Below are positions 1 to 64,000 of a DNA stretch of 64,000 nucleotides, in pieces; the first letter of the stretch is position 1, and the number at the start of each line of letters is the position of its first letter. Origin of the DNA: Haemonchus contortus (lineage: Eukaryota > Nematoda > Chromadorea > Rhabditida > Trichostrongylidae); assembly GCA_000469685.2 (NCBI GenBank), contig LS997564.1, positions 26,036,459 through 26,100,458 on the forward strand. Direction: 5' to 3'. Made by a program: the position numbers and the translations under genes. The notes under the pieces are model-generated. The model saw only the letters and a list, made by a program, of their open reading frames with translations, did no database searches and was not told where the DNA came from.

Positions 1-442
1 GGGCACTGACAAGAAACACTCTTTAAAGATGCTTGGTATCGATCGATTATATCGATCGGTACTGATATCCTTCGAGACCTTCAACCGGTCATCCTATATG
101 GGCATTGAAATGTGAAGCCGCGAGCTCCATGGTGTTACTTGTTTTGACTTGTTTGATTTTGTTGATTGCTGTTTTTTTTTTTTCGCAGTGCGGAAGTCTC
201 ACAATGATGCTGACCTTGGGTAAGGGGCAAAACGCTTTGTTTACATGTTTTTCGTCGCGAACGACGTCTTTTTACAGAGGTTTACAAGAACTACAAGTCA
301 AAACTAGTTTTTCATCAAAGCACAGGTAAGAACGTGCATAAGCGCGTTTGACACAAAATCATGCAACCCCATTAATTCACCGTAGTCATTGTGCTTTACT
401 TGTACTTTCCCTTCTGGTCTATGTGTGCACTCTAAAACTTAC

Positions 443-1114
443 TTAAAGGCACGGTTCACGATAAAAAAGGTTACTGAGTTCTTCCTTTAGGAATACTCAG
501 CGCCCCCCATGGGTGGTAGAAGGGACCCTCTCGCTCTCACAATATCGGCGCTTAGGGCATAGTGGAAGCCCTGTTGCTGGCGTGATTGGCTTTACCGCCC
601 CTGATCGATGCACCTTAGACGAGTGTCGAGACAATACAGATTGCTATTATTCGTTCTAGGACCCACGCACAATCAGCTTATCGCCGAGTGATAAGGCGAT
701 ATTTTTCTCCCATTCTTTTTTCCTCTGTTTTTCTTTTTGTTGCCGCGATCCCTTATTAAATTTCCTACCCCTAGAGGCTGAAAAAGGTGAGCTACTTTTG
801 CTGTTACTAGGATTTTTTTGTTTATTTATGCTTATATGTGAATGAATTTTCGCTTACCATTGTCCTTCATTCGCACCAGGACCCACACGTGGGCAGTGAA
901 ACACACTGTTTAGCTCGTCCGGACACCCCACTCTTCTTCATTTTTCTGGTTTCATTCTCTTCCAGCCCCCTTTTTAACGGTTTTTCGAAGCCTTTTTCAC
1001 TTTGGAAACACCGATGCACGCAGTTTCTTCGCCTCAGTCGCATAGTTTCGATCTTGTCTTCCATTTTTCACCATAATCTGGATTACCCAAAATTATCGTG
1101 AACTGTGCCTTTAA
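443..1114. mobile_element. TTAA-flanked MITE, copy 1
   Basis: TTAA (443-446) then AGGCACGGTTCACGATAA; right end is the complement of AGGCACAGTTCACGATAA then TTAA (1111-1114). The 18-bp TIRs differ at one base. No transposase inside. A TTAA target is the hallmark of piggyBac-type elements, though the TIR lacks the usual CCC start. Confidence 0.75.
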
Positions 1115-2556
1115 GGATTCAGCTCATGGTAATATGGGTCCGGGAACTTCTTCCTTAACACGGCGTCGCACACGCCGCACCCGCCGCCTATCGCAGGATT
1201 GCGATGGAAGATTGGAGCGCGCAATTTGTGTGGTGGGGAGTCCTTTAAACATTTGAATTAGCCGGCCGCTCTCTTCAGTTCCAATGCGATTCTGATCGTC
1301 GTTTATATAGGAGGAGTCATTTGAATTAATCAAGTCTAATAAACATGAAAACTCAAAACAAACAGAAGAAAAAACGATAAAATCCAATGAAAAAACAAGC
1401 CAGTCAAGGAAAATTTACGCGTCCTATCGATTGGCGGGAGTACGGTAATTGCAGTGACGTTCGCCGCATGCCGCAAGGGAGAATGCCGCGATAGGGGAGA
1501 AGTTCCGTTACCCTGGTAATATGGAGGTATCATTTTTCAAAATCAAAAAGCGGTAATGTTGCTGTATAATAGTGCCTCCATAGCGCAGAAGATTTGCCGA
1601 GTTCACAAAAAAATAGGGCCTCGTGAAAGTAGTTAAAATAGAGGTTGTACAACATAGCCGTGACGGGAATGGCATGGGAGGAATATTTAGACGGGTTTTT
1701 TCTTGTCGCACTTGCGTAAAGAGTTGACTACATTGAGCCAAAAATGTCCAAAACCGCCTTCCACTGTCGTAATGGGCCACGACTAGTTACTTGAATTCCT
1801 GACATGGGTGCCCCATGGGTTGTGAATGGCGTAACCTTTACAACGTCGCTGAAACTCGTCCGCCTCTAGGTATGGCATACAGTCGACACAATCTTTGGTC
1901 CTTTATAATGCCCTATCGAGGCCGTCATCAGATCCAACAGCGCCTTATTTATTATGCCAGCGGACCTTAGATCCATCCTAGGAGATATCTAAAAAGTAAG
2001 TTGTATCGCAGATTGTGCTCCTTGAAAGCTAGTACTGTCATACAAAAGGCTGTGTTAGGAGTGGAGTCGTCCCTACAGTCATGGTTTGGGATTAAAAGCC
2101 AAGTAAAAGCTTGTTTTCTTACCAGCACGATACTCAGCATATAGTTGAGGAGGAAGAAAATACTAACCTGTAATAATCAGTAAGTAATTAGACTTCCCGA
2201 TTGCTCATCTTAATGACGCATTTGTCTTACGCAGAAGCTGAGGGTTTTGTCCATGTGAACACTGTATTGTTCATATTTTTATAAGAATAGATTAAATGGT
2301 TGCATTGATAAGAGATATAATAACTGTAACAACTAGAACAAAGGGAATAAACAACGAACGCTCACGTCTCACAGTCTGATGACGTTAGAGCATAATCTTC
2401 TATCTAACTCGGTGTTTCACAAAGCTGACTATTTTCTTGTTCTGATAAGAGCTGAACGGATACGCTCTCTTTGCTACTATTCCGTAATTGTTTTCGTATT
2501 ATTGTTTTTCTAGTGATGCTTCCAAGGTCTACAAGAAAGCTTGGAGTCCGAAATAC
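1115..2556. other. No gene seen
   Basis: Between two TTAA-type MITEs. Only short frames without motifs. Confidence 0.5.
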
Positions 2557-3256
2557 AGACACAGTTCACGATAAAATGGTTGCTGAGATCTTCCCCTAGG
2601 ATTACCTGTGCCCCCACCGTCCTGTGGGAAATTTTCGAGTCGAAACACGAATCCAACAGAGCGTTATATGGCTCCACAATCGGCTTATACAACGTACCCA
2701 CCCAAAAGGGACCGTGCTATGGTTGTTAGATTTGCGCCATCAATGAAGCGTGAGCACGTCTTACGCAGACGGCTACAGACACATAATCTCGAGCGACCCT
2801 TTCCTTACTACTTTTTCAAAGCTTTTCTTGAAATATACCATTTTCACGATTTTTTCTCCCTTTTTCGCACCATTCCGCACCATTGGGTCGAGGTGGTGTA
2901 GCGACAAGTGGCGCACTTCATACACGCATGGTCACGGATCCAAATCCCGGATCGATATACGCCTAGGCCAACCAGGCATCCCATCCCTCCGGGATCTGTC
3001 AGTTGGTACAAAACTCGCTTGGAAGGATAGAAACACTGAGTTGTTCATCGGCTGGCCACCGCAGAACATAGTGTATTTCACATACGCATTCAATGCGTCA
3101 CTACGATTCTGAATATAAGTCGAATGCGTGGGTGCACCCCTCTCACAAGAATCAGTGACGCCCCAAGACTGTAATACAAGACTTTACTCTGCATCATAAC
3201 TTTCATTAAAACACTCTAGCTAGATACTTCAGAATTATTTTGAGCTGTGCTTTTAA
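2557..3256. mobile_element. TTAA-type MITE, degenerate copy 2
   Basis: Left ACACAGTTCACGATAA followed by GGTTGCTGAGATCTTCCCC, matching the inside of copy 1. Right end is a decayed GAGCTGTGCTTTTAA. A SINE-A insertion occupies about 2885-3172, and the interior near 2750-2880 matches another copy at 14.9-15.1 kb. Confidence 0.6.
2885..3172 (+). mobile_element. SINE-A copy (tRNA-derived)
   Basis: Begins GAGGTGGTGTAGCGACAAGTGGCGC, has a mutated B box, then the family body (CGGCTGGCCACCGCAG, ACATACGCATTCAAT) and an end near ACGCCCCAAGAC. Inserted in a TTAA-type MITE. Confidence 0.75.
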
Positions 3257-4288
3257 GACTCCATTAATGCAGAAGTGGCAGGTATCATTTAATACCCACT
3301 GAAGTGGATAGGGGAATGTTTCCGTCAGAATCGTGGGCGGGAGTAATAATGTGCAATTCTAGACGTTTCCAGAGCAAATTAGCGTAAGGGAGCGAATTGT
3401 TTGATTCTCTACACAATTATCTCTAAGAGACCAAATTTTGATTCCGCTGCATAAACAAAAACATCATTAATATTGACGTTTGCAAAGCATTACGATAATG
3501 ACATGGTTCAATTTATCCAAGTACATCGTGAGACATTTTGACAATGGGGCTCGAATGTACCCTTTTCAGCAACAATAAAAACCATGTCTGTGCGTGCACA
3601 AGTAGATGTCCTAGAACATTCCATTTATTGGCACTTTCTGACGTAACATGCAGTCTTGATGATGGTTGGACATTTGAACAGACTTTGGAAATTTGTGGTC
3701 TATTGTCAGGCATCAAGGAACATGATACCGTATTGCTTTGTTAAAAATAATGATCACTTGTTAATCGTCTTTATTGACTCGGACAGTGAAACTTAGTGAA
3801 TTGGAGGACATTTTGGAGATGGGACTTGATTGTACCCTTAACGTCTATGCTGACAACCTTTTTCTTGGACCTCAATGCAAAGCCATCATTATTCAATGCA
3901 TTCATGTTCTACATACATCAAACTAATGACACGCTTGCCATTTTGACAAAGCGATGTCATCTCAAGACCTTGTAGTAGAGACTGCATTCACATAATACAA
4001 AGCCAGGATTACCGTGGAAGCTCTAGGAGCAGAGCGGTCTTTGCCATTCATTCATCCAGGGGAAGGGCAGCCGTGGTAAAAAAAAAAGCTTCCCGATTTT
4101 TACAAAGAATACTTTCTTTCCATGGCAGATGTGGTGCGGAATTATTTGAAGACGGAGATGGTTGGGCTCGGGACGGAAATAGAAGTGATTGTAAAGTCTA
4201 ATACTGGAATGTTCATCTAGGGGATCCATGTTTTGAAAGGGTTTCAAGAACCTGGATTCCGCAATAGTCCAACTAATTCTGACTATTA

Positions 4289-4502
4289 TTAAAGGATAAA
4301 GGATAAAGTTTTTGGCGTTAATCAATCCCGTCTGAGGGATGCGCCCCCGCACTCGACTTCCAATCTGAATCGTAGTGGCGTAATGAGTGCGTATGTGGCC
4401 TATACAATGACTTGCGGTGGCCAGCCGATGTACAAGTCAGTGCTTTTATCCTCCCAGACGAGTCTGGTACCAACTCACCGACCCCGGAGGAATGGAAGGC
4501 TT
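4289..4502 (-). mobile_element. SINE-A copy, head missing
   Basis: Minus-strand body and tail. The tail reads as tandem AAGGATAAAGGATAAAG on the plus strand, followed by GGCGTTAATCAATCCCGTCT. The tRNA-like head is absent beyond about 4502. Confidence 0.8.
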
Positions 4503-6423
4503 GACCTTCACAAGCATTGCTCCACAAAAAAAGTTTCTGTTTTACGAATTTACCTCTCGAATCCTCGAAAATAACATTAGAAAAAAACTACTGAATTTTC
4601 GATTCTCACATTAGGCCCGGTCTCCCACTATGGACCTTATTACCCTGATTCGCCAGCTATAGAACCATTTTCTGTGCGGATGGAACCGATGTCGTGAAGT
4701 AGAAATCGGAAAATTGAGCAGTCCTTATCTAAGAAGATCTGACGTTGTCTAACGGAAGACGTCCTTCTGTGAGACTATTCCCCTTCCAGCACCTACCGAA
4801 CAGATCTCTTTGACATTCAGGAAAATGAAGTTACAGAGTGAAATTTTAATTCTCCAAGTGCAAAACTCTCTTTGCTAATAGCAGGATGTGAGTCAGGGGT
4901 TTCAAAAATGGAATGCTACAGTGTCGTAGTGAAGAGAGAGCAAACAATAACAACTCTTTGAACCAGTATCCTAATTCGTACAAATGATTTGAGTGGAAAA
5001 TGCTCTTAATGGTTATCGCTGCCTCGCACCACATTACATGTAAGACATTTAATTCCATCAACGTTTGACCTTTACTAATTTCATTTTTACCACATAATGG
5101 GTGACTACTTAGTTAGATTACTTGTTAACTTTACTTTCTACTCGAATACCTTTGATCGGAAGTAGACTGCCGAGGAAGGCGGTGCTGGCTGGTTTTTATA
5201 CCTAAGCGCGCTGTTTCTCAGACATTTCAGTCGAGAATGTGCGTCAACTGCTCTAGTACAAAACTACCTTCCCAGGAATTTGCCCTCGAAATCTCTTTAA
5301 TTCGTGGTTTTTCTTCAGGAAGCTGTTATGGCTAGGTTGTTTAACTTCATGAATCAAAATTCTGCCAGTTCTGATAAGGCTTGTTCCCCGAAGACAATTG
5401 AACGCCATGGTTTCCAGATGACCCTCTGTGAGCGAAAATTTGTTTGTCCCCATCCTGGTAGACGTCATAAAATCTTCTTTTTACTCGGAGTGAGCGCTCT
5501 TTGGAGCGATTTCTGCCGTCTTCAATCAAGAGCCACGTTATGGCTCTTCTTAACATCACTTTTTCACATAATTCCGTCTAAATAAAGTAGTTTGGTGGAA
5601 TCCCAAAGGTGTTAGACGTGGGAGACTGATTTGCGCTTGATGGTTTTTTTTTACTCGTGGATCAAACATTCAGATTAATGTTGAATATTTTTACTTTCTT
5701 CAGGATTTCTTCTCAAAAACAATATTTTGTAAAACTAAGTACTCTGGCATGTTATTTATAGATGTGGTTTGGACTGAAACCACCACCTTCCATCTAAGCT
5801 TTATTAGCTTCCCTCCACGCTTTCCCTTTGAAAGGAACTATACCTATCACGAGCTTCTAGTTTTGGCAACCAACGTGGATATCGATCGAAACCGATTAGT
5901 CGAGATCCCCATCGCACTGCCGCCGTTGCTTCGGAGTGTAAACGCTTCTCAGCTAGGGGTTGAGAGTTTTAGAAATCATCATAGAAAAAATCGATAGGTA
6001 TAAGCAGACCGGCATATTTGGCTAATTGGATACAATATTTAGCTAAACGGGAATGTCCTGACAACGCACTGGACCAGAGAAAAGGTTACGGTAGCTGCCG
6101 CGAGACCAGCGGTGCCTCCCGTGGGGATTTAAGTACAACACCGCAACAAGCTGAATGATTAATTCTTCATCCGTTCCTACTTTTATTTGACCCTTATTCT
6201 AATTTTATTTATTCTCATCTTTGCATCTGTATTTGATTAGTTTCGGCTACGTCGATATTTCCTCGAATAGAATTTATTTTTAGGAATCGCTACCATTTTT
6301 GGAGGGACTGAGGTTTCCCATGTACGAAAGAGATGGCGGAAGATTACACAGGGTCATGAACATGTTTAAGATCAGTAGAGTGGAGAATGTCGAAACGTCA
6401 AATTTTTGTTCTTATAAATTCCA
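4503..6423. other. No gene recognised
   Basis: Contains acceptor-like TTTTTCTTCAG at 5309-5319 followed by a 90-codon open stretch to 5585, with no family match I can name. Otherwise unassigned. Confidence 0.4.
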
Positions 6424-6750
6424 TTAAGGATAAAAGCACACAGCTTTTGGCGTTAATCAATCCCGTCTGAGGGATGCCCCACCCCCCCCCCCCCCCCCCC
6501 CACCCCCAGCACTCGAGTTCCATTCAGAATCGTAGTAGCGTATTGAATGCGTATATGGCCTATACAATGACTTGCAGTGGCCAGCCGATGTATAAATCAG
6601 TGCTTTTATCGTCCCAGACGAGTCTGGCACCAATAAACCGACCCCGGAGGATGGATGGCTTGCTTGGCCTGGGCGATATCGATCCGGGATTCGAACCTGT
6701 GGCCATGCGTGTCAGATAGTGCACCACTCGCCATTACACCAACTCCGCAC
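6424..6750 (-). mobile_element. SINE-A copy with long poly-C tract
   Basis: Full-length minus-strand copy from tail (AAGGATAAAAGC) to head (complement of GAGTTGGTGTAATGGCGAGT). It contains a run of about 18 C near 6483-6500, absent from sister copies. Confidence 0.85.
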
Positions 6751-8240
6751 TAAATTCTAATAAATTTCCAATAAATTAATCATCTATAAAGATAGGTCAC
6801 TTCACGATTGCAAACGATTTATGATGTATTCTCCATATGCTTTGACACAGTGCTCAGTCACTTTCTTTCTCTATGAAATCAATTCTGTTGCCATCGCACC
6901 TATATCTGTTCTGATTTGGCCCGCTATCTTTGTCCTGAAGCCTTCATCGGAAAGACCTGTATATTCAGATCCGGGCTGTTCACAGGAGGCGAGTCCGTTT
7001 CAAAGAAGGAAATCACCAAGAAAAACCCAGGTCTACACCAAGTGAATAGCGTTGTTTTGGTTCTATGAATGAGCTGAGTCCAGTTCCGTCAAATGACGAA
7101 ATTGGCGTATTTTTGTTTTTATAGCACAACAACTTCCCTGAGGAATTCCTTTAGGAAGATATTTGCATCGATTTTCACGTTCCTAGAAACCACCGGGAAC
7201 TTGCCTGAGGCGTTGATGCCGTACCATGCTGTAAGACTTCCAGGGAGCAGAGTTTTTGTGATGAGTTTTAGATGGTATTCTTTAGAGCTAACCATAAGTT
7301 ATGAAGTTAGATAAGATACTGGAAAATTCCAGTCAATGGAATAGCCTGGTCATGTGGGGTCATATAACCTCCTCAGTTTATGTGCTCTTTAGAGTTACCG
7401 TGCGTCGTCGTACCTCGAAACAATCGCATTGTATCTTGCATTTCCTTTCCTATCCGTTTCGCTTAGTCGGTGGGAGTTTATCTTCTCCCACCGATCGGAC
7501 TCATAACGCCAAGATAACATCATAAAGACTTAGGATCATATTTTACTATCGTCCGAGCAAATATTGATGAAATTTCGTGCTATTTGGCTATTTCATTCAG
7601 GCTGTACTCCTCATTTTTTTCGCACTAATGATCACATACATCGCCTTTCACACTGTTTCCGATTAGCCCTAAACATGCGTTTTTCTTGCCACTGCTCTGC
7701 AATCTTCTGGGCAGCTCTTGAATGAAATTCGTGCCTCGAAAGAATAGCTGAACCCCCTTCCCTGATAATACTAAGCGTGGGCATCTTGTACATGGGCAGA
7801 AGATTCTAACCATAGCTTGAAACTTTTTTTCACAAATCAAAAATTGGCAATGAGTGTGGTGAAAGCTTTGCGCATTTTCCACCTCATGGCATGTTTATTT
7901 TACGAGTCATGGGCCAAATGTCACGTGCACTTAGTTTTTTGCCACCTTCTAGTAGCGCCGAGATTAGCATCCAGTCAGTTGTGGACGCATTATCATGAAA
8001 ATATTAGTACATATACGGGGTGCGGTAGTATCATGAGACTGATCCCCTAATCAGAATCCGTCCAAGCCAATCAAGCCTTTCATGTTTCTAGAATAGGTCC
8101 AATGGCTCTGGATCAGTGGTGGATCAGTGAGAGTGGAAGTTCAAAGCAATTGCTCGCCTCAATTACATTTAGGCATCCTTCAATAGCATTGACCGATTCT
8201 GAGAAATTTTATCGTCGTATGTAGGGTGGATGAAGTCTAG

Positions 8241-8510
8241 GGGCGAAGTGGTGTAGTGGCAAGTGGCGCATTATCTTAAACGCCTAGTCGCGGGTTTGAA
8301 TCCCGGATCGATATCCGCCTTGACCAACTGAGGCTTCCATTCCTCCAGGGTCGACTAATTGATACCAGACTAGTCTGTGAAGGATAAAAACACTGACTTC
8401 ATTGTACACACCAGCACTGTAAATCGGCTGGCAGCGCAAGTTATGTGAGTCAAATACGGGGCGCATCCCTTAAAAGGCGCTGATTAACGCCCCAAAACTT
8501 TATCCTTTAT
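8241..8510 (+). mobile_element. SINE-A copy, full length
   Basis: Head GGGCGAAGTGGTGTAGTGGC includes the A box TGGTGTAGTGG; B box GGTTTGAATCCC; body; tail AACTTTATCCTTTAT. One of the best preserved copies. Confidence 0.85.
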
Positions 8511-9359
8511 ATAGGGTGACTGCTTTTTGACTTCGAATTGCAACCCCTTTACACCGATGCAAGGAAACAATGGACAGGGTTTGTTGCGACAGAATCACTC
8601 GGCTTGGAGCACTTTCTCTGAAAACGTTTGGAACAGGGAAATGTTCCCCTTATGGACTACACCAGACGTCATGATTTCCAACAGCGCCGCTTTTAACTTC
8701 CCATATTCACTGTACAAAAGTCCACAAACCACTCCATCAAGTCCATAATGTGAGCATCATGCGAGCGCAATTTTGTAGAGCATTGACTACTAATTGTAAG
8801 TTCTTTATCGATTAAGTATTATTTTGTTTGAGACGTTCAAGTTCGTCATCGGATTAGTAGACATGAATAATGCACTAGAATAGACTATAAGATCTCACAA
8901 ACTTGTCAGTCTTCTAGCTTTTTCGGAGCAAAAACGTTGTTCTGTCAATGAGAGTTCTTTACGGATCGATCCTCAAAACTGTCCTCCGATGATGTCGATT
9001 TACAGATTAGGAAGATTAAAAGCGCAACTACAAGATGACATAAAGTATGATTAAGCTGATGGGAAGTAAAAACTCCAATGTCTAATAGCACGACAATCAA
9101 ATACAAAAAACAAAGGCAACCTGAAAAGTCTGACTCGCCGACTATCACCTCATTCGTAGTGTCGTTCCAGAGTATGGAGACAGAGGGGGGATCTAAACGC
9201 AGCTTTCTCAGCTGCAGTGCAAGCTGCTACTCGAGTAAGAGAATGGGAACAGTTTTTGTGAAACGGTCTAAGCTATTTCGTCTTTGAGCTGCTTTTGACA
9301 GCGAAGGAATCAAGTGCTCTAGGTGTAATGTGTAATATGAGGGCCTATGAGGATTCTGA

Positions 9360-9794
9360 TCACGCAACTACAGATGGAAAACGAATGTTTTTTTTACTCA
9401 AGCCTCCGTTCTCCAGAAGGAGATCGCTGAATTTCACTCTCATTAGCTGGCTTTCAATTAGACACTTATGACATTGCAGAGTAGTACGACACGTTAGGTT
9501 CAGGTGCGAGGCGCTGACTTGGTGACAGAGCTTCCTAGTGGTACCATCTGGAGTTGAGTTGATCACCGACTTTTTCATGTGAGCGCTAGTAATGTTTTTA
9601 TTCGTTCCTGTTGCAAGCTGGTGTAGTCTGGTAAACCTGCTTACGGTCAAATCGAGAGAGCCTTTGTAAATGGTTTTTCTTTCATAACCTTCATGGTGAA
9701 GTTTTTTGATTGAGCACACATCCCTGGGTGCCTGCCCATTTAGCGTTCGAAGCCATATAATAGGTAACTGTGAAGCCATAGAATCGGTAAACAT
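9360..9794 (-). CDS. Orphan 144-codon frame
   Basis: Minus-strand frame with a Cys/His-containing middle (LNLTCRTTLQCHKC) but no recognisable fold. It sits among repeats and I see no convincing flanking exons. Confidence 0.2.
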   Translation of the reverse strand: MFTDSMASQLPIIWLRTLNGQAPRDVCSIKKLHHEGYERKTIYKGSLDLTVSRFTRLHQLATGTNKNITSAHMKKSVINSTPDGTTRKLCHQVSASHLNLTCRTTLQCHKCLIESQLMRVKFSDLLLENGGLSKKNIRFPSVVA

Positions 9795-10429
9795 TCTGTC
9801 TTGTGGCCATCACAAATCACACAGCGTGCCCAACTCACCTCCTCTTCGAAATCTTAGCATGTGTCGCATGGTCAGATCTCTGATCTTCTTTCATAGACGA
9901 TGTTCGGAATAACTTCTTGTCTTCTGCACATTCTAACCGCTGAGCTCCAAGTAATCCGTTGAGCGTTTTTCGATGATTCCTTGTTGTCCTTGCCACTACA
10001 CTACCGCCTGGAACTGAATATGTATAATCCCGTTGTTTTCTATTACTCAAACCCAATGCTTCAGCAGTTCTCGAAGCTTTTCTCTCAAAACATCGTAGTC
10101 TGCTAATCGGAAAACTTTCGAATACAGCACTTGAGTGCAGCAAAATCATCGAAGCTCAATTTTTCGAATGATATTAAGTTGATGCGTAATTACTGCGGTT
10201 TTTTGCAGCAAATTTTATCTAAAGAAACGATAAAAATACTGAACAAAAACATGTTCAAATAATTACTCCGGAACTTATCAACCATCCACGTCAAGTATTG
10301 CTTCCCATTGGCTAGGTAGTCGGATTCCAAAGGCGAAGAAGTTTTGATCCTTGAAGGCGATTGACGCTTTGGCATCGGCCATCAAATAATCCATATCGTC
10401 GTAGTTTCTATTCCCTAGCCAGTTTTTCG

Positions 10430-10730
10430 ACGAACGGTTGACACGATATGAAAGTCCATTTCTTGGTTGACTTCGGTTGATTGTTCCATCGTCGAGAAGT
10501 TATTGAAATCGCGAGATGACCCTACCATCTTCCAACCTTTCTAGAAGTGGTAGGGCATAATCTCGCGGATATGCGGATGGTTTTTTAGACAAATTTTTGT
10601 AGAGAAAACTCTTGAGATCGTTTCTATTAGCACCCAAACTCAGTGTTTAAATTATATCGGGAGAGAAGAGGCCGCGAAAAAATCCGCAATAATTATGCAT
10701 CAGCCTAGTAGAAACAATTTGTAGTGTGTG
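10430..10730. repeat. Dispersed repeat, copy 1 of 2
   Basis: Shares TGTTCCATCG, ATCGCG, TTTCTAGAAGTGGTAGGGCA-like and ATAATTATGCATCA blocks in order with 33820-34060. Diverged. No coding frame recognised and no clear ends. Confidence 0.55.
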
Positions 10731-11474
10731 TTGTCAGGCTAGAAGAATAGCCAAGTGGAGAGAGAGCCTCCCACTTATACGACGTTTTTTGTTACGACGT
10801 GATGCTTTTCTATGTGATTCTTTCGATATGCATCGAGCATTATCATACTGCTACACAATTCGATGATTTTCCGGAATGTGTTGGCGCAGAGTACCAGCAA
10901 GGCTCTGCAGTTAGTGAGCGTACTTAGCGACTGTCACCGTAGCTGATAGATGCTTGAAATGAAACATAACTGTGCAGTTTCACTTACTGCAAAGTAACTC
11001 CGTATAATCGAGAAGTTGCTTAGTGGCATCTCTCCTGCAGACGCCTCTGTTCTTTGCTTGTTCAATTAGCATAATTTTCCAGCATTAATCGCCGCCCTTG
11101 AAAGTGCTCTCAAGCGAGGGAAGGGGAGCATAATCAGACAGAAACTTGCTCAGTTGATCTATCTGCTGTCTAAGTTAATGAGGCACCGAAACTGTTGGGC
11201 TTTTCTTGAAGGTTTTGAGGTCTGCTGATTGTGGTATGCAATATTGCAAGTTATATAGATGCTTCTCGCTTGGCAGCTTCAGCTTTCTGAACTTTCAGCA
11301 TTCACTACCTCACTGGCCATGGAATAATCTCGACAGTGACGTTCTCACTGTCATATTCAAACTTTTTGAGTTAGCGAAATACAGTAGGATGATCGAAAAC
11401 GCTCTTCTCTTTCGCGGCGGGAATACTAGCCTGACACGGGAGACGGGCGTTAGGAACGATTTTGGGTAATCGAT

Positions 11475-11810
11475 TTGCCGCACGCGGCTGTCGCGGACCA
11501 CTCATTCGCCGTTATTACGGCTCTAGCCTTCTTCATACAGCTCAGTCGATATGCGATCATTATTTTGTGCATAATTCTACTATTAGCACTTTTTTATTGT
11601 ATTTCTTACCTACTGCTGCATCCTGCTACATTCCTTCGCGCGCGACGCCCCTCCCACCGCTACGCGACCATTTCGTTCCTAACGCACCACACCAGCCTGA
11701 CATTGTTGGAGAGTTATTCGGGTGCAGTTGACCGTGCGCCAATAGACAGTCTTCGCATTAATCCTCTCAATCGGCTAAATAAATTGATTACAAAAGTATC
11801 GCAAGTTTAG
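11475..11810 (+). CDS. Orphan 111-codon frame with one membrane segment
   Basis: Contains one strong hydrophobic helix (YAIIILCIILLLALFYCISY) and a basic C-terminal half. An AATAAA lies across its 3' part (near 11778). A 12-bp inverted pair (CGTTAGGAACGA / TCGTTCCTAACG) brackets the first two thirds. It could be a small membrane protein exon; not recognised. Confidence 0.25.
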   Translation: MPHAAVADHSFAVITALAFFIQLSRYAIIILCIILLLALFYCISYLLLHPATFLRARRPSHRYATISFLTHHTSLTLLESYSGAVDRAPIDSLRINPLNRLNKLITKVSQV

Positions 11811-12227
11811 CCTCGGCCCAATACTTTCAAGATATTGTCTTTGTTCAATAATCGGTACCTGAAAGGCTATGCGATAGCAATGCGAATGATCTGGATCTAC
11901 TTCCTTCTACGGCACAATGTTCCACAGGTCTTTCATATTGTGGGGTCTTTGTATTGGGACAGGTGGAGCAAGAGTGGGGAAGAGGGTAGGCAGTAACTGA
12001 CGGTGAGGTCGTTCTGACCTCTTCTAGAACCATCGGCATAAGGTCTGCTCTAGATGGTGTCTGGTTAGCGAATATACCCCAGAGATTGTTTGGTTTACTC
12101 TCTTAGATAACTCATAGTAGTTGAAGGTGCAGGAGACACATGAACTATTAAAAACCAAGATAAATACTTAACGAGACATTCTTTTCATTACTTTCACCTT
12201 TCTGGCTTCGAGATCCAGCGCTTAATG

Positions 12228-12532
12228 AAAAATAAGATAAAGTATTAAGTCTGGAGGCGTTAACCAATCCCATCTTAGAGATGCACACCCACATTCAACT
12301 TCCATTCAGAATAGCAGTGGCGTACTGAATGCGTATGGGGCCTATACAATGAATTGTGGTGGTCAGCCGATGTACAAGTCAGTGCTCATACCCTCCCAGA
12401 CGAATTCGGTACCAAATAACCAACCCCGGGGATGAGAGACTTGATTCGCCTAAACGGATATCGACTGGGAACTGAACCCGTGACCATGAGTGTTTAAGGT
12501 CCGCGCCGCTCTGCCACTATGCCAACCCCGTA
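12228..12532 (-). mobile_element. SINE-A copy, full length
   Basis: Minus-strand copy: tail AAGATAAAGTATTAAG, GGCGTTAACCAATCCCATCT, body, and a head ending at the complement of GGGGTTGGCATAGTGGCAGA. Confidence 0.8.
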
Positions 12533-14739
12533 ACGACGAATAGCTTTTGTTAATGTAGAGAAACCAAGAAACACCAAAGACGAGGATGGATTTACTCTAA
12601 CTCAGCCGTCCATGCAAGGAATTCAATCCTCGACAGCAAGTCTATTATACTGAGCCATATTCGAATCCACAATGGACTACCACTTACTTCGATTATTAGC
12701 CAACATTTCCGAGAGCAAATAAAACGTCAACAAAGGAAATCTCATTAATTATAATAAAGTTTTGTTCCGCACGAATGATTTTCTTAATAAATGTACAATT
12801 AAGGTGAAGCAAAGTATGAATTTCAAGAAGCTGGTCCAATGAGATTCAAGGTTCAAGACAAATTCGACGGCTTTTTTTGCACTTTCACGGGAAGTCCTCT
12901 CTAAGAACTTGGGTGGAGTTAGCCAATCACTTTGACTTTTCCTTCCTTAATAAAAACAGCTAGCTCTGAAATGGGGCGAGTTCAACTCTCAGTAATGCTG
13001 GGTACACTTTTTCCAATTTTGCCCTCGAATCATTGTTAGGTGTCCTTCGTGGGAACATTTCTACAGTACCAAGATTAGTGACGTCTGCTTCGTTAAAGTT
13101 GCATTCTCAATGCATTGCTGAGTCGAAGCAACTCGTCATTTGCTCATGGAACCCCGCCAAGATCACCTCATTGTCAGTCTTATTTGGCTTTTCAGACGTT
13201 ATGAACTTTCATATGTTCCTCTTCTATCATGCAGCTCCTTTCTTATTAATATCGAGCTTTGCCAACGTTGTCGGGTCTGAGTTCGGAAAGAACTTGGAAT
13301 GTGGTCGCCTCACAGGCATCTGGGTCAAAAGCAGTTGAAGTGAAGGAGCTACGAAGTTGTGTCAGGTTCAACTCCCAAAGAATCTGTCACATTTAAGTTG
13401 ACCTTGAGCAAAAACGTTGAAACGTCAGCCCAATGAAATGTTGTAAAAGTCTCGGCTGGGCAGTTCAAGAAGATACAACTTGCAACTGGGTCATTCAATA
13501 TTTATGGGGATGTTTGTGTTTTACTTGTTCACCTGTGCAGACCGAAAATTTAACAGGGCTTTATTAGGCCTACTTTCGGTGGGTAACTTTTATGGCTTGT
13601 TCTACCCAAAAAGCCAGGCCGCATCAGTATGACAGCGATTCCTTCTGCTTTTACCAGTCCATCGAAGAGTGCTTGGGTAGCCCTTCACAGCACATTGTTC
13701 TTAATTCTGGGTTGTCTACGGTATTTTCGACACCCATCAGCGTCCCACAGGTTCCGATCTTTTCAAAGGCTCAAATGTTGTCATCTCCCTCTCTAAGGAG
13801 CTATCCAGCTTTGGCAACATTTAGGGTCGATTTAGGGTATGTGTTATTCATGAACAAATGTAGGGAGAGTGACGTGCCTAATCTTGAAGTCATTAGGGGA
13901 AAAAATTGCAGAAGGAAGCCTTTAAGAGCTATCCGTGAATGACCTTTGAAAGTAAGGTATTCTTTGACAAGTGCGCCCTCGTGAAAAGGATAAATAATTC
14001 AGGCACTTAGGACGGAAGGTGGCAAAAACAGTGAGTCTTCTTATTCCGAGAACTTACTATTTGAGTGACTGCAAACTCCCGCGTACCATGAGCCTTCCCT
14101 GATTCCCGACTTCCTCTTATTTAAGCTGGAAGAGGCGGGAAATTCCTCTGAAGTGAGTGTCTGACATTCCTAGGATCCTTTAGAGTTTTCCTTTACAAGT
14201 CACGCTATGTAGCACGAAGTGAACTTACTGGCTCCTCTCAGACTCTTCGGGGGATAGGCTTCAGTATGGGCTAATGTCGTATGACTAATATTGGATCAAC
14301 CTGTAATTTCGGAAACAGTTCTGCATTAACATTAGTAACGCTGGATTTTTCCCCAAATAAATGCTATTTCTGTTTTAATTTCTAGTTTGATTTAATTATG
14401 CAGTCATCCTAGCTGTACAGTATCCCGAAGGCGCTGTTATTCCTAACTCTGGTCTTGTGAGTAACAGTACCTGTAATCAGTGTTCCTGTTGCAGAGATCT
14501 ATCCATTATTATGAGAAATTGCTTTCAGGTGTAATTTCCTTTTGAGGCATACTCTTCATTTCTGTTTTGAATTAAATAGACGAGTCTGCAATCTCAGTTA
14601 GTGTTGCGCCGGCATCGTCCATAGGCATACTACATACACATCTCCCTTGTATTCTCTATATAATATATATTTTGAGTTTGCTTGACATGCACGATGAAAA
14701 CAGTTTTTGAGATTTTCCCTTGGACAAGCTCATGAGGAT

Positions 14740-14872
14740 AGGCATGGGACATTGTCGGGCCAAAAAACGGCCTAGGCAGGGCGTAACAATGGCACCAAAA
14801 CAATTTTGATCGCGTACACACCCAGAAGTAGCCGTTTCATGTAGACCTTTATCGACAATGTCCCATGCAACC
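14740..14872. repeat. 16-bp inverted repeat pair
   Basis: GCATGGGACATTGTCG near 14741 and its exact complement CGACAATGTCCCATGC near 14853, about 95 bp apart. Possible MITE ends. No target duplication identified. Confidence 0.6.
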
Positions 14873-14899
14873 TTGTGAATTCTGTACCAATCACAATGA

Positions 14900-15138
14900 A
14901 GAGTTACGACGCCAGAGAATAGTACGCTTGAGAGACACCCAGACGACTACAGACACATTATCCTCCGCAACCCAACCCCCTTTCTTTTTTACTTTTTTTG
15001 AGCCCTATATTTTCATATACTCGTCGATTTCCCCTCCTCTTCCACCATTTTTGCACATTCTGCCCTCTGAATTCAATTAATTTACCTAAACTGCCTTCCT
15101 CACGGATACCTCACAATTATCATGAACTGTATCTTTAA
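14900..15138. mobile_element. TTAA-type MITE fragment, right end
   Basis: Ends TTATCATGAACTGTATCTTTAA, a two-mismatch form of the family TIR with TTAA. The stretch GACTACAGACACATTATC and the following T/C-rich sequence match the copy at 2.75-2.9 kb. Left end not located. Confidence 0.5.
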
Positions 15139-15558
15139 TATTTTATGTCATTTTGACCCTTGTCGAATCAAGCAAACTTTCGATGGACCGTTTCTTTGCA
15201 CTTCATTCATTTTATTCTTAGGTGCTTCATCGATTTGCAGAAGTTTGATGTTCTATTTCAACAGCAGGCATTAATTTTGCAAGAAAAATTCAATTTCTTC
15301 CTAGTGAGTAGTATTAACTGGGCTCGAGAGGATAATAACCCAAGCCGAATGGAGCAAATGAGATGCCTGTTGCATGTGAGCCTCGTGTTCTCTTCCAGAA
15401 TCACTCACGGCTAGTGCAGGCCAGCTTTGATCTTGATAAATCCGACATACATAATAGGGCTCCCACAAGTTCTTTACAATAATCATTCAATGCTCCGTTT
15501 ATTCTCGTCTATGTCCACACTTATTAAGGAATCGGTGAGATTTCGTTCTATTTCAGGC

Positions 15559-18500
15559 ATGAAAGATCCAATGATATGTGCCGAGATGGAAAAAGTGCCA
15601 ACAGATCCTCTGTATATTTCAATATTTTCCTTCTACACACTTAGTTTTACTCTATCATTATTTATTACACCTGTTGTATGGTATCGTTTCTGTCGTCGTA
15701 CGGCATTCCATATCAATGTGAAGGTAAGGTTTTAAAGCTGAATAAGTACTCATGGTGATGTAAATGCTTGCATGGCAGATTCGTTTCCGATGCAAGAAAA
15801 GAGGATCTCAGAGGAAGTGCTGTTTTTTTCCCTAAACATCGACCACAAAGTAATTTTGGGAGTTAAACTTTTCCTGAGGAATGTCCATGATTATTGTTCC
15901 CACACACTTGTTAACCCTTTGACGACAATGGCTGCTTTCATAGTCCGCAGGCAGGCGCGCAGGCAGGCGCGCAGGCAGTGCTAGGGGGGAGGAGGGAGGC
16001 AGACAGTGTAAGGCAAGCAGTCCACGCCCCTTCGAGGGGTTGAAAACAAACAACCTTCGAAGGGGCGTGGACTGTTTGCCTTACACTGTCTGCCTCCCTC
16101 CTCCCCCTTAGCACTGCCTGCGCGCCTGCCTGCGCGCGCGCCTGCCTGCGCGCCTGCCTGCGGACTATGAAAGCAGCCAATGCGGATTTCGACTCTAGCG
16201 CGCACGTGGGACCACCCCTCCTTGCTTTCGCGCGCGATTGCCTCAAGAGAAAATCCCTTCAGTGGCTTACTAAATTTAGCAAGATTTCTAGTAAAATAGA
16301 GCACCAAGTTGTTATTATAACCATTATATATATCACTATATAAAATGGGCGGAGGTGGTGTAGTGGCAAGTGGCGCTCACATGTATATATGTATGTATAT
16401 GCATGTATGTATCACACGCACGGTCAGGGGGTTCGAATCCCGGATCGATGCCCGCCTAGGGCAACTAAGCCTTCCATCCCTCCGGGACTGGCGAGTTGGT
16501 ACCAGACTCGCCTTGGATGATAAAAGCACTGACTTGTACATCGGCTGGCCACCCCAAGTCGTTATATAGGTCACATACGCATTCAATAGCCACTACGATT
16601 CTGAATGGAAGTCGGATACGAGGGCGCATCCCTCAGACGGGACTGATTAACGCCAAAAACTTTAACTTTTTTATATCACTAAGGGTCAGGAATAGAGTTG
16701 GGGTTGGGAAGCAGTAGGGTAGGATTTTGGAATTAAGGTAAACAGCAGGAATTCATTATACAGTGCGTTTCACAAGTATAAGATCACCCTCGAACTTGGT
16801 ATTCACATGATAAGCAGCCAAACACATAACGTTCTGGCACCAAAATTAAATTCATCACCCTCAGTAACCCTATATACCTATTTTGGCTTGCTCAACTTTT
16901 ATATTAACGTTTATACAGATTACTTCTGATTTTTTTGCCATTTCATAAGTGTAGGACCGCCCCCGACGGTACGAAGGTTTTGAAATCTAGTGGAGCGGAA
17001 TTGCACTTAGAGGGATCTCTATAGGGGAATGTCGTAAACATATTTGGAAGCAATATGCACATTGCCTCGCGAGGTCAATCGAAATTTTCGTTATAAAGGG
17101 TTCATTACCAGGACAATTAGGGTAAGAGTCGTGAAATCCCTCAGCTCCTTTCAAACATTATTATATTTCAAGGCTACAGAGCCCCATGAGGAGAGGATGC
17201 CCAGGCAAGCTAACCGCGAACTAGGAGAGGGAGAATGCTAAGAGCTATTTCAAACGGAACTTGTCGTTGAACCAAGTTCGATCGGAGTTGGGTCCCTTGG
17301 TGTCGAAAACCACTGTACGGAGCCGTGAAAAGGAGCAGCAACATTGTCAGGGCAATAATGAAAAGGGCTCCGAGGCTTACCGACCACTACAGAAAGGCAC
17401 GACTTGAGTTCGCGAAGTTGAGTTTGGGATGAGATCGTACGAAGGTCAACCTGTATTACCGATTTTCGTTCAGGTCGTATTTTCTGATGAAATGAAAGTT
17501 AGTTTGAAAAGTTCCGATGGTTACAACTACTAGCCATGACTTATGAAAAGAGCTGATCAACTCTAGTCGTTGCAATTTTGTAGGAGGGAGTGTCATGGTA
17601 CGGGGTGCACACTGCAAAGATGTCGGACTCGAGCTTGCTCTCGCAACCTCTGAAATCTTACAATGGCACGTGGTGCCATTTCGGCACGACGTTGTCCCAA
17701 CTACGTTTTTCAACAGGACAGCACTACGATCCACGTTAGTCATTCCACGGAAGAATTGTTCCTTTCCAAGGTTTCGAAGTTCTGACATGGCCAGCTTGTA
17801 TCCCCGACCTGAACCCGATGAAAACTCTGTGGGGTATCATTGTAAAAACGATTTATGCAAACATCCTCTGTTCCGGACGGTGGAAGAGCTCAAGCAGGAA
17901 GTACTTGAATCATGGAATGAAATCTCTGACGAGGTCTTTCGAACCTCTTTTCGAGTATGCCATATGAGCTATTCGGTTTTGGGCTTATCTGTTCGGTTGC
18001 TTCTCCTGTGAACACCAAATTTGAGGGTGATCTTATACATATGAAACGCACTGTATAGCATAACAATCAAAGTCCTCGAGGATCAATTTCTTCTTTGCGA
18101 CTGCCATATTGAGAAAGTGAAAACACTACAGGCCTCCAGGGCGTCCACAAACCTTGCAAAAGTACCGAACTCCTTTATGTTTACCTCATTGACTATATAA
18201 ATAAGCTTCTAGAAAACATTCATGTGGATCATGTCGACTATGAATACTATGAAGTTTGTTAATTAATATGAAAATAATGAACAAGTTTCAAATGTGGTAG
18301 GAGAAAAGAAATTATGGAGGCACCCAACACCGGGTGCTATTGTCGTCAGAGAGTTGATCAGGAATTCAAAAATGAGAGCTTAACGTTTCCAAAGTTATTT
18401 GGAAATGACATGCGTGCCTTTTTTTGAAAGCTTCTTCAGGGTCACCTCTGGGAATGCACTTTCAGCAGCATAGTAGATGATCTATTTTTTCGTAGACTAT

Positions 18501-21500
18501 CCAGTGTATCATAAATGAGCTCAGATCACGCAAGGGAATGCAACTGCTGTTCTTGACGAAATCATTTTGAAACCACAACAGCACTGTGGAAATGGGTTTT
18601 TTGTTCGTTATGGCTCAGATCACTAATAGGAAAGCCTAATTGAACCATCGCTTTATAGGCACAGTTCAAGAGAGTTCCAGACGAGTAATTGAAGTGACTG
18701 TCCAAAATACAGCAAAACAAGAAGAGGACGCGAAAATTGGCGTTTGAGAAAAAGTAAAATCAGGGGTATGACGGGAATGATACGGAAAAAGCTGTAGGAA
18801 GGGGTATTTTGTAAAGGTGTTCGAACGCGCCCGCCATTACGTACATCATTGCAACACGCTGCCTGCTTGCAAGGTTGAGTTCGGGTGGAAATGGTGCGAC
18901 CTCTACAGCTTTCGCAACGCTTAACAGCTCGTCCCCTTGGGTGTCACAGTCGGTTTTGGGAGCCCTCACTACGTCCTATCTTCGCCCTTTCAACCCGACA
19001 GCGTCCCTTAGGATCCTTGGAGGTCACAGGATCATCCTAGAGAGAAATCTCAGAAGTCATTTTTGACGTGAACAATGCTATAAGTCTGAAAAGCGCTTCT
19101 AGTTTGAAGGTAACCTTTGATCTGTCACGCTTTTCAAATTTGAAACACAGCTACCTCGTGCCATTTCAGATCCTCATCTCAGTTCTCTTTATTTTTGGTA
19201 TCATATCTAGTGCATTCGGACTAATCAACTATGTAAGTTTAACCATTGAACAGTTTGCAACCTCTTCTTTTGTTGACCGTCATTCACGATGGTTTCCTAA
19301 CCCTAGTATTTCAAAAACATATCTACATGTCTTCGTACGACTCTCTCGTTTCAGCTATTTCACATGTACCATTTTGTTTTCCCGAGCAATCCATGTTCAA
19401 GAATATTTTATGCATCGGAATGTGCGTGGTCCTTCTATTCGCTTACGTGCTGCATTTTCGGGTTCATGCTAGCTCAGGTGAATTTTATAATCTTCCTCAT
19501 GGACTTGGTACGCGACTCAAGCATATATTTTCAATGTTCAATGGTTAGTGGAGTATGTATAGTGTGGTTTTCGAACAAAGAGAACAAAAAAAGCGTGCTC
19601 GGTAAAGTTGGTATGGACTTCAGTTGAGAATTACATGTCCGCCTTCTTGGAAGCATCCTCTAATGGGCACAGGGAGGAAGTCTTCGGCTATCGTGGAGCC
19701 TCGCGTCTGATAAAGTGAAAAAAGAGAGGGGGTCGACAGTTATGAGGGTAGCCGTTACGACGGCTCGTGACGACAAAAACAGGCAGCGAACGAGTGACGA
19801 ATGACCACCACTACCGTTTCCGGGTCGCCAAAATATGGGTTGAAGCCTTTGTGCCATCAATAATGTCACCGCATAAGTAGAAGTCCTAAGTCGACAATAA
19901 TTAGCCGAGTTTGACCCTAGCTATGTAATTGCCCAGTGCAAATGGACACTTGCGACGGAACTTTGCTTCGTTCGGGTTCGTACGCTATGAACTGCACTGC
20001 AAGTTGATGTGTATTGGTTCTTGTACCCTAGAGCTCGCCTACCCGCCTCGTATTGGCAGCGTGTAGGGTAGGGATAAGATATGAATGCTTAGTTGACGGC
20101 GAGGGTAGCTAGCGCGGAACCTTTGTGCCGTGTTTGCCCGCGACTTTGGAAATTCTGCTACAGAATCCACCATTCAAACTCATTCCATTCCAACTCAGTC
20201 GATTCCAACATTTATCATTGAGGAGCGCGCCAGCGATGCAGTAGTTTCACAAGTGATTGGTCACTCTCCCACTCCTCAACTTTCTTCTTCATCAACTACA
20301 TAGATCAACGTCATCAAAGCGGAGTTGAGTCTTTCATAGCCCTAATTGAACACGTTGACGTTGAACATCGGACTTAACGATTGCCGCGTCCGTCAAGCCG
20401 GATGAGCATTTGAAACCCGTGATCAAGCATCTTCTTCTAAGACATTTGCTTAAGTATGAAGGAAAAACAGCGATTATAGAGTCTGCCATTGCCCACAGAT
20501 TTCTCCTTAAACTGCTATTTTCAGGCTTCTCTCACAATTGAACGTTTAATAGCTACATATAGACTTCGTACTTACGAAAAAGGTCATCAATATCTTGGAC
20601 CTATTATGGCGACTATTGTGGTAGGTGTTCATAACATAAAGTAGTAAAGATGAAAATAAATGAGGACAATTCAAGAACCAGACTTTGCAGTCAAAGTATG
20701 TACAGGGTGGCCCAAAGATGTTGCTAACTGGCAAAAACAATTTATTTTTCTAAATACTTAACCAAAAGCAGTCAGACTTGAGAGTTGAAAAGTCAGATTA
20801 AAATTGAGAGTGATCGCTCGATGGGCCTCCTTTGGCCTTCACAACAGCTTTCAGACGCCTAGGGTGCGCGTCGAAAACGTACCGCAGGCATTTGTTTCAC
20901 CCGACGCTTCTTCAGAGCCGACATGAGCAAGTCGATGCTTCTCTGGCGAGTGTCATGTTCATTGTGTTCATGTCAGTTCATGTTCTGTGCTCGAGCACCG
21001 GCCACACCGACAGTAGTCCAATGGGTTGAGGTTGGGGGAGTCGGAGGCCATTCATTAACAGAGGTGAAGGGTGGCAGCTTGGCCGTGCAGCTGCTAGCCT
21101 TCATTCCAAGTCTGGACCGTGCGTGACTTGTGTGCGGGCCAGCTTTTGCTGGAAGCCCAGTGCTCGTTCTTGAAGTGCGCCTGGCTCCGAGGCAGTAGCT
21201 TGTTCAACAATATGCGATCTTCACGCCAGAATCGACGAAGTTGAACGGAATTCTCATGCTAGCGCACAGTCTGGTCCATAGCATCACCAAGAAGACGGTC
21301 ACCAGGTGCTACCCAGCAGCGGCATTTTGCCAGCCAGACGCCTTTATTCTTCTCTGTAAGGCCATGGTTCTTCTGATCTTAAGAGGATGGAGCCCATGGT
21401 GGTGATCTATCGAACTTCCGATGGATTCTTGCGAGATATTGAGCTGCTTGGCCATTTTTCGCATGCTGAGACGAGGATTGGCTGCTTTCATGATCCGCCG

Positions 21501-24292
21501 GCCGGCATGCTGGCGTGCCACGAGACAGTGCTAGGGGGGAGGAGGGCGGCAGACGGTCGGTCAGCCCCTCGAAGGGCTGTAAACAAGGAGAGACAAAATC
21601 AAAAACCATTTGTACAAGCCCCTGGTTGTTTGGTTTTTGATGTTGTTCTTCTTTGTTTTCATCGCTTCGACCGACCGTCTGCCTCCCTCCTCCCCCCTAG
21701 CAGTGCCTCGTGGCACGACGGCCGGACGGCGGACTATGAAAGCAGCCATTCCTGTCGATGCGCTTTTTGTCCGCTCTTCATTGTGCAGAGGTTGCTGCGT
21801 TGCGGGGTCTTCTAGATGGAAGAAGGTCGTCAGTCGTGCTAGCCCTAGTCCTATAGACGGCCTGGCGGCAAGCGGAGAGTTTCCTCGCGATGAGGGATGG
21901 GGTGTCGCCAGCATCGCGTAAGTGCACAATGGCGTAACACATAGGATTAGCGCGTACTACTATCTTGTTTTAACAAGTCGGTTTTTGATGAAATTCAGTG
22001 ATAATGATAAATCCATATCACGCTACAACAATTACAACTCAGTTTTACAGTTCAGCGAGTTCTATATGTAATACTATACCCTGCAGTTATAGCTGTGAGC
22101 ATGATTCCCTGCACCCTTTTCTGGTGGAAGGGAGAGTTGTGCACGGATTTAGCTGAGCTCTTAACTTACTGAGTACTGCAATCTTAGATAGCTTATTAGA
22201 GACATATTTGTCAAATAACTCATCGCCATTCTTGTAGTAGTGGACCAACGCTCAGAGCCTATATGTATTGCTGCTAAGATACTGTAGACCTCTTCCTGAA
22301 CATCCATCTGAACTTACTACACTTGATGCCAATCTCCCAAAACTTGTAGGTGGATTCAGACCGAAATTCTCGGGAATTCTGTAGTCCTAAAGAATCTTGA
22401 CGTCAGTAAATACCGTGTTTGCACGCGGCCCGTTTCCTTTCAAAATTGTAGTGGTCTTTTGAACGTGTATGTAAAATACAATGCCAGGTCAGTGCTTTTA
22501 TCCTCAGAGGTAAGTTTGGTAATATCAGGAACAAAGGGATGGCAGGCTTAACTGTAAAAGATATTGATATTGATGCTGTGTTTGATCCTCGGACAACGCA
22601 TGTGACAGTGCATCACTTGTCACTATACGTACCACCTCCTCGAGTTCTATGTTGCTTGCTGAATATGGAGCGCTTATAGTTGATTTCAGGTGGTTTCTGC
22701 AATTTGCTGTGTCGTATGGGGTCTTGCTGAAATGGACCCCAAAGAGTTGCAGTACCAGTGTGGTGGTGTACCGGTTTCAACAAAATCTCGAGTGGTTTCT
22801 ATGTATAAAATTATGTTGCTAGTTGATGTTCTTGCTATCATGGCTTTCGGACTTTGTTATTGCTACAACAGGAGAACTCTCAAGTGCGGGTATGTTTGAT
22901 TGACCTGTTCCCCCGTTTTTTTCCAACTTCCACGGAATACAGCTTTTTAGGAGATACGAGCTTTCGGTCCGATATCAAGTTTATGAAAATCTGAGAGCTA
23001 TACGGATTTTCGTGCCAGTAGTCACTGCTCACTTCATCATCTTCGGACTTTTTCTGATGGGTTCTATAATTATACGTGAATTCCGGGCCAGTTTAACGCC
23101 GAAAGCCTACGGTATCGGACTTCTTGCTTTATATGTAAGTTAAGTTATTCATCGAACAGCGGCTTTCACTCAAAGTACGAAGGAGTGATGAGTAAAAAGG
23201 GAGAAAGTTCTCAATTTTGACTTCTGCTGCTTTGTGTGGTTGTCCGCCCTCTAAAAGGCAGCTATTCTGGAGGCTTTTATTGTCCTAAATGTCTTTTCGA
23301 TAGAGTGCATTTCGGTGCGAGTTAATGGCACAGTTCACGATGATTATTTTAAAAAAAAACCTAGTTCAAGTGAAATAGCAGTTGTAGAAGCAATTGTGCA
23401 GAATAGTGCAAAGATGGTGACGAGAGCGCGACATTCGGCGGCGCTCAAGGGGTATAATACTCCTAGAAAATTGCAAAGGAAAGGGTTTTACTGTGTGTGA
23501 CTACTCGGGAAATGCCATGGAAGCGCAGTTGACGAGATGTCAGCTGTGCGCAATTCCATACAGTGTCAGTTACAGCATGTAAAAAGTGCCGAAAAACCGT
23601 TCATTGACGGTATTGCTCTTATCCCTTACACTTTCGACCCCGCTTGTCCTCACCTTCTTAATGGCTTGTATGCCATAGGTCATGTTGTTCTCTGCTACTG
23701 TGCCATTCTATTGCTATGTTGCTGTCGTTAATCTTTTATTATGCTGCACAATGTGTTGCTTTATTTGAAGAGCTCTTCGAGGTTTCAGCAAGGGTACTTT
23801 ATTAAGAATGGTGCAGCTTCCGTAAGGTTTTTAGAACACGATCACCTCCGGGGGTGGCATACGCTGAATACAATTTATATTACGCTCTTTCTAGGCAGTT
23901 TTAGACCCGCAACGGTTCATGTGCTAATTCTGAAGATCCCAGATTCTCATGATTACTTTTCTGCTGTGAACTGTGCCTTTAACCTGATTGTAATCTAAGG
24001 ACGAAAAAGTTGCTTAAAGAGTAGCAAGCTCAAGTTTCAGCTGAATTACTTTCTCATATCATTGGCTATCATGTGATCAAGAAATGCAACTACTGCTGTC
24101 TATCAATGACGTCCTTCTTTCCAGATCATCCCATTTTATATACTCACTATGTGCACTTTACTTTTCGTGATCCTACGGAAAGAATCGAACCGAGTTACGT
24201 CGTTCCAAGCAGCTATTGCTGAAAAACAGAATGAAAAGGAACAGCAGGCGGAAACGTATTTCCGTTCCCTCCGGCATCAATGGGGAACCTAG
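15559..24292 (+). CDS. Srab-like seven-transmembrane chemoreceptor, seven exons
   Basis: Likely G-protein-coupled chemosensory receptor in the plasma membrane of sensory neurons (family knowledge). Exons I infer: 15559-15723, 19170-19232, 19355-19507, 20525-20620, 22690-22889, 22951-23134, 24125-24292. They sum to 1029 nt (342 residues plus TAG) and all phases agree. Exon 1 has the extracellular C-x2-M start, TM1 and FHINVK. Exon 2 continues with TM2 (ILISVLFIFGII). Exon 3 holds a PC...C region and TM3. Exon 4 carries SLTIERLIATYRLRTYEKG, the post-TM3 signature. Exon 5 has TM4, a loop Cys and TM5. Exon 6 has LSVRYQVYENLRAIRIF before TM6. Exon 7 has TM7 and a charged tail ending YFRSLRHQWGT. 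Length suits Srab (about 340). Acceptor TTTCAG|GC lies directly before the ATG, suggesting SL trans-splicing. Introns 1, 3 and 4 are transposon-rich. Sra or Srb membership cannot be excluded without alignment. Confidence 0.9.
15930..16178. mobile_element. Hairpin MITE copy 1, srab intron 1
   Basis: Near-complete 249-bp palindrome. Ends are GGCTGCTTTCATAGTCCGCA and its complement ending ACTATGAAAGCAGCC. Arms carry GGCAGGCGCGCA repeats, a purine block (GGGGGGAGGAGGGAGGCAGA) and a core CCACGCCCCTTCGAGGGG. Flanked by AAT on both sides (15927-15929, 16179-16181). No coding capacity. Confidence 0.9.
16345..16672 (+). mobile_element. SINE-A copy, srab intron 1
   Basis: Starts GGCGGAGGTGGTGTAGTGGC; exact A box TGGTGTAGTGG and B box GGTTCGAATCC. 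The acceptor-like ends GGCGGA and TGCCCGCC partly pair. A short TATG/CATG microsatellite (16380-16412) sits in the anticodon-arm region. Confidence 0.88.
16761..18053 (+). mobile_element. Degenerate Tc1-like transposon in srab intron 1
   Basis: Inverted ends CAGTGCGTTTCACAAGTATAAG... and ...TTATACATATGAAACGCACTG, about 35 bp, with TA on each side (16759-16760, 18054-18055). Total 1293 bp. The plus strand yields a broken transposase C-terminal half: FQQDS..., then WP..CIPDLNPMKTLWGIIVK near 17790-17850, and TVEELKQEVLESWNEI near 17880-17925. This is the DLNPxExLW catalytic region of Tc1/Tc3-type enzymes. Frames shift several times, so it is a pseudogene. Confidence 0.85.
20703..21900 (-). mobile_element. 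Degenerate mariner/Tc1 element, srab intron 4
   Basis: Starts CAGGGTGGCCCAAAGATG after TA (20701-20702). Minus-strand fragments in transposase order: D.PRSGRPRN-like and KKRIDRN (21750-21830), NPRLSMRKMAKQLNIS helix-turn-helix (21430-21475), then DHHHGLHPLKIRR, LNPLDYC (21010-21036) and RRLKAVVKAKGGP (20830-20870). Many frame breaks. No second inverted end was found, so the right boundary is open. A hairpin MITE is inserted at 21480-21747. Confidence 0.75.
21480..21747. mobile_element. Hairpin MITE copy 2, inside a mariner
   Basis: 268 bp. Ends are GGCTGCTTTCATGATCCGCC and ...GGCGGACTATGAAAGCAGCC. It has the same purine block as copy 1 (GGGGGGAGGAGGGCGGCAGA) and the same GCCCCTCGAAGGGC core, but a different loop. 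It is flanked by ATT (21477-21479, 21748-21750). Removing it with one ATT rejoins the mariner reading KKRIDRNPRLSM in frame, which confirms both ends. Confidence 0.92.
22478..22640 (-). mobile_element. SINE-A fragment, srab intron 4
   Basis: Decayed minus-strand piece containing GTCAGTGCTTTTATCCTCAG and a head region resembling the complement of the tRNA-like start. Diverged from the others. Confidence 0.45.
23322..23982. mobile_element. TTAA-flanked MITE, srab intron 6
   Basis: TTAA (23322-23325), then TGGCACAGTTCACGATGA; right end GTGAACTGTGCCTTTAA with TTAA at 23979-23982. Same family as 443-1114. It carries a partial SINE-B on the minus strand at about 23610-23740. It lies between exons 6 and 7 of the chemoreceptor. 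Confidence 0.7.
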
Positions 24293-25261
24293 ATCTCGCT
24301 ACGCTTTAGCAGCTTCACAGTCCTCGCAGATCCATACCAACCTCTTGCCAGAAGCACGAATCTACGACATTGGAAGGCACAAAGTAACTATCATAATTCT
24401 ACAAGTTCGTGATCTAGTATCGCCTAAGATGATTATTATTTCAGAGTTGTTAAAGTAATGTTGCTTGTTGATGCTTTGTGCATATTCACTGTTGTTCATA
24501 TTTCCGAATGTTGTCATCAAACCTCTTCAATGCCTGAAAGACAACCGTTCTGAAAATCGGCGTGAATTTCAGCATCTTTTTTGGGTTCATAAAACCTTCT
24601 CCCTTTACTGAAGAGTACGGTGACATGTGGAGCACGCATGCAGCATGCATTGTAGGCGACTTCTTAACCGTATGACTCCGTCTTTAGAGAAGAACAGTTT
24701 CTGAAGCCACGGTTGTCTTGAAGGTTGTTGGAAATAGGACTTGGCGCGATACTGCTGTCGTGACGCTATTTAAAAAAACGAAATAAAAAGTTATACACTA
24801 TTACTCGTTGCAAAGTGGTGCCAGCGGTTTGAATGATTAGAATGACCTCCTTGAATTTTTTGGGCGTCAGATTTCAGTCTTTCTTCAAAGAAATACTCTA
24901 CCTACAGTACCTACAAACCAATACGATAAAGATGGGGTAAAAGCCGTGGCATAGGATGTTAGAAGTGAGAGCGTACTTTATCTTACACTTACGTCAGTTC
25001 TTGTGTTATCTAATGTTACATCTAAGTTTCAATTCTGGGCTTACCCTTTTCCTCTTCAAAATTTCGGAAATCTGATGCGCCAAAATCATTGGGCATCCTA
25101 ATGATAACTTAGTGAAACCCTATCATTCCAGTAATTTAGCCCTCACTTCTTTAATCTCTCAACTTTGAGCTGTGAAATCGGCAAAATATCTGCGGTTGAT
25201 ACTTAGTGAAGCCCACCAGCAAACAACCGATCATGTTTTGACTTGATGTTTTATTGCCTGC

Positions 25262-25420
25262 TGCTATTTCGCCGTTAAGCCATTAAAAAGGCGAGGACAA
25301 GCGGGGTCTTGGAAGTGCGAAGGATAGAGCACGATGCCCGGATAGCACAAGTACGAGTTCAAGTTCTGTCCGAGCCTGAAGTTTTGCCCATAACTCGCCA
25401 GTCTTGTGAAAAAACGGTCA
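25262..25420 (+). mobile_element. SINE-B copy, diverged
   Basis: GGGGTCTTGGAAGTGCGAAGGATAGAGCAC, then GAGTTCAAGTTC in the B box place, then AAGTTTTGCCCATAACTCGC and CTTGTG. It has the family architecture with substitutions in both Pol III boxes. Confidence 0.7.
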
Positions 25421-28400
25421 TTTGATTATTATAAAGCTTTTATGTATGAAGCTATGACACTACGATATATTTTTCACATTCCCCGTAATATCTGAATCTG
25501 AGCTGGTAGGAAGAAAGGGAGAGCACCCATGTTTTTTCTGTTAGTTGAATTCTGATGAGTCGTGGCGCAGGAAGACGCGCCATTAGCTAGACGTTACGAT
25601 GTTTCATAAAAGAAGACGATGTGATCAAGTAGGTTGACAAAAGTGAACAACGAGTGCAGGTATGAGGACCAATCAAAGTCTGGTACTGAGCAGGAAGGAG
25701 TTTGCTTTTTTTCCTTGCTGTAGATTACAATAACTGTACGTATTTTCTTCACTCCGATATCAACAGTCACAAAAAACCTGTCCGACCATCAATAATTTGG
25801 CAACTCGGCCAAATTTTTTAACGTGCAGATAAGAAGAGCTATGAATGTGGATCCTGATACGGTGTTATCATCAATCAGCAACATTAGCAAGTAACACTTA
25901 AAACTTCGCTGGTTAATCAGATTGCTCAGTCAAGACGTCTATTAGCCACTAGACAAAGTGAATGGAGAGAACAAATTTCTGTTGAATGGTTCTGCTAAGG
26001 TCAAAGGAGAAGACATTTTGCGGTCATAAATAAGTCATTTTCTCTTGAAAAAGGAATGGAGGGTGAGCTGTGTATTCCAAATTCGCGAAAGGAAGGAGGT
26101 ACATGAACGATTTGGATAGAAACATCAATGTGGTGGTGTAGCAAGGCATACGGTAAGGTCGTAGCCGCGGAGTGCTTCTCTACCTGAGCTCTCACAAAAT
26201 TAGTCTTTTTCTAAGCCTCGATAAGAAAAAACGCAGAGCAGTAGTAATGGTAATTGATTCGTGGCTTCCTATGCAGAATCCTCTGTCGAGTTTCTTCCGC
26301 AACGTCTACTGCTTGTCCTGCACATGGTAGCGAAAAAGGGTTCTCAAAAGTTCCTTGAGCTCCCCAGGCTAGGACGTTGTACACACAGCCTATTATAATC
26401 AGCTACTACAAACGCGTCGCGCAGCTGCTGCATTTCAAGCAGAGCAAGCCCTTGTCATCATAACATCTTACCACCAGAGAAATAAATTTCATGAAGGATA
26501 GATATATGACATACTAGGAATTCTCGGATTCTCACTTTCTTCGCTAATGACACACTGATCTAACCAAGACTTTCGCCCCCAAATCCAACGGCAGAATATA
26601 TTGAGCTGTCTTTGGTAGATTTTGTATATCACTTTATGTGCTCATTGCTCCCCAACACAGGTGAACACAAACATTTTATATTAAGGACCTCAAAGACAAA
26701 TAGTAAATGCAAGTTTAGCTACAATGACATTGAGTTGAGAGAACCAAACAAAGCAATTATTCGATCCACTATTGCACAGCGAGCATGTTGCCACTATTTT
26801 GAAGGCGGCTGCTTCGAAGGTTGCTTCTGTGGAGGAGCAGGATCGCTTACTTCCTCTTTATTGATGAATTCCTCTTCTTCTTCATCTTTCTTCTATAACT
26901 CAATAATAGTCAGGATTTAACGGCGTTCCTGTTGATCGTGCGAAAATTGCAAATAATCTCACAGCAGGTGCTTTCGGCCTTTCATTTGGGCACTTCTCGA
27001 ATGGGTCCTGAAACTATTTTTCTGAACGAAGTTTGCAAATTTATATGAGTATGCCTTATTGAGCCGGTTGGTGGCGAGCGTGCATGACGCAACCTCAGTG
27101 CGGGATAAGGGCGAATTGCAGCACGAAAGTCACCAGATTCATTCAAGGGATAGATTCCCTGTTTCTGCTGCGCTGAGTCGATTTATACCGTACAGCTTCT
27201 CGCAATCGTGCCCATGCATGATGGATGGAGGGTGCGATTCTGCCCTGCATGTTGGATTAGGCGAAATATTGCATTCGGAAAACTGGGAAGTACTTGAGAG
27301 CGGGTTCTGTGCCAGCTACAACAAATGATCCCCTTGTCACTATGGAACAGCAGTACCAACTAGCTGGAGTAACTAACCTCCGCGTCGCTATTACTGGGTA
27401 CATATATGCCTAAAACAGTAATATGAGTGGGCCTTGTTTCTCTGAGTCTGGAGGAGCTCCGAATACAGCAGCGTTGGGTAGAACGCTCGGATGAGGCTGC
27501 TAAATTTTCAGACCCGAAGCAGGTTGCTCGAAAGAAAAGGAATATGGTGGCAATTTCCTACTTTCAATGCACGAACGCTTGCATCGGAAGCGTGTATAGA
27601 TCTGGTGGTTTAAGCTAGGAAGATCAATTACGAGTCATCAGATTGACCGAAACGAGGTTTTCTGAACTGGAGTTTTCTGAACGTCCGCTGCATGCTGTTT
27701 TCTAAACCTAAGAAGAATTGGAACATGCGACAGCAGGGGCGTCGGCGGTATATTTAGGTGTTAACCCGAACTTGGCCATGAACACCGATTCTTACGAAAG
27801 GTGGAGCTTGAACGTCTTAGTTCTTCATGTGCTAAATTGAAGCTGGGTGAAGATTAGCTGAGAGCATTGCATATAGATCTCCCGATAAAAGTCCTTTTTT
27901 CTCTAACTGATATCGTCGTCGGAATTCTAGTGTCGATGATTTCAACGCCAATATTGCATCACAAGAACGGATGAAAACGACATCCAACGGAAATGAATGG
28001 AGAGGGTGAAGAGCTCTCCGAGTTTATCATTCCGATCAGCACCCATAAATCACTAGTACTCAGCGATCCATGGATTGAGCTTAATCAAGTTCGGCAGACT
28101 ATGCGTTAATTGAGGTCAATGATCTAGTGCTACTTTCCGCTGCCTAAAAGCAAGAGCAGGCTCATATAACGTTTATTTAGCATACGAAAATGCCAGCGCC
28201 CCTTCAGTGCCCGCAGGAATAACCATCACCCTTTCAGCGGGCAAGCCGCTAGTTTCGGACTTCTGCGGACCGGAGAGCGTCCGTTCCGCGCGTCCGTCGA
28301 GTTTAGGTCTTTGACATTTAGAGGTGCTGTAGTGTCAGTATAGTGAATGATTTGCACCTGTCCGTGTTATCTTCTTCTTGAGTTGACTGCCATGGACCAA

Positions 28401-28739
28401 GTGCAAATCGTATGCTCCACTGACAACTGCGCTGTCCGAAAAGAATCGTAGGATCGAATGAGGTCAGATGAATATGTTGGGAGCGGCTCTATAGGGGGCT
28501 GTGGTCTTACTTCCGCTGGTAGACATTGGGACTTCCTGTGTTGATTTTCGTATGACATCTACTATTTATCCTGAGCAATAATCAAGTCGGTTGATGTCGT
28601 CGTTTGCTTTTAGACGAGCGCTTCTAACAAACACTGACTCGCTCCTGCTCATCAAGGATGTGCGATATTTGCAAAGGGTCCTGCTCTGAGAGTGGCTCCT
28701 GCGTAAAACGTAGAGCCACGTTAAGGGTGACGGTTTGGA

Positions 28740-28880
28740 GAGTAGAGGTCCTCCTTTTTATTATATTTCCTGACAGCTTGAGGAGGATTGCTCTGACGGG
28801 AGGCTGGAACACCGTCGGTGTTTGAGGATAGTGGACGTTTGCTTTGAAAAAATTCGTCGAAGCAGGTCTCTTCTCACAAT
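28740..28880. repeat. Dispersed repeat shared with 38130-38280
   Basis: CTTGAGGAGGATTGCTCTGACGGGAGG here resembles CTTTGAGGAGGATTGCCTTGGATGGAGG at 38154. Both are followed by a GTGGACGTT block and a CTCTT block. Function unknown. Confidence 0.4.
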
Positions 28881-30074
28881 CAGAGGAAGCAGTCGTGCCG
28901 TTTATGGCAGGTGACAGGAGGGGGTCACTGCTGCTGCCAGTCAGTCGCCATATCTCATTCCAAGCGTGAGTGTTGAAGCGATAAGTTTCGTAATGATGAA
29001 GCAGAAGGTTCCGGTAGTCCTATCGATGGCACATAGTTCGGTCAACGATTACTTACTTTGAAAGACCACGTCAAATACCGAACCCCCTTTTTTCTTGCTA
29101 TCGAATCTACAGTGATCCTTGTGCTCCTTCAAGTTCACCTCTCAACCTCGCGAACAACATGCTTGCAAAGTTGGGAGGCGAAATTTTCTCAAAATTTTCC
29201 GGACACCCTAATATTTTCATCATGGTAATCTCGTGGAACCTCATATCTCACTACTTTTAAGTACCCTATGAGTAGCGTACTCTACGGATTCCCTCGCTTC
29301 AATCGCCAGCCGTGCACTCTCTCGCGTCAAATTTTTTTTGTATCCCAGGAAGTTTATCTCAAAACCGTCGTGAACTGTGTCTTGAAGTATTCACCACTTC
29401 AACAGATGCATCCATAGTGTGATAGAGAGCTTTGGAATTCCAGACATCACACACATACCGTCAACGTCAAAAATGAACATGAAGAAATAAGGTGCTATGT
29501 GAACGTACCAACAATTCCAGTCGGTCTGTAGATTTGTTAGGAGCTGGAGGTTGCGACATCCTGATTATGTACTGCTGCTAAACGGAGTCATATTTGCGGA
29601 CGCAATAGGGAGCTCTCCTCGAGAGAAACTTGAATTTTCCCCTTTTCCTTATGCGGACCTTTGAATTGATAATCTAATCGAATTTTCCCCATGAGCCAGA
29701 TAGCTGTGTAGGAATGTGTCAAAGCCCAAGCCCATAAAATTATGAAAATATTTTTTTCCCTTACTTCCCCTTTTCCAAGTACCCTATCTTTCACCAGAAC
29801 ATCGCGTCATTTAATGGCTACCATCACCAAGTGCCTGAAAGAAGCAGTTCATGTCTCGTTTCCATCCCCCGACCATTATCATTTAGAAAGCAATATTTTT
29901 GTTTTGGCCTCAATTCTGCTCAAATTAGGTGAGACACTCGAGGGCAAGGTCTTCCTCGCAGTCCCTACTCTCATGGCAGAAGCCAGATTTATCAGATTTA
30001 TAATTCTGCCATACCACTTTTTATTTTGCTGAATAACATAGCGTTGCATCCATTGCACTCAAAAGGTTAGCTAT

Positions 30075-30200
30075 TTGTGGACAAAACAGTCTTCAGTCTC
30101 GAACGGGACTCGAACCCGCATTGGTCCCTTCCGGGCACCGTGCTCTATCCCTTACACTACCGAGACCCTGGTTGCCCTCGCCTTCTAAATGACTTATATG
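30075..30200 (-). mobile_element. SINE-B copy with intact tRNA-like head
   Basis: Minus-strand tRNA-like block 30096-30166: GTCTCGG...GAGAC acceptor pairing, A box TAGTGTAAGGG, B box GGTTCGAGTCCC. The plus strand shows the tail GACAAAACAGTCTTCAGTCT before it. Anticodon-arm pairing is poor, so it is read as a SINE, not a tRNA gene. Confidence 0.75.
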
Positions 30201-30318
30201 CCGTAACTTATCAGCACTCACACGTACAACATGTTGAGCAGGTCGGCCTTTATCAGTACAGAATAGTTAAGCTGTAAGGTTCACTTGATACAACTTGTTT
30301 TGAGTGGGGGACGGTCCG

Positions 30319-30552
30319 TTCGTGCGACTCGAACTGCTCGCGGTAAATTGCCTGGAGAAATTCGCGGCGATTCGAACGACTTTGGTACCTAGTGTTTGGG
30401 CGCAAACTTGAAGTGCAGTAGTTCAGCAGGGTTAGCAGTTTCTATTGATCTAATCTACTTCAAATTTGGGCCCCAGTAATAGACCCCAGAGTCGTTTGAA
30501 TCGCCACGAATTTCGCAGGGCGATTTGAAGTGCGCAGCTCGAATCGCACGAA
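30319..30552. mobile_element. Inverted-repeat MITE
   Basis: Left arm TTCGTGCGACTCGAACTGC..., with AATTCGCGGCGATTCGAACG further in. Right arm carries the imperfect complements (TTTGAATCGCCACGAATTTC, CAGCTCGAATCGCACGAA). Arms of about 70 bp around a central 80 bp. Target duplication not clear. Confidence 0.6.
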
Positions 30553-30571
30553 TTGACATGCACTCGTTTGA

Positions 30572-30660
30572 ATTTAATGTTTTGTTAACTGCTGTTATTT
30601 CGCCGCAGTGCGTTTTCCGAAAGTCTCACAAGGTTGCGAATTGTGGGCAAAACTTCTTCT
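30572..30660 (-). mobile_element. SINE-B tail fragment
   Basis: TTTTGTTAACTGCTGTTATTTCG, CGCAGTGCGTTTTCCGAAAG, TCTCACAAGGTTGCGAATTG, GGGCAAAACTTC: the 3' part of the family without the tRNA-like head. A weaker fragment occurs near 150-235, and another at 23610-23740. Confidence 0.6.
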
Positions 30661-30869
30661 AGATGGCTTATATGCCATAGCTTGTGGGCTCCAACTAGTA
30701 CTGTGGATATTCATAATGTGCCGATGCTTATCCCTTTTGAGCCTCGATCTGTCCCTAATCATCTTAAAATAATGACCCATTGGAGGTTCTACTAGTAGGC
30801 ATGCAATTAAATGGTACTCACGAATGTTGTCGAGTTATAATGACCATAATCAAATGTCTCTATAGATGT

Positions 30870-30924
30870 AGCTCCTTTCCCCGTACGGATACATCATCAG
30901 ATGTATCCGTAGGGGAAAGGAGCT
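30870..30924. repeat. Near-perfect 24-bp hairpin
   Basis: Left arm AGCTCCTTTCC... at 30870-30894, right arm ATGTATCCGT... at 30901-30924. They are complementary except for one extra base, with a 6-nt loop CATCAG. It lies at the start of an unassigned repeat-like stretch ending in a CACACA-rich tail near 31280-31310. Confidence 0.85.
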
Positions 30925-31442
30925 GTATCCTCTTCTATCGCCGGGGTTTCCATGCTGTCTCCTCTACTCCCACTGATTTTGCTCTCCAAGTCCACGTGAT
31001 TAGAAGTTACGGCTTTTCGCTCGAACAGTTATTCCGCGAAAACCCTGCCCCCTACGAGCGAGTCCGGCCCTACTACCCACCAAAAATGTTATCACACTGC
31101 CGCCTGTCTTCCTACCAAGTTTGAACGCATTACGGCCAAACTAAAAATTTCGCGCAAACCCTCCTCCTATTAGCGGGGTACGGTCTTCCCACCCAACATG
31201 AGTGCTCCATCCTGTCACCTATACCCCAACCAAATCAAAACGTTCTAGGTCCACGGGAACAGGAGCTATGAGTTTCAGGTCGGACACATACACGACACAC
31301 ACAAACACACAGATTAGCGCGTTATACATATATACTTAGTAGGATAGATTACCAGCACTCACACGTACAACGTGTTGAGCCGGTCGGCCAATGTGAGTGC
31401 TGATAAGCTATGGCATATATGCCATTCATCAGGCGAGGTCAA

Positions 31443-31590
31443 GCGGGGTCTCGGTAGTGTAACGGATAGAGCACGATGCCCTGAAAACACAAGTACGGCT
31501 TCGAATCCCTACCGAGACTGGAGTTTTGTCCATAAATCGCCTACCTTGTGAGACCTTCGGAACGAGTACTGCGGCGGAATCAAAATAAGT
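31443..31590 (+). mobile_element. SINE-B copy (second tRNA-derived family)
   Basis: tRNA-like head 31448-31518: GTCTCGGTAGTGTAACGGAT ... CCGAGAC, with A box TAGTGTAACGG and B box-like GGCTTCGAATCCC. Then the family tail GTTTTGTCCATAAATCGCC, ACCTTGTGAGACCTTCGGAA and GTACTGCGGCG. Preceded by a short shared leader (GCCATTCATCAGGCGAGG). Confidence 0.8.
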
Positions 31591-31723
31591 TCGATCGCAG
31601 TCATTTCTAGACGCACTGCTATATAACCCTATGCATTCCGCCTATCAAAGACAAAGCTATATCTTAAATAACAAGGATTAGGATTGAATTGGTGAGCGGA
31701 TCTTGTTTTCTAAGGCTCTAGGT

Positions 31724-31756
31724 ATTAGGTATAATATGGTATTAGGTATAATATCA
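31724..31756. repeat. Short tandem duplication
   Basis: GTATTAGGTATAATAT occurs twice in direct succession. AT-rich; no further meaning seen. Confidence 0.8.
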
Positions 31757-33799
31757 TGATGCCGTTCCTTTTCACCTATGCACATGCAGAAGCCCTTCTA
31801 ATTGTTTCACTCTTTATATGAAAAATTTATGTGAAACGGGAAACACGAGCACAAAATTGTCTCACTGTTAAATAAAGAGTTACTCGAAAGAAAAACAGAA
31901 GAATCAAGAAGTGCAATACTGCCCGCAACACCCACTTAAAAGGGGACTGCAAAAAGCCCAGGTGTGGTCAGAAATCTGAGAAAGCTATTAGGTAAACTGT
32001 GCTTGACATACCGATATCACGAGGCAGCGTTGGACTTGTTCAAGAATGAACACTACTTTAGCTTCCTTGCTGATACGGTACAAATGTTTTGCTGGTTGAT
32101 AACTCAATAGTTTTGTTGATATATGAGCCGCTAGCTATCAGCTATTGACCGGTCTATTCTGTTAGTGTCTAATGATGTGACTGATTTGGATTTGGCAGTT
32201 AGTCGATTCCACGAGCAGGAAAGTTTCGATTCTTGCAGACAATCCATGCTTCGACTTCGGCGACGAAGTAGTCCGATTTGTCGCAAGTTTTGTTCAACGA
32301 ACGAGTGACGTGATAGTTCGTTTTGCCGGTAAATGCCGCGGATGTATGAGCAGAACTCAACTTATTGTCGATCTATTCGACGGCAAGAAGCTCAACATGA
32401 GGGCGAGCGTTACCATTATGGAAGACGTTTCGGTCGCAACGTGATGACAGACGGTCAAGTTGAGCCCCTTCCGTCCCACCACGCACACCAAATGGCCTTC
32501 TTACATACATTTCAGTAATCCTTTAAAGCAACATCCGGAGACACGTAAGTCCTAGTTAAATAATTTTGAAGAGTAGTCGTGATTGTCAACCGTAACGAGT
32601 TTCTTCAAGAAAAACGTTCGCTCACTGCGTTACACCAAATCAGTGAAAATGCATACTGTTCTGCTTTGTTGCTGTCGCAAAGTTGGTGTGGTACCCATCC
32701 GGCCGTATTTCACCTCCTTCCGAGCTTTTCGAGACGCACAACCGTCGACTGGTTGACATAGAATTATCGGCTAGCATTCGCCTTGTCTGGCTCTTCTTCA
32801 CACCACCGCCAGAAGGGTCGTTGAAACCCAATGGCTTCATCAGCAAGGATTGTGTTGCTCGTCCTGAACCCATTTAACCATCTTGCCGTGACCTCGGCTA
32901 GAGCTTCGAAGAGAAGTTTGCATCGGCGGTGGAGCCCCGCCAACTCGCGGCTGTGGGATTCCTTGTGACCACCGCACCTGAGGGTTGATGGGAGTGCGTC
33001 TGCGAATGCTCGTGGCGTTTTGCCTCTATCCTGCTGCGCAGGTACCGGTAGGACCTTCCAACCCTCCAACCGAGCCAACGGTTGATGGTAGAGAAGGAAG
33101 AGACGAATGTCCGAGAAGAACGATCAATTGGCGGACGTCTGGATGAAACGACTACGATGAGAGCCGGATGACTTGCCAAGAGGAGAGACGAGAAAGACGG
33201 TGGAATACGAAATGTACCGATATAGATATGACACTGTTATATTATACTCTTCATATTCTCCAAATAACACAAATGGATAAATAAGTAAATGTTCTTCAGT
33301 GTAAGTGGCAAAGTCATAAATATAGTGCAAAACCGAATATGTATAAAGGGGTGATGTTAGCATATGGAAGCGTGGTAGTGTGGTTAAGATATGTGATGCA
33401 ATAGTAATGACAACTGAGGTTGATTATGTAGAGCACTAGTGAGATGAACTATGGTTAAGGAAGTGAAATACTACTAATCTATACTGAACAACTACTGAGA
33501 TCCTATGGCGAACTGCGGGTAAAGATCTAATAAAGAGTACCTGAGATGGTCCTGTCGTGTGTCATTGTTAGTTGGTCAGTGTGATAATATCGGTAGCTCT
33601 CAGTGCTCCGCGAGTGGCTCCATGTAGCGGAGACGATTAGTGCACAGCCGATCGATGAGTTGACATATGATGAACTGGCGTGCTTTTGGCGCCAAAGGGC
33701 TTGCACTCTGCCTTTTAGAGGCTTCTGGCTGATTCCAATATTAGCGCACGCGGTATCATTACACTGTGTGATTGGAGCATCTTTGCTCGAGGCGTGAAA

Positions 33800-34075
33800 G
33801 TCACGACACATCTTTTACGTTGGTTTTAGCTGACTGTTCCATCGCCGAAAAGATCGTTAAGATCGCGGAATAGCTCTGACGCCCTCCAATCTTTCTCGAA
33901 GTGGTAGAGCATATTGTGGCGAATATGAAGATGAGTGCGTAAATCATCTCCTAGCAGAGGAGAGAAGATTATTCTCACGAAAGTTCCATCACAAAAATTC
34001 AAATTGTGGCAAAAAAGAAAAGCGCAAAAAGTCAGCGATAATTATGCATCAACCCAATAATATCTCACCTTCACA
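33800..34075. repeat. Dispersed repeat, copy 2 of 2
   Basis: Counterpart of 10430-10730 in the same orientation (CTGTTCCATCGCCG, TTTCTCGAAGTGGTAGAGCA, GATAATTATGCATCAACCCA). Confidence 0.55.
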
Positions 34076-36422
34076 ATGCGCTATGCACACACGGCAGCTG
34101 TGGTATTCCACAAATTGCGCCTATTAGCTGTAAAGAAGATTAATCTAATCGAATTTTTGTAACTCTTTGTATATCGAAAAGAGTCATGCACCAAGTAATT
34201 ACAGACGCTCTGGAGTACCAGCGCATCCACTGCACATCCATGAAGCTCACTCGCGTCAAGCTTGTGAGTCACTCGAGAAAGGGGCAACTAGGCAATAAAA
34301 TGTTATCATGATTCTCGGTGGCTCTGAGCTTAACCACTTTGAATACTCTGAGTCTCCTGAGATCCTCCTCCCTCAGAATTCTTCAGCTTTTAACACTTGA
34401 TTTGAAAAAATTTATCAACCATTACAATTTCTTAACGACCCTCTCCATTTACAGCGCGCTAAAATTTTTGCTCACCTAAAGTATTCCAATAAATAATTCA
34501 GTTGATGTAGGTCAAACGGCTGACTATTCACGGTGAAAGGTGAAAGTAGCGGTCCAAAAAATTGCATGAAAAATTCCAGAAAAAAAGAGAAAACGAAAAC
34601 GAAGGCAGAAAGTAATTGGCGTTCCAACAGCAGCGGATTGGACGGAATCGTGAATAGACAAGTTGGAATTCACGGAGTCACGAACACATCGGCGACAAAG
34701 GCTAGACAACAATCGAACGCTAGAAGAAATTCTCAATCAAGCAATAATGAGTTTGAAGATGTGGACCTCATGGCTCCGCACCTGTGAAGCTTTCTTGCGT
34801 AACACCATTCAACCCATCATGCTTAACCAATCTGAACCATATGAGCGTTAGACGCCACCTACTCCACTCACTAGAACATCTTGAATTTACTGAACTGATC
34901 ATAAGGTGCATCGTCGTTATAATGTAAATAAACCTTAGTCTCAAGGGAATCAAAGCGGAATGTAGAAAGAGGAGGAACGAAAGAAACGATTAACGCAGGT
35001 CACAGAAGGAAACCTTCCTGAAATATAAAAAAGGAGATTTTGAAAGACTCACCACCCTCGCAGATGTGGAAAAATTCGCTGCTACCGGTGTGAAGGCGCT
35101 AGTGGACGCTAATCAAAGTTTTTGCAAAAATAGTACAGATACAGACACAAGTGTATATCATGAATACAGAGCCACAGTAAATAGCAATAGATTGTACAGT
35201 CCAGTTGTCGAGTACAGTCATGGAGTTCGTTTGTCGAGAGGTTGTACAACCCAGTACTCGAGGATGATTACGGAGTTCGTTTGTGGAGTAGCACCCATGG
35301 GCGGCAGACGCTCTGAGCCGGAGTCATTGAAGCAAGCGCTCGTTCTTCGTCCTGCTGTCCGTCCGAGTACTCTTTCCCTACGCCGGTGGTCTGTAATCAG
35401 AGCTTCCAACTAGGAATTTTTTCGGTCGCTGCCTACTCCCCCATCGATTTCGCTTGGACCCTTACCATATCTTCCTGGACTGTTACCTGGGGATTGAGCC
35501 AGGAGAGCAATGCCTCTATTAAGGAGAACCTTCAGGCAACTCGGCTCGTAACCTGGTTTACAACCGCACATGTGCGACATCTAGACGCGTGGTTTGTTTC
35601 CTTATAGGGAGGACGATTGCGCTGTCACTGATATGGTCCCGGATGATTCGTTAGAACTGCAGAGATTATGAATTATATTTGTTAATGGGCAAGTTGTCAG
35701 CGTGTGAAATGAAGAAGGAAAATAGCATGACTATTAAAGAATGAAAGCTAAGAACAAACAACGACATTCTATAAATAAACAACTAAGTCGAATCAATCTG
35801 ATGATGAGTTTCTTGATTACGACGCGAAAGTGAATTAAAGCTCGATTGATCCCTATCAGTGAAAAGTGCTGCTCAATTTGTGAACATGGAACACAAACAG
35901 GTGCGAAGAAGACCCCGGAGGCGTGTTGGCTCTGATCCACGGATTCTGGGATCTAGGAGAGGACCGTGTATTTATTTGTTTAGGATTGCGTTGTGTTCAA
36001 GTGTTTTTGACGTTTTCTGTGTTTGATTTCAAGGGTCTTGAAGGGTGGTGGTCTTAAGTCGACTTCATCCGTTCACACACAAGGCAGATTCACAGAAGTT
36101 TTATTCATCAAAGTTATTCGTCGAACTCATATTAAGTTGGATAAATAAAGTAAATATAAACCAGACATTTGATTCTTTTCAATGTTAACCACGACTAGAG
36201 TGGAAGCACAAATGAATGATGCAAACGTGGTATTTGTACGAGACATCAGTCGTGTGAAGTTGTGCAGTGAGCTTGCAATAATGGGCAAAAAATACGGAAA
36301 ATTGCCTTAAATGTCGTCTTGGGTCGGGACTGCACACGTTCTTGTTGTTATTGATGTTTCTTTTTGTGTTCTTGTTGTAAGTTCTTTACTCTGACTCTCC
36401 TCTCTTCTTGCTATTTGAATTT

Positions 36423-36896
36423 TCAACATATGTGATCCGGATTGAACGGCGTAGCCCCTGCAAAACTGCTTAAACTCCTCCAGTTTTGGGACGTTATACC
36501 ATAGGGACAACCCAACCTCACAGGAGCGAGATTAGTGAACCACGAGGTGTTATTTGGCCCTTTGTTGTTTTTCGTCTGGACACGCCACATATTGGTTAGG
36601 CGCACCGCAGAATTTTTTAGAAAATAATCTGCTGCTTCTAAATTGCGCCTTCGAAAAGGTTCGGTTACAGAGTTGAGAGCAACTATGTTTTGCTTTATTC
36701 TCGAAGTCTTCGGTAGCAATCTGCAACTGCGGGAGTTTGCGTCACCTAACTCCCAAACTGCCTGAGGAGTTTTCGATGTATATGTGATAGAATTTTGAAA
36801 AAGTAGCATACGTGACATAACAAGGGGGACCCTAAAATATGCTGCTGGTAAGTAATTATAGACTTCTAACGCGGGTGAAGCTAAATGTGATCTCAC
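36423..36896 (-). CDS. Orphan 157-codon frame
   Basis: Minus-strand open frame in a gene-poor stretch. Mixed composition, no motif recognised. Neighbouring sequence is AT-rich with no clear exon signals. Probably chance or a remnant of an unclassified repeat. Confidence 0.2.
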   Translation of the reverse strand: MRSHLASPALEVYNYLPAAYFRVPLVMSRMLLFQNSITYTSKTPQAVWELGDANSRSCRLLPKTSRIKQNIVALNSVTEPFRRRNLEAADYFLKNSAVRLTNMWRVQTKNNKGPNNTSWFTNLAPVRLGCPYGITSQNWRSLSSFAGATPFNPDHIC

Positions 36897-38326
36897 TTCC
36901 CAATGAATTCTTCTGGGGGAAGAACGTTAACCACGTACCACTGATCCAATTTGTGATCACTTGTGAAATTCTTTTCCAACACTCATAAAGAAGAAAGCGG
37001 GGTCCGCCCCCCAGAATCTCTCCTTATTCTTTTATAATCATTGCCTAAACAGCTAGTTGTTCTATATTAATTGCTCGAACAGCTAGTTCAAATAGCATTT
37101 GAACAGCCACCGTATTTGAACTCGAATTGGCTAGAACTCAAATCAGTTTTGCGGAAATTCTCGCGCACTTTAGATTTAATTTTCCAAATTCCTCCTTTTT
37201 TTCCAAATTGAACACTGTTACATTCATAGGCAACGAAATCATGTGCCACAGCTATTTTGAGAAGTGTGAATTTGAATAATTTCTTGCTTTGGTAACAAGT
37301 TTGTTAGATGAGACCATTTGCCCATTCAGTGGTTTGATGTATCTAACATATTGTCGTCCATAAAAGCCATTCAACATTGCTCGAGCGAAACGGCATCATG
37401 ATTCATCATATGTTACTAGAAAACCCTATAGAGGTCAGCCAAAAGACTCTGAACTTGTCACGTCTTCCGTTTTCGGGTGGATGTTGCTATTTTGATTAGA
37501 AATTAGCAATGTTGCGGTATGATTTATGATATGAGTGATGAACTGAAATCCTCAAGAGATGATCTGACAGCCGGCCCCGGTCACCTCACGAATGAAGTTC
37601 AACATGAAACAATCTCAACAGTGGAAGAGTGAGGTCAATAAGGCCAAGATGGTTTCGAGCTTGCAGACTTCAGAAGGCACGAGGGTAGTAGCCAGGTGGC
37701 ACAAAGTCTCTCCAGCTCCTTCTAGCCGCCCTCGCAAAGTGTGGACGAGGGCTGTCCACCACAACTCCCCAGTTGTTCGTGAAATACGCTTGAGGTCACA
37801 GAAGCATCATGGGGCAATATTCCATCCTATAAACAGTCGCTGGAGCAGAAGATTAATTAAAACATATCCTTCTTGTGTAAACGCCTCGTTTGCTACCGCT
37901 ACTGGTTTCACGTCCATTGACAGCAAGTGGAATTTCCTTCGTGAAATTTCATAAAGGATCGACTTCTGAGTGATGGTGCAGCTTTTCCAAGCCATTTTCG
38001 CTCGCGGAGCTTCTGCCCTACATTAACTCACACTTGACGCTCGCGTACAATTAAGCAGTGAGACTGTGGAGAGTGCTACACGAAAGTGACTTCTGCGTAG
38101 GATGTCATGGATGGCGAAGCGGGGAGCGAAAGCCGTCCTTTATATTCCCCTCAAACTTTGAGGAGGATTGCCTTGGATGGAGGTCAAAACATTATCACTC
38201 TTGGAAGAGCGTGGACGTTAGCTCTGTGATAAACCGCCGGAGCAAATCTCTCTTTTAGGCAAGCGATCGCACCACCTATAGAAAGTGGCGAGAGAGGGTG
38301 AACTGCAGCCCATGCACATGCATGTA

Positions 38327-38859
38327 CAGTAGCGCTCAAAAGTATTCGGTGAAATGGTCCTCCAGCGGTACTTTTCAGTCGTAACTCCTTTCCTACTAGA
38401 TCTAATCATGCGAAATTTCTATATGTGGAGCGTGGGTGTACTGTGAACATTTACCACTATTAACCAGCAATCTAATCACGTTCCAGATATTCCAAAGAGC
38501 ATGAACTTAAAATCGACTGAAAATACAGATGATGGTCCTTCTAGAATCTCATTCCTTTTTGTCCTGTCTAATGTGTACGAGCGATAATGCCGAACACAAT
38601 AGATGAGAAAAACGCACATAAGGTGTAAATAAGTGGAGACGTTAACAGCTTTACTTTTAGCAAAATCTGCTACCGTAACAAGCACCTTGCACCAGCACCT
38701 ACCTGTGGATATTGCAGCTTTGCAGTCAAATAGTGTTGGGTAGGGTGAAATATGCTCTAGTTGAACATATCCGAATTTCGCGCGATTTGGTTTACTAAGA
38801 GAAAAGTTATGAACGAAAAAGCGTCAAAGCATTTCACCGAAGATTTTTGAGCGCTACTG
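38327..38859. mobile_element. Non-autonomous TA-flanked MITE, 533 bp
   Basis: Inverted ends CAGTAGCGCTCAAAAGTATT and its near-complement ending AGCGCTACTG, continuing about 30 bp (GGTGAAATG). TA dinucleotides lie on both sides (38325-38326, 38860-38861). No transposase frame inside. TIR and TA target are typical of Tc1/mariner relatives. Confidence 0.85.
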
Positions 38860-39163
38860 TATGTGCTGAAGCGGGAACTTCTTGATTTTGACACATTTCT
38901 ATTGGTCGTTATTGGTCAATATATCACAAATATCACAAACAATCAGCCATGTTCGTTTCGTTGAACTGAACTACGTCTCTTCAACTGGTGATTGTGTGGA
39001 TAAATAGGATGAAAGATAAACTATACGTGATATCCAATGATTTTGACTGAACAATCTGTGTCTATGCCGTCTAGTTACTTTCAGCTCTCATTTCACAAAC
39101 TCGTGACCTAACATTGATTTTGAATGATCAACGAGCTCAACTTCCATAGAATCAGCGTTTATA

Positions 39164-40395
39164 CAGGGTGAGCCGAAATTATGATTACGCAGACATCACA
39201 TCCCCAGAGCGAATAGAAAGCTAATAAAGCAAACTAATTTTAGAGAAGTGTTTATCACTGATCTTTCATCAAAATAGTACCTTCAAACCTGGATCTGAAG
39301 CTTTCTGCCTTCACCCAACCCCAGAGACGACGATGGACGGCATTGACGGTGGCACGCGGCTAAGGTCGTCGAGTTAATCCCGGCTTTTTGCAAGACATAT
39401 CCCAGATTATTTCAGTTCTTGTTTGGGTTAGTACATGCGTCCATTTCTAAGTTGACCACACTAAGGCATCCATGGGATGTAGGTCAGAGCACTAGAGTGG
39501 TCACTGAACGAAGGTTATGAAGTCAGGGAACGTCTTTCACGAAGTTTCCAGACAAATTCTGATTTGATGTCAGGAGCTTCATCTTGACAATATGTCCGGT
39601 TTGAATCGCCAAAGTGTCCTATTGTGCACGACGAGGTCGATCAGGTTTTCTAATTAACTTTTAGTCCTTAATTTACAAAAATAATCGGTGTTTTTGCGTC
39701 GGCGGTGACGCTCGCAAAGACCATTGCAGAGAGTCAGTGAGCCCAGCGCTGTATAACTCCCATTTCTTTCAACTTCATACACATCTTGTCACCCTGCTCA
39801 CTGAGCACCTTTTTCAAAATGAATGCCTTTCGTCGGTGAACAGTAGTTCCCTATGACAATTTTTCGGATGCGGCGGGGCAGCTTTTGTGGGCCAACTTTC
39901 TCTTCTCTTTAGCCTGCTCACTGGAGATATCACTTTCTGGTCGTATTGAGGTCTTGTTGTGCAGGTGATGCTTCACGATTTCGCGAAGAAAACTTTATGA
40001 GATATCTACTCATTTGGCTATTTTGGCTTAGAATGAGCTTCGCTGCTACGCAAACCTTCACCCTGCTTCCTTAACTTCCCCTGAATATAACCGCAGGCCA
40101 TATTCCCAACTCTCGAAGCGTCTTTTGGTCGAATGCGCTACCTGCCTTGTTATCCTGCCTAATTCGCCTGTAGATGCACCGTGCCAGAAATGCTTGTAAA
40201 TGCAAAGTGGCTATTGATTCACGAATTTGTGACGCTTATTTTTTTTCAAAATCTAGCAAAAGTGCTGTATAAATACGAAGGTAATGATGTACTCTACCTT
40301 GTGAAATGGAAGAAAGCGAACGAATTGTTATGAACCCAAAAAGAAATTGCTATGAGCGTCAGCGCACGCTGTAATCATAACTCTGGCCCACCCTG
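39164..40395 (-). mobile_element. Degenerate mariner/Tc1 element, 1.23 kb
   Basis: Terminal inverted repeats start CAGGGTGAGCCGAAATTATG (39164) and end ...GGCCCACCCTG (40395), flanked by TA on each side. The minus strand gives broken transposase fragments, including a WSTWKW stretch and the C-terminal VNAVHRRLWGWVKAEGF. That fits the common mariner ending RL.AVIKAKGG. Several frame breaks and stops make it inactive. Confidence 0.8.
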
Positions 40396-40770
40396 TAGAT
40401 CGAAATTGGTTCCGAATCACACAGGTGTTACTGAGCGCAGAAAAACTGGTCAATAATGTGTGATAAAGGCAACTATACCTAATAATAAGTATTAGGTTGG
40501 CAAATAAGTCCTGCGACGAAATGGAGACTTTTTTTTAATCGTTTCTAATTTTTTTTTTCATATCAAACAGTTTTCGGAAAAATTTTTACCGAAGAAGTCA
40601 ACAACCTTCTTGTATCCTTTGAGCCAATCACTGATGCCATCTCTTCAGGAATGAGGGAGCTGTAACTCAAAGAAGTAATTGACTGCCGTTTTTGGATCAC
40701 ATTAAATTACGAATTTCTTTTCCATAACGGGATGCTCAAAAAGGTGAAGCACATGGTAGTTAAAAGGGGG

Positions 40771-41242
40771 TATCGCGGAATCCGCGAGTTCGTGCTATAC
40801 GAGAAATTCTTTTCTCTCTCCCATAACATAAGCGAGCTTGCGAGCTTATCAGGGAGAAAAAATCAGAAATTCTCAACGGCGATGGTATGAACAACATAGG
40901 CAGGCTTTAAATACATGGCCTGTAATGCCGCGACTACCTTTTTTCTATCACCTTTTCTTCAGTCTCGCACTTACATTCATCTCTTGCGACCTCGTTTGTT
41001 AGCGAGCATAGTAGTGTTTCGCTCTGAGATTCCTTGGGGTTTAGGAGATTTGAGATTATTGTTAAGGCATATAAGATTTCTGGGACTTCAGATTACACCT
41101 CAGCAGAGTCACTTTGTTATCGCTCTTTCGTGTAACATTCTAGTTTAGCAATAAAGTTTCTGTTTGATATTTCACTGTTGTCCAAACGCGTGGCGGTTAA
41201 ACTCCGGAAGTTATTTATCAAGCATACACGGTCTATTTTATA
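40771..41242 (+). repeat. Left LTR of BEL/Pao element
   Basis: 472 bp, same length and apparently same sequence as the right LTR (constant offset 9796). TTTAAATA at 40906-40913 may serve as a TATA box, and AATAAA lies at 41150-41155. A 77-codon open stretch inside it occurs in both LTRs and is not treated as a gene. Confidence 0.95.
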
Positions 41243-41255
41243 TGGTGCATCGGCC
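41243..41255 (+). other. Primer-binding site, tRNA-Gly-like
   Basis: TGGTGCATCGGCC starts immediately after the left LTR. From memory it is complementary to the CCA end of nematode tRNA-Gly(GCC) over 13 bases. Priming by a tRNA 3' end is the norm for LTR elements. The tRNA identity is recalled and was not checked. Confidence 0.75.
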
Positions 41256-41273
41256 CCAAGGACCCAGGAGTCG

Positions 41274-41278
41274 CAGGT
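41274..41278 (+). promoter_or_regulatory. Possible splice donor in BEL leader
   Basis: CAG|GTACG lies between the primer-binding site and the Gag start, a fair 5' splice site. With an acceptor near the end of env it could make subgenomic mRNA. Inferred from consensus only. Confidence 0.35.
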
Positions 41279-41404
41279 ACGATTTAAAAGAACTTCTAAC
41301 ATTTGAGCAAGATTTTTTTGTGATACTCCATTTTGGAGGCGCACTTGAGATAGTCGTTTCTAAAGTTTTCTTTCCTCTACGATCCAGTTGTCATACATAT
41401 TAAA

Positions 41405-44400
41405 ATGGCAGGACCTGTCCAACTGAAATCGCAAAAAATGCTTCTAACGCGATATACTAATACACTACGTCAGTTGATAACGAAATCCTGCGATATGATT
41501 AGGTCAGACCAAACTCTGCAGATATTATCCCAAATGAGTGTAGAAATAAGCATATCAATCAATTTAGTAAATGATACTCTACGAGATTTCACGGAGGTAG
41601 TAGACCGATTACAAGAACCCTTAACTCAAGACCAGGAGCAACAAATTGATGATTATATTTCAAAAACCCTAGAGGCCCTTGAGGAGGCCAGAGAACTCCA
41701 TGCCCAAATAGAGGTGAAGAAAGTACTATTAAGAGTTCCGAACCCACATAGCGGAACGAACACGATAGAAATTCCATGTGCCAAGGTAGAGTTACCGGCT
41801 ATACCAATCCCCACTTTCACTGGGAAAATTGGGGAATTCGAAAATTTCTGGGCACTTTTTAACGCAAACGTCCACAGTCAAAATCTTTCGAACTTGCAAA
41901 AGTTCAATTACCTCGTAAGAAGCCTAAAGGGCGAAGCAAAAGAAATAATCAAGCGTTATCCTATCACGGATGAAAACTATGATGCCGCTATTAATGCATT
42001 ACAGGCAAAATATGGTGATAAATCGAAACAGATTTATGACCTTCAAGTTCGTTTAGAACGGGCTAAAGCACGGAGCCCTGATATTGAAGAACAGAGAAGA
42101 CTGCTGGACTACATAATTTCGATCACCACCCAGTTAGAGTTCAAAAATGTCAACCTGAACGGTTCCTTCATTGCTCAAAAAATTTTATCAAAATTCCAAC
42201 CAGACCTCCAAAGAAAACTTCTCCGATTACGAATGGGTTCTGAGCGGGTTGAAGAGAATTGGTCTATAAAAAATATTCTCGAGGATCTTGACAATGTAAT
42301 TACAGCAGAGGAAAAGATAACAGAAATGTTACGCAGTAATGAGGAACTCCAAGGAAAGGTTAAACAAACCCTCCCACCCAAGGGACTGAAAAGTGAAGGG
42401 AATTCTATAAGTCGACCACTGCCTTGCCTTTTTTGTCAATTAGGGAATCACACTTCGGGTAACTGTCGAAAAATCAGCACTATTAAAGAAAGAACGGAGT
42501 TTTTACTGCAAAGTAAGCGATGCCTCAACTGCGCGAAAACTGGACATTTGGTGAAAGATTGTTTGAGTAATGGGTGTCATATATGCGACGGAAAGAAACA
42601 TCATTATTCAATATGTCCAAAGAAACAAAACGTGAAGCCCCTAGGGAATACGACTTCACCTAAAAAATCCGCACCCGACGTTTCCGCGATCACAGCGAAA
42701 CGTACGACCAAAGAAGGGAAAAAACCCGCACATCGTCAGAACCTCGCGATTACCAATAGTACGGAACCGCTTCTTACTGACGAAGACGAAGCCACCGCAT
42801 GTTGCATGTCCAATCAAAAAGATGAAAGCACGTCAATGTTTTTTAACAGCAAAGATGTTCTCTTACTTACTGGATGTGCCACAGTACAGAGTCCAACTAC
42901 GGGTCTGCTCAGAAAAGTAGAATTTCTCCTTGATACTGGAGCAGATAGGTCATTCATTAGTCAACAACTGGCAGATGAGTTAAATTTGAAAACACAGAAC
43001 AGAGTAAACTTATCTGTGTTCACTTTTGGCTCGAAAACACCTCAACAAAAAACATATGAGACCGTTTCGCTAGATATCTGGGATATACAGGGCAACACCC
43101 ATAAAATCCTCCTATGCAAAACTGATATCATTACGGAGAAAGCGAAACAAGTCCATCTGACACCTCAAGATATCGACTACCTGCGGAAAGAAAATATTCT
43201 CCTTGCTAAAGCTAATACCACCTCGGTGCATCCCCAATTACTTATAGGGTGTGACCAACTCTGGCCCCTGTTGCATACATCAAGCCCACAACACATTCTT
43301 CCTTCAGGGTTATTTGCAATACCATCCAAATTAGGCTACCTATTAAGCGGGCGTCAGGAAAACGATTCTTCAATTATTAACCTGTTTGACACGTCAACCG
43401 TAGGAACCTTGGAGGTTAATGATGTAGACCAATGGGACCACTATTGGTCTTTGGAAGCGGCAGGAGTTGAAGAATTCACAGGCGCCAGATATGCAGAAAA
43501 ATTGGCCGTTAATGCGAAAGTACAACAGTTTTTTAATGACACTATAGAAAGGCGGGAAGACGGCTACTATGTTCGTCTTCCCTTCAAAGATAACAAGTCA
43601 GAGCTGCCTTCTAATATAACACTAGCATATCGCCGTTTGCTTAGTGTCTTAAAATCCCTTAGAGCAAAGCCCGAACTACTCAATCAGTACAATGAAGTTT
43701 TTCGAGATCAGTTAGAAAAGGGAATATTAGAAGAAATTCAGGAGCCGGGCTTGAATTGCTCCAAATTAGTACATTATTTGCCTCATCAACCGGTAATAAC
43801 TCCACTCAAAGAAACCACTAAGCTACGTGTAGTTTATGATGCCTCCTCTCACGTTAGGGGTTACCCCTCGTTGAACGAAGTCATTCACCAGGGACCTCTT
43901 ATACTCCCTGACTTATATGGACTCTTGTTAAAATTCCGCACATCACCACACGTTGCGATTTCCGATGTTGAAAAAGCCTTCCTACAAGTAAGATTAAATG
44001 AGGAAGACAGGGACGTAACGAGGTGCCTCTGGGTAAAGGATATCAATAAAGAGGCAAAAGGCGAGAACCTTGCGGTTTATCGATTTACAAGAGTCACGTT
44101 CGGGATAAATGTATCACCCTTTCTTTTGGCAGCTACTATTAGATACCATATTGAACATGAAGTGAAAGACGTAGAGTTAGCAAGCGAAATTAGTGAAAAC
44201 CTCTATGTAGACAACTTGATACTTTTGGCAAACAATAAAGAAGATATTTTGAACAAAGCACTTAATGCGAGAACTATTTTCCAGCAAATGAACATGAATC
44301 TGCGCGAGTTCCTTATAAGTGATAAAACGGCACTAGAACTTCTTCCAGCAGAAATATGTTCAAAGAAAAGGGAACAAAAAGTCCTAGGGGTTCTTTGGAA

Positions 44401-47400
44401 TTCTGAGAGCGATACATTGTCAATAACATGTACGTTCGCAAAAGCTCCCAAAATTACTAAACGAGTAGTTGCCCATCAGATAGCTTCCATTTACGATCCG
44501 TTGGGATGGCTGGTCCCTCTGCTTGTTCAACTCAAATGCTTCCAACAAAAGTTATGGATAGAAGGGTATGATTGGGACCAGGAAATTTCCCAAACACTCT
44601 GCGAGGAGTGGAGGAAACTTTGCGATGGAGCCGATGGATTCCAAAGGACATTCCAGAGGGAAATTCCGATACAACACCCGAACGTCAACATAGCCGTATT
44701 CGCTGACGCCAGTGACCATGCAATGGCAGCCTGCGCATACGCTATCAACTTCGAAAACAATTCTTTACTCATGGCAAAATCAAAATTGCCTTCCATTAAG
44801 ACAAAAACAACTATTCCAAAATTAGAAATGAATGCCATGACTATGGGTGTTCGAATGGCTAGGTCAGTATGCGAAAAATTGAAAAAAATGACTAAGGCGA
44901 TAAAATTCGTATTCATTTTTACGGATTCTCAAATAGTTCTTAACTGGGTAAATAAACCGATTGAGCAGAAGGGTCTCGGAGTTCTAGTACGTAATCGGAT
45001 AAAAGAAATCCGCGCAATACTGTCATCATTACTCAAAGAGGGAATAACCGTATTCTTTGGATATGTACCAACAAAACTGAATCCAGCTGATATAGGCACG
45101 CGAGGCCTTTCTAAAGAGCAATTTAGAACAAGTGATTGGTGGAGTGGACCAGCATTCTTGCGAGAACCGATATCTTTATGGAATGGTCCCTTGATCAAGG
45201 TGGCGGATTTAGAATTCAGGGAAGAAACTCCCATAGAATTAGAAACAACTTTCAACTTCATGACGGTTAATATTGAAAACGACAGCGACTTTCAATTTCC
45301 ATTACATCGCTATAATTCACTCAAAAAAGGAATACGCGTCATGGGCTGGATACTTAGGTTTTTGAGAAATCTGTTAAAACAATTGCCTGGCCCAAGCAGA
45401 GAACGTATTTTACGAAACATTCCAGAGCTGCAGCAATTCTCAGAAATAATAGGAACATTAAACGGATTAGAAATACGCAAAGCGAGGCAAATGATAATTA
45501 GAAACCATCAGCTGTCCGTTCTCTCCCCAGAGTACATTAAATCCATGAACAAGACCCTAAAATTGTTCAAGGATAACGATGGGTTGTGGCGGGCTCGGGG
45601 GAGACTAGGAAAAGCATCCCTGACAGATGACGCGAAATTCCCTATATTCATCGCTCCCAATACTGAATTGGCATCAAAAATCATAAGCGAAGCCCATGGT
45701 ACATATCACAAAGGTGTATCTCACATAATGGCAACTGTGCGAGAAAAATATTGGATACCCAAATTAAGACAGCAAGCTCGGAAATTAACTAGTCAGTGTG
45801 TAAAATGTAGACGTTTTAACGCGGTACCCTACTGTTATCCGGATACACCAGACCTTCCCCCACACAGAGTACAAAAAACTAGACCGTTCGAGAATATTGG
45901 GCTAGATTTTTTTGACTTGCCCCCAGTCAAAGAAAATGGCGAACTGAACAAATCATATGGATGCATTTTCACCTGTGCAGTGACACGAATGGTACACCTA
46001 GAAGTATTGCGAAGCATGAGTACAGAAAACTTCCTTAATGCCTTGCGAAGATTTTTTTCGCGACGCGGTGTCCCCGCCTCAATAACGTGTGACAATGCAC
46101 CAACCTTTCTTTTAAGTGCCGAAATTCTAAGTAGTACCAGTCGAGATGAAGTAACTGGGTTCTTAGCGAATAATGCGATAGAATGGAAACACATAACTCC
46201 TTATGCCCCTTGGCAAGGAGGTTTCTACGAAAGATTAATAAAGTCCATAAAACACTCGTTCTATAAGGCGATTGGACGAGCACAGCTTTCATTCGATAAC
46301 CTCACAACCATCATTACAGAAGTCGAAGCAACGATAAATACGCGACCTCTAACGTACCAAGAATCTAATCTTGAGGAGTTCAGCTCTCTTAGACCTATTG
46401 ACTTTATTCAAAATCACATAGATATGACGTTTCCATTCGAAAATATAGAGATCAATACCTCAGACCCAGATTACTTACCCCCGGCAGAAAAGTTATCCTT
46501 AGAAACTCGACAGCAAGCAATTCACGCCCTACATTCATCTATCAAGTTTACAGATCGTTTTTGGACGTTGTGGCAACAACATTATCTAACTAGTTTGCGC
46601 GAACAACACAAATCAAGAATTTCACAAGGTCGTACTAGCTCGTCAGATCCAAAAGAAGGTGCGTTAGTTCTTGTCACGGATCCCAGCCTACCACGCAACG
46701 AGTGGAAGATGGCGCGTATAATCAGTCTTAAACCATCATTGGACGGAACAGTCAGAGAAGTAGAGTTAATGACCTCGAATAGGCGAAAAATTAGAAGACC
46801 GGTAAACCTTATCGCGCCAATGGAAATCACTTGTAATGAACCAGATTTGCCTAAGGACCACGAAGCCAACCGCAGTTCACAAAAAGCTTACAACTTGCGA
46901 CCCCGAAAAATAGTCAACTATAACGGAAACACAATAACAACGCCATTAGGACTTCACTCACCCAAGGAGATAATTACCTCGCTCACTATTTTAACATTGC
47001 TATCTGTTTTCAGTATATCTTCTTGCCAATATATTCATATGGAATGCAGTGAGAAGGGAATCATTATAAGAAACGAGAACAGGATAGCGTTTGAGGTTTG
47101 CATCGAAACTGAATGCAAAGCTTATGCGAACTCCACCCCTTATGAGTTGGTGAAATTCGATCCGCAGCTCACGCTTCATGAACATAGCGTTTTTCTCAGA
47201 TGGCAGATAAATCAAACAATCTCTTCAATGGAAATGACCTGTCAGGGGTTAGAATTTTGCGCAAATCTGCAATGCTCACTTTGCCTAGCAGTGCTACTTA
47301 ATCCGGAATGTTGGCCTATAGGATCTCTACTCATCATTTTTCTCATAATTTATCTCATAACGGCATTATTATATGCACTCCTCTATGTCCCTATCACCGT

Positions 47401-49171
47401 GGGAAAACCTATCAGATTGTTGGCAACATTTATACTTATCCTCAGTCGTAAAGTCGTCATGCTTACCCTTCACATTCTAGGTAAACTCACGCGAATTCCA
47501 GCGAAATCAAGCGAAAGCATACGATTACGAAAAATTGCGGAAGCACTTGCAGTTCTTACAGTATGTCATCAGGTATATTTTTCTGCGAATGCTTGCCAAG
47601 ATTTGGACGCCTTTTCGGTGAACTCGGAAATATGCTCTACATCTAAGGATTGCACAATAACCTTACTAGAGATCCTAAAACTCAATAGCTTCAAACAGCA
47701 AGCTTGTTTACGCATTTATGCGAATAATTCACTTATTTCACGATTAACCTTACGATGGAAGGGTTTAGATCTTAGTTGCGATCACGATACGATTTCCTTT
47801 ACTCGCGACGCCGATCTTCACGTTTTAGACAGTAAACGATGCCCTCTTATGGGATCTTGCAAAGGAAACAATTGCGCTAACATTAAAACAACAGACCTGA
47901 TAGAAGACTTAGAAGAGGCAAATAGCTACCCTGGTAAAACACATTGTATGGAATCATGTGGGGGATTGGGCTGTAATTGCTTTTTACCTAGTTCTGGATG
48001 TTTATTTTATCGAGTTTACGCAATACCAAAAAGCGATGAGATTTACGAAATATCGCGATGTATTATGTGGAAGGAGCGAGTAAAGTTGGAAGTTACCATT
48101 GAGCGCGAAGGGAAATCCCATCATTACGTTATTGCAATGATGCCCAACGTACCAAAAATACTGCAAAACTTTACAATAACAATGACTTCGCTAGCGATCC
48201 CACCCTTACCCATTCTTGGTGCGAAATTTATTTCAAATGGACTCAACTTTGCGTTTTGGCGTGAGCACGATAAGTTTTTACTGCACTGCAATTCAAGAGA
48301 AGCGGCGCAAAATCTCAGCTGCGATTTTCATGATAACTGTCATTGCAACCCTGCAGAAAATAAAGTAATATGCGAATGCCAAACGATATCAGCTGGTGAA
48401 ATTTTCAATGATATCTCTCGCAAACTACCGATAAATATAGGCACAGCACGGTTCTTTCAAATGAACAACTCACAAGTTGTAGCACGTATACGTGATACAA
48501 CTTCCTCAGAATTCATCATCAAATTTCAAAGTGCAGTGGAGAATACCTCTCAAGAAGTGCGAAAACATCCGTGTTCAGTAAAAAACGCGATTCTCACAGG
48601 ATGTTATCGCTGCTGGAGAGGAGCAGAGGCGATTATATCCTGCAATTCCCCACATTTCACGATAGGAGAGGTTATATGTGACCGCGAAACCTTCGTTATT
48701 CAATGCTCTCCGAAAGGGGAAAAGAGCACCCTACGATTTATGCGAAATTATGCAAGAAACCGAATAAACTGCACATTAAGATGTGCAAAAGAGAGTTATT
48801 TTGTTCTTACAGGCCTCTTAAAATTTGTAGAACCTTGGCATTATCCAGGGAAAGCAAATCTAAAAAATAGTCAGGCAGCATTCCAATCATGGGAATGGCC
48901 AGATTTTTTCCATATAAGCGATATCCTATTTTCTTGGCAAAAATCTATTCTCATTTTAATTATACTCCTTATGCTCGTGCTCGTATTCACGTATCTCTAC
49001 TTGCCATTTATTCTGGCGTTTCTGATTCGAAGTGCGATACGAATAACACTTTGGATATTCCTAACGATTCCTATGCAAATTATGCGAACCTTATTTACGG
49101 TTTGTCGACAACAATTGAGCGAAAAATTTCACATCCAACGCGAGAAGGCATATTGCGAAAAATCACTATAA
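41405..49171 (+). CDS. BEL/Pao Gag-Pol-Env polyprotein, 2588 aa
   Basis: Polyprotein for particle assembly, reverse transcription, integration and membrane fusion. Approximate residues: coiled-coil start 1-125; capsid-like DUF1759 129-275; three CX2CX4HX4C knuckles (341-354, 373-386, 391-404); aspartic protease with DTGA at 510-513; RT with Asp854 and YVDN at 934-937; RNase H Asps 1101 and 1174; integrase zinc site H1431, H1435, C1465, C1468; integrase catalytic D1501, D1563, E1609; DUF5641-like tail about 1720-1810. Then a hydrophobic leader (about 1860-1876), a short Gn-like ectodomain, a membrane segment (about 1972-1995), a second leader (about 2046-2060) and a Gc-like ectodomain with a Cys cluster at 2181-2192 resembling the phlebovirus G2 family. 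A C-terminal membrane anchor lies at about 2514-2550. No break is seen. RT has YVDN instead of the usual YVDD. Fusing env to pol without a stop implies cleavage or a spliced env mRNA. Confidence 0.96.
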   Translation: MAGPVQLKSQKMLLTRYTNTLRQLITKSCDMIRSDQTLQILSQMSVEISISINLVNDTLRDFTEVVDRLQEPLTQDQEQQIDDYISKTLEALEEARELHAQIEVKKVLLRVPNPHSGTNTIEIPCAKVELPAIPIPTFTGKIGEFENFWALFNANVHSQNLSNLQKFNYLVRSLKGEAKEIIKRYPITDENYDAAINALQAKYGDKSKQIYDLQVRLERAKARSPDIEEQRRLLDYIISITTQLEFKNVNLNGSFIAQKILSKFQPDLQRKLLRLRMGSERVEENWSIKNILEDLDNVITAEEKITEMLRSNEELQGKVKQTLPPKGLKSEGNSISRPLPCLFCQLGNHTSGNCRKISTIKERTEFLLQSKRCLNCAKTGHLVKDCLSNGCHICDGKKHHYSICPKKQNVKPLGNTTSPKKSAPDVSAITAKRTTKEGKKPAHRQNLAITNSTEPLLTDEDEATACCMSNQKDESTSMFFNSKDVLLLTGCATVQSPTTGLLRKVEFLLDTGADRSFISQQLADELNLKTQNRVNLSVFTFGSKTPQQKTYETVSLDIWDIQGNTHKILLCKTDIITEKAKQVHLTPQDIDYLRKENILLAKANTTSVHPQLLIGCDQLWPLLHTSSPQHILPSGLFAIPSKLGYLLSGRQENDSSIINLFDTSTVGTLEVNDVDQWDHYWSLEAAGVEEFTGARYAEKLAVNAKVQQFFNDTIERREDGYYVRLPFKDNKSELPSNITLAYRRLLSVLKSLRAKPELLNQYNEVFRDQLEKGILEEIQEPGLNCSKLVHYLPHQPVITPLKETTKLRVVYDASSHVRGYPSLNEVIHQGPLILPDLYGLLLKFRTSPHVAISDVEKAFLQVRLNEEDRDVTRCLWVKDINKEAKGENLAVYRFTRVTFGINVSPFLLAATIRYHIEHEVKDVELASEISENLYVDNLILLANNKEDILNKALNARTIFQQMNMNLREFLISDKTALELLPAEICSKKREQKVLGVLWNSESDTLSITCTFAKAPKITKRVVAHQIASIYDPLGWLVPLLVQLKCFQQKLWIEGYDWDQEISQTLCEEWRKLCDGADGFQRTFQREIPIQHPNVNIAVFADASDHAMAACAYAINFENNSLLMAKSKLPSIKTKTTIPKLEMNAMTMGVRMARSVCEKLKKMTKAIKFVFIFTDSQIVLNWVNKPIEQKGLGVLVRNRIKEIRAILSSLLKEGITVFFGYVPTKLNPADIGTRGLSKEQFRTSDWWSGPAFLREPISLWNGPLIKVADLEFREETPIELETTFNFMTVNIENDSDFQFPLHRYNSLKKGIRVMGWILRFLRNLLKQLPGPSRERILRNIPELQQFSEIIGTLNGLEIRKARQMIIRNHQLSVLSPEYIKSMNKTLKLFKDNDGLWRARGRLGKASLTDDAKFPIFIAPNTELASKIISEAHGTYHKGVSHIMATVREKYWIPKLRQQARKLTSQCVKCRRFNAVPYCYPDTPDLPPHRVQKTRPFENIGLDFFDLPPVKENGELNKSYGCIFTCAVTRMVHLEVLRSMSTENFLNALRRFFSRRGVPASITCDNAPTFLLSAEILSSTSRDEVTGFLANNAIEWKHITPYAPWQGGFYERLIKSIKHSFYKAIGRAQLSFDNLTTIITEVEATINTRPLTYQESNLEEFSSLRPIDFIQNHIDMTFPFENIEINTSDPDYLPPAEKLSLETRQQAIHALHSSIKFTDRFWTLWQQHYLTSLREQHKSRISQGRTSSSDPKEGALVLVTDPSLPRNEWKMARIISLKPSLDGTVREVELMTSNRRKIRRPVNLIAPMEITCNEPDLPKDHEANRSSQKAYNLRPRKIVNYNGNTITTPLGLHSPKEIITSLTILTLLSVFSISSCQYIHMECSEKGIIIRNENRIAFEVCIETECKAYANSTPYELVKFDPQLTLHEHSVFLRWQINQTISSMEMTCQGLEFCANLQCSLCLAVLLNPECWPIGSLLIIFLIIYLITALLYALLYVPITVGKPIRLLATFILILSRKVVMLTLHILGKLTRIPAKSSESIRLRKIAEALAVLTVCHQVYFSANACQDLDAFSVNSEICSTSKDCTITLLEILKLNSFKQQACLRIYANNSLISRLTLRWKGLDLSCDHDTISFTRDADLHVLDSKRCPLMGSCKGNNCANIKTTDLIEDLEEANSYPGKTHCMESCGGLGCNCFLPSSGCLFYRVYAIPKSDEIYEISRCIMWKERVKLEVTIEREGKSHHYVIAMMPNVPKILQNFTITMTSLAIPPLPILGAKFISNGLNFAFWREHDKFLLHCNSREAAQNLSCDFHDNCHCNPAENKVICECQTISAGEIFNDISRKLPINIGTARFFQMNNSQVVARIRDTTSSEFIIKFQSAVENTSQEVRKHPCSVKNAILTGCYRCWRGAEAIISCNSPHFTIGEVICDRETFVIQCSPKGEKSTLRFMRNYARNRINCTLRCAKESYFVLTGLLKFVEPWHYPGKANLKNSQAAFQSWEWPDFFHISDILFSWQKSILILIILLMLVLVFTYLYLPFILAFLIRSAIRITLWIFLTIPMQIMRTLFTVCRQQLSEKFHIQREKAYCEKSL

Positions 49172-50511
49172 ATTGCAAGTTCATCACTAATCAAGTTTTT
49201 ACAGAAAGATCTCGCTTATACACCGAACAACAACGCGCCAAGATAGAACTAAAGCGACTCAAATCAGCCCTTCCGCCATTTCCAACTCCTGATCAGCTTT
49301 ACAAGAACATAGTCTGTTGTTGTGGCGAAATTATGTACCTCATTGAATTGATAGACAATATTAAGGCAGATGTAGCTATCTTTTTTCAAGGCAATGAACC
49401 GTGGGGAATATTAGAGCGAAACGCCCAAATCAAAGAACTAACTATCAAAAACTATTCTCTAAGACTGCGAAGTTTGCGACAAAGTCTCTCTCTTCTGTAC
49501 TCCGCTGTCCCGGTCATGATTGCGATAAAAGCTACATCCACTAAAGCATGGCAATCTTATATGACCACCCCGCAGAAGTACACAAAGCAATCTGGAGAAA
49601 GGGCCCCACTTCTAACAGATCAACAGGATATCGAACGCGTACTGAGCGATTACGAGCAAACGATCGAGGAATTGCTCACAAAGATAAAAGATATCCGCGA
49701 AGAATGCCTGTATCAGGAACGTTTCCAAGAAGACGACACTGGAAGGAAAATCTACAACGAGGTGAAGAGGCTCAACAGACAACTCAGCGAACTACAAGAA
49801 GCTCTACAGCAAGAACAACGCCCAGAAACCACAACAAACCAGACACAAACGGAAAATGAAGGACAGGCGCACATGGAGGGCGATGCCATCCACGAGGACG
49901 AACAGGTGCACATGGAGGGCGATGCCATCCACGAGGACGAACAGGTGCACATGGAGGGCGATGCTGTCCACGAGGACGAACAAGAAAAGATAATGGAAAA
50001 CGTGGAATATATGGAAGTTGTCAACGAGGACCTCGAGGATTATCCGCCACCACAAGACGATGCTATCATTAAGGCCTTAGAAGCCGAACTGAGCACCGTT
50101 TACGAACGACTCAAAAGACTTTCAAAAGAAAAAACTTGCTTTCCGCGAAGATACGAGACGGGAGTTAACCGAGCTGGCGAAGTAACCATGAAGTGTGCAT
50201 TTTGTAATACCCCAGGAGATCACTATTCTGACTCCTGTAGACACGCACCAACCGTAGCGGAACGATTAGATTATCTCAGGAAGCAGAACCGCTGTAAAAT
50301 GTGCTTGGAAACTCAGTGTAATAAGGATTACTCCTGTCCAAAGTTCAGGAAACCATGTCACCATTGCAAGAAAACCGGCCACGCTTCAGCTGTTTGCACC
50401 TTGCCGGAAACTTCATTAGAGATTGCTACGCAGAGGTCCCAACTACAGATAACAGCTGATCGGATCCTGAAGCAGTTGAATGCTTTGCGAAACTCATTTC
50501 CAGAGAGATAA
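48889..50511 (+). CDS. BEL/Pao 3' ORF, nucleocapsid-like zinc-knuckle protein, 540 aa
   Basis: Extra frame after env, in a different phase and overlapping env by 283 bp. Residues 1-94 lie in the overlap and may not be translated. From about residue 105: a charged helical region; coiled coils (about 245-310 and 390-415); three 13-residue repeats starting HMEGDA (328-366); then three zinc-knuckle-like modules: CX2CX5HX4C (436-450), CX2CX4CX5C (469-483) and CX2CX4HX4C (490-503). The first two are separated by 18 residues including ER..xL...R, the same spacing as in the element's Gag, so this module is probably homologous to Gag nucleocapsid. No capsid, enzyme or membrane domain is visible. The true start is uncertain: acceptor TTTTTACAG ends at 49204, and the next in-frame ATG (in IMYLIEL) lies near 49333. 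Role unknown; RNA binding is an inference. Confidence 0.85.
   Translation: MGMARFFPYKRYPIFLAKIYSHFNYTPYARARIHVSLLAIYSGVSDSKCDTNNTLDIPNDSYANYANLIYGLSTTIERKISHPTREGILRKITINCKFITNQVFTERSRLYTEQQRAKIELKRLKSALPPFPTPDQLYKNIVCCCGEIMYLIELIDNIKADVAIFFQGNEPWGILERNAQIKELTIKNYSLRLRSLRQSLSLLYSAVPVMIAIKATSTKAWQSYMTTPQKYTKQSGERAPLLTDQQDIERVLSDYEQTIEELLTKIKDIREECLYQERFQEDDTGRKIYNEVKRLNRQLSELQEALQQEQRPETTTNQTQTENEGQAHMEGDAIHEDEQVHMEGDAIHEDEQVHMEGDAVHEDEQEKIMENVEYMEVVNEDLEDYPPPQDDAIIKALEAELSTVYERLKRLSKEKTCFPRRYETGVNRAGEVTMKCAFCNTPGDHYSDSCRHAPTVAERLDYLRKQNRCKMCLETQCNKDYSCPKFRKPCHHCKKTGHASAVCTLPETSLEIATQRSQLQITADRILKQLNALRNSFPER
49196..49204 (+). promoter_or_regulatory. Possible splice acceptor for the BEL 3' ORF
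   Basis: TTTTTACAG ends 33 bp after the env stop and lies inside the 3' ORF. It matches the nematode acceptor consensus. The ORF's best-formed part begins just after it. Confidence 0.4.
49870..49986 (+). repeat. Three 39-bp tandem repeats inside the BEL 3' ORF
   Basis: Units 49870-49908, 49909-49947 and 49948-49986. Each encodes a 13-residue acidic unit beginning HMEGDA. Units 1 and 2 are nearly identical; unit 3 has small changes (Val for Ile and a different end). The multiple-of-three length keeps the frame open. Confidence 0.95.
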
Positions 50512-50566
50512 GGAAAGACCATGATCGACTCTCGGGGCGCTCGCAATCATACTTCGCGGCCGGGAG

Positions 50567-51038
50567 TATCGCGGAATCCGCGAGTTCGTGCTATACGAGA
50601 AATTCTTTTCTCTCTCCCATAACATAAGCGAGCTTGCGAGCTTATCAGGGAGAAAAAATCAGAAATTCTCAACGGCGATGGTATGAACAACATAGGCAGG
50701 CTTTAAATACATGGCCTGTAATGCCGCGACTACCTTTTTTCTATCACCTTTTCTTCAGTCTCGCACTTACATTCATCTCTTGCGACCTCGTTTGTTAGCG
50801 AGCATAGTAGTGTTTCGCTCTGAGATTCCTTGGGGTTTAGGAGATTTGAGATTATTGTTAAGGCATATAAGATTTCTGGGACTTCAGATTACACCTCAGC
50901 AGAGTCACTTTGTTATCGCTCTTTCGTGTAACATTCTAGTTTAGCAATAAAGTTTCTGTTTGATATTTCACTGTTGTCCAAACGCGTGGCGGTTAAACTC
51001 CGGAAGTTATTTATCAAGCATACACGGTCTATTTTATA
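50567..51038 (+). repeat. Right LTR of BEL/Pao element
   Basis: 472-bp match to the left LTR, ending just before the 3' GGGGG target duplication. It supplies the AATAAA signal at 50946-50951 for transcripts of the element. Confidence 0.95.
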
Positions 51039-52374
51039 GGGGGAAAACTTCGGGAGTACGACTGATGAGTAACCTGGAACCAAGCGAGAATGGTGAACTT
51101 TTGACGTGGGTCTGAAGCGAATTTTCGACTTAAGTAGTCCCTCCGTAGGGACCTGACATACGGTCTGCTCGTCCTTCTCTAACCCCGTTGGCCAAATAAA
51201 GGGGATCATAGGGGCAAGTGATAGCTGTGTCCATCTAGACTGCGTTTAGCAACTCATAGTGAATGGATTCCTTCAACCTCCATTAACTTAAGGGACGATG
51301 CTTGCGTTACTCCGAAAGCTATTATCTCCCGCAGTGAAGCGATCCAACCGGTCGTTGACCGTTGATTGGTGAGCAGTGCTAGCATCAAATAGATTGATGA
51401 TATTTCGAGCCACTACACACGCATTTTTCCCTTGGCGTGCTTAGTAGAAGGTGATGGTACAAATCGGGTGTTGTCCATTCATTGATCGTAATGCTGCTGA
51501 AGCCCACACGCGTGCCCTTATTTACTCATGTGTTGATTACCTGAGTAATGCCCTACAAGTTCATCACTCTTGATACCGTGTTCACACTGTTTATACAAAT
51601 TGCTGACGCTTCAAATTTTTTGTCGCAGGACCAATTTGCCAACATAATACATATTGGAAGCTACTATGTCCCAGGAAAACAAAGGAATCATTTTGATTCG
51701 AAAACTATGTTTAAATGAGACTGTATAATCCAATGTCCAACGAGTGGTGCGGGGATCAAGTCTCCTCGGTCAAGATAATGATCCCAAACAATAATGATCC
51801 TAAACAAGTGTGTGCTTTCTGGAATAAAATTCGTCTCCGTATTTTCAGTTATTTTCACGAAAACTTCATTTGCACTTGTTTGGAGAAGGATCCTTGCGTA
51901 CTAGCCTTGCATATTTGTGCCCGTTCCCTATTAGAAATAGTATATGTAGAGCGGTTCACTCCCTCATGACATGTCGGACTTTTCATCAACGAGTGTCTAC
52001 CAGTTTTTGAGACCCTAGCAATGAGAACTTGGCAAGTTGAAGGTTGATCGGAGAAGTCTTGGACTACTTTTTTAACCGGCCCCCCATCGAGTTTCGGAAG
52101 TAAAGAGAATAGGGAGGATCAACTTGCCTGAGCAGTTTTCGTAGAAAATGCAAATGGCAAACGAATATAACGAAAGATTCCGGCTTTTGAATGGTAAGAT
52201 GGACTGGTTAGGTAGAAAGCGATCATGATGGTTGTGGTCGTTCACGCCTGTACCCATTATGAACAACATGCGACAATTAAGTAGAGTTTGAAATACGTGC
52301 ACTTTCCTACGCCCTGTCGCTTTTTTCTTGCCTTCATCTGGCATCTATCCAATCGACCGTCGTTCAAGCGACTG

Positions 52375-52505
52375 AGGAGGCAAGGGCAAGAGGGGTCCCA
52401 GTAATATGAAGGATAAAGAGCCCCATGCTCGGAAAGCACAAGTACGGGTTTGAGTTCAGTCCAAGGCTTAAATTTTGCCCGTCCACAACGTCCTTGTGAA
52501 AAATC
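52375..52505 (+). mobile_element. SINE-B copy, diverged
   Basis: GGGGTCCCAGTAATATGAAGGATAAAGAGC, GGAAAGCACAAGTACGGGTT, and tail AAATTTTGCCCGTCCACAAC then CCTTGTG. Confidence 0.7.
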
Positions 52506-53284
52506 TTTAATTTGCTCTGCCATGTATCCCACGCTCCCTGTCCCCGAGAACAAGAGTTATACTTACGTTTTCTCATAATGTCGCTCCGGGAGAAGCTATC
52601 CGGGAGTAATCGTGCTTCCCTTCGGTAAAGCTACATCAGAGATGACATCTTGTCCCAGTTTCTACCCCAACCCTTGTACGTGAGTCCATGTGGGCGTGAA
52701 GTGTTAGTTTGACATCTGGTGACCATTTTCAAGTTCTTAATTCCAGAATGTGGCTGAACTGCTGCCACTGAATCCCAGTTCGAACTTCCGATTCTATCCC
52801 CCCCCCCCCTTCCCTTGAAGCACAGCAGCTTTATGTACTGAAACGTCGTTCCAGTTTGACTCAAATGAACAAAGACATCGCATTTCGTTTCAAAAATAGT
52901 AAATGCGCATTTTTGCCACCGCAATAAAGTTTTTGTGACGACATCAAAGTCTGCCAATCAGTCCCGATGGTTTTGTTGTAGTGACAAGGTTTTCGAAAGT
53001 GAGTGTAGGGGCATGGATCATTTTGAAAAAACGTAACAGTTAAAGCGTTTTATCGAACCAGTTCCAACTCGGTCGCTTAGTTTTGGTAAAAACTCTTAGT
53101 GTAGTAATGGTAATGGTAGGGACAGTAATGAGGCACTAGATAGATTGCTTTTGAGGAGGCATTTGGAACAAAACGAACACAATGCTTCTGGAATCTTCGA
53201 AAGCTTCGATGAAATTGGGAGCCAGCCAGTACACAGTCCACGGATCGAGACTATCCAACTTAAGTAGGCGATAACTACATATGT

Positions 53285-53410
53285 TTCGACTTGAAATTTT
53301 GTTAACTGTTGTTATATCGCTGCAGTACGCGTTCCGAAAGCTTAACAAGGTTGGCAGTTTATGGGCAAAACTTCAGTCTTAGACGGGACTTGAACCCGCA
53401 CTCGTGTGAG
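53285..53410 (-). mobile_element. SINE-B tail and partial head
   Basis: On the plus strand: TTTTGTTAACTGTTGTTATATCG, CCGAAAGCTTAACAAGGTTG, GGCAAAACTTCAGTCTTAGA, then the B-box complement GGACTTGAACCCGCA. The head is cut off near 53405. Confidence 0.7.
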
Positions 53411-53742
53411 ACTGATGTGTTGCCCATAAATCGTCAACCTTGTGTTTCATATGCTTCATTTGTTTTTGTATAATTCCAAGGTAATGAAAGTCTCAAATCT
53501 GGCACTAAATCACTACCTTAACTACCCCTTTACGATCACAATACGACTACAACGGGGCATTAAAATACTAGTACAAAATCGACTGGGAGGTCGAACCGTG
53601 GCGCATCCTGGGAAGAATAAACCAATGCCGGCCCACAGTCCTGTAAGGCCCGTGATTGCCTGTTTTTTATGGCTATTCTGAAAATTTAGAATGTGTGCTG
53701 CTCTGATCGATTCATTAATATTTGAATCCTCTAATTTTTCTT

Positions 53743-53892
53743 AGGCGGAGATGGTGTATCGGTAGGTGGCGCACTATCTCACACGCACGATCCCGGATCG
53801 ATATCCGCCTAGGCCAACCAAGCCTTCCATCCCTTCGGGGTTGGTTCATAGGTATCGGACTTGCGTGGGAGGATAAAAGCACTGACAGTTAG
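53743..53892 (+). mobile_element. SINE-A copy, 3' truncated
   Basis: Head GGCGGAGATGGTGTATCGGT to ATCCGCCTAGGCCAACCAAG, then body up to GATAAAAGCACTGACAG. The B box is partly deleted and the tail half is missing. Confidence 0.8.
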
Positions 53893-56422
53893 TTCGCAGT
53901 CAATTCGGCTGCCGTATGAGCACTCTTGGAGGTTTATTTTGAGACTAATCTTAAACTTTCCAAACCAAGCTTAAAAAGTAACAGCGGATATTGATCATCT
54001 TGGCTGGATTCCAAGCAGTAAAGGCTACGGTCCTTGCGAATGCTTCCTCTCCCACCCATAATCCTGCAGGTAGTCAGTATGAGATAAATACTGGCCCTCC
54101 ATCAGAGGGAATCTCTCAACAGGTGCTGCAGTTGAATTTACGCCGTACTGGAAAGAGAACTCGCCTGATAGGCTAGTCGCTAGTTGCAACCCAACTACAA
54201 GAAAACCGAGCCTCGTTATCACTATTTTTAGTGGTAGTTTGTCTTGATTATCTCGGATTTGGAATTAAACGCATACGTAAACTGGTTTCCTTAAGGAGGG
54301 GGATTCGTTTCATGCGAGCTTTACAACGGTCCCCGTCAATCTTTGACTTTCAAAGAACGATGAATGTAGGGGAAAGGTTGAAGACTCCTTCTCGGATTGG
54401 CTCATCAAAATGGGTGGTCGAGGAAACATTTGGGTCTAAAAACTGGCGAAAAAATCTCTTCTTTTGAAGATTCGAATGGTCTGGCCCTATAACAGAGAGT
54501 TTAAAAGACACGAATTTTTTTCCATGAAGCACCACCTGATTTTGAAAGGAAATTTTCGGATTTCCGAAGAGGACTCATGGAAACGACCATTTTTAATCAT
54601 TTTGGGGGTGAATCCAATTGTCAATTTTTCAATGACAACAACATTTTTACAAATATCGCACTCTGAGCTTGAAGGCTACTAGCTTTCTTGCAAGTGAAGT
54701 TTCCTGAAGATCAAGCTCCGCTTCACACCCTCCATCAAGATGGCCATGTCTTAACACTTCAAAGCATAATGGTAACTTCTTTATCCGAGACCTCCACTTC
54801 CCCCAATCAAGTCAGACCTGTTCTCGTACGACTACCTTGTCGAGTTTTTTCTATCTGTTTCTCTATAAATCTTAAAGAAACGTTCTCATTTATGAAGATT
54901 CATCCCTGCTAGACTTCCTTGACAACAACATGCATAGATTCCGTTCAGTTCTAGTTCTGAAGGTAACTCGCCCACATAGTTCTCAAGAGGTAGATGAGTC
55001 GATATATGGCATAATCGCCGCGAAATTAGCTCCCAGTATGTCTTGGGAAGCCGGAATGGTTTTTGGTCTGTGGGGATGCAGTTCCCAAATGGATCCAGTG
55101 TATACTTGTTCGAGAAAACACACTGGATACACTCAAAGCTGACCTACAAAGTCATCTCTCCTGGTAATGTGGTAATGTGACTTTCCTCGAGTAAGTAGCT
55201 CACCAGAAATGGGCGAATGACATTTCGAGTTTATGAAAAAGCCATCACATCAGTTGCCGTCCCACTTTAAACTTTGAATGAAACATTTTGGGCGATTTTT
55301 CTGGCTATAACCCCATCTTTCTGACTAATTACAAGTTGGACGGGCTCCCGACATTCGCGAATGTGTTGAAGGCACCTCCACACAAAATTTTCCACTTAGT
55401 AGACACTTTTACAGAGGAAAATTCGAAAAATGACGATTATTATAGTGTAGCCGAATGCCTAATAGTTAGATGAAAATTCCATTACAGTACCCAAAGTTAT
55501 TGGAGAGCCATAATGCCCACTGCAGGATTGGGGTGCTAAAAAGGTAGCTGTCATTGAAAACTCCCTCTATCCAGAACTTTTTTAGAACCATCACTTTTGT
55601 GGTCCGGAGAGGTCTGAAAAAAGGATTATTTCATTTTTGAACTGTGTGTGTCTCCAAAACAAGCTACCCACCCAGTGTTATTCTTTAATTGGGTGCTGGT
55701 ATGTTGCAAAGCTGTGGGTAGAACAGGTGAAGAATGAAGTTGATGTTGACAGTAGTTACCAGCCGTCACTGTTATGGACGGAACGTTGGAACGAAATGTT
55801 TATGACGAGCCCCCATTGCTGCCCAATATAAAAGACACCTTAAAAATGTGCTTCCACCAGTCCTATCACTACCAAATAAGGCAAGTTCATCTACATTCAC
55901 TTTACGCTTTCAAAGCGATTATTTACTATTTGCTATTCGCCATCTTACGATTTGCAGTAATGTTACGAAGTGTTTTGTACAATCCGGGACAACTCCCCCA
56001 CGCTCCCAACCCCCCCCCCTCCCTTCCGGTAAGAAACATTGATGCCAGATGCAGTCCATAGCTCCAGCTTTGTACATGACTACGTGATTTCAGTTCAGTC
56101 CTAGTCGCCCAAATTCCGATCGAATCTGTTTTCCTCAGCTTCAAACAATCCCTATCTTCAGGGCTTCCTTCAGAACAACAAACGGTTTAGTTGCCTTCGA
56201 GAAAGAATCGAGTCCCTCTGAGAAAGCACTGGCTTGAACGCGAATCTTTTAGAACGATGAGAAGACGTTCTCTTACACAGTAACTGGTTTCTTTCTAATA
56301 AGCACCCTCATATGCCTTAAAAGGTCGTTTTCATTTCCAGCATCCTTCGACCTCTTAATGAACTGGCTCTGATTCACATAACCGGATTGGTTGAAGTGAA
56401 ATGAGGCTAATTCATGTTTTAG

Positions 56423-58864
56423 ATGGACGAAGCTCGAGATCGGGTCTTCTGTTTGGTCACTTACACGGCTACGGCCTTCACCCTAATTTCGATCCTAGCC
56501 ATGTCATTGACCATTCCAATGGCTAACAACTACGTATCCTTTATGAAGACCACCATCGAACGGGACCTGGATGACTGCCAGGTTGGTGGAGTCAAAAAAC
56601 TTGTTTAGCAAACCCTACAAAGCCAGAAATTTCAGAGGTCAATGGAAGAAATCCGCCAACTGACTCCTGCTGCTCACAAGGGTGGACCGTTAGCTCATTT
56701 GGTGGATTCCGAAACAGGAACTCGTCATAATCTCACCATCGGAAGAAGGGACAAAAGGCAGGCAGCCGTGTGCCCCGGTTCGTGTAGAGTTTGATCACAG
56801 GATAGGAAGCTTGTTCTAGAATGATGAACTTGATGTCACCCACTGCCGCTGGGCTTGTTGACGAATTATATGGGATCTATACCTTTCAGGATGCTGCCTT
56901 CCCGGTGAACCTGGAGTTCCAGGTAAACAAGGTAGAATGGGAAGACCTGGTCGGCCAGGAGCGGATGGTGCTCAAGGATTCCCTGGTCGTCCACCTAGGG
57001 TTTGTTCCATAGTCATATCTAGCAGAGGATTTACAAAAGCTTACTGTTGTTTGTTTTTGTTTATGAAAATGTTTGTTTTGCTATAGACTGCTTTTCTAGC
57101 TTCAATTCGATCCAATTTAAGGTTTGCGAACAGCTGGCTCCAACTCCTTGCACTCCTTGTCCTCCCGGTCCTCCCGGACCCCCGGGAATCCCAGGAGAAC
57201 CAGGTTTGTCATCAATCAATTCCATCAACGCGTTCCTTCTATAACACGCTCCTTCAGACTGATTAATAATGTAATAGAAACTTGCCTTCACGACATGCCT
57301 AAGTGCCCGAATGAGCTGGCAACAGCCAGTTTGAGTGTTGTGTATGTGTGTGTATGTGTGTGTGTCTGAGATGTAGCTCGAGGAGAAACTAGAACTAGTA
57401 TGCGCATCGTGTGGGCGATGTCAATAGTTTCCCAGTCGCACTTTTTAGCCGCTAAGACATCTATGCTGTGCATAGGCGAGGCGTTTCTTGGAATGCAGTC
57501 GTGGTGGTCGCCTCTCTGCCTTTTTGGTATAACGACTTGGTGGCGGTCGGCATCCGATGCAATCTATGGGGATCAATCAAGCGTGCCTTCACCTAAACAT
57601 ACATCAAACACTGTCCTTCCTACAACACAAACATACATCAAACAATACTATCCGGGAGAAAACTTATGTCCTGAAGTTTCCTGGGTAACTACAGTTCCGA
57701 GTTGGCCCCTCCATCAACTTCGGGCTATTCCCAATCCCTGAATTTATATTTACTAGGTCTTATTCACAGAAAATTGGTGACAGTTCCCTTACTTACTATA
57801 CTCCCATTTTTACTGGAAAATATTATAGAAGACATGCGGGATGGGCAGTTTAGTTGGGAGAAGCGTCCCTTATTGGGTTAGCGCATCATCACGATTCTGG
57901 CCCTACTTTTGGCCTTAGTCTGCTGAACCTCTGAAATCCCACGGTCAGTAACAGGACATTTGAGACATTCATTTCAAGGTTCCAGCTCATCAAAACCTCG
58001 AAATAGTTGAAAAAAACCGTCCTTTCGTAACGACAAAGTCATCCATTCCTCAAAAAACTCGTCCATTCTCCGGGGAGTTGCATGAGCTGTCAGATTCCGC
58101 AGTACTTTGTTGATTTCTCGATGAACCCCCTTAGGCATGGTACGTAGAGGGTACGTATGACTCGAGCGTAGAAATGGTTGCGATAAATGAAGATCGCAGT
58201 GCAGCGAACCGGTTGTGGACGTCGCGGTCGCGTAGCCGGAACGCACCAAATGCCTCCGGAGAGGAAAAACCTGACCGCTTACGTCATCACTCACTGATTA
58301 CTTTTGTTCAAAGAGGTTTGTAGTAATGCATTTGCTTTTTAAGGTATTAATGGCGAAAGTGGACCACCAGGACAACCAGGTGCAGCAGGATTACCAGGGC
58401 CCAAGGGTCCCGATGGAGTTCCTGGAGAAGCAGGACCTAATGGTGAAGGAGGAGCTCCTGGACAGCCTGGAATACCCGCTCAAAACGTTCCCGCATTCCC
58501 GGGTCTACCAGGACCAAAAGGACCTCCGGTGAGGACGGACTGTCTTCTGATCTATTTCCATGGGATCAAATAATGACTTTTTAGGGAGCTCCAGGAGAAC
58601 CAGGATCGCCCGGCTCACCAGGACCACCAGGTCAGCCCGGCCAGCCAGGAATGCGTGGACCACCAGGAGCCGATGGTCAGAAAGGACCGGATGGTCAACC
58701 TGGTCAACCGGGTCCACCAGGACCTGGGGGAACCGATGGTGAGAGAGGTAAGCTAATGGTGTTTCTGAGGTTGACCATAAATGATTGGTCGTTCAGGTGT
58801 CTGCCCTACTTATTGCGCTCGAGATGGAGGAGTTTTCTTCGAAGACGGGTCCAGAAGAGTCTAA
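56423..58864 (+). CDS. Cuticle collagen, seven exons, 302 aa (tandem copy 1)
   Basis: Structural collagen secreted by hypodermis into the cuticle. Exons: 56423-56581, 56636-56777, 56890-56999, 57122-57203, 58344-58528, 58585-58747, 58797-58864. They sum to 909 nt and all phases agree. Exon 1 (53 residues) is the nematode cuticle collagen N-domain with one hydrophobic anchor. Exon 2 has RRDKRQ, a subtilisin-type maturation site. Exon 3 starts the Gly-X-Y blocks after a CC pair. Exon 4 has the C-x2-C interruption ([12 protein letters not shown]). Exons 5 and 6 hold the main triple helix. Exon 7 gives the ending [20 protein letters not shown]. The ATG abuts acceptor TTTTAG, so the mRNA is probably trans-spliced with almost no 5' UTR. 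Intron 4 is unusually long (1140 bp). The poly(A) signal is close to the stop. No C. elegans orthologue is assigned. Confidence 0.95.
57338..57368. repeat. TG/TATG microsatellite in collagen intron 4
   Basis: Short run of TGTGTATGTGTGTGTATGTG within the 1140-bp intron of the first collagen gene. Confidence 0.9.
57974..58294 (-). CDS. Orphan 106-codon frame inside collagen intron 4
   Basis: An ATG-to-stop frame opposite to the collagen, in its longest intron. The product is Arg-rich with no signal or membrane segment (central [20 protein letters not shown]). I do not recognise it. It may be part of an unclassified repeat that lengthened the intron, or chance. Confidence 0.2.
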   Translation of the reverse strand: MSDDVSGQVFPLRRHLVRSGYATATSTTGSLHCDLHLSQPFLRSSHTYPLRTMPKGVHREINKVLRNLTAHATPRRMDEFFEEWMTLSLRKDGFFQLFRGFDELEP

Positions 58865-58895
58865 GTGTGACATTGGATCTTCTCGAACATTGCTT

Positions 58896-58901
58896 AATAA
58901 A
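58896..58901 (+). terminator. Poly(A) signal, collagen copy 1
   Basis: AATAAA lies 32 bp after the TAA stop of the first collagen gene, implying a very short 3' UTR. A second AATAAA follows near 58948. Confidence 0.6.
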
Positions 58902-58982
58902 CATTTTGCACTCATCAAAGCTGTTATTTTTGGAGCACAGCCTCTTCAATAAACCCACAACAAAAAAGTAAATAACAACAGG

Positions 58983-59468
58983 TTGAAGGAAAGAATTGGC
59001 ATCAGTAGGATTTCTGGAGATGCTCTGCTCTCCGCAGTGTTCTATACAGATTCGCAGAGTCTCTTAAATGCGTATTTAGCCAGTCCAATGTCAGAAACTA
59101 GCCAGACAACGTCCGAACAATGTTTCACGGCTGGCTGGGATCATTTCCCACTCAGATGCATCGAATTGGAATTGAATGCTTTCTCGATCAGAATTATTAA
59201 TGAAATTGTAGTAAATCGCGGCGTTTTAGATTCGATCGCTGACAGCTTCTCAAATTCTTCTCCTTCTTTGGAGCCCTTGGAGATCCGCCACGCCTTTCAG
59301 TCATCGGACGCTATCGCTGTCCATCGCTGGACTGGCCGTGTCCAGTGTGTGTGTTCACATTCCGAGCTACAAAAAGTCAAATCAGTTGAAGTTCAGCGTC
59401 TGATAAACTCGAGACTGCCACCTACTTCGAGAAAAGACTTCGAAATGATCAGGAAAACCTGTTTGTAG
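58983..59468 (+). CDS. Orphan 161-codon frame between the collagens
   Basis: Longest plus-strand frame outside the supported genes. It starts about 80 bp after the poly(A) signal of collagen copy 1. No signal peptide, membrane helix or known motif, and no clear splice sites that extend it. It could be a small single-exon gene or a chance frame in a compositionally mild stretch. Confidence 0.25.
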   Translation: MKERIGISRISGDALLSAVFYTDSQSLLNAYLASPMSETSQTTSEQCFTAGWDHFPLRCIELELNAFSIRIINEIVVNRGVLDSIADSFSNSSPSLEPLEIRHAFQSSDAIAVHRWTGRVQCVCSHSELQKVKSVEVQRLINSRLPPTSRKDFEMIRKTCL

Positions 59469-60280
59469 CGATCTGGATTGAACTTCCATATATGATAAAC
59501 GTGACTTTTTACCATATACGCCATCCTAGTCACGAAAATTTAATGGGTTTCTCTGTGGAGGCTCCAGGTTGGCTTGATAAAAACACTTCCAGTCTTGATG
59601 CTAATGAGCCAATCTACTTTTCCAGGAAATAAGAAATTGTATTTACATAGATGCACAAATTCTAGTTCAAATTCATGTTTTAGGAGGAAAATCCTATAGA
59701 CGTGCCCTGAAAACGAGGAAGACGAACCAGACCATGGCTGTGTTTAATCCTTGTAGACTAGATAATCTCCTTCTAGGCGAGTTCTTTGACAATTTTCAGT
59801 CCATGATTGAATATTCGGATTACAAACATTCAAGCTGGAGAAAGCTGGAGTGGGAGAGCTGTAACCTTCTGCCTGTACCGCCTGCTTCACCCTCAGCACC
59901 ATTCCTCCTCGATTAGGTGGTCCATATTCGTCAGGTAACTGAAAGACGAGCAAACGAAACCCGGACCATTTTTGGAGGACACCCATGGGATCGATCCACC
60001 TTGTTAGCCCCCACATAGCGTTTTACGAGATTTGAAAAAGCAAATGAAACACCACGAATTCCATCACACCGTTCAACCACGAACCGTTTTCATGGGGAAG
60101 AGGCGTGGCTGACGCCCGAAGCAACGCACACCGCATCATTCATTTTTTAAGATCGGCTTCCAACTAGGGGCTGTTTCCAGTCATGGTGTCGTCCCACCCC
60201 CTTCCCCCTCCCCAAACCTGGCATTCTAATTGGTTTGACACGCCCACTAGAGGCCAACAGAAAGAAATATCTACTATGGA

Positions 60281-60289
60281 TATAAAAGG
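60281..60289 (+). promoter_or_regulatory. TATA box of collagen copy 2
   Basis: TATAAAAGG lies about 430 bp upstream of the collagen start codon. With a trans-splice acceptor just before the ATG, the roughly 400 bp between would be outron and be removed. A TATA box suits a gene expressed in strong pulses at moults. This is inferred from position and sequence only. Confidence 0.5.
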
Positions 60290-60716
60290 CTTAAGGTGGT
60301 GAATACTTGAGCCGCTACATTCGACGGCGTCGGTCATGCGTTTAATGCTTGAAATGGTGAACTCCAACCAAGGAAGGGAGGTCTTGACTGGCTGACTGTA
60401 TCCCCCCAACGACAACTTCCTATGCAGTACATTGCTAGATGTTTTTGATGCAGCCATTTAATGTGCTTGTGCTGTTTCTCTCCCCACTCGCGGAAGTGGA
60501 TTCGAAGTGGTCGGACATTCAGACACAGTTGATCGACTCTCCTCCTCGAATCCAGTTCCTCCGCCTCTCCTTCCTCTCCAAGAACCCATCATAAAGCCTT
60601 CGCGACTGGCTGCCTCAATCTCTTTCTCTTCACCCCATTTCTCAGTGTCCTCCTCCTCATTGCACTTTTCTTCTTCAATTGCACCTTGTTCGTGTGAAAT
60701 TCGTTTGATTCGTAGG

Positions 60717-62539
60717 ATGGACTTGGATCGGCGAGAGCGGGCCTACCGCTTCGTCGCCTTCTCAGCCGTCTCTTTTTCATTGGTGGCCATAGTAGCGGTT
60801 TTTATTACGCTCCCAATAGTAAATAACTATATCAATTCCGTTCATGCACGTGTTCAAAGTGAAATGGAGCTCTGTAAGGTAAGATCTTGTCTGGTTCCCA
60901 CATTATTTTTAAATCGGGAGCTTCTCCAATCCAGTTATCCGCCCGAGACGTCATGATGGAGGTGGCTGAATATCGCTCATTGCCAAGGTCCTTGCTACCC
61001 GGGCTCGCCCATCCCAAAAATAGTACTCGCCAGAAAAGGCAGGCTGATGGAGGTCATTGCCAGGGTAAGCTTTTCTATCTCATTTCTCTCTTTCACTTCG
61101 TTTTTCACGGATCCGCTCAAATGCAGCTCCTATTGGGAGAAGGGTTTTCGTAGTAGCCTTCGTGCACATAGTCTGCAATATTTCGTTTTTCGATTGGCAT
61201 CAAGCCGTAGACGGTTACCCCGAAGGGATCGAAGTCATACCCGTCAGATTTCCTATTTTGTTCCTAAAAATGTGCTCTACTGTGGCTCCAGGATACCCAC
61301 AGAAGAGACATCAGGCGCAGTGTAGGCCTATGTCAGCTTTGGTTGCGTTTGAGCGAATCTTGATTAATGTAGATTTTTTCGCATTTCTTTAAACCCCTTT
61401 TTTTCAAGGATGTTGTCTTCCCGGATTGCCAGGCCCTGACGGCGCACCAGGAAAGAATGGTATGCCAGGAAGACCGGGAGCTCCGGGTGCACCTGGATTC
61501 CCTGGAAGACCACCAGCGTACGTTCCGTTCGAATTTTCCTTAAATGTATTTGCAGCTGCTGTTTGATAAAGTTGCCCTTCATTTTCAAGCTATCATGAGT
61601 GATTTCTTTTTTTGGCCATATGTAGGTTCATACTTACTATTTTGATGGTGCTTTTGTAGAGTTTGCGAGGAAGTGACGGCGCCCCCATGCAATCCATGTC
61701 CTCCTGGAGAACCAGGACCTCCCGGACCACCTGGTGATGCTGGTAAGCGATTTCACGAATACTTTTCTCAAGGTGTTACTAAAAGCTTGGATCAGTTCAC
61801 CGACTGGAACGTTTCGGAGTAAATTAAATGGTTAAGGTCTAATAAAGAGCAATTCCCAACTAGCCCTTTTTAGGTAGCCCAGGCCAGCCTGGACATCCTG
61901 GACGCAATGGAAACGACGGATCACCTGGACCACAAGGTTTGTTTTTCCGGGAACAGCGTGGGATAGATCGACAAGGATAATCCTTTTCAGGACCACCTGG
62001 TCCTCCTGGACCACCTGGAGAAAATGGAAGAGACGGAGCACGAGGAGAGCCTGGACGCCCTGCCTTCAGGTGATTTGCAAGTGATCTTTGTTAACATTTC
62101 TTTCTCTTTGCAACCCTATTTTTAGTACTCCTGCAATCCCTGGAGACCCTGGAACACCAGGAGAACCTGGACCACCTGGACTTCCTGGAGATGCTGGACA
62201 AAGCGGTTCGTTCTATCATTGGATGTTGTGATGTTGGGTAAACTGAAAGTGCAAATCGCCGAATGTTTGATTGAGCTGATTATGTATGTCTAGGTCGACC
62301 TGGATCTGACGGACTTACCGGTCCACAGGGCCCTCCTGGCCCACCAGGACCTCAAGGGCCACCTGGAGAAATGGGACCTGCCGGACAAGCTGGACAACCT
62401 GGACCGCAAGGAGAACGAGGTTTATTTCTAGGTCGTTCAGGTGCTTGCTACATGAAAATTACCCACGATTTCAGGTATCTGCCCCAAGTATTGTGCTTTG
62501 GACGGAGGTGTGTTCTTCGAGGATGGTACACGAAGATAA
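60717..62539 (+). CDS. Cuticle collagen, nine exons, 298 aa (tandem copy 2)
   Basis: Second cuticle collagen, same strand, 1.85 kb after the first. Exons: 60717-60878, 60935-61064, 61409-61517, 61660-61742, 61874-61936, 61991-62069, 62126-62205, 62294-62419, 62475-62539. They total 897 nt with consistent phases. The N-domain reads [18 protein letters not shown] and then a hydrophobic anchor. RQKRQ is the processing site. The Gly-X-Y region is broken by [16 protein letters not shown]. The C-terminus [18 protein letters not shown] is the classic ending of one cuticle-collagen subgroup. The open frame runs upstream of 60717, but the collagen domain starts there and an acceptor-like TTCGTAG lies just before the ATG, so I chose that start. 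More short introns interrupt the helix than in copy 1, while the first four exon boundaries correspond. The genes are therefore old paralogues rather than a recent duplication. Confidence 0.96.
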
Positions 62540-62925
62540 TTTTAGTAACAGCGGTGCTAATCGACTTAATCCGCCGCCAAATTTCTGCTCTCGTGTCTTT
62601 CTTCGGATATTTCTTGCGAATCGTTTTTTATCGTTCATTCTTGTGTGTGTTGGTATCTGTGCCCTGATCCCAGGGCTATGGTTTCCACATTCGTCAGGGT
62701 TTTCAACCAGCCCCTTATTTCCCCACTCATTGAGCAGCTTTTTTTCTCTGCCCCACTATGCCGCATTTGAAACGTTGTTCTGTCCATATGGGCTTTTTCA
62801 GAGGGTACAGTCCCTCTCATCCGACGTGTCCTGGAAAATTCGTAAACGGAAATGGCATGAAGTTGTGTTCCGTACTCCCAGTGTAATAATTGTGTGTACT
62901 TAGTTGTATATTTGTAAAGGTATAT

Positions 62926-62931
62926 AATAAA
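62926..62931 (+). terminator. Poly(A) signal, collagen copy 2
   Basis: AATAAA about 390 bp after the stop of the second collagen gene, the first clear signal downstream. Confidence 0.5.
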
Positions 62932-62939
62932 AGTATAGA

Positions 62940-64000
62940 ATACAATTTCTGGTTTGTGTTAGCAATGTTTTCAGCGTGGCTATGTCCATATCCTGTATGA
63001 AAAAGTAAACAAAAAACAAACAAAATTGTCCAGCAATTGTTAACAGCAGAAGCGACCATCTATGGCGACCGCGTGGTTCCTTTGGTACTTCTGAACCACT
63101 TCTCTAATAACCAGTAAACCACAAAGGTGGTAAAAATCCATCTGGTAGGGTACCTACCTCCTTTGACGACATCAGCACTCAAGAAATCTTCTATTTTGAA
63201 GTTCGTCTGGTTTAGAAAGGTCCAGCAAAAAAGCAGGACGAGAAGGTGAATGATCCATCTATCTGAGATACGCCATTCGCTCGACCTTTGCTCAAATTTG
63301 TAGAATAACATCGATGTATTTGTGATTTGCAACGCCCCGGGTACTGTTTTGGCCAGGGCAACTGCCTTCCCCCGCATGGATGAAACACGAACCCCCAGGC
63401 ATGGGAAGCATGGTTGAGTCAGATAGAATTGGTTTCACTGTTAGGGCAGATGAAAAAATTCTTTCCACTTTTTTCCCATTTTACTATCGGCGTCCTTTGA
63501 AGGACATGTCGTCCGGAAGGCCACCGTTTTCGCAAAGGTTACACAATTTAGTCGCTTTTTACGATCTTCAAGTCATTAAAGTCATGCCAAAAACATTCCA
63601 AAAATGGCTGTTCACTTAGGGAGAATGATTGCTTCTTGCATACCGGCACCACTGTGTGCTGTATTGAACGGAACAACTATTATTGAGGTAGAAATGCTCC
63701 TGAATACCTTCGTAGATGAGTTCTTTTCTACCTCTACCCTAGAACGGATACTGGTATTCAGCGGGTTGTCACTGTTGGCTCAGCTCAGCTCGTTTTATCT
63801 TGGTCTTGGTTAGACTCTCCTGTAGTTGTACACCTGTCCTCAATTCCCTCTACTGGCGCACTCAGATGAGCATATAAATAAATGAATAAATAAACAAAAT
63901 ACCTGCTTAGCCTTAAAAATGAAGTACCACCTGCCTCTGTAAGAGGGATTCCCTAACCCTTCCGAGTTAAAGTTCTTGTGAGGCCTACGCTTCGGCTTCT
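62940..64000. other. Unassigned stretch after collagen copy 2
   Basis: Open frames of 70-105 codons on both strands, none recognised. An AATAAATGAATAAATAAAC run near 63878-63897 could be a poly(A) region of something cut by the window edge, or a repeat tail. Confidence 0.35.

What the first reader, a model, noticed from the sequence alone, without database searches (positions are those of the whole stretch)
48889..50511. A second nucleocapsid-like ORF after env in a BEL/Pao element
The sequence shows a 540-codon open frame beyond env, out of phase with it. It has coiled coils, acidic repeats and three zinc-knuckle-like modules. The first two modules are 18 residues apart, exactly as in the element's own Gag, and the linker shares an ER..xL...R pattern. 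Retroelements normally carry one nucleocapsid, inside Gag. A free-standing copy after env suggests an accessory RNA-binding or packaging protein, made by duplicating or capturing a Gag 3' module. The second knuckle has Cys in place of His.
Basis: partly seen in the sequence, partly recalled or inferred. Interest (0 to 1): 0.88.

Follow-up and report, generated by a model that had tools for sequence, protein, structure and literature searches.

The report
Spliced RNA-binding accessory gene, nematode retroelements
The extra reading frame is the end of a real, long-conserved gene carried by many virus-like mobile elements of a parasitic worm; it encodes a probable RNA-binding helper protein that seems to be made from a spliced message, which would make these elements more complex than they look.

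Summary
In detail: coiled coils, three acidic repeats, and three knuckles with Gag's 18-residue spacing. But the first ~105 codons are the out-of-phase end of env; homology mostly starts at residues 103-119, and the gene begins at a splice acceptor 33 nt after the env stop. It is no one-off: 98 matches (72 merged loci, a lower bound) in this genome, probably Haemonchus contortus, and relatives in Trichostrongylus, Ostertagia, Cooperia and H. placei. It lies downstream of 34 of 42 closer BEL/Pao integrases, with or without env between. The three pairs with dS of 0.09 or more give dN/dS 0.13-0.20. Its knuckles descend from a Gag-type nucleocapsid by one old split; the helical N-terminal domain has no known relative. 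Seven of 8 leaders carry one donor motif, and in 8 of 11 tabulated elements an acceptor lies 1-4 nt before the ORF2 ATG. Best reading: a spliced accessory protein acting on unspliced genomic RNA, like CERV of Cer1. Function is inferred; the window copy's start codon is unresolved.

The parts
40771..41242 (+). 5' LTR (TAT...ATA); GGGGG target duplication at 40766-40770
   Evidence: identical to 3' LTR, 0 differences in 472 nt
41243..41256 (+). primer-binding site TGGTGCATCGGCCC directly after the LTR (tRNA-Gly complement: recalled, not tested)
   Evidence: TGGTGCAT follows the 5' LTR in the 7 elements tabulated; an eighth, L034, has TGGTGGCATC
41270..41282 (+). leader splice-donor-like site CAG|GTACGA, cut between 41276 and 41277
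   Evidence: GGTA[AC][GC] 24-51 nt after the PBS start in the 7 tabulated leaders (58 of 2217 control 90-nt windows); L034 has CAG|GTGAGC instead; the motif was chosen after reading the leaders
41405..49171 (+). gag-pol-env, one frame (DUF1759 Gag, protease, RT with YVDN, integrase, phlebovirus G2-like env)
42425..42616 (+). Gag nucleocapsid: three CCHC knuckles
48889..49204 (+).
49196..49204 (+). splice-acceptor-like TTTTTACAG, ending 33 nt after the env stop
49205..50511 (+). ORF2 proper (434 codons from 49207, then stop); first in-frame ATG inside it at 49333
49207..49815 (+). N-terminal all-helical domain (ORF2 residues 1-203, 10-residue mean pLDDT 77-95)
49858..49982 (+). three acidic 39-nt repeats in a low-confidence linker
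50194..50397 (+). three zinc-knuckle modules (CCHC, CCCC, CCHC), HYSDSC and CLE..C signatures
50401..50493 (+). C-terminal helix / coiled coil
50567..51038 (+). 3' LTR; GGGGG target duplication at 51039-51043

Best explanation
ORF2 is a conserved accessory gene of a large group of nematode BEL/Pao elements. It encodes a protein of about 390-490 aa: a helical, probably multimerising N-terminal domain, an acidic flexible linker, three knuckles of Gag-nucleocapsid origin, and a C-terminal coil. SHOWN by sequence: conservation, purifying selection in the more diverged pairs, position 3' of pol or env, NC homology, splice-site-like geometry. INFERRED: a subgenomic mRNA is spliced from the leader donor to the acceptor next to the ORF2 start, removing gag-pol-env; the protein binds the element's own unspliced genomic RNA through its knuckles and multimerises on it; it thereby lets this intron-containing RNA leave the nucleus and reach Gag, as CERV does for Cer1 and Rev for HIV. 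My estimates: real gene 0.97; spliced expression 0.85; acts on genomic RNA 0.7; nuclear export as the main step 0.35.
For: Relatives in four trichostrongyloid genera at 34-54% identity. 98 matches = 72 merged loci in the own genome, from 80 of 519 first-look candidates scored. ORF2 downstream of 34 of 42 integrase matches of at least 55% identity to the window's (cut chosen on seeing the list); of the 8 without, 2 were fetched and both carry a diverged ORF2. dN/dS below 1 in 7 of 7 pairs; 0.13, 0.17 and 0.20 in the three with dS of 0.09 or more (two of these share L007). Knuckle homology to Gag NC. Donor motif in 7 of 8 leaders; acceptor 1-4 nt before the ATG in 8 of 11 tabulated elements, against 44 of 1244 ATGs for that loose acceptor pattern and 18 of 1244 for a strict one that 6 of the 11 meet. 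ORF2 and IN identities go together (Spearman 0.66, 15 non-independent pairs). CERV shares position, spliced message, Cys-rich region and helical domain and is required for genomic RNA export (PMC10309623, passages).
Against: No transcript or protein data were available. In the window copy no ATG follows the acceptor: the PBS-overlapping ATG (41242) is in phase 2 at the donor, while an exon from 49205 needs phase 1 (an acceptor at 49208 would fit). L007 has no in-frame ATG behind its acceptors in the tested place, and in L018 and L050 no clear acceptor was seen before the ATG. In several relatives ORF2 is in one frame with pol (L019, L021, L025, L027; L046, L047), which could put it in the particle. 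Four young pairs (dS below 0.03) have dN/dS 0.28-0.66, and in 2 of 6 pairs ORF2 is less constrained than the upstream IN/env frame. No structural match beyond generic helical bundles. In two distant elements no ORF2 was found in the 4.0 and 5.0 kb fetched (L048, L049), so not every BEL/Pao element needs it. NLS and NES were not tested.
Confidence: 0.6

Rival explanations
1. ORF2 is a second, virion-borne nucleocapsid: made alone from spliced RNA or as the C-terminal piece of Gag-Pol, it coats or chaperones genomic RNA in the particle during packaging and reverse transcription.
For: Knuckles of NC origin; ORF2 in frame behind integrase in L019, L021, L025, L027 and L046, L047, which would place it in the particle.
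Against: The Gags read here (window, L037, L038) keep their own three knuckles; ORF2 proteins are acidic overall (pI 4.9-6.0, 15 rows), unlike typical basic NC (recalled); acceptor-plus-ATG geometry is present even in in-frame elements (L027, L038, L046, L047).
Confidence: 0.25
2. ORF2 regulates or antagonises something else: a dominant-negative copy-number control derived from Gag, or a counter to host small-RNA silencing.
For: A Gag-derived inhibitor exists in Ty1 (p22, recalled); worms silence LTR elements with small RNAs (PMC13195028, title, abstract start and passages).
Against: Present over deep divergence of integrase and constrained in the more diverged pairs; no capsid domain detected that could poison assembly.
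Confidence: 0.1
3. Chance open frame or a once-captured host gene without function.
For: The 100-codon overlap with env can be open by chance (224 of 5000).
Against: Conserved across genera and many element lineages and constrained.
Confidence: 0.02

Closest known systems
CERV of Cer1 (C. elegans, Ty3/Gypsy)
   Same: Large frame between pol and 3' LTR, product of a spliced mRNA with TTTCAG-type acceptors, cysteine-rich region that might be a zinc finger, helical domain (PMC10309623, passages).
   Different: Cer1 is Ty3/Gypsy; CERV has a possible C4 finger, a five-exon mRNA and gag-frame exons. ORF2 has three NC-type knuckles. CERV letters were not available, so homology is untested.
Gag nucleocapsid of nematode BEL/Pao elements
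   Same: Three knuckles, 18-residue first linker with ER..xL in the window pair, profile match E 2.6e-9.
   Different: No DUF1759 capsid domain found; second knuckle mostly CCCC; HYSDSC and CLE..C signatures; separate branch.
Atlas virus (Ancylostoma ceylanicum belpaovirus)
   Same: One Gag-Pol-Env frame, YVDN RT, phlebovirus-like env (PMC9094657, passages).
   Different: 9204 nt with 271-nt LTRs and 2828 codons leaves about 175 nt: no room for ORF2 (my arithmetic from those figures).
ORF3s of bdelloid rotifer LTR retrotransposons
   Same: Extra 3' frames expressed from spliced messages (PMC5408684, passages).
   Different: The passages name env-like, DEDDy exonuclease, GDSL lipase, CC and TM types; the word 'zinc' does not occur in its main text.
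HIV Rev
   Same: Proposed job: binding and multimerising on unspliced RNA for export (as described in PMC10309623).
   Different: No sequence or fold relation tested or claimed.

Membership tests
BEL/Pao element (Belpaoviridae) | DUF1759-type Gag, protease, RT, integrase in that order between LTRs; YVDN RT motif of nematode members | tested here: met
   YVDN described in PMC9094657 and visible
Gag nucleocapsid module | homologous triple knuckle module | tested here: met
Gag protein | capsid domain (DUF1759) upstream of the knuckles | tested here: not met
   no DUF1759 for window ORF2 at E<=1, nor among the 25 of 30 families shown for six relatives; N domain vs Gag prob 0.8%
CERV | position between pol (or env) and 3' LTR | tested here: met
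CERV | spliced mRNA | tested here: inconclusive
   splice-site geometry only; no transcripts
CERV | sequence homology to CERV | not tested
   CERV sequence was not returned by any search
CERV / Rev-like exporters | required for nuclear export of genomic RNA | not testable with these tools
   needs experiment
zf-CCHC (Pfam PF00098) | score above the curated cut-off | tested here: not met
   no zf-CCHC hit for window ORF2; the window's Gag knuckle also stays below the cut-off (13.8 vs 20.8 bits)

The most novel reading that the evidence does not exclude
Nematode BEL/Pao viruses are 'complex retroviruses' of their own making. An ancient Gag-NC module was fused to a new helical domain, gained a spliced mRNA with a leader donor and its own acceptor, and became a Rev/CERV-like regulator of genomic RNA that stayed with these elements while env came and went, convergent with CERV of Ty3/Gypsy and Rev of lentiviruses.
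Probability: 0.3. Interest if true: 0.85.

Novelty: new variant of a known kind. Interest (0 to 1): 0.66.

Why it matters
Elements whose RNA contains an intron must get the unspliced form out of the nucleus. How belpaoviruses do this was not described in the passages I saw. A conserved, apparently spliced, NC-derived accessory gene, carried by elements with near-identical LTRs among others, gives a concrete protein and a concrete RNA junction to test. It also shows how an element can turn part of a capsid gene into a separate protein.

Tried and rejected

Literature: seven answered searches listed 10-20 papers each; among the rows listed I saw none on a knuckle-bearing frame 3' of pol or env in nematode BEL/Pao. 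The library is open-access only. Bowen & McDonald 1999 and Malik 2000 are not held. The first is cited in PMC9094657 for overlapping frames in C. elegans elements, so extra frames as such are not new there. Frame 2001 was seen as a reference entry only. PMC3118150, PMC5408684, PMC9094657, PMC10309623 and PMC13195028: passages only. PMC7264820: listing and abstract start only.
Full report
WHAT IS THERE. The window lies in a genome of 283 Mb in 7 contigs. A protein predicted from Haemonchus contortus shares a long identical stretch with ORF2 (95% over 55% of the query), so the species is probably that one. The element runs from 40771 to 51038: LTRs of 472 nt without a difference, GGGGG on both sides, a primer-binding site directly after the 5' LTR, one gag-pol-env frame with DUF1759 Gag and a phlebovirus G2-like env (E 9e-93). 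A second copy on C1 is 99.97% identical over 3.3 kb, with 434 of 434 ORF2 residues identical.

THE FRAME. But the 540-codon frame is too long. Relatives from Trichostrongylus, Ostertagia, Cooperia and H. placei (34-54% identity) align from about residue 106 on. Own-genome matches of the long query start mostly at residues 103-119, a few at 83-98. The overlap with env is open in 224 of 5000 synonymous shuffles. The conserved part starts at a TTTTTACAG ending at 49204, 33 nt after the env stop.

HOW WIDESPREAD. The ORF2 query gives 98 matches (80 of 519 candidates scored), 72 merged loci. Of the 30 loci fetched, 21 have no stop in the match, 16 of these match over 400 residues or more (the window's copy among them), and 9 have stops. 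The integrase query gives 104 matches (104 of 945 candidates scored). ORF2 lies within 6.5 kb downstream on the same strand in 34 of 42 with IN identity of 55% or more and in 1 of 62 below that; the 55% cut was set after seeing the list, and groups were not defined by a tree. Of the 8 without ORF2 in the first group I fetched 2 (L044, L045), and both have a diverged ORF2 (profile E 1e-46 and 1e-52), L044's broken by a frameshift. Of 6 fetched in the second group, 3 (L046, L047, L050) have an ORF2-like protein, matched from the middle of the profile on, 2 (L048, L049) show none in 4.0 and 5.0 kb, and 1 (L051) has env followed by a different frame. So ORF2 reaches beyond the 55% group, and the sharp 34/42 against 1/62 contrast partly reflects search sensitivity.

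ARCHITECTURE. Env lies upstream of ORF2 in L007, L009-L012, L026, L030 and L032; in L019, L021-L025, L027-L029 and L033 integrase lies upstream instead and no env match was found in the 1.5-kb flank. In L019, L021, L025 and L027 ORF2 is in one open frame with pol, as in L046 and L047. For six further elements (L037/L039, L038, L040, L041, L042, L043) both LTRs were found and are 98-100% identical, so ORF2 lies inside the element.

EXPRESSION. Seven leaders were tabulated: all 7 have GGTA[AC][GC] at 24-51 nt after the start of the primer-binding site, against 58 of 2217 control 90-nt windows. An eighth leader, in the degraded L034, has CAG|GTGAGC, a donor but not this motif. The motif was chosen after reading the leaders. 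In 8 of 11 tabulated elements a pyrimidine-rich AG lies 1-4 nt before an ATG that opens ORF2 (L013, L022, L026, L027, L028, L038, L046, L047); in L012, L030 and L045 the best-scored AG lies 9, 14 and 18 nt before it, and L030 also has TTTAG 3 nt before. Left out of that table: the window (no ATG), L007 (the ATG matching that of L012 is out of frame), L018 and L050 (no clear acceptor before the ATG), L031 (degraded). Rates among 1244 ATGs of these elements, true starts included: 44 for the loose acceptor within 4 nt, 18 for a strict CAG one that 6 of the 11 meet. The elements are related, so they are not independent draws. This is the geometry of a cis-spliced message; SL trans-splicing to the same acceptor is not excluded. 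Against a tidy picture: the leader ATG at 41242 of the window is out of phase with an exon starting at 49205, and the first in-frame ATG after the acceptor is at 49333, which would drop conserved N-terminal residues.

A degraded relative (L003/L034) consists of LTR, short leader, ORF2 and LTR; gag-pol-env is missing and the junction lies within 7 nt of both a donor-like and an acceptor-like site. It is not an exact splice product, so I count it as suggestive only.

SELECTION. NG86 dN/dS for ORF2: L024/L028 0.13 (43 synonymous, 23 nonsynonymous changes; dS 0.16), L007/L009 0.17 and L007/L012 0.20 (dS 0.09-0.10; not independent). Young pairs, dS below 0.03: L009/L012 0.28, L044/L045 0.29, L030/L032 0.51, L025/L027 0.66; and L009/L011 0.46, L010/L011 0.55, L010/L012 0.37 (L009/L010 and L011/L012 had no synonymous change). 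Upstream IN or env frames gave 0.22 (L024/L028), 0.33 (L007/L009), 0.19 (L009/L012), 0.33 (L044/L045), 0.52 (L030/L032, 136 codons only, L032 env broken) and 0.31 (L025/L027); L019/L021 had no synonymous change. ORF2 is thus similar to or lower than its neighbour in 4 of 6 pairs and higher in 2. The diverged pairs show constraint; the young pairs carry too few changes to say much.

ORIGIN. Profiles of 15 ORF2 and 11 Gag knuckle modules match with probability 96.2% and E 2.6e-9 over 69 columns (P0022 was dropped because the module pattern did not fit, and two Gag rows are identical). On a tree of 25 modules, ORF2 (15) and Gag (10) form two sides of one branch (95/93; 0 of 500 shuffles as low). 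Five near-duplicates had been removed and four ORF2 modules added; the tool warns of long branches (P0025, L050, L045), and the root is not placed. Window ORF2 groups with Trichostrongylus, Cooperia and H. placei ORF2 (95/93), not with window Gag. The second knuckle is C-C-C-C in most; L024, L028 and L045 lack that Cys, and L046 has C-C-H-C like Gag, which fits descent from a Gag-like module. The N-terminal domain shows no match to Gag and is a fairly confident helical model without a specific structural relative. ORF2 and IN identities correlate across six lineages (Spearman 0.66, 15 non-independent pairs), as expected if they travel together.

FUNCTION. RNA binding follows from the knuckle family, multimerisation from the helical and coiled regions; both are inferred. 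The closest functional parallel is CERV of Cer1: a 3' frame, spliced mRNA, cysteine-rich region and helical domain, required for export of unspliced genomic RNA (PMC10309623, passages). In-frame fusion to pol in some relatives speaks for a particle role instead; I give this 0.25. The 15 members scored are acidic overall (pI 4.9-6.0), with an acidic linker and a net-positive knuckle region.

NOVELTY. Extra frames in LTR elements are known (PMC5408684, passages; PMC7264820, abstract start), and overlapping frames in C. elegans elements are cited as known in PMC9094657. Among the rows listed by the seven answered searches I did not find a conserved, NC-derived, spliced stand-alone protein in BEL/Pao. 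Atlas virus, the studied hookworm belpaovirus, has no room for it by its published dimensions. Nothing in the second check changed my odds; it corrected counts and ranges and added.

Noticed in passing
L006 (G000:C1:31769288 region), locus 102-2654: A short LTR element with this family's LTRs (97.5% to the window's, 99.8% to each other) contains part of a Glyco_transf_49 coding sequence (E 1.6e-47) followed by AATAAA and a poly(A) run, joined to the 3' half of ORF2: it looks like a host mRNA captured by reverse transcription. The search for the source gene did not complete.
   Followed up: partly
L051 (G000:C5:36696850-36700850), locus 2615-3760: A more distant env-bearing BEL/Pao element has a different frame after env: 381 codons, serine-rich, RS/SR-rich at the end, without knuckles; perhaps another accessory protein.
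   Followed up: no
L034/L003 (G000:C3:12763022-12766122): Old LTR-leader-ORF2-LTR mini-element (repeats 76% alike over 306 nt) lacking gag-pol-env.
   Followed up: partly
window 41242; leaders of 8 elements: The LTR end plus the primer-binding site gives ATGG in all 8 leaders read, a small upstream reading frame; in the window and L042 it stays open to the donor.
   Followed up: partly
L047 (G000:C1:671100-675100), locus 2327-4003: Long tandem repeat coding for (IHTY)n behind the ORF2-like end of this element.
   Followed up: no
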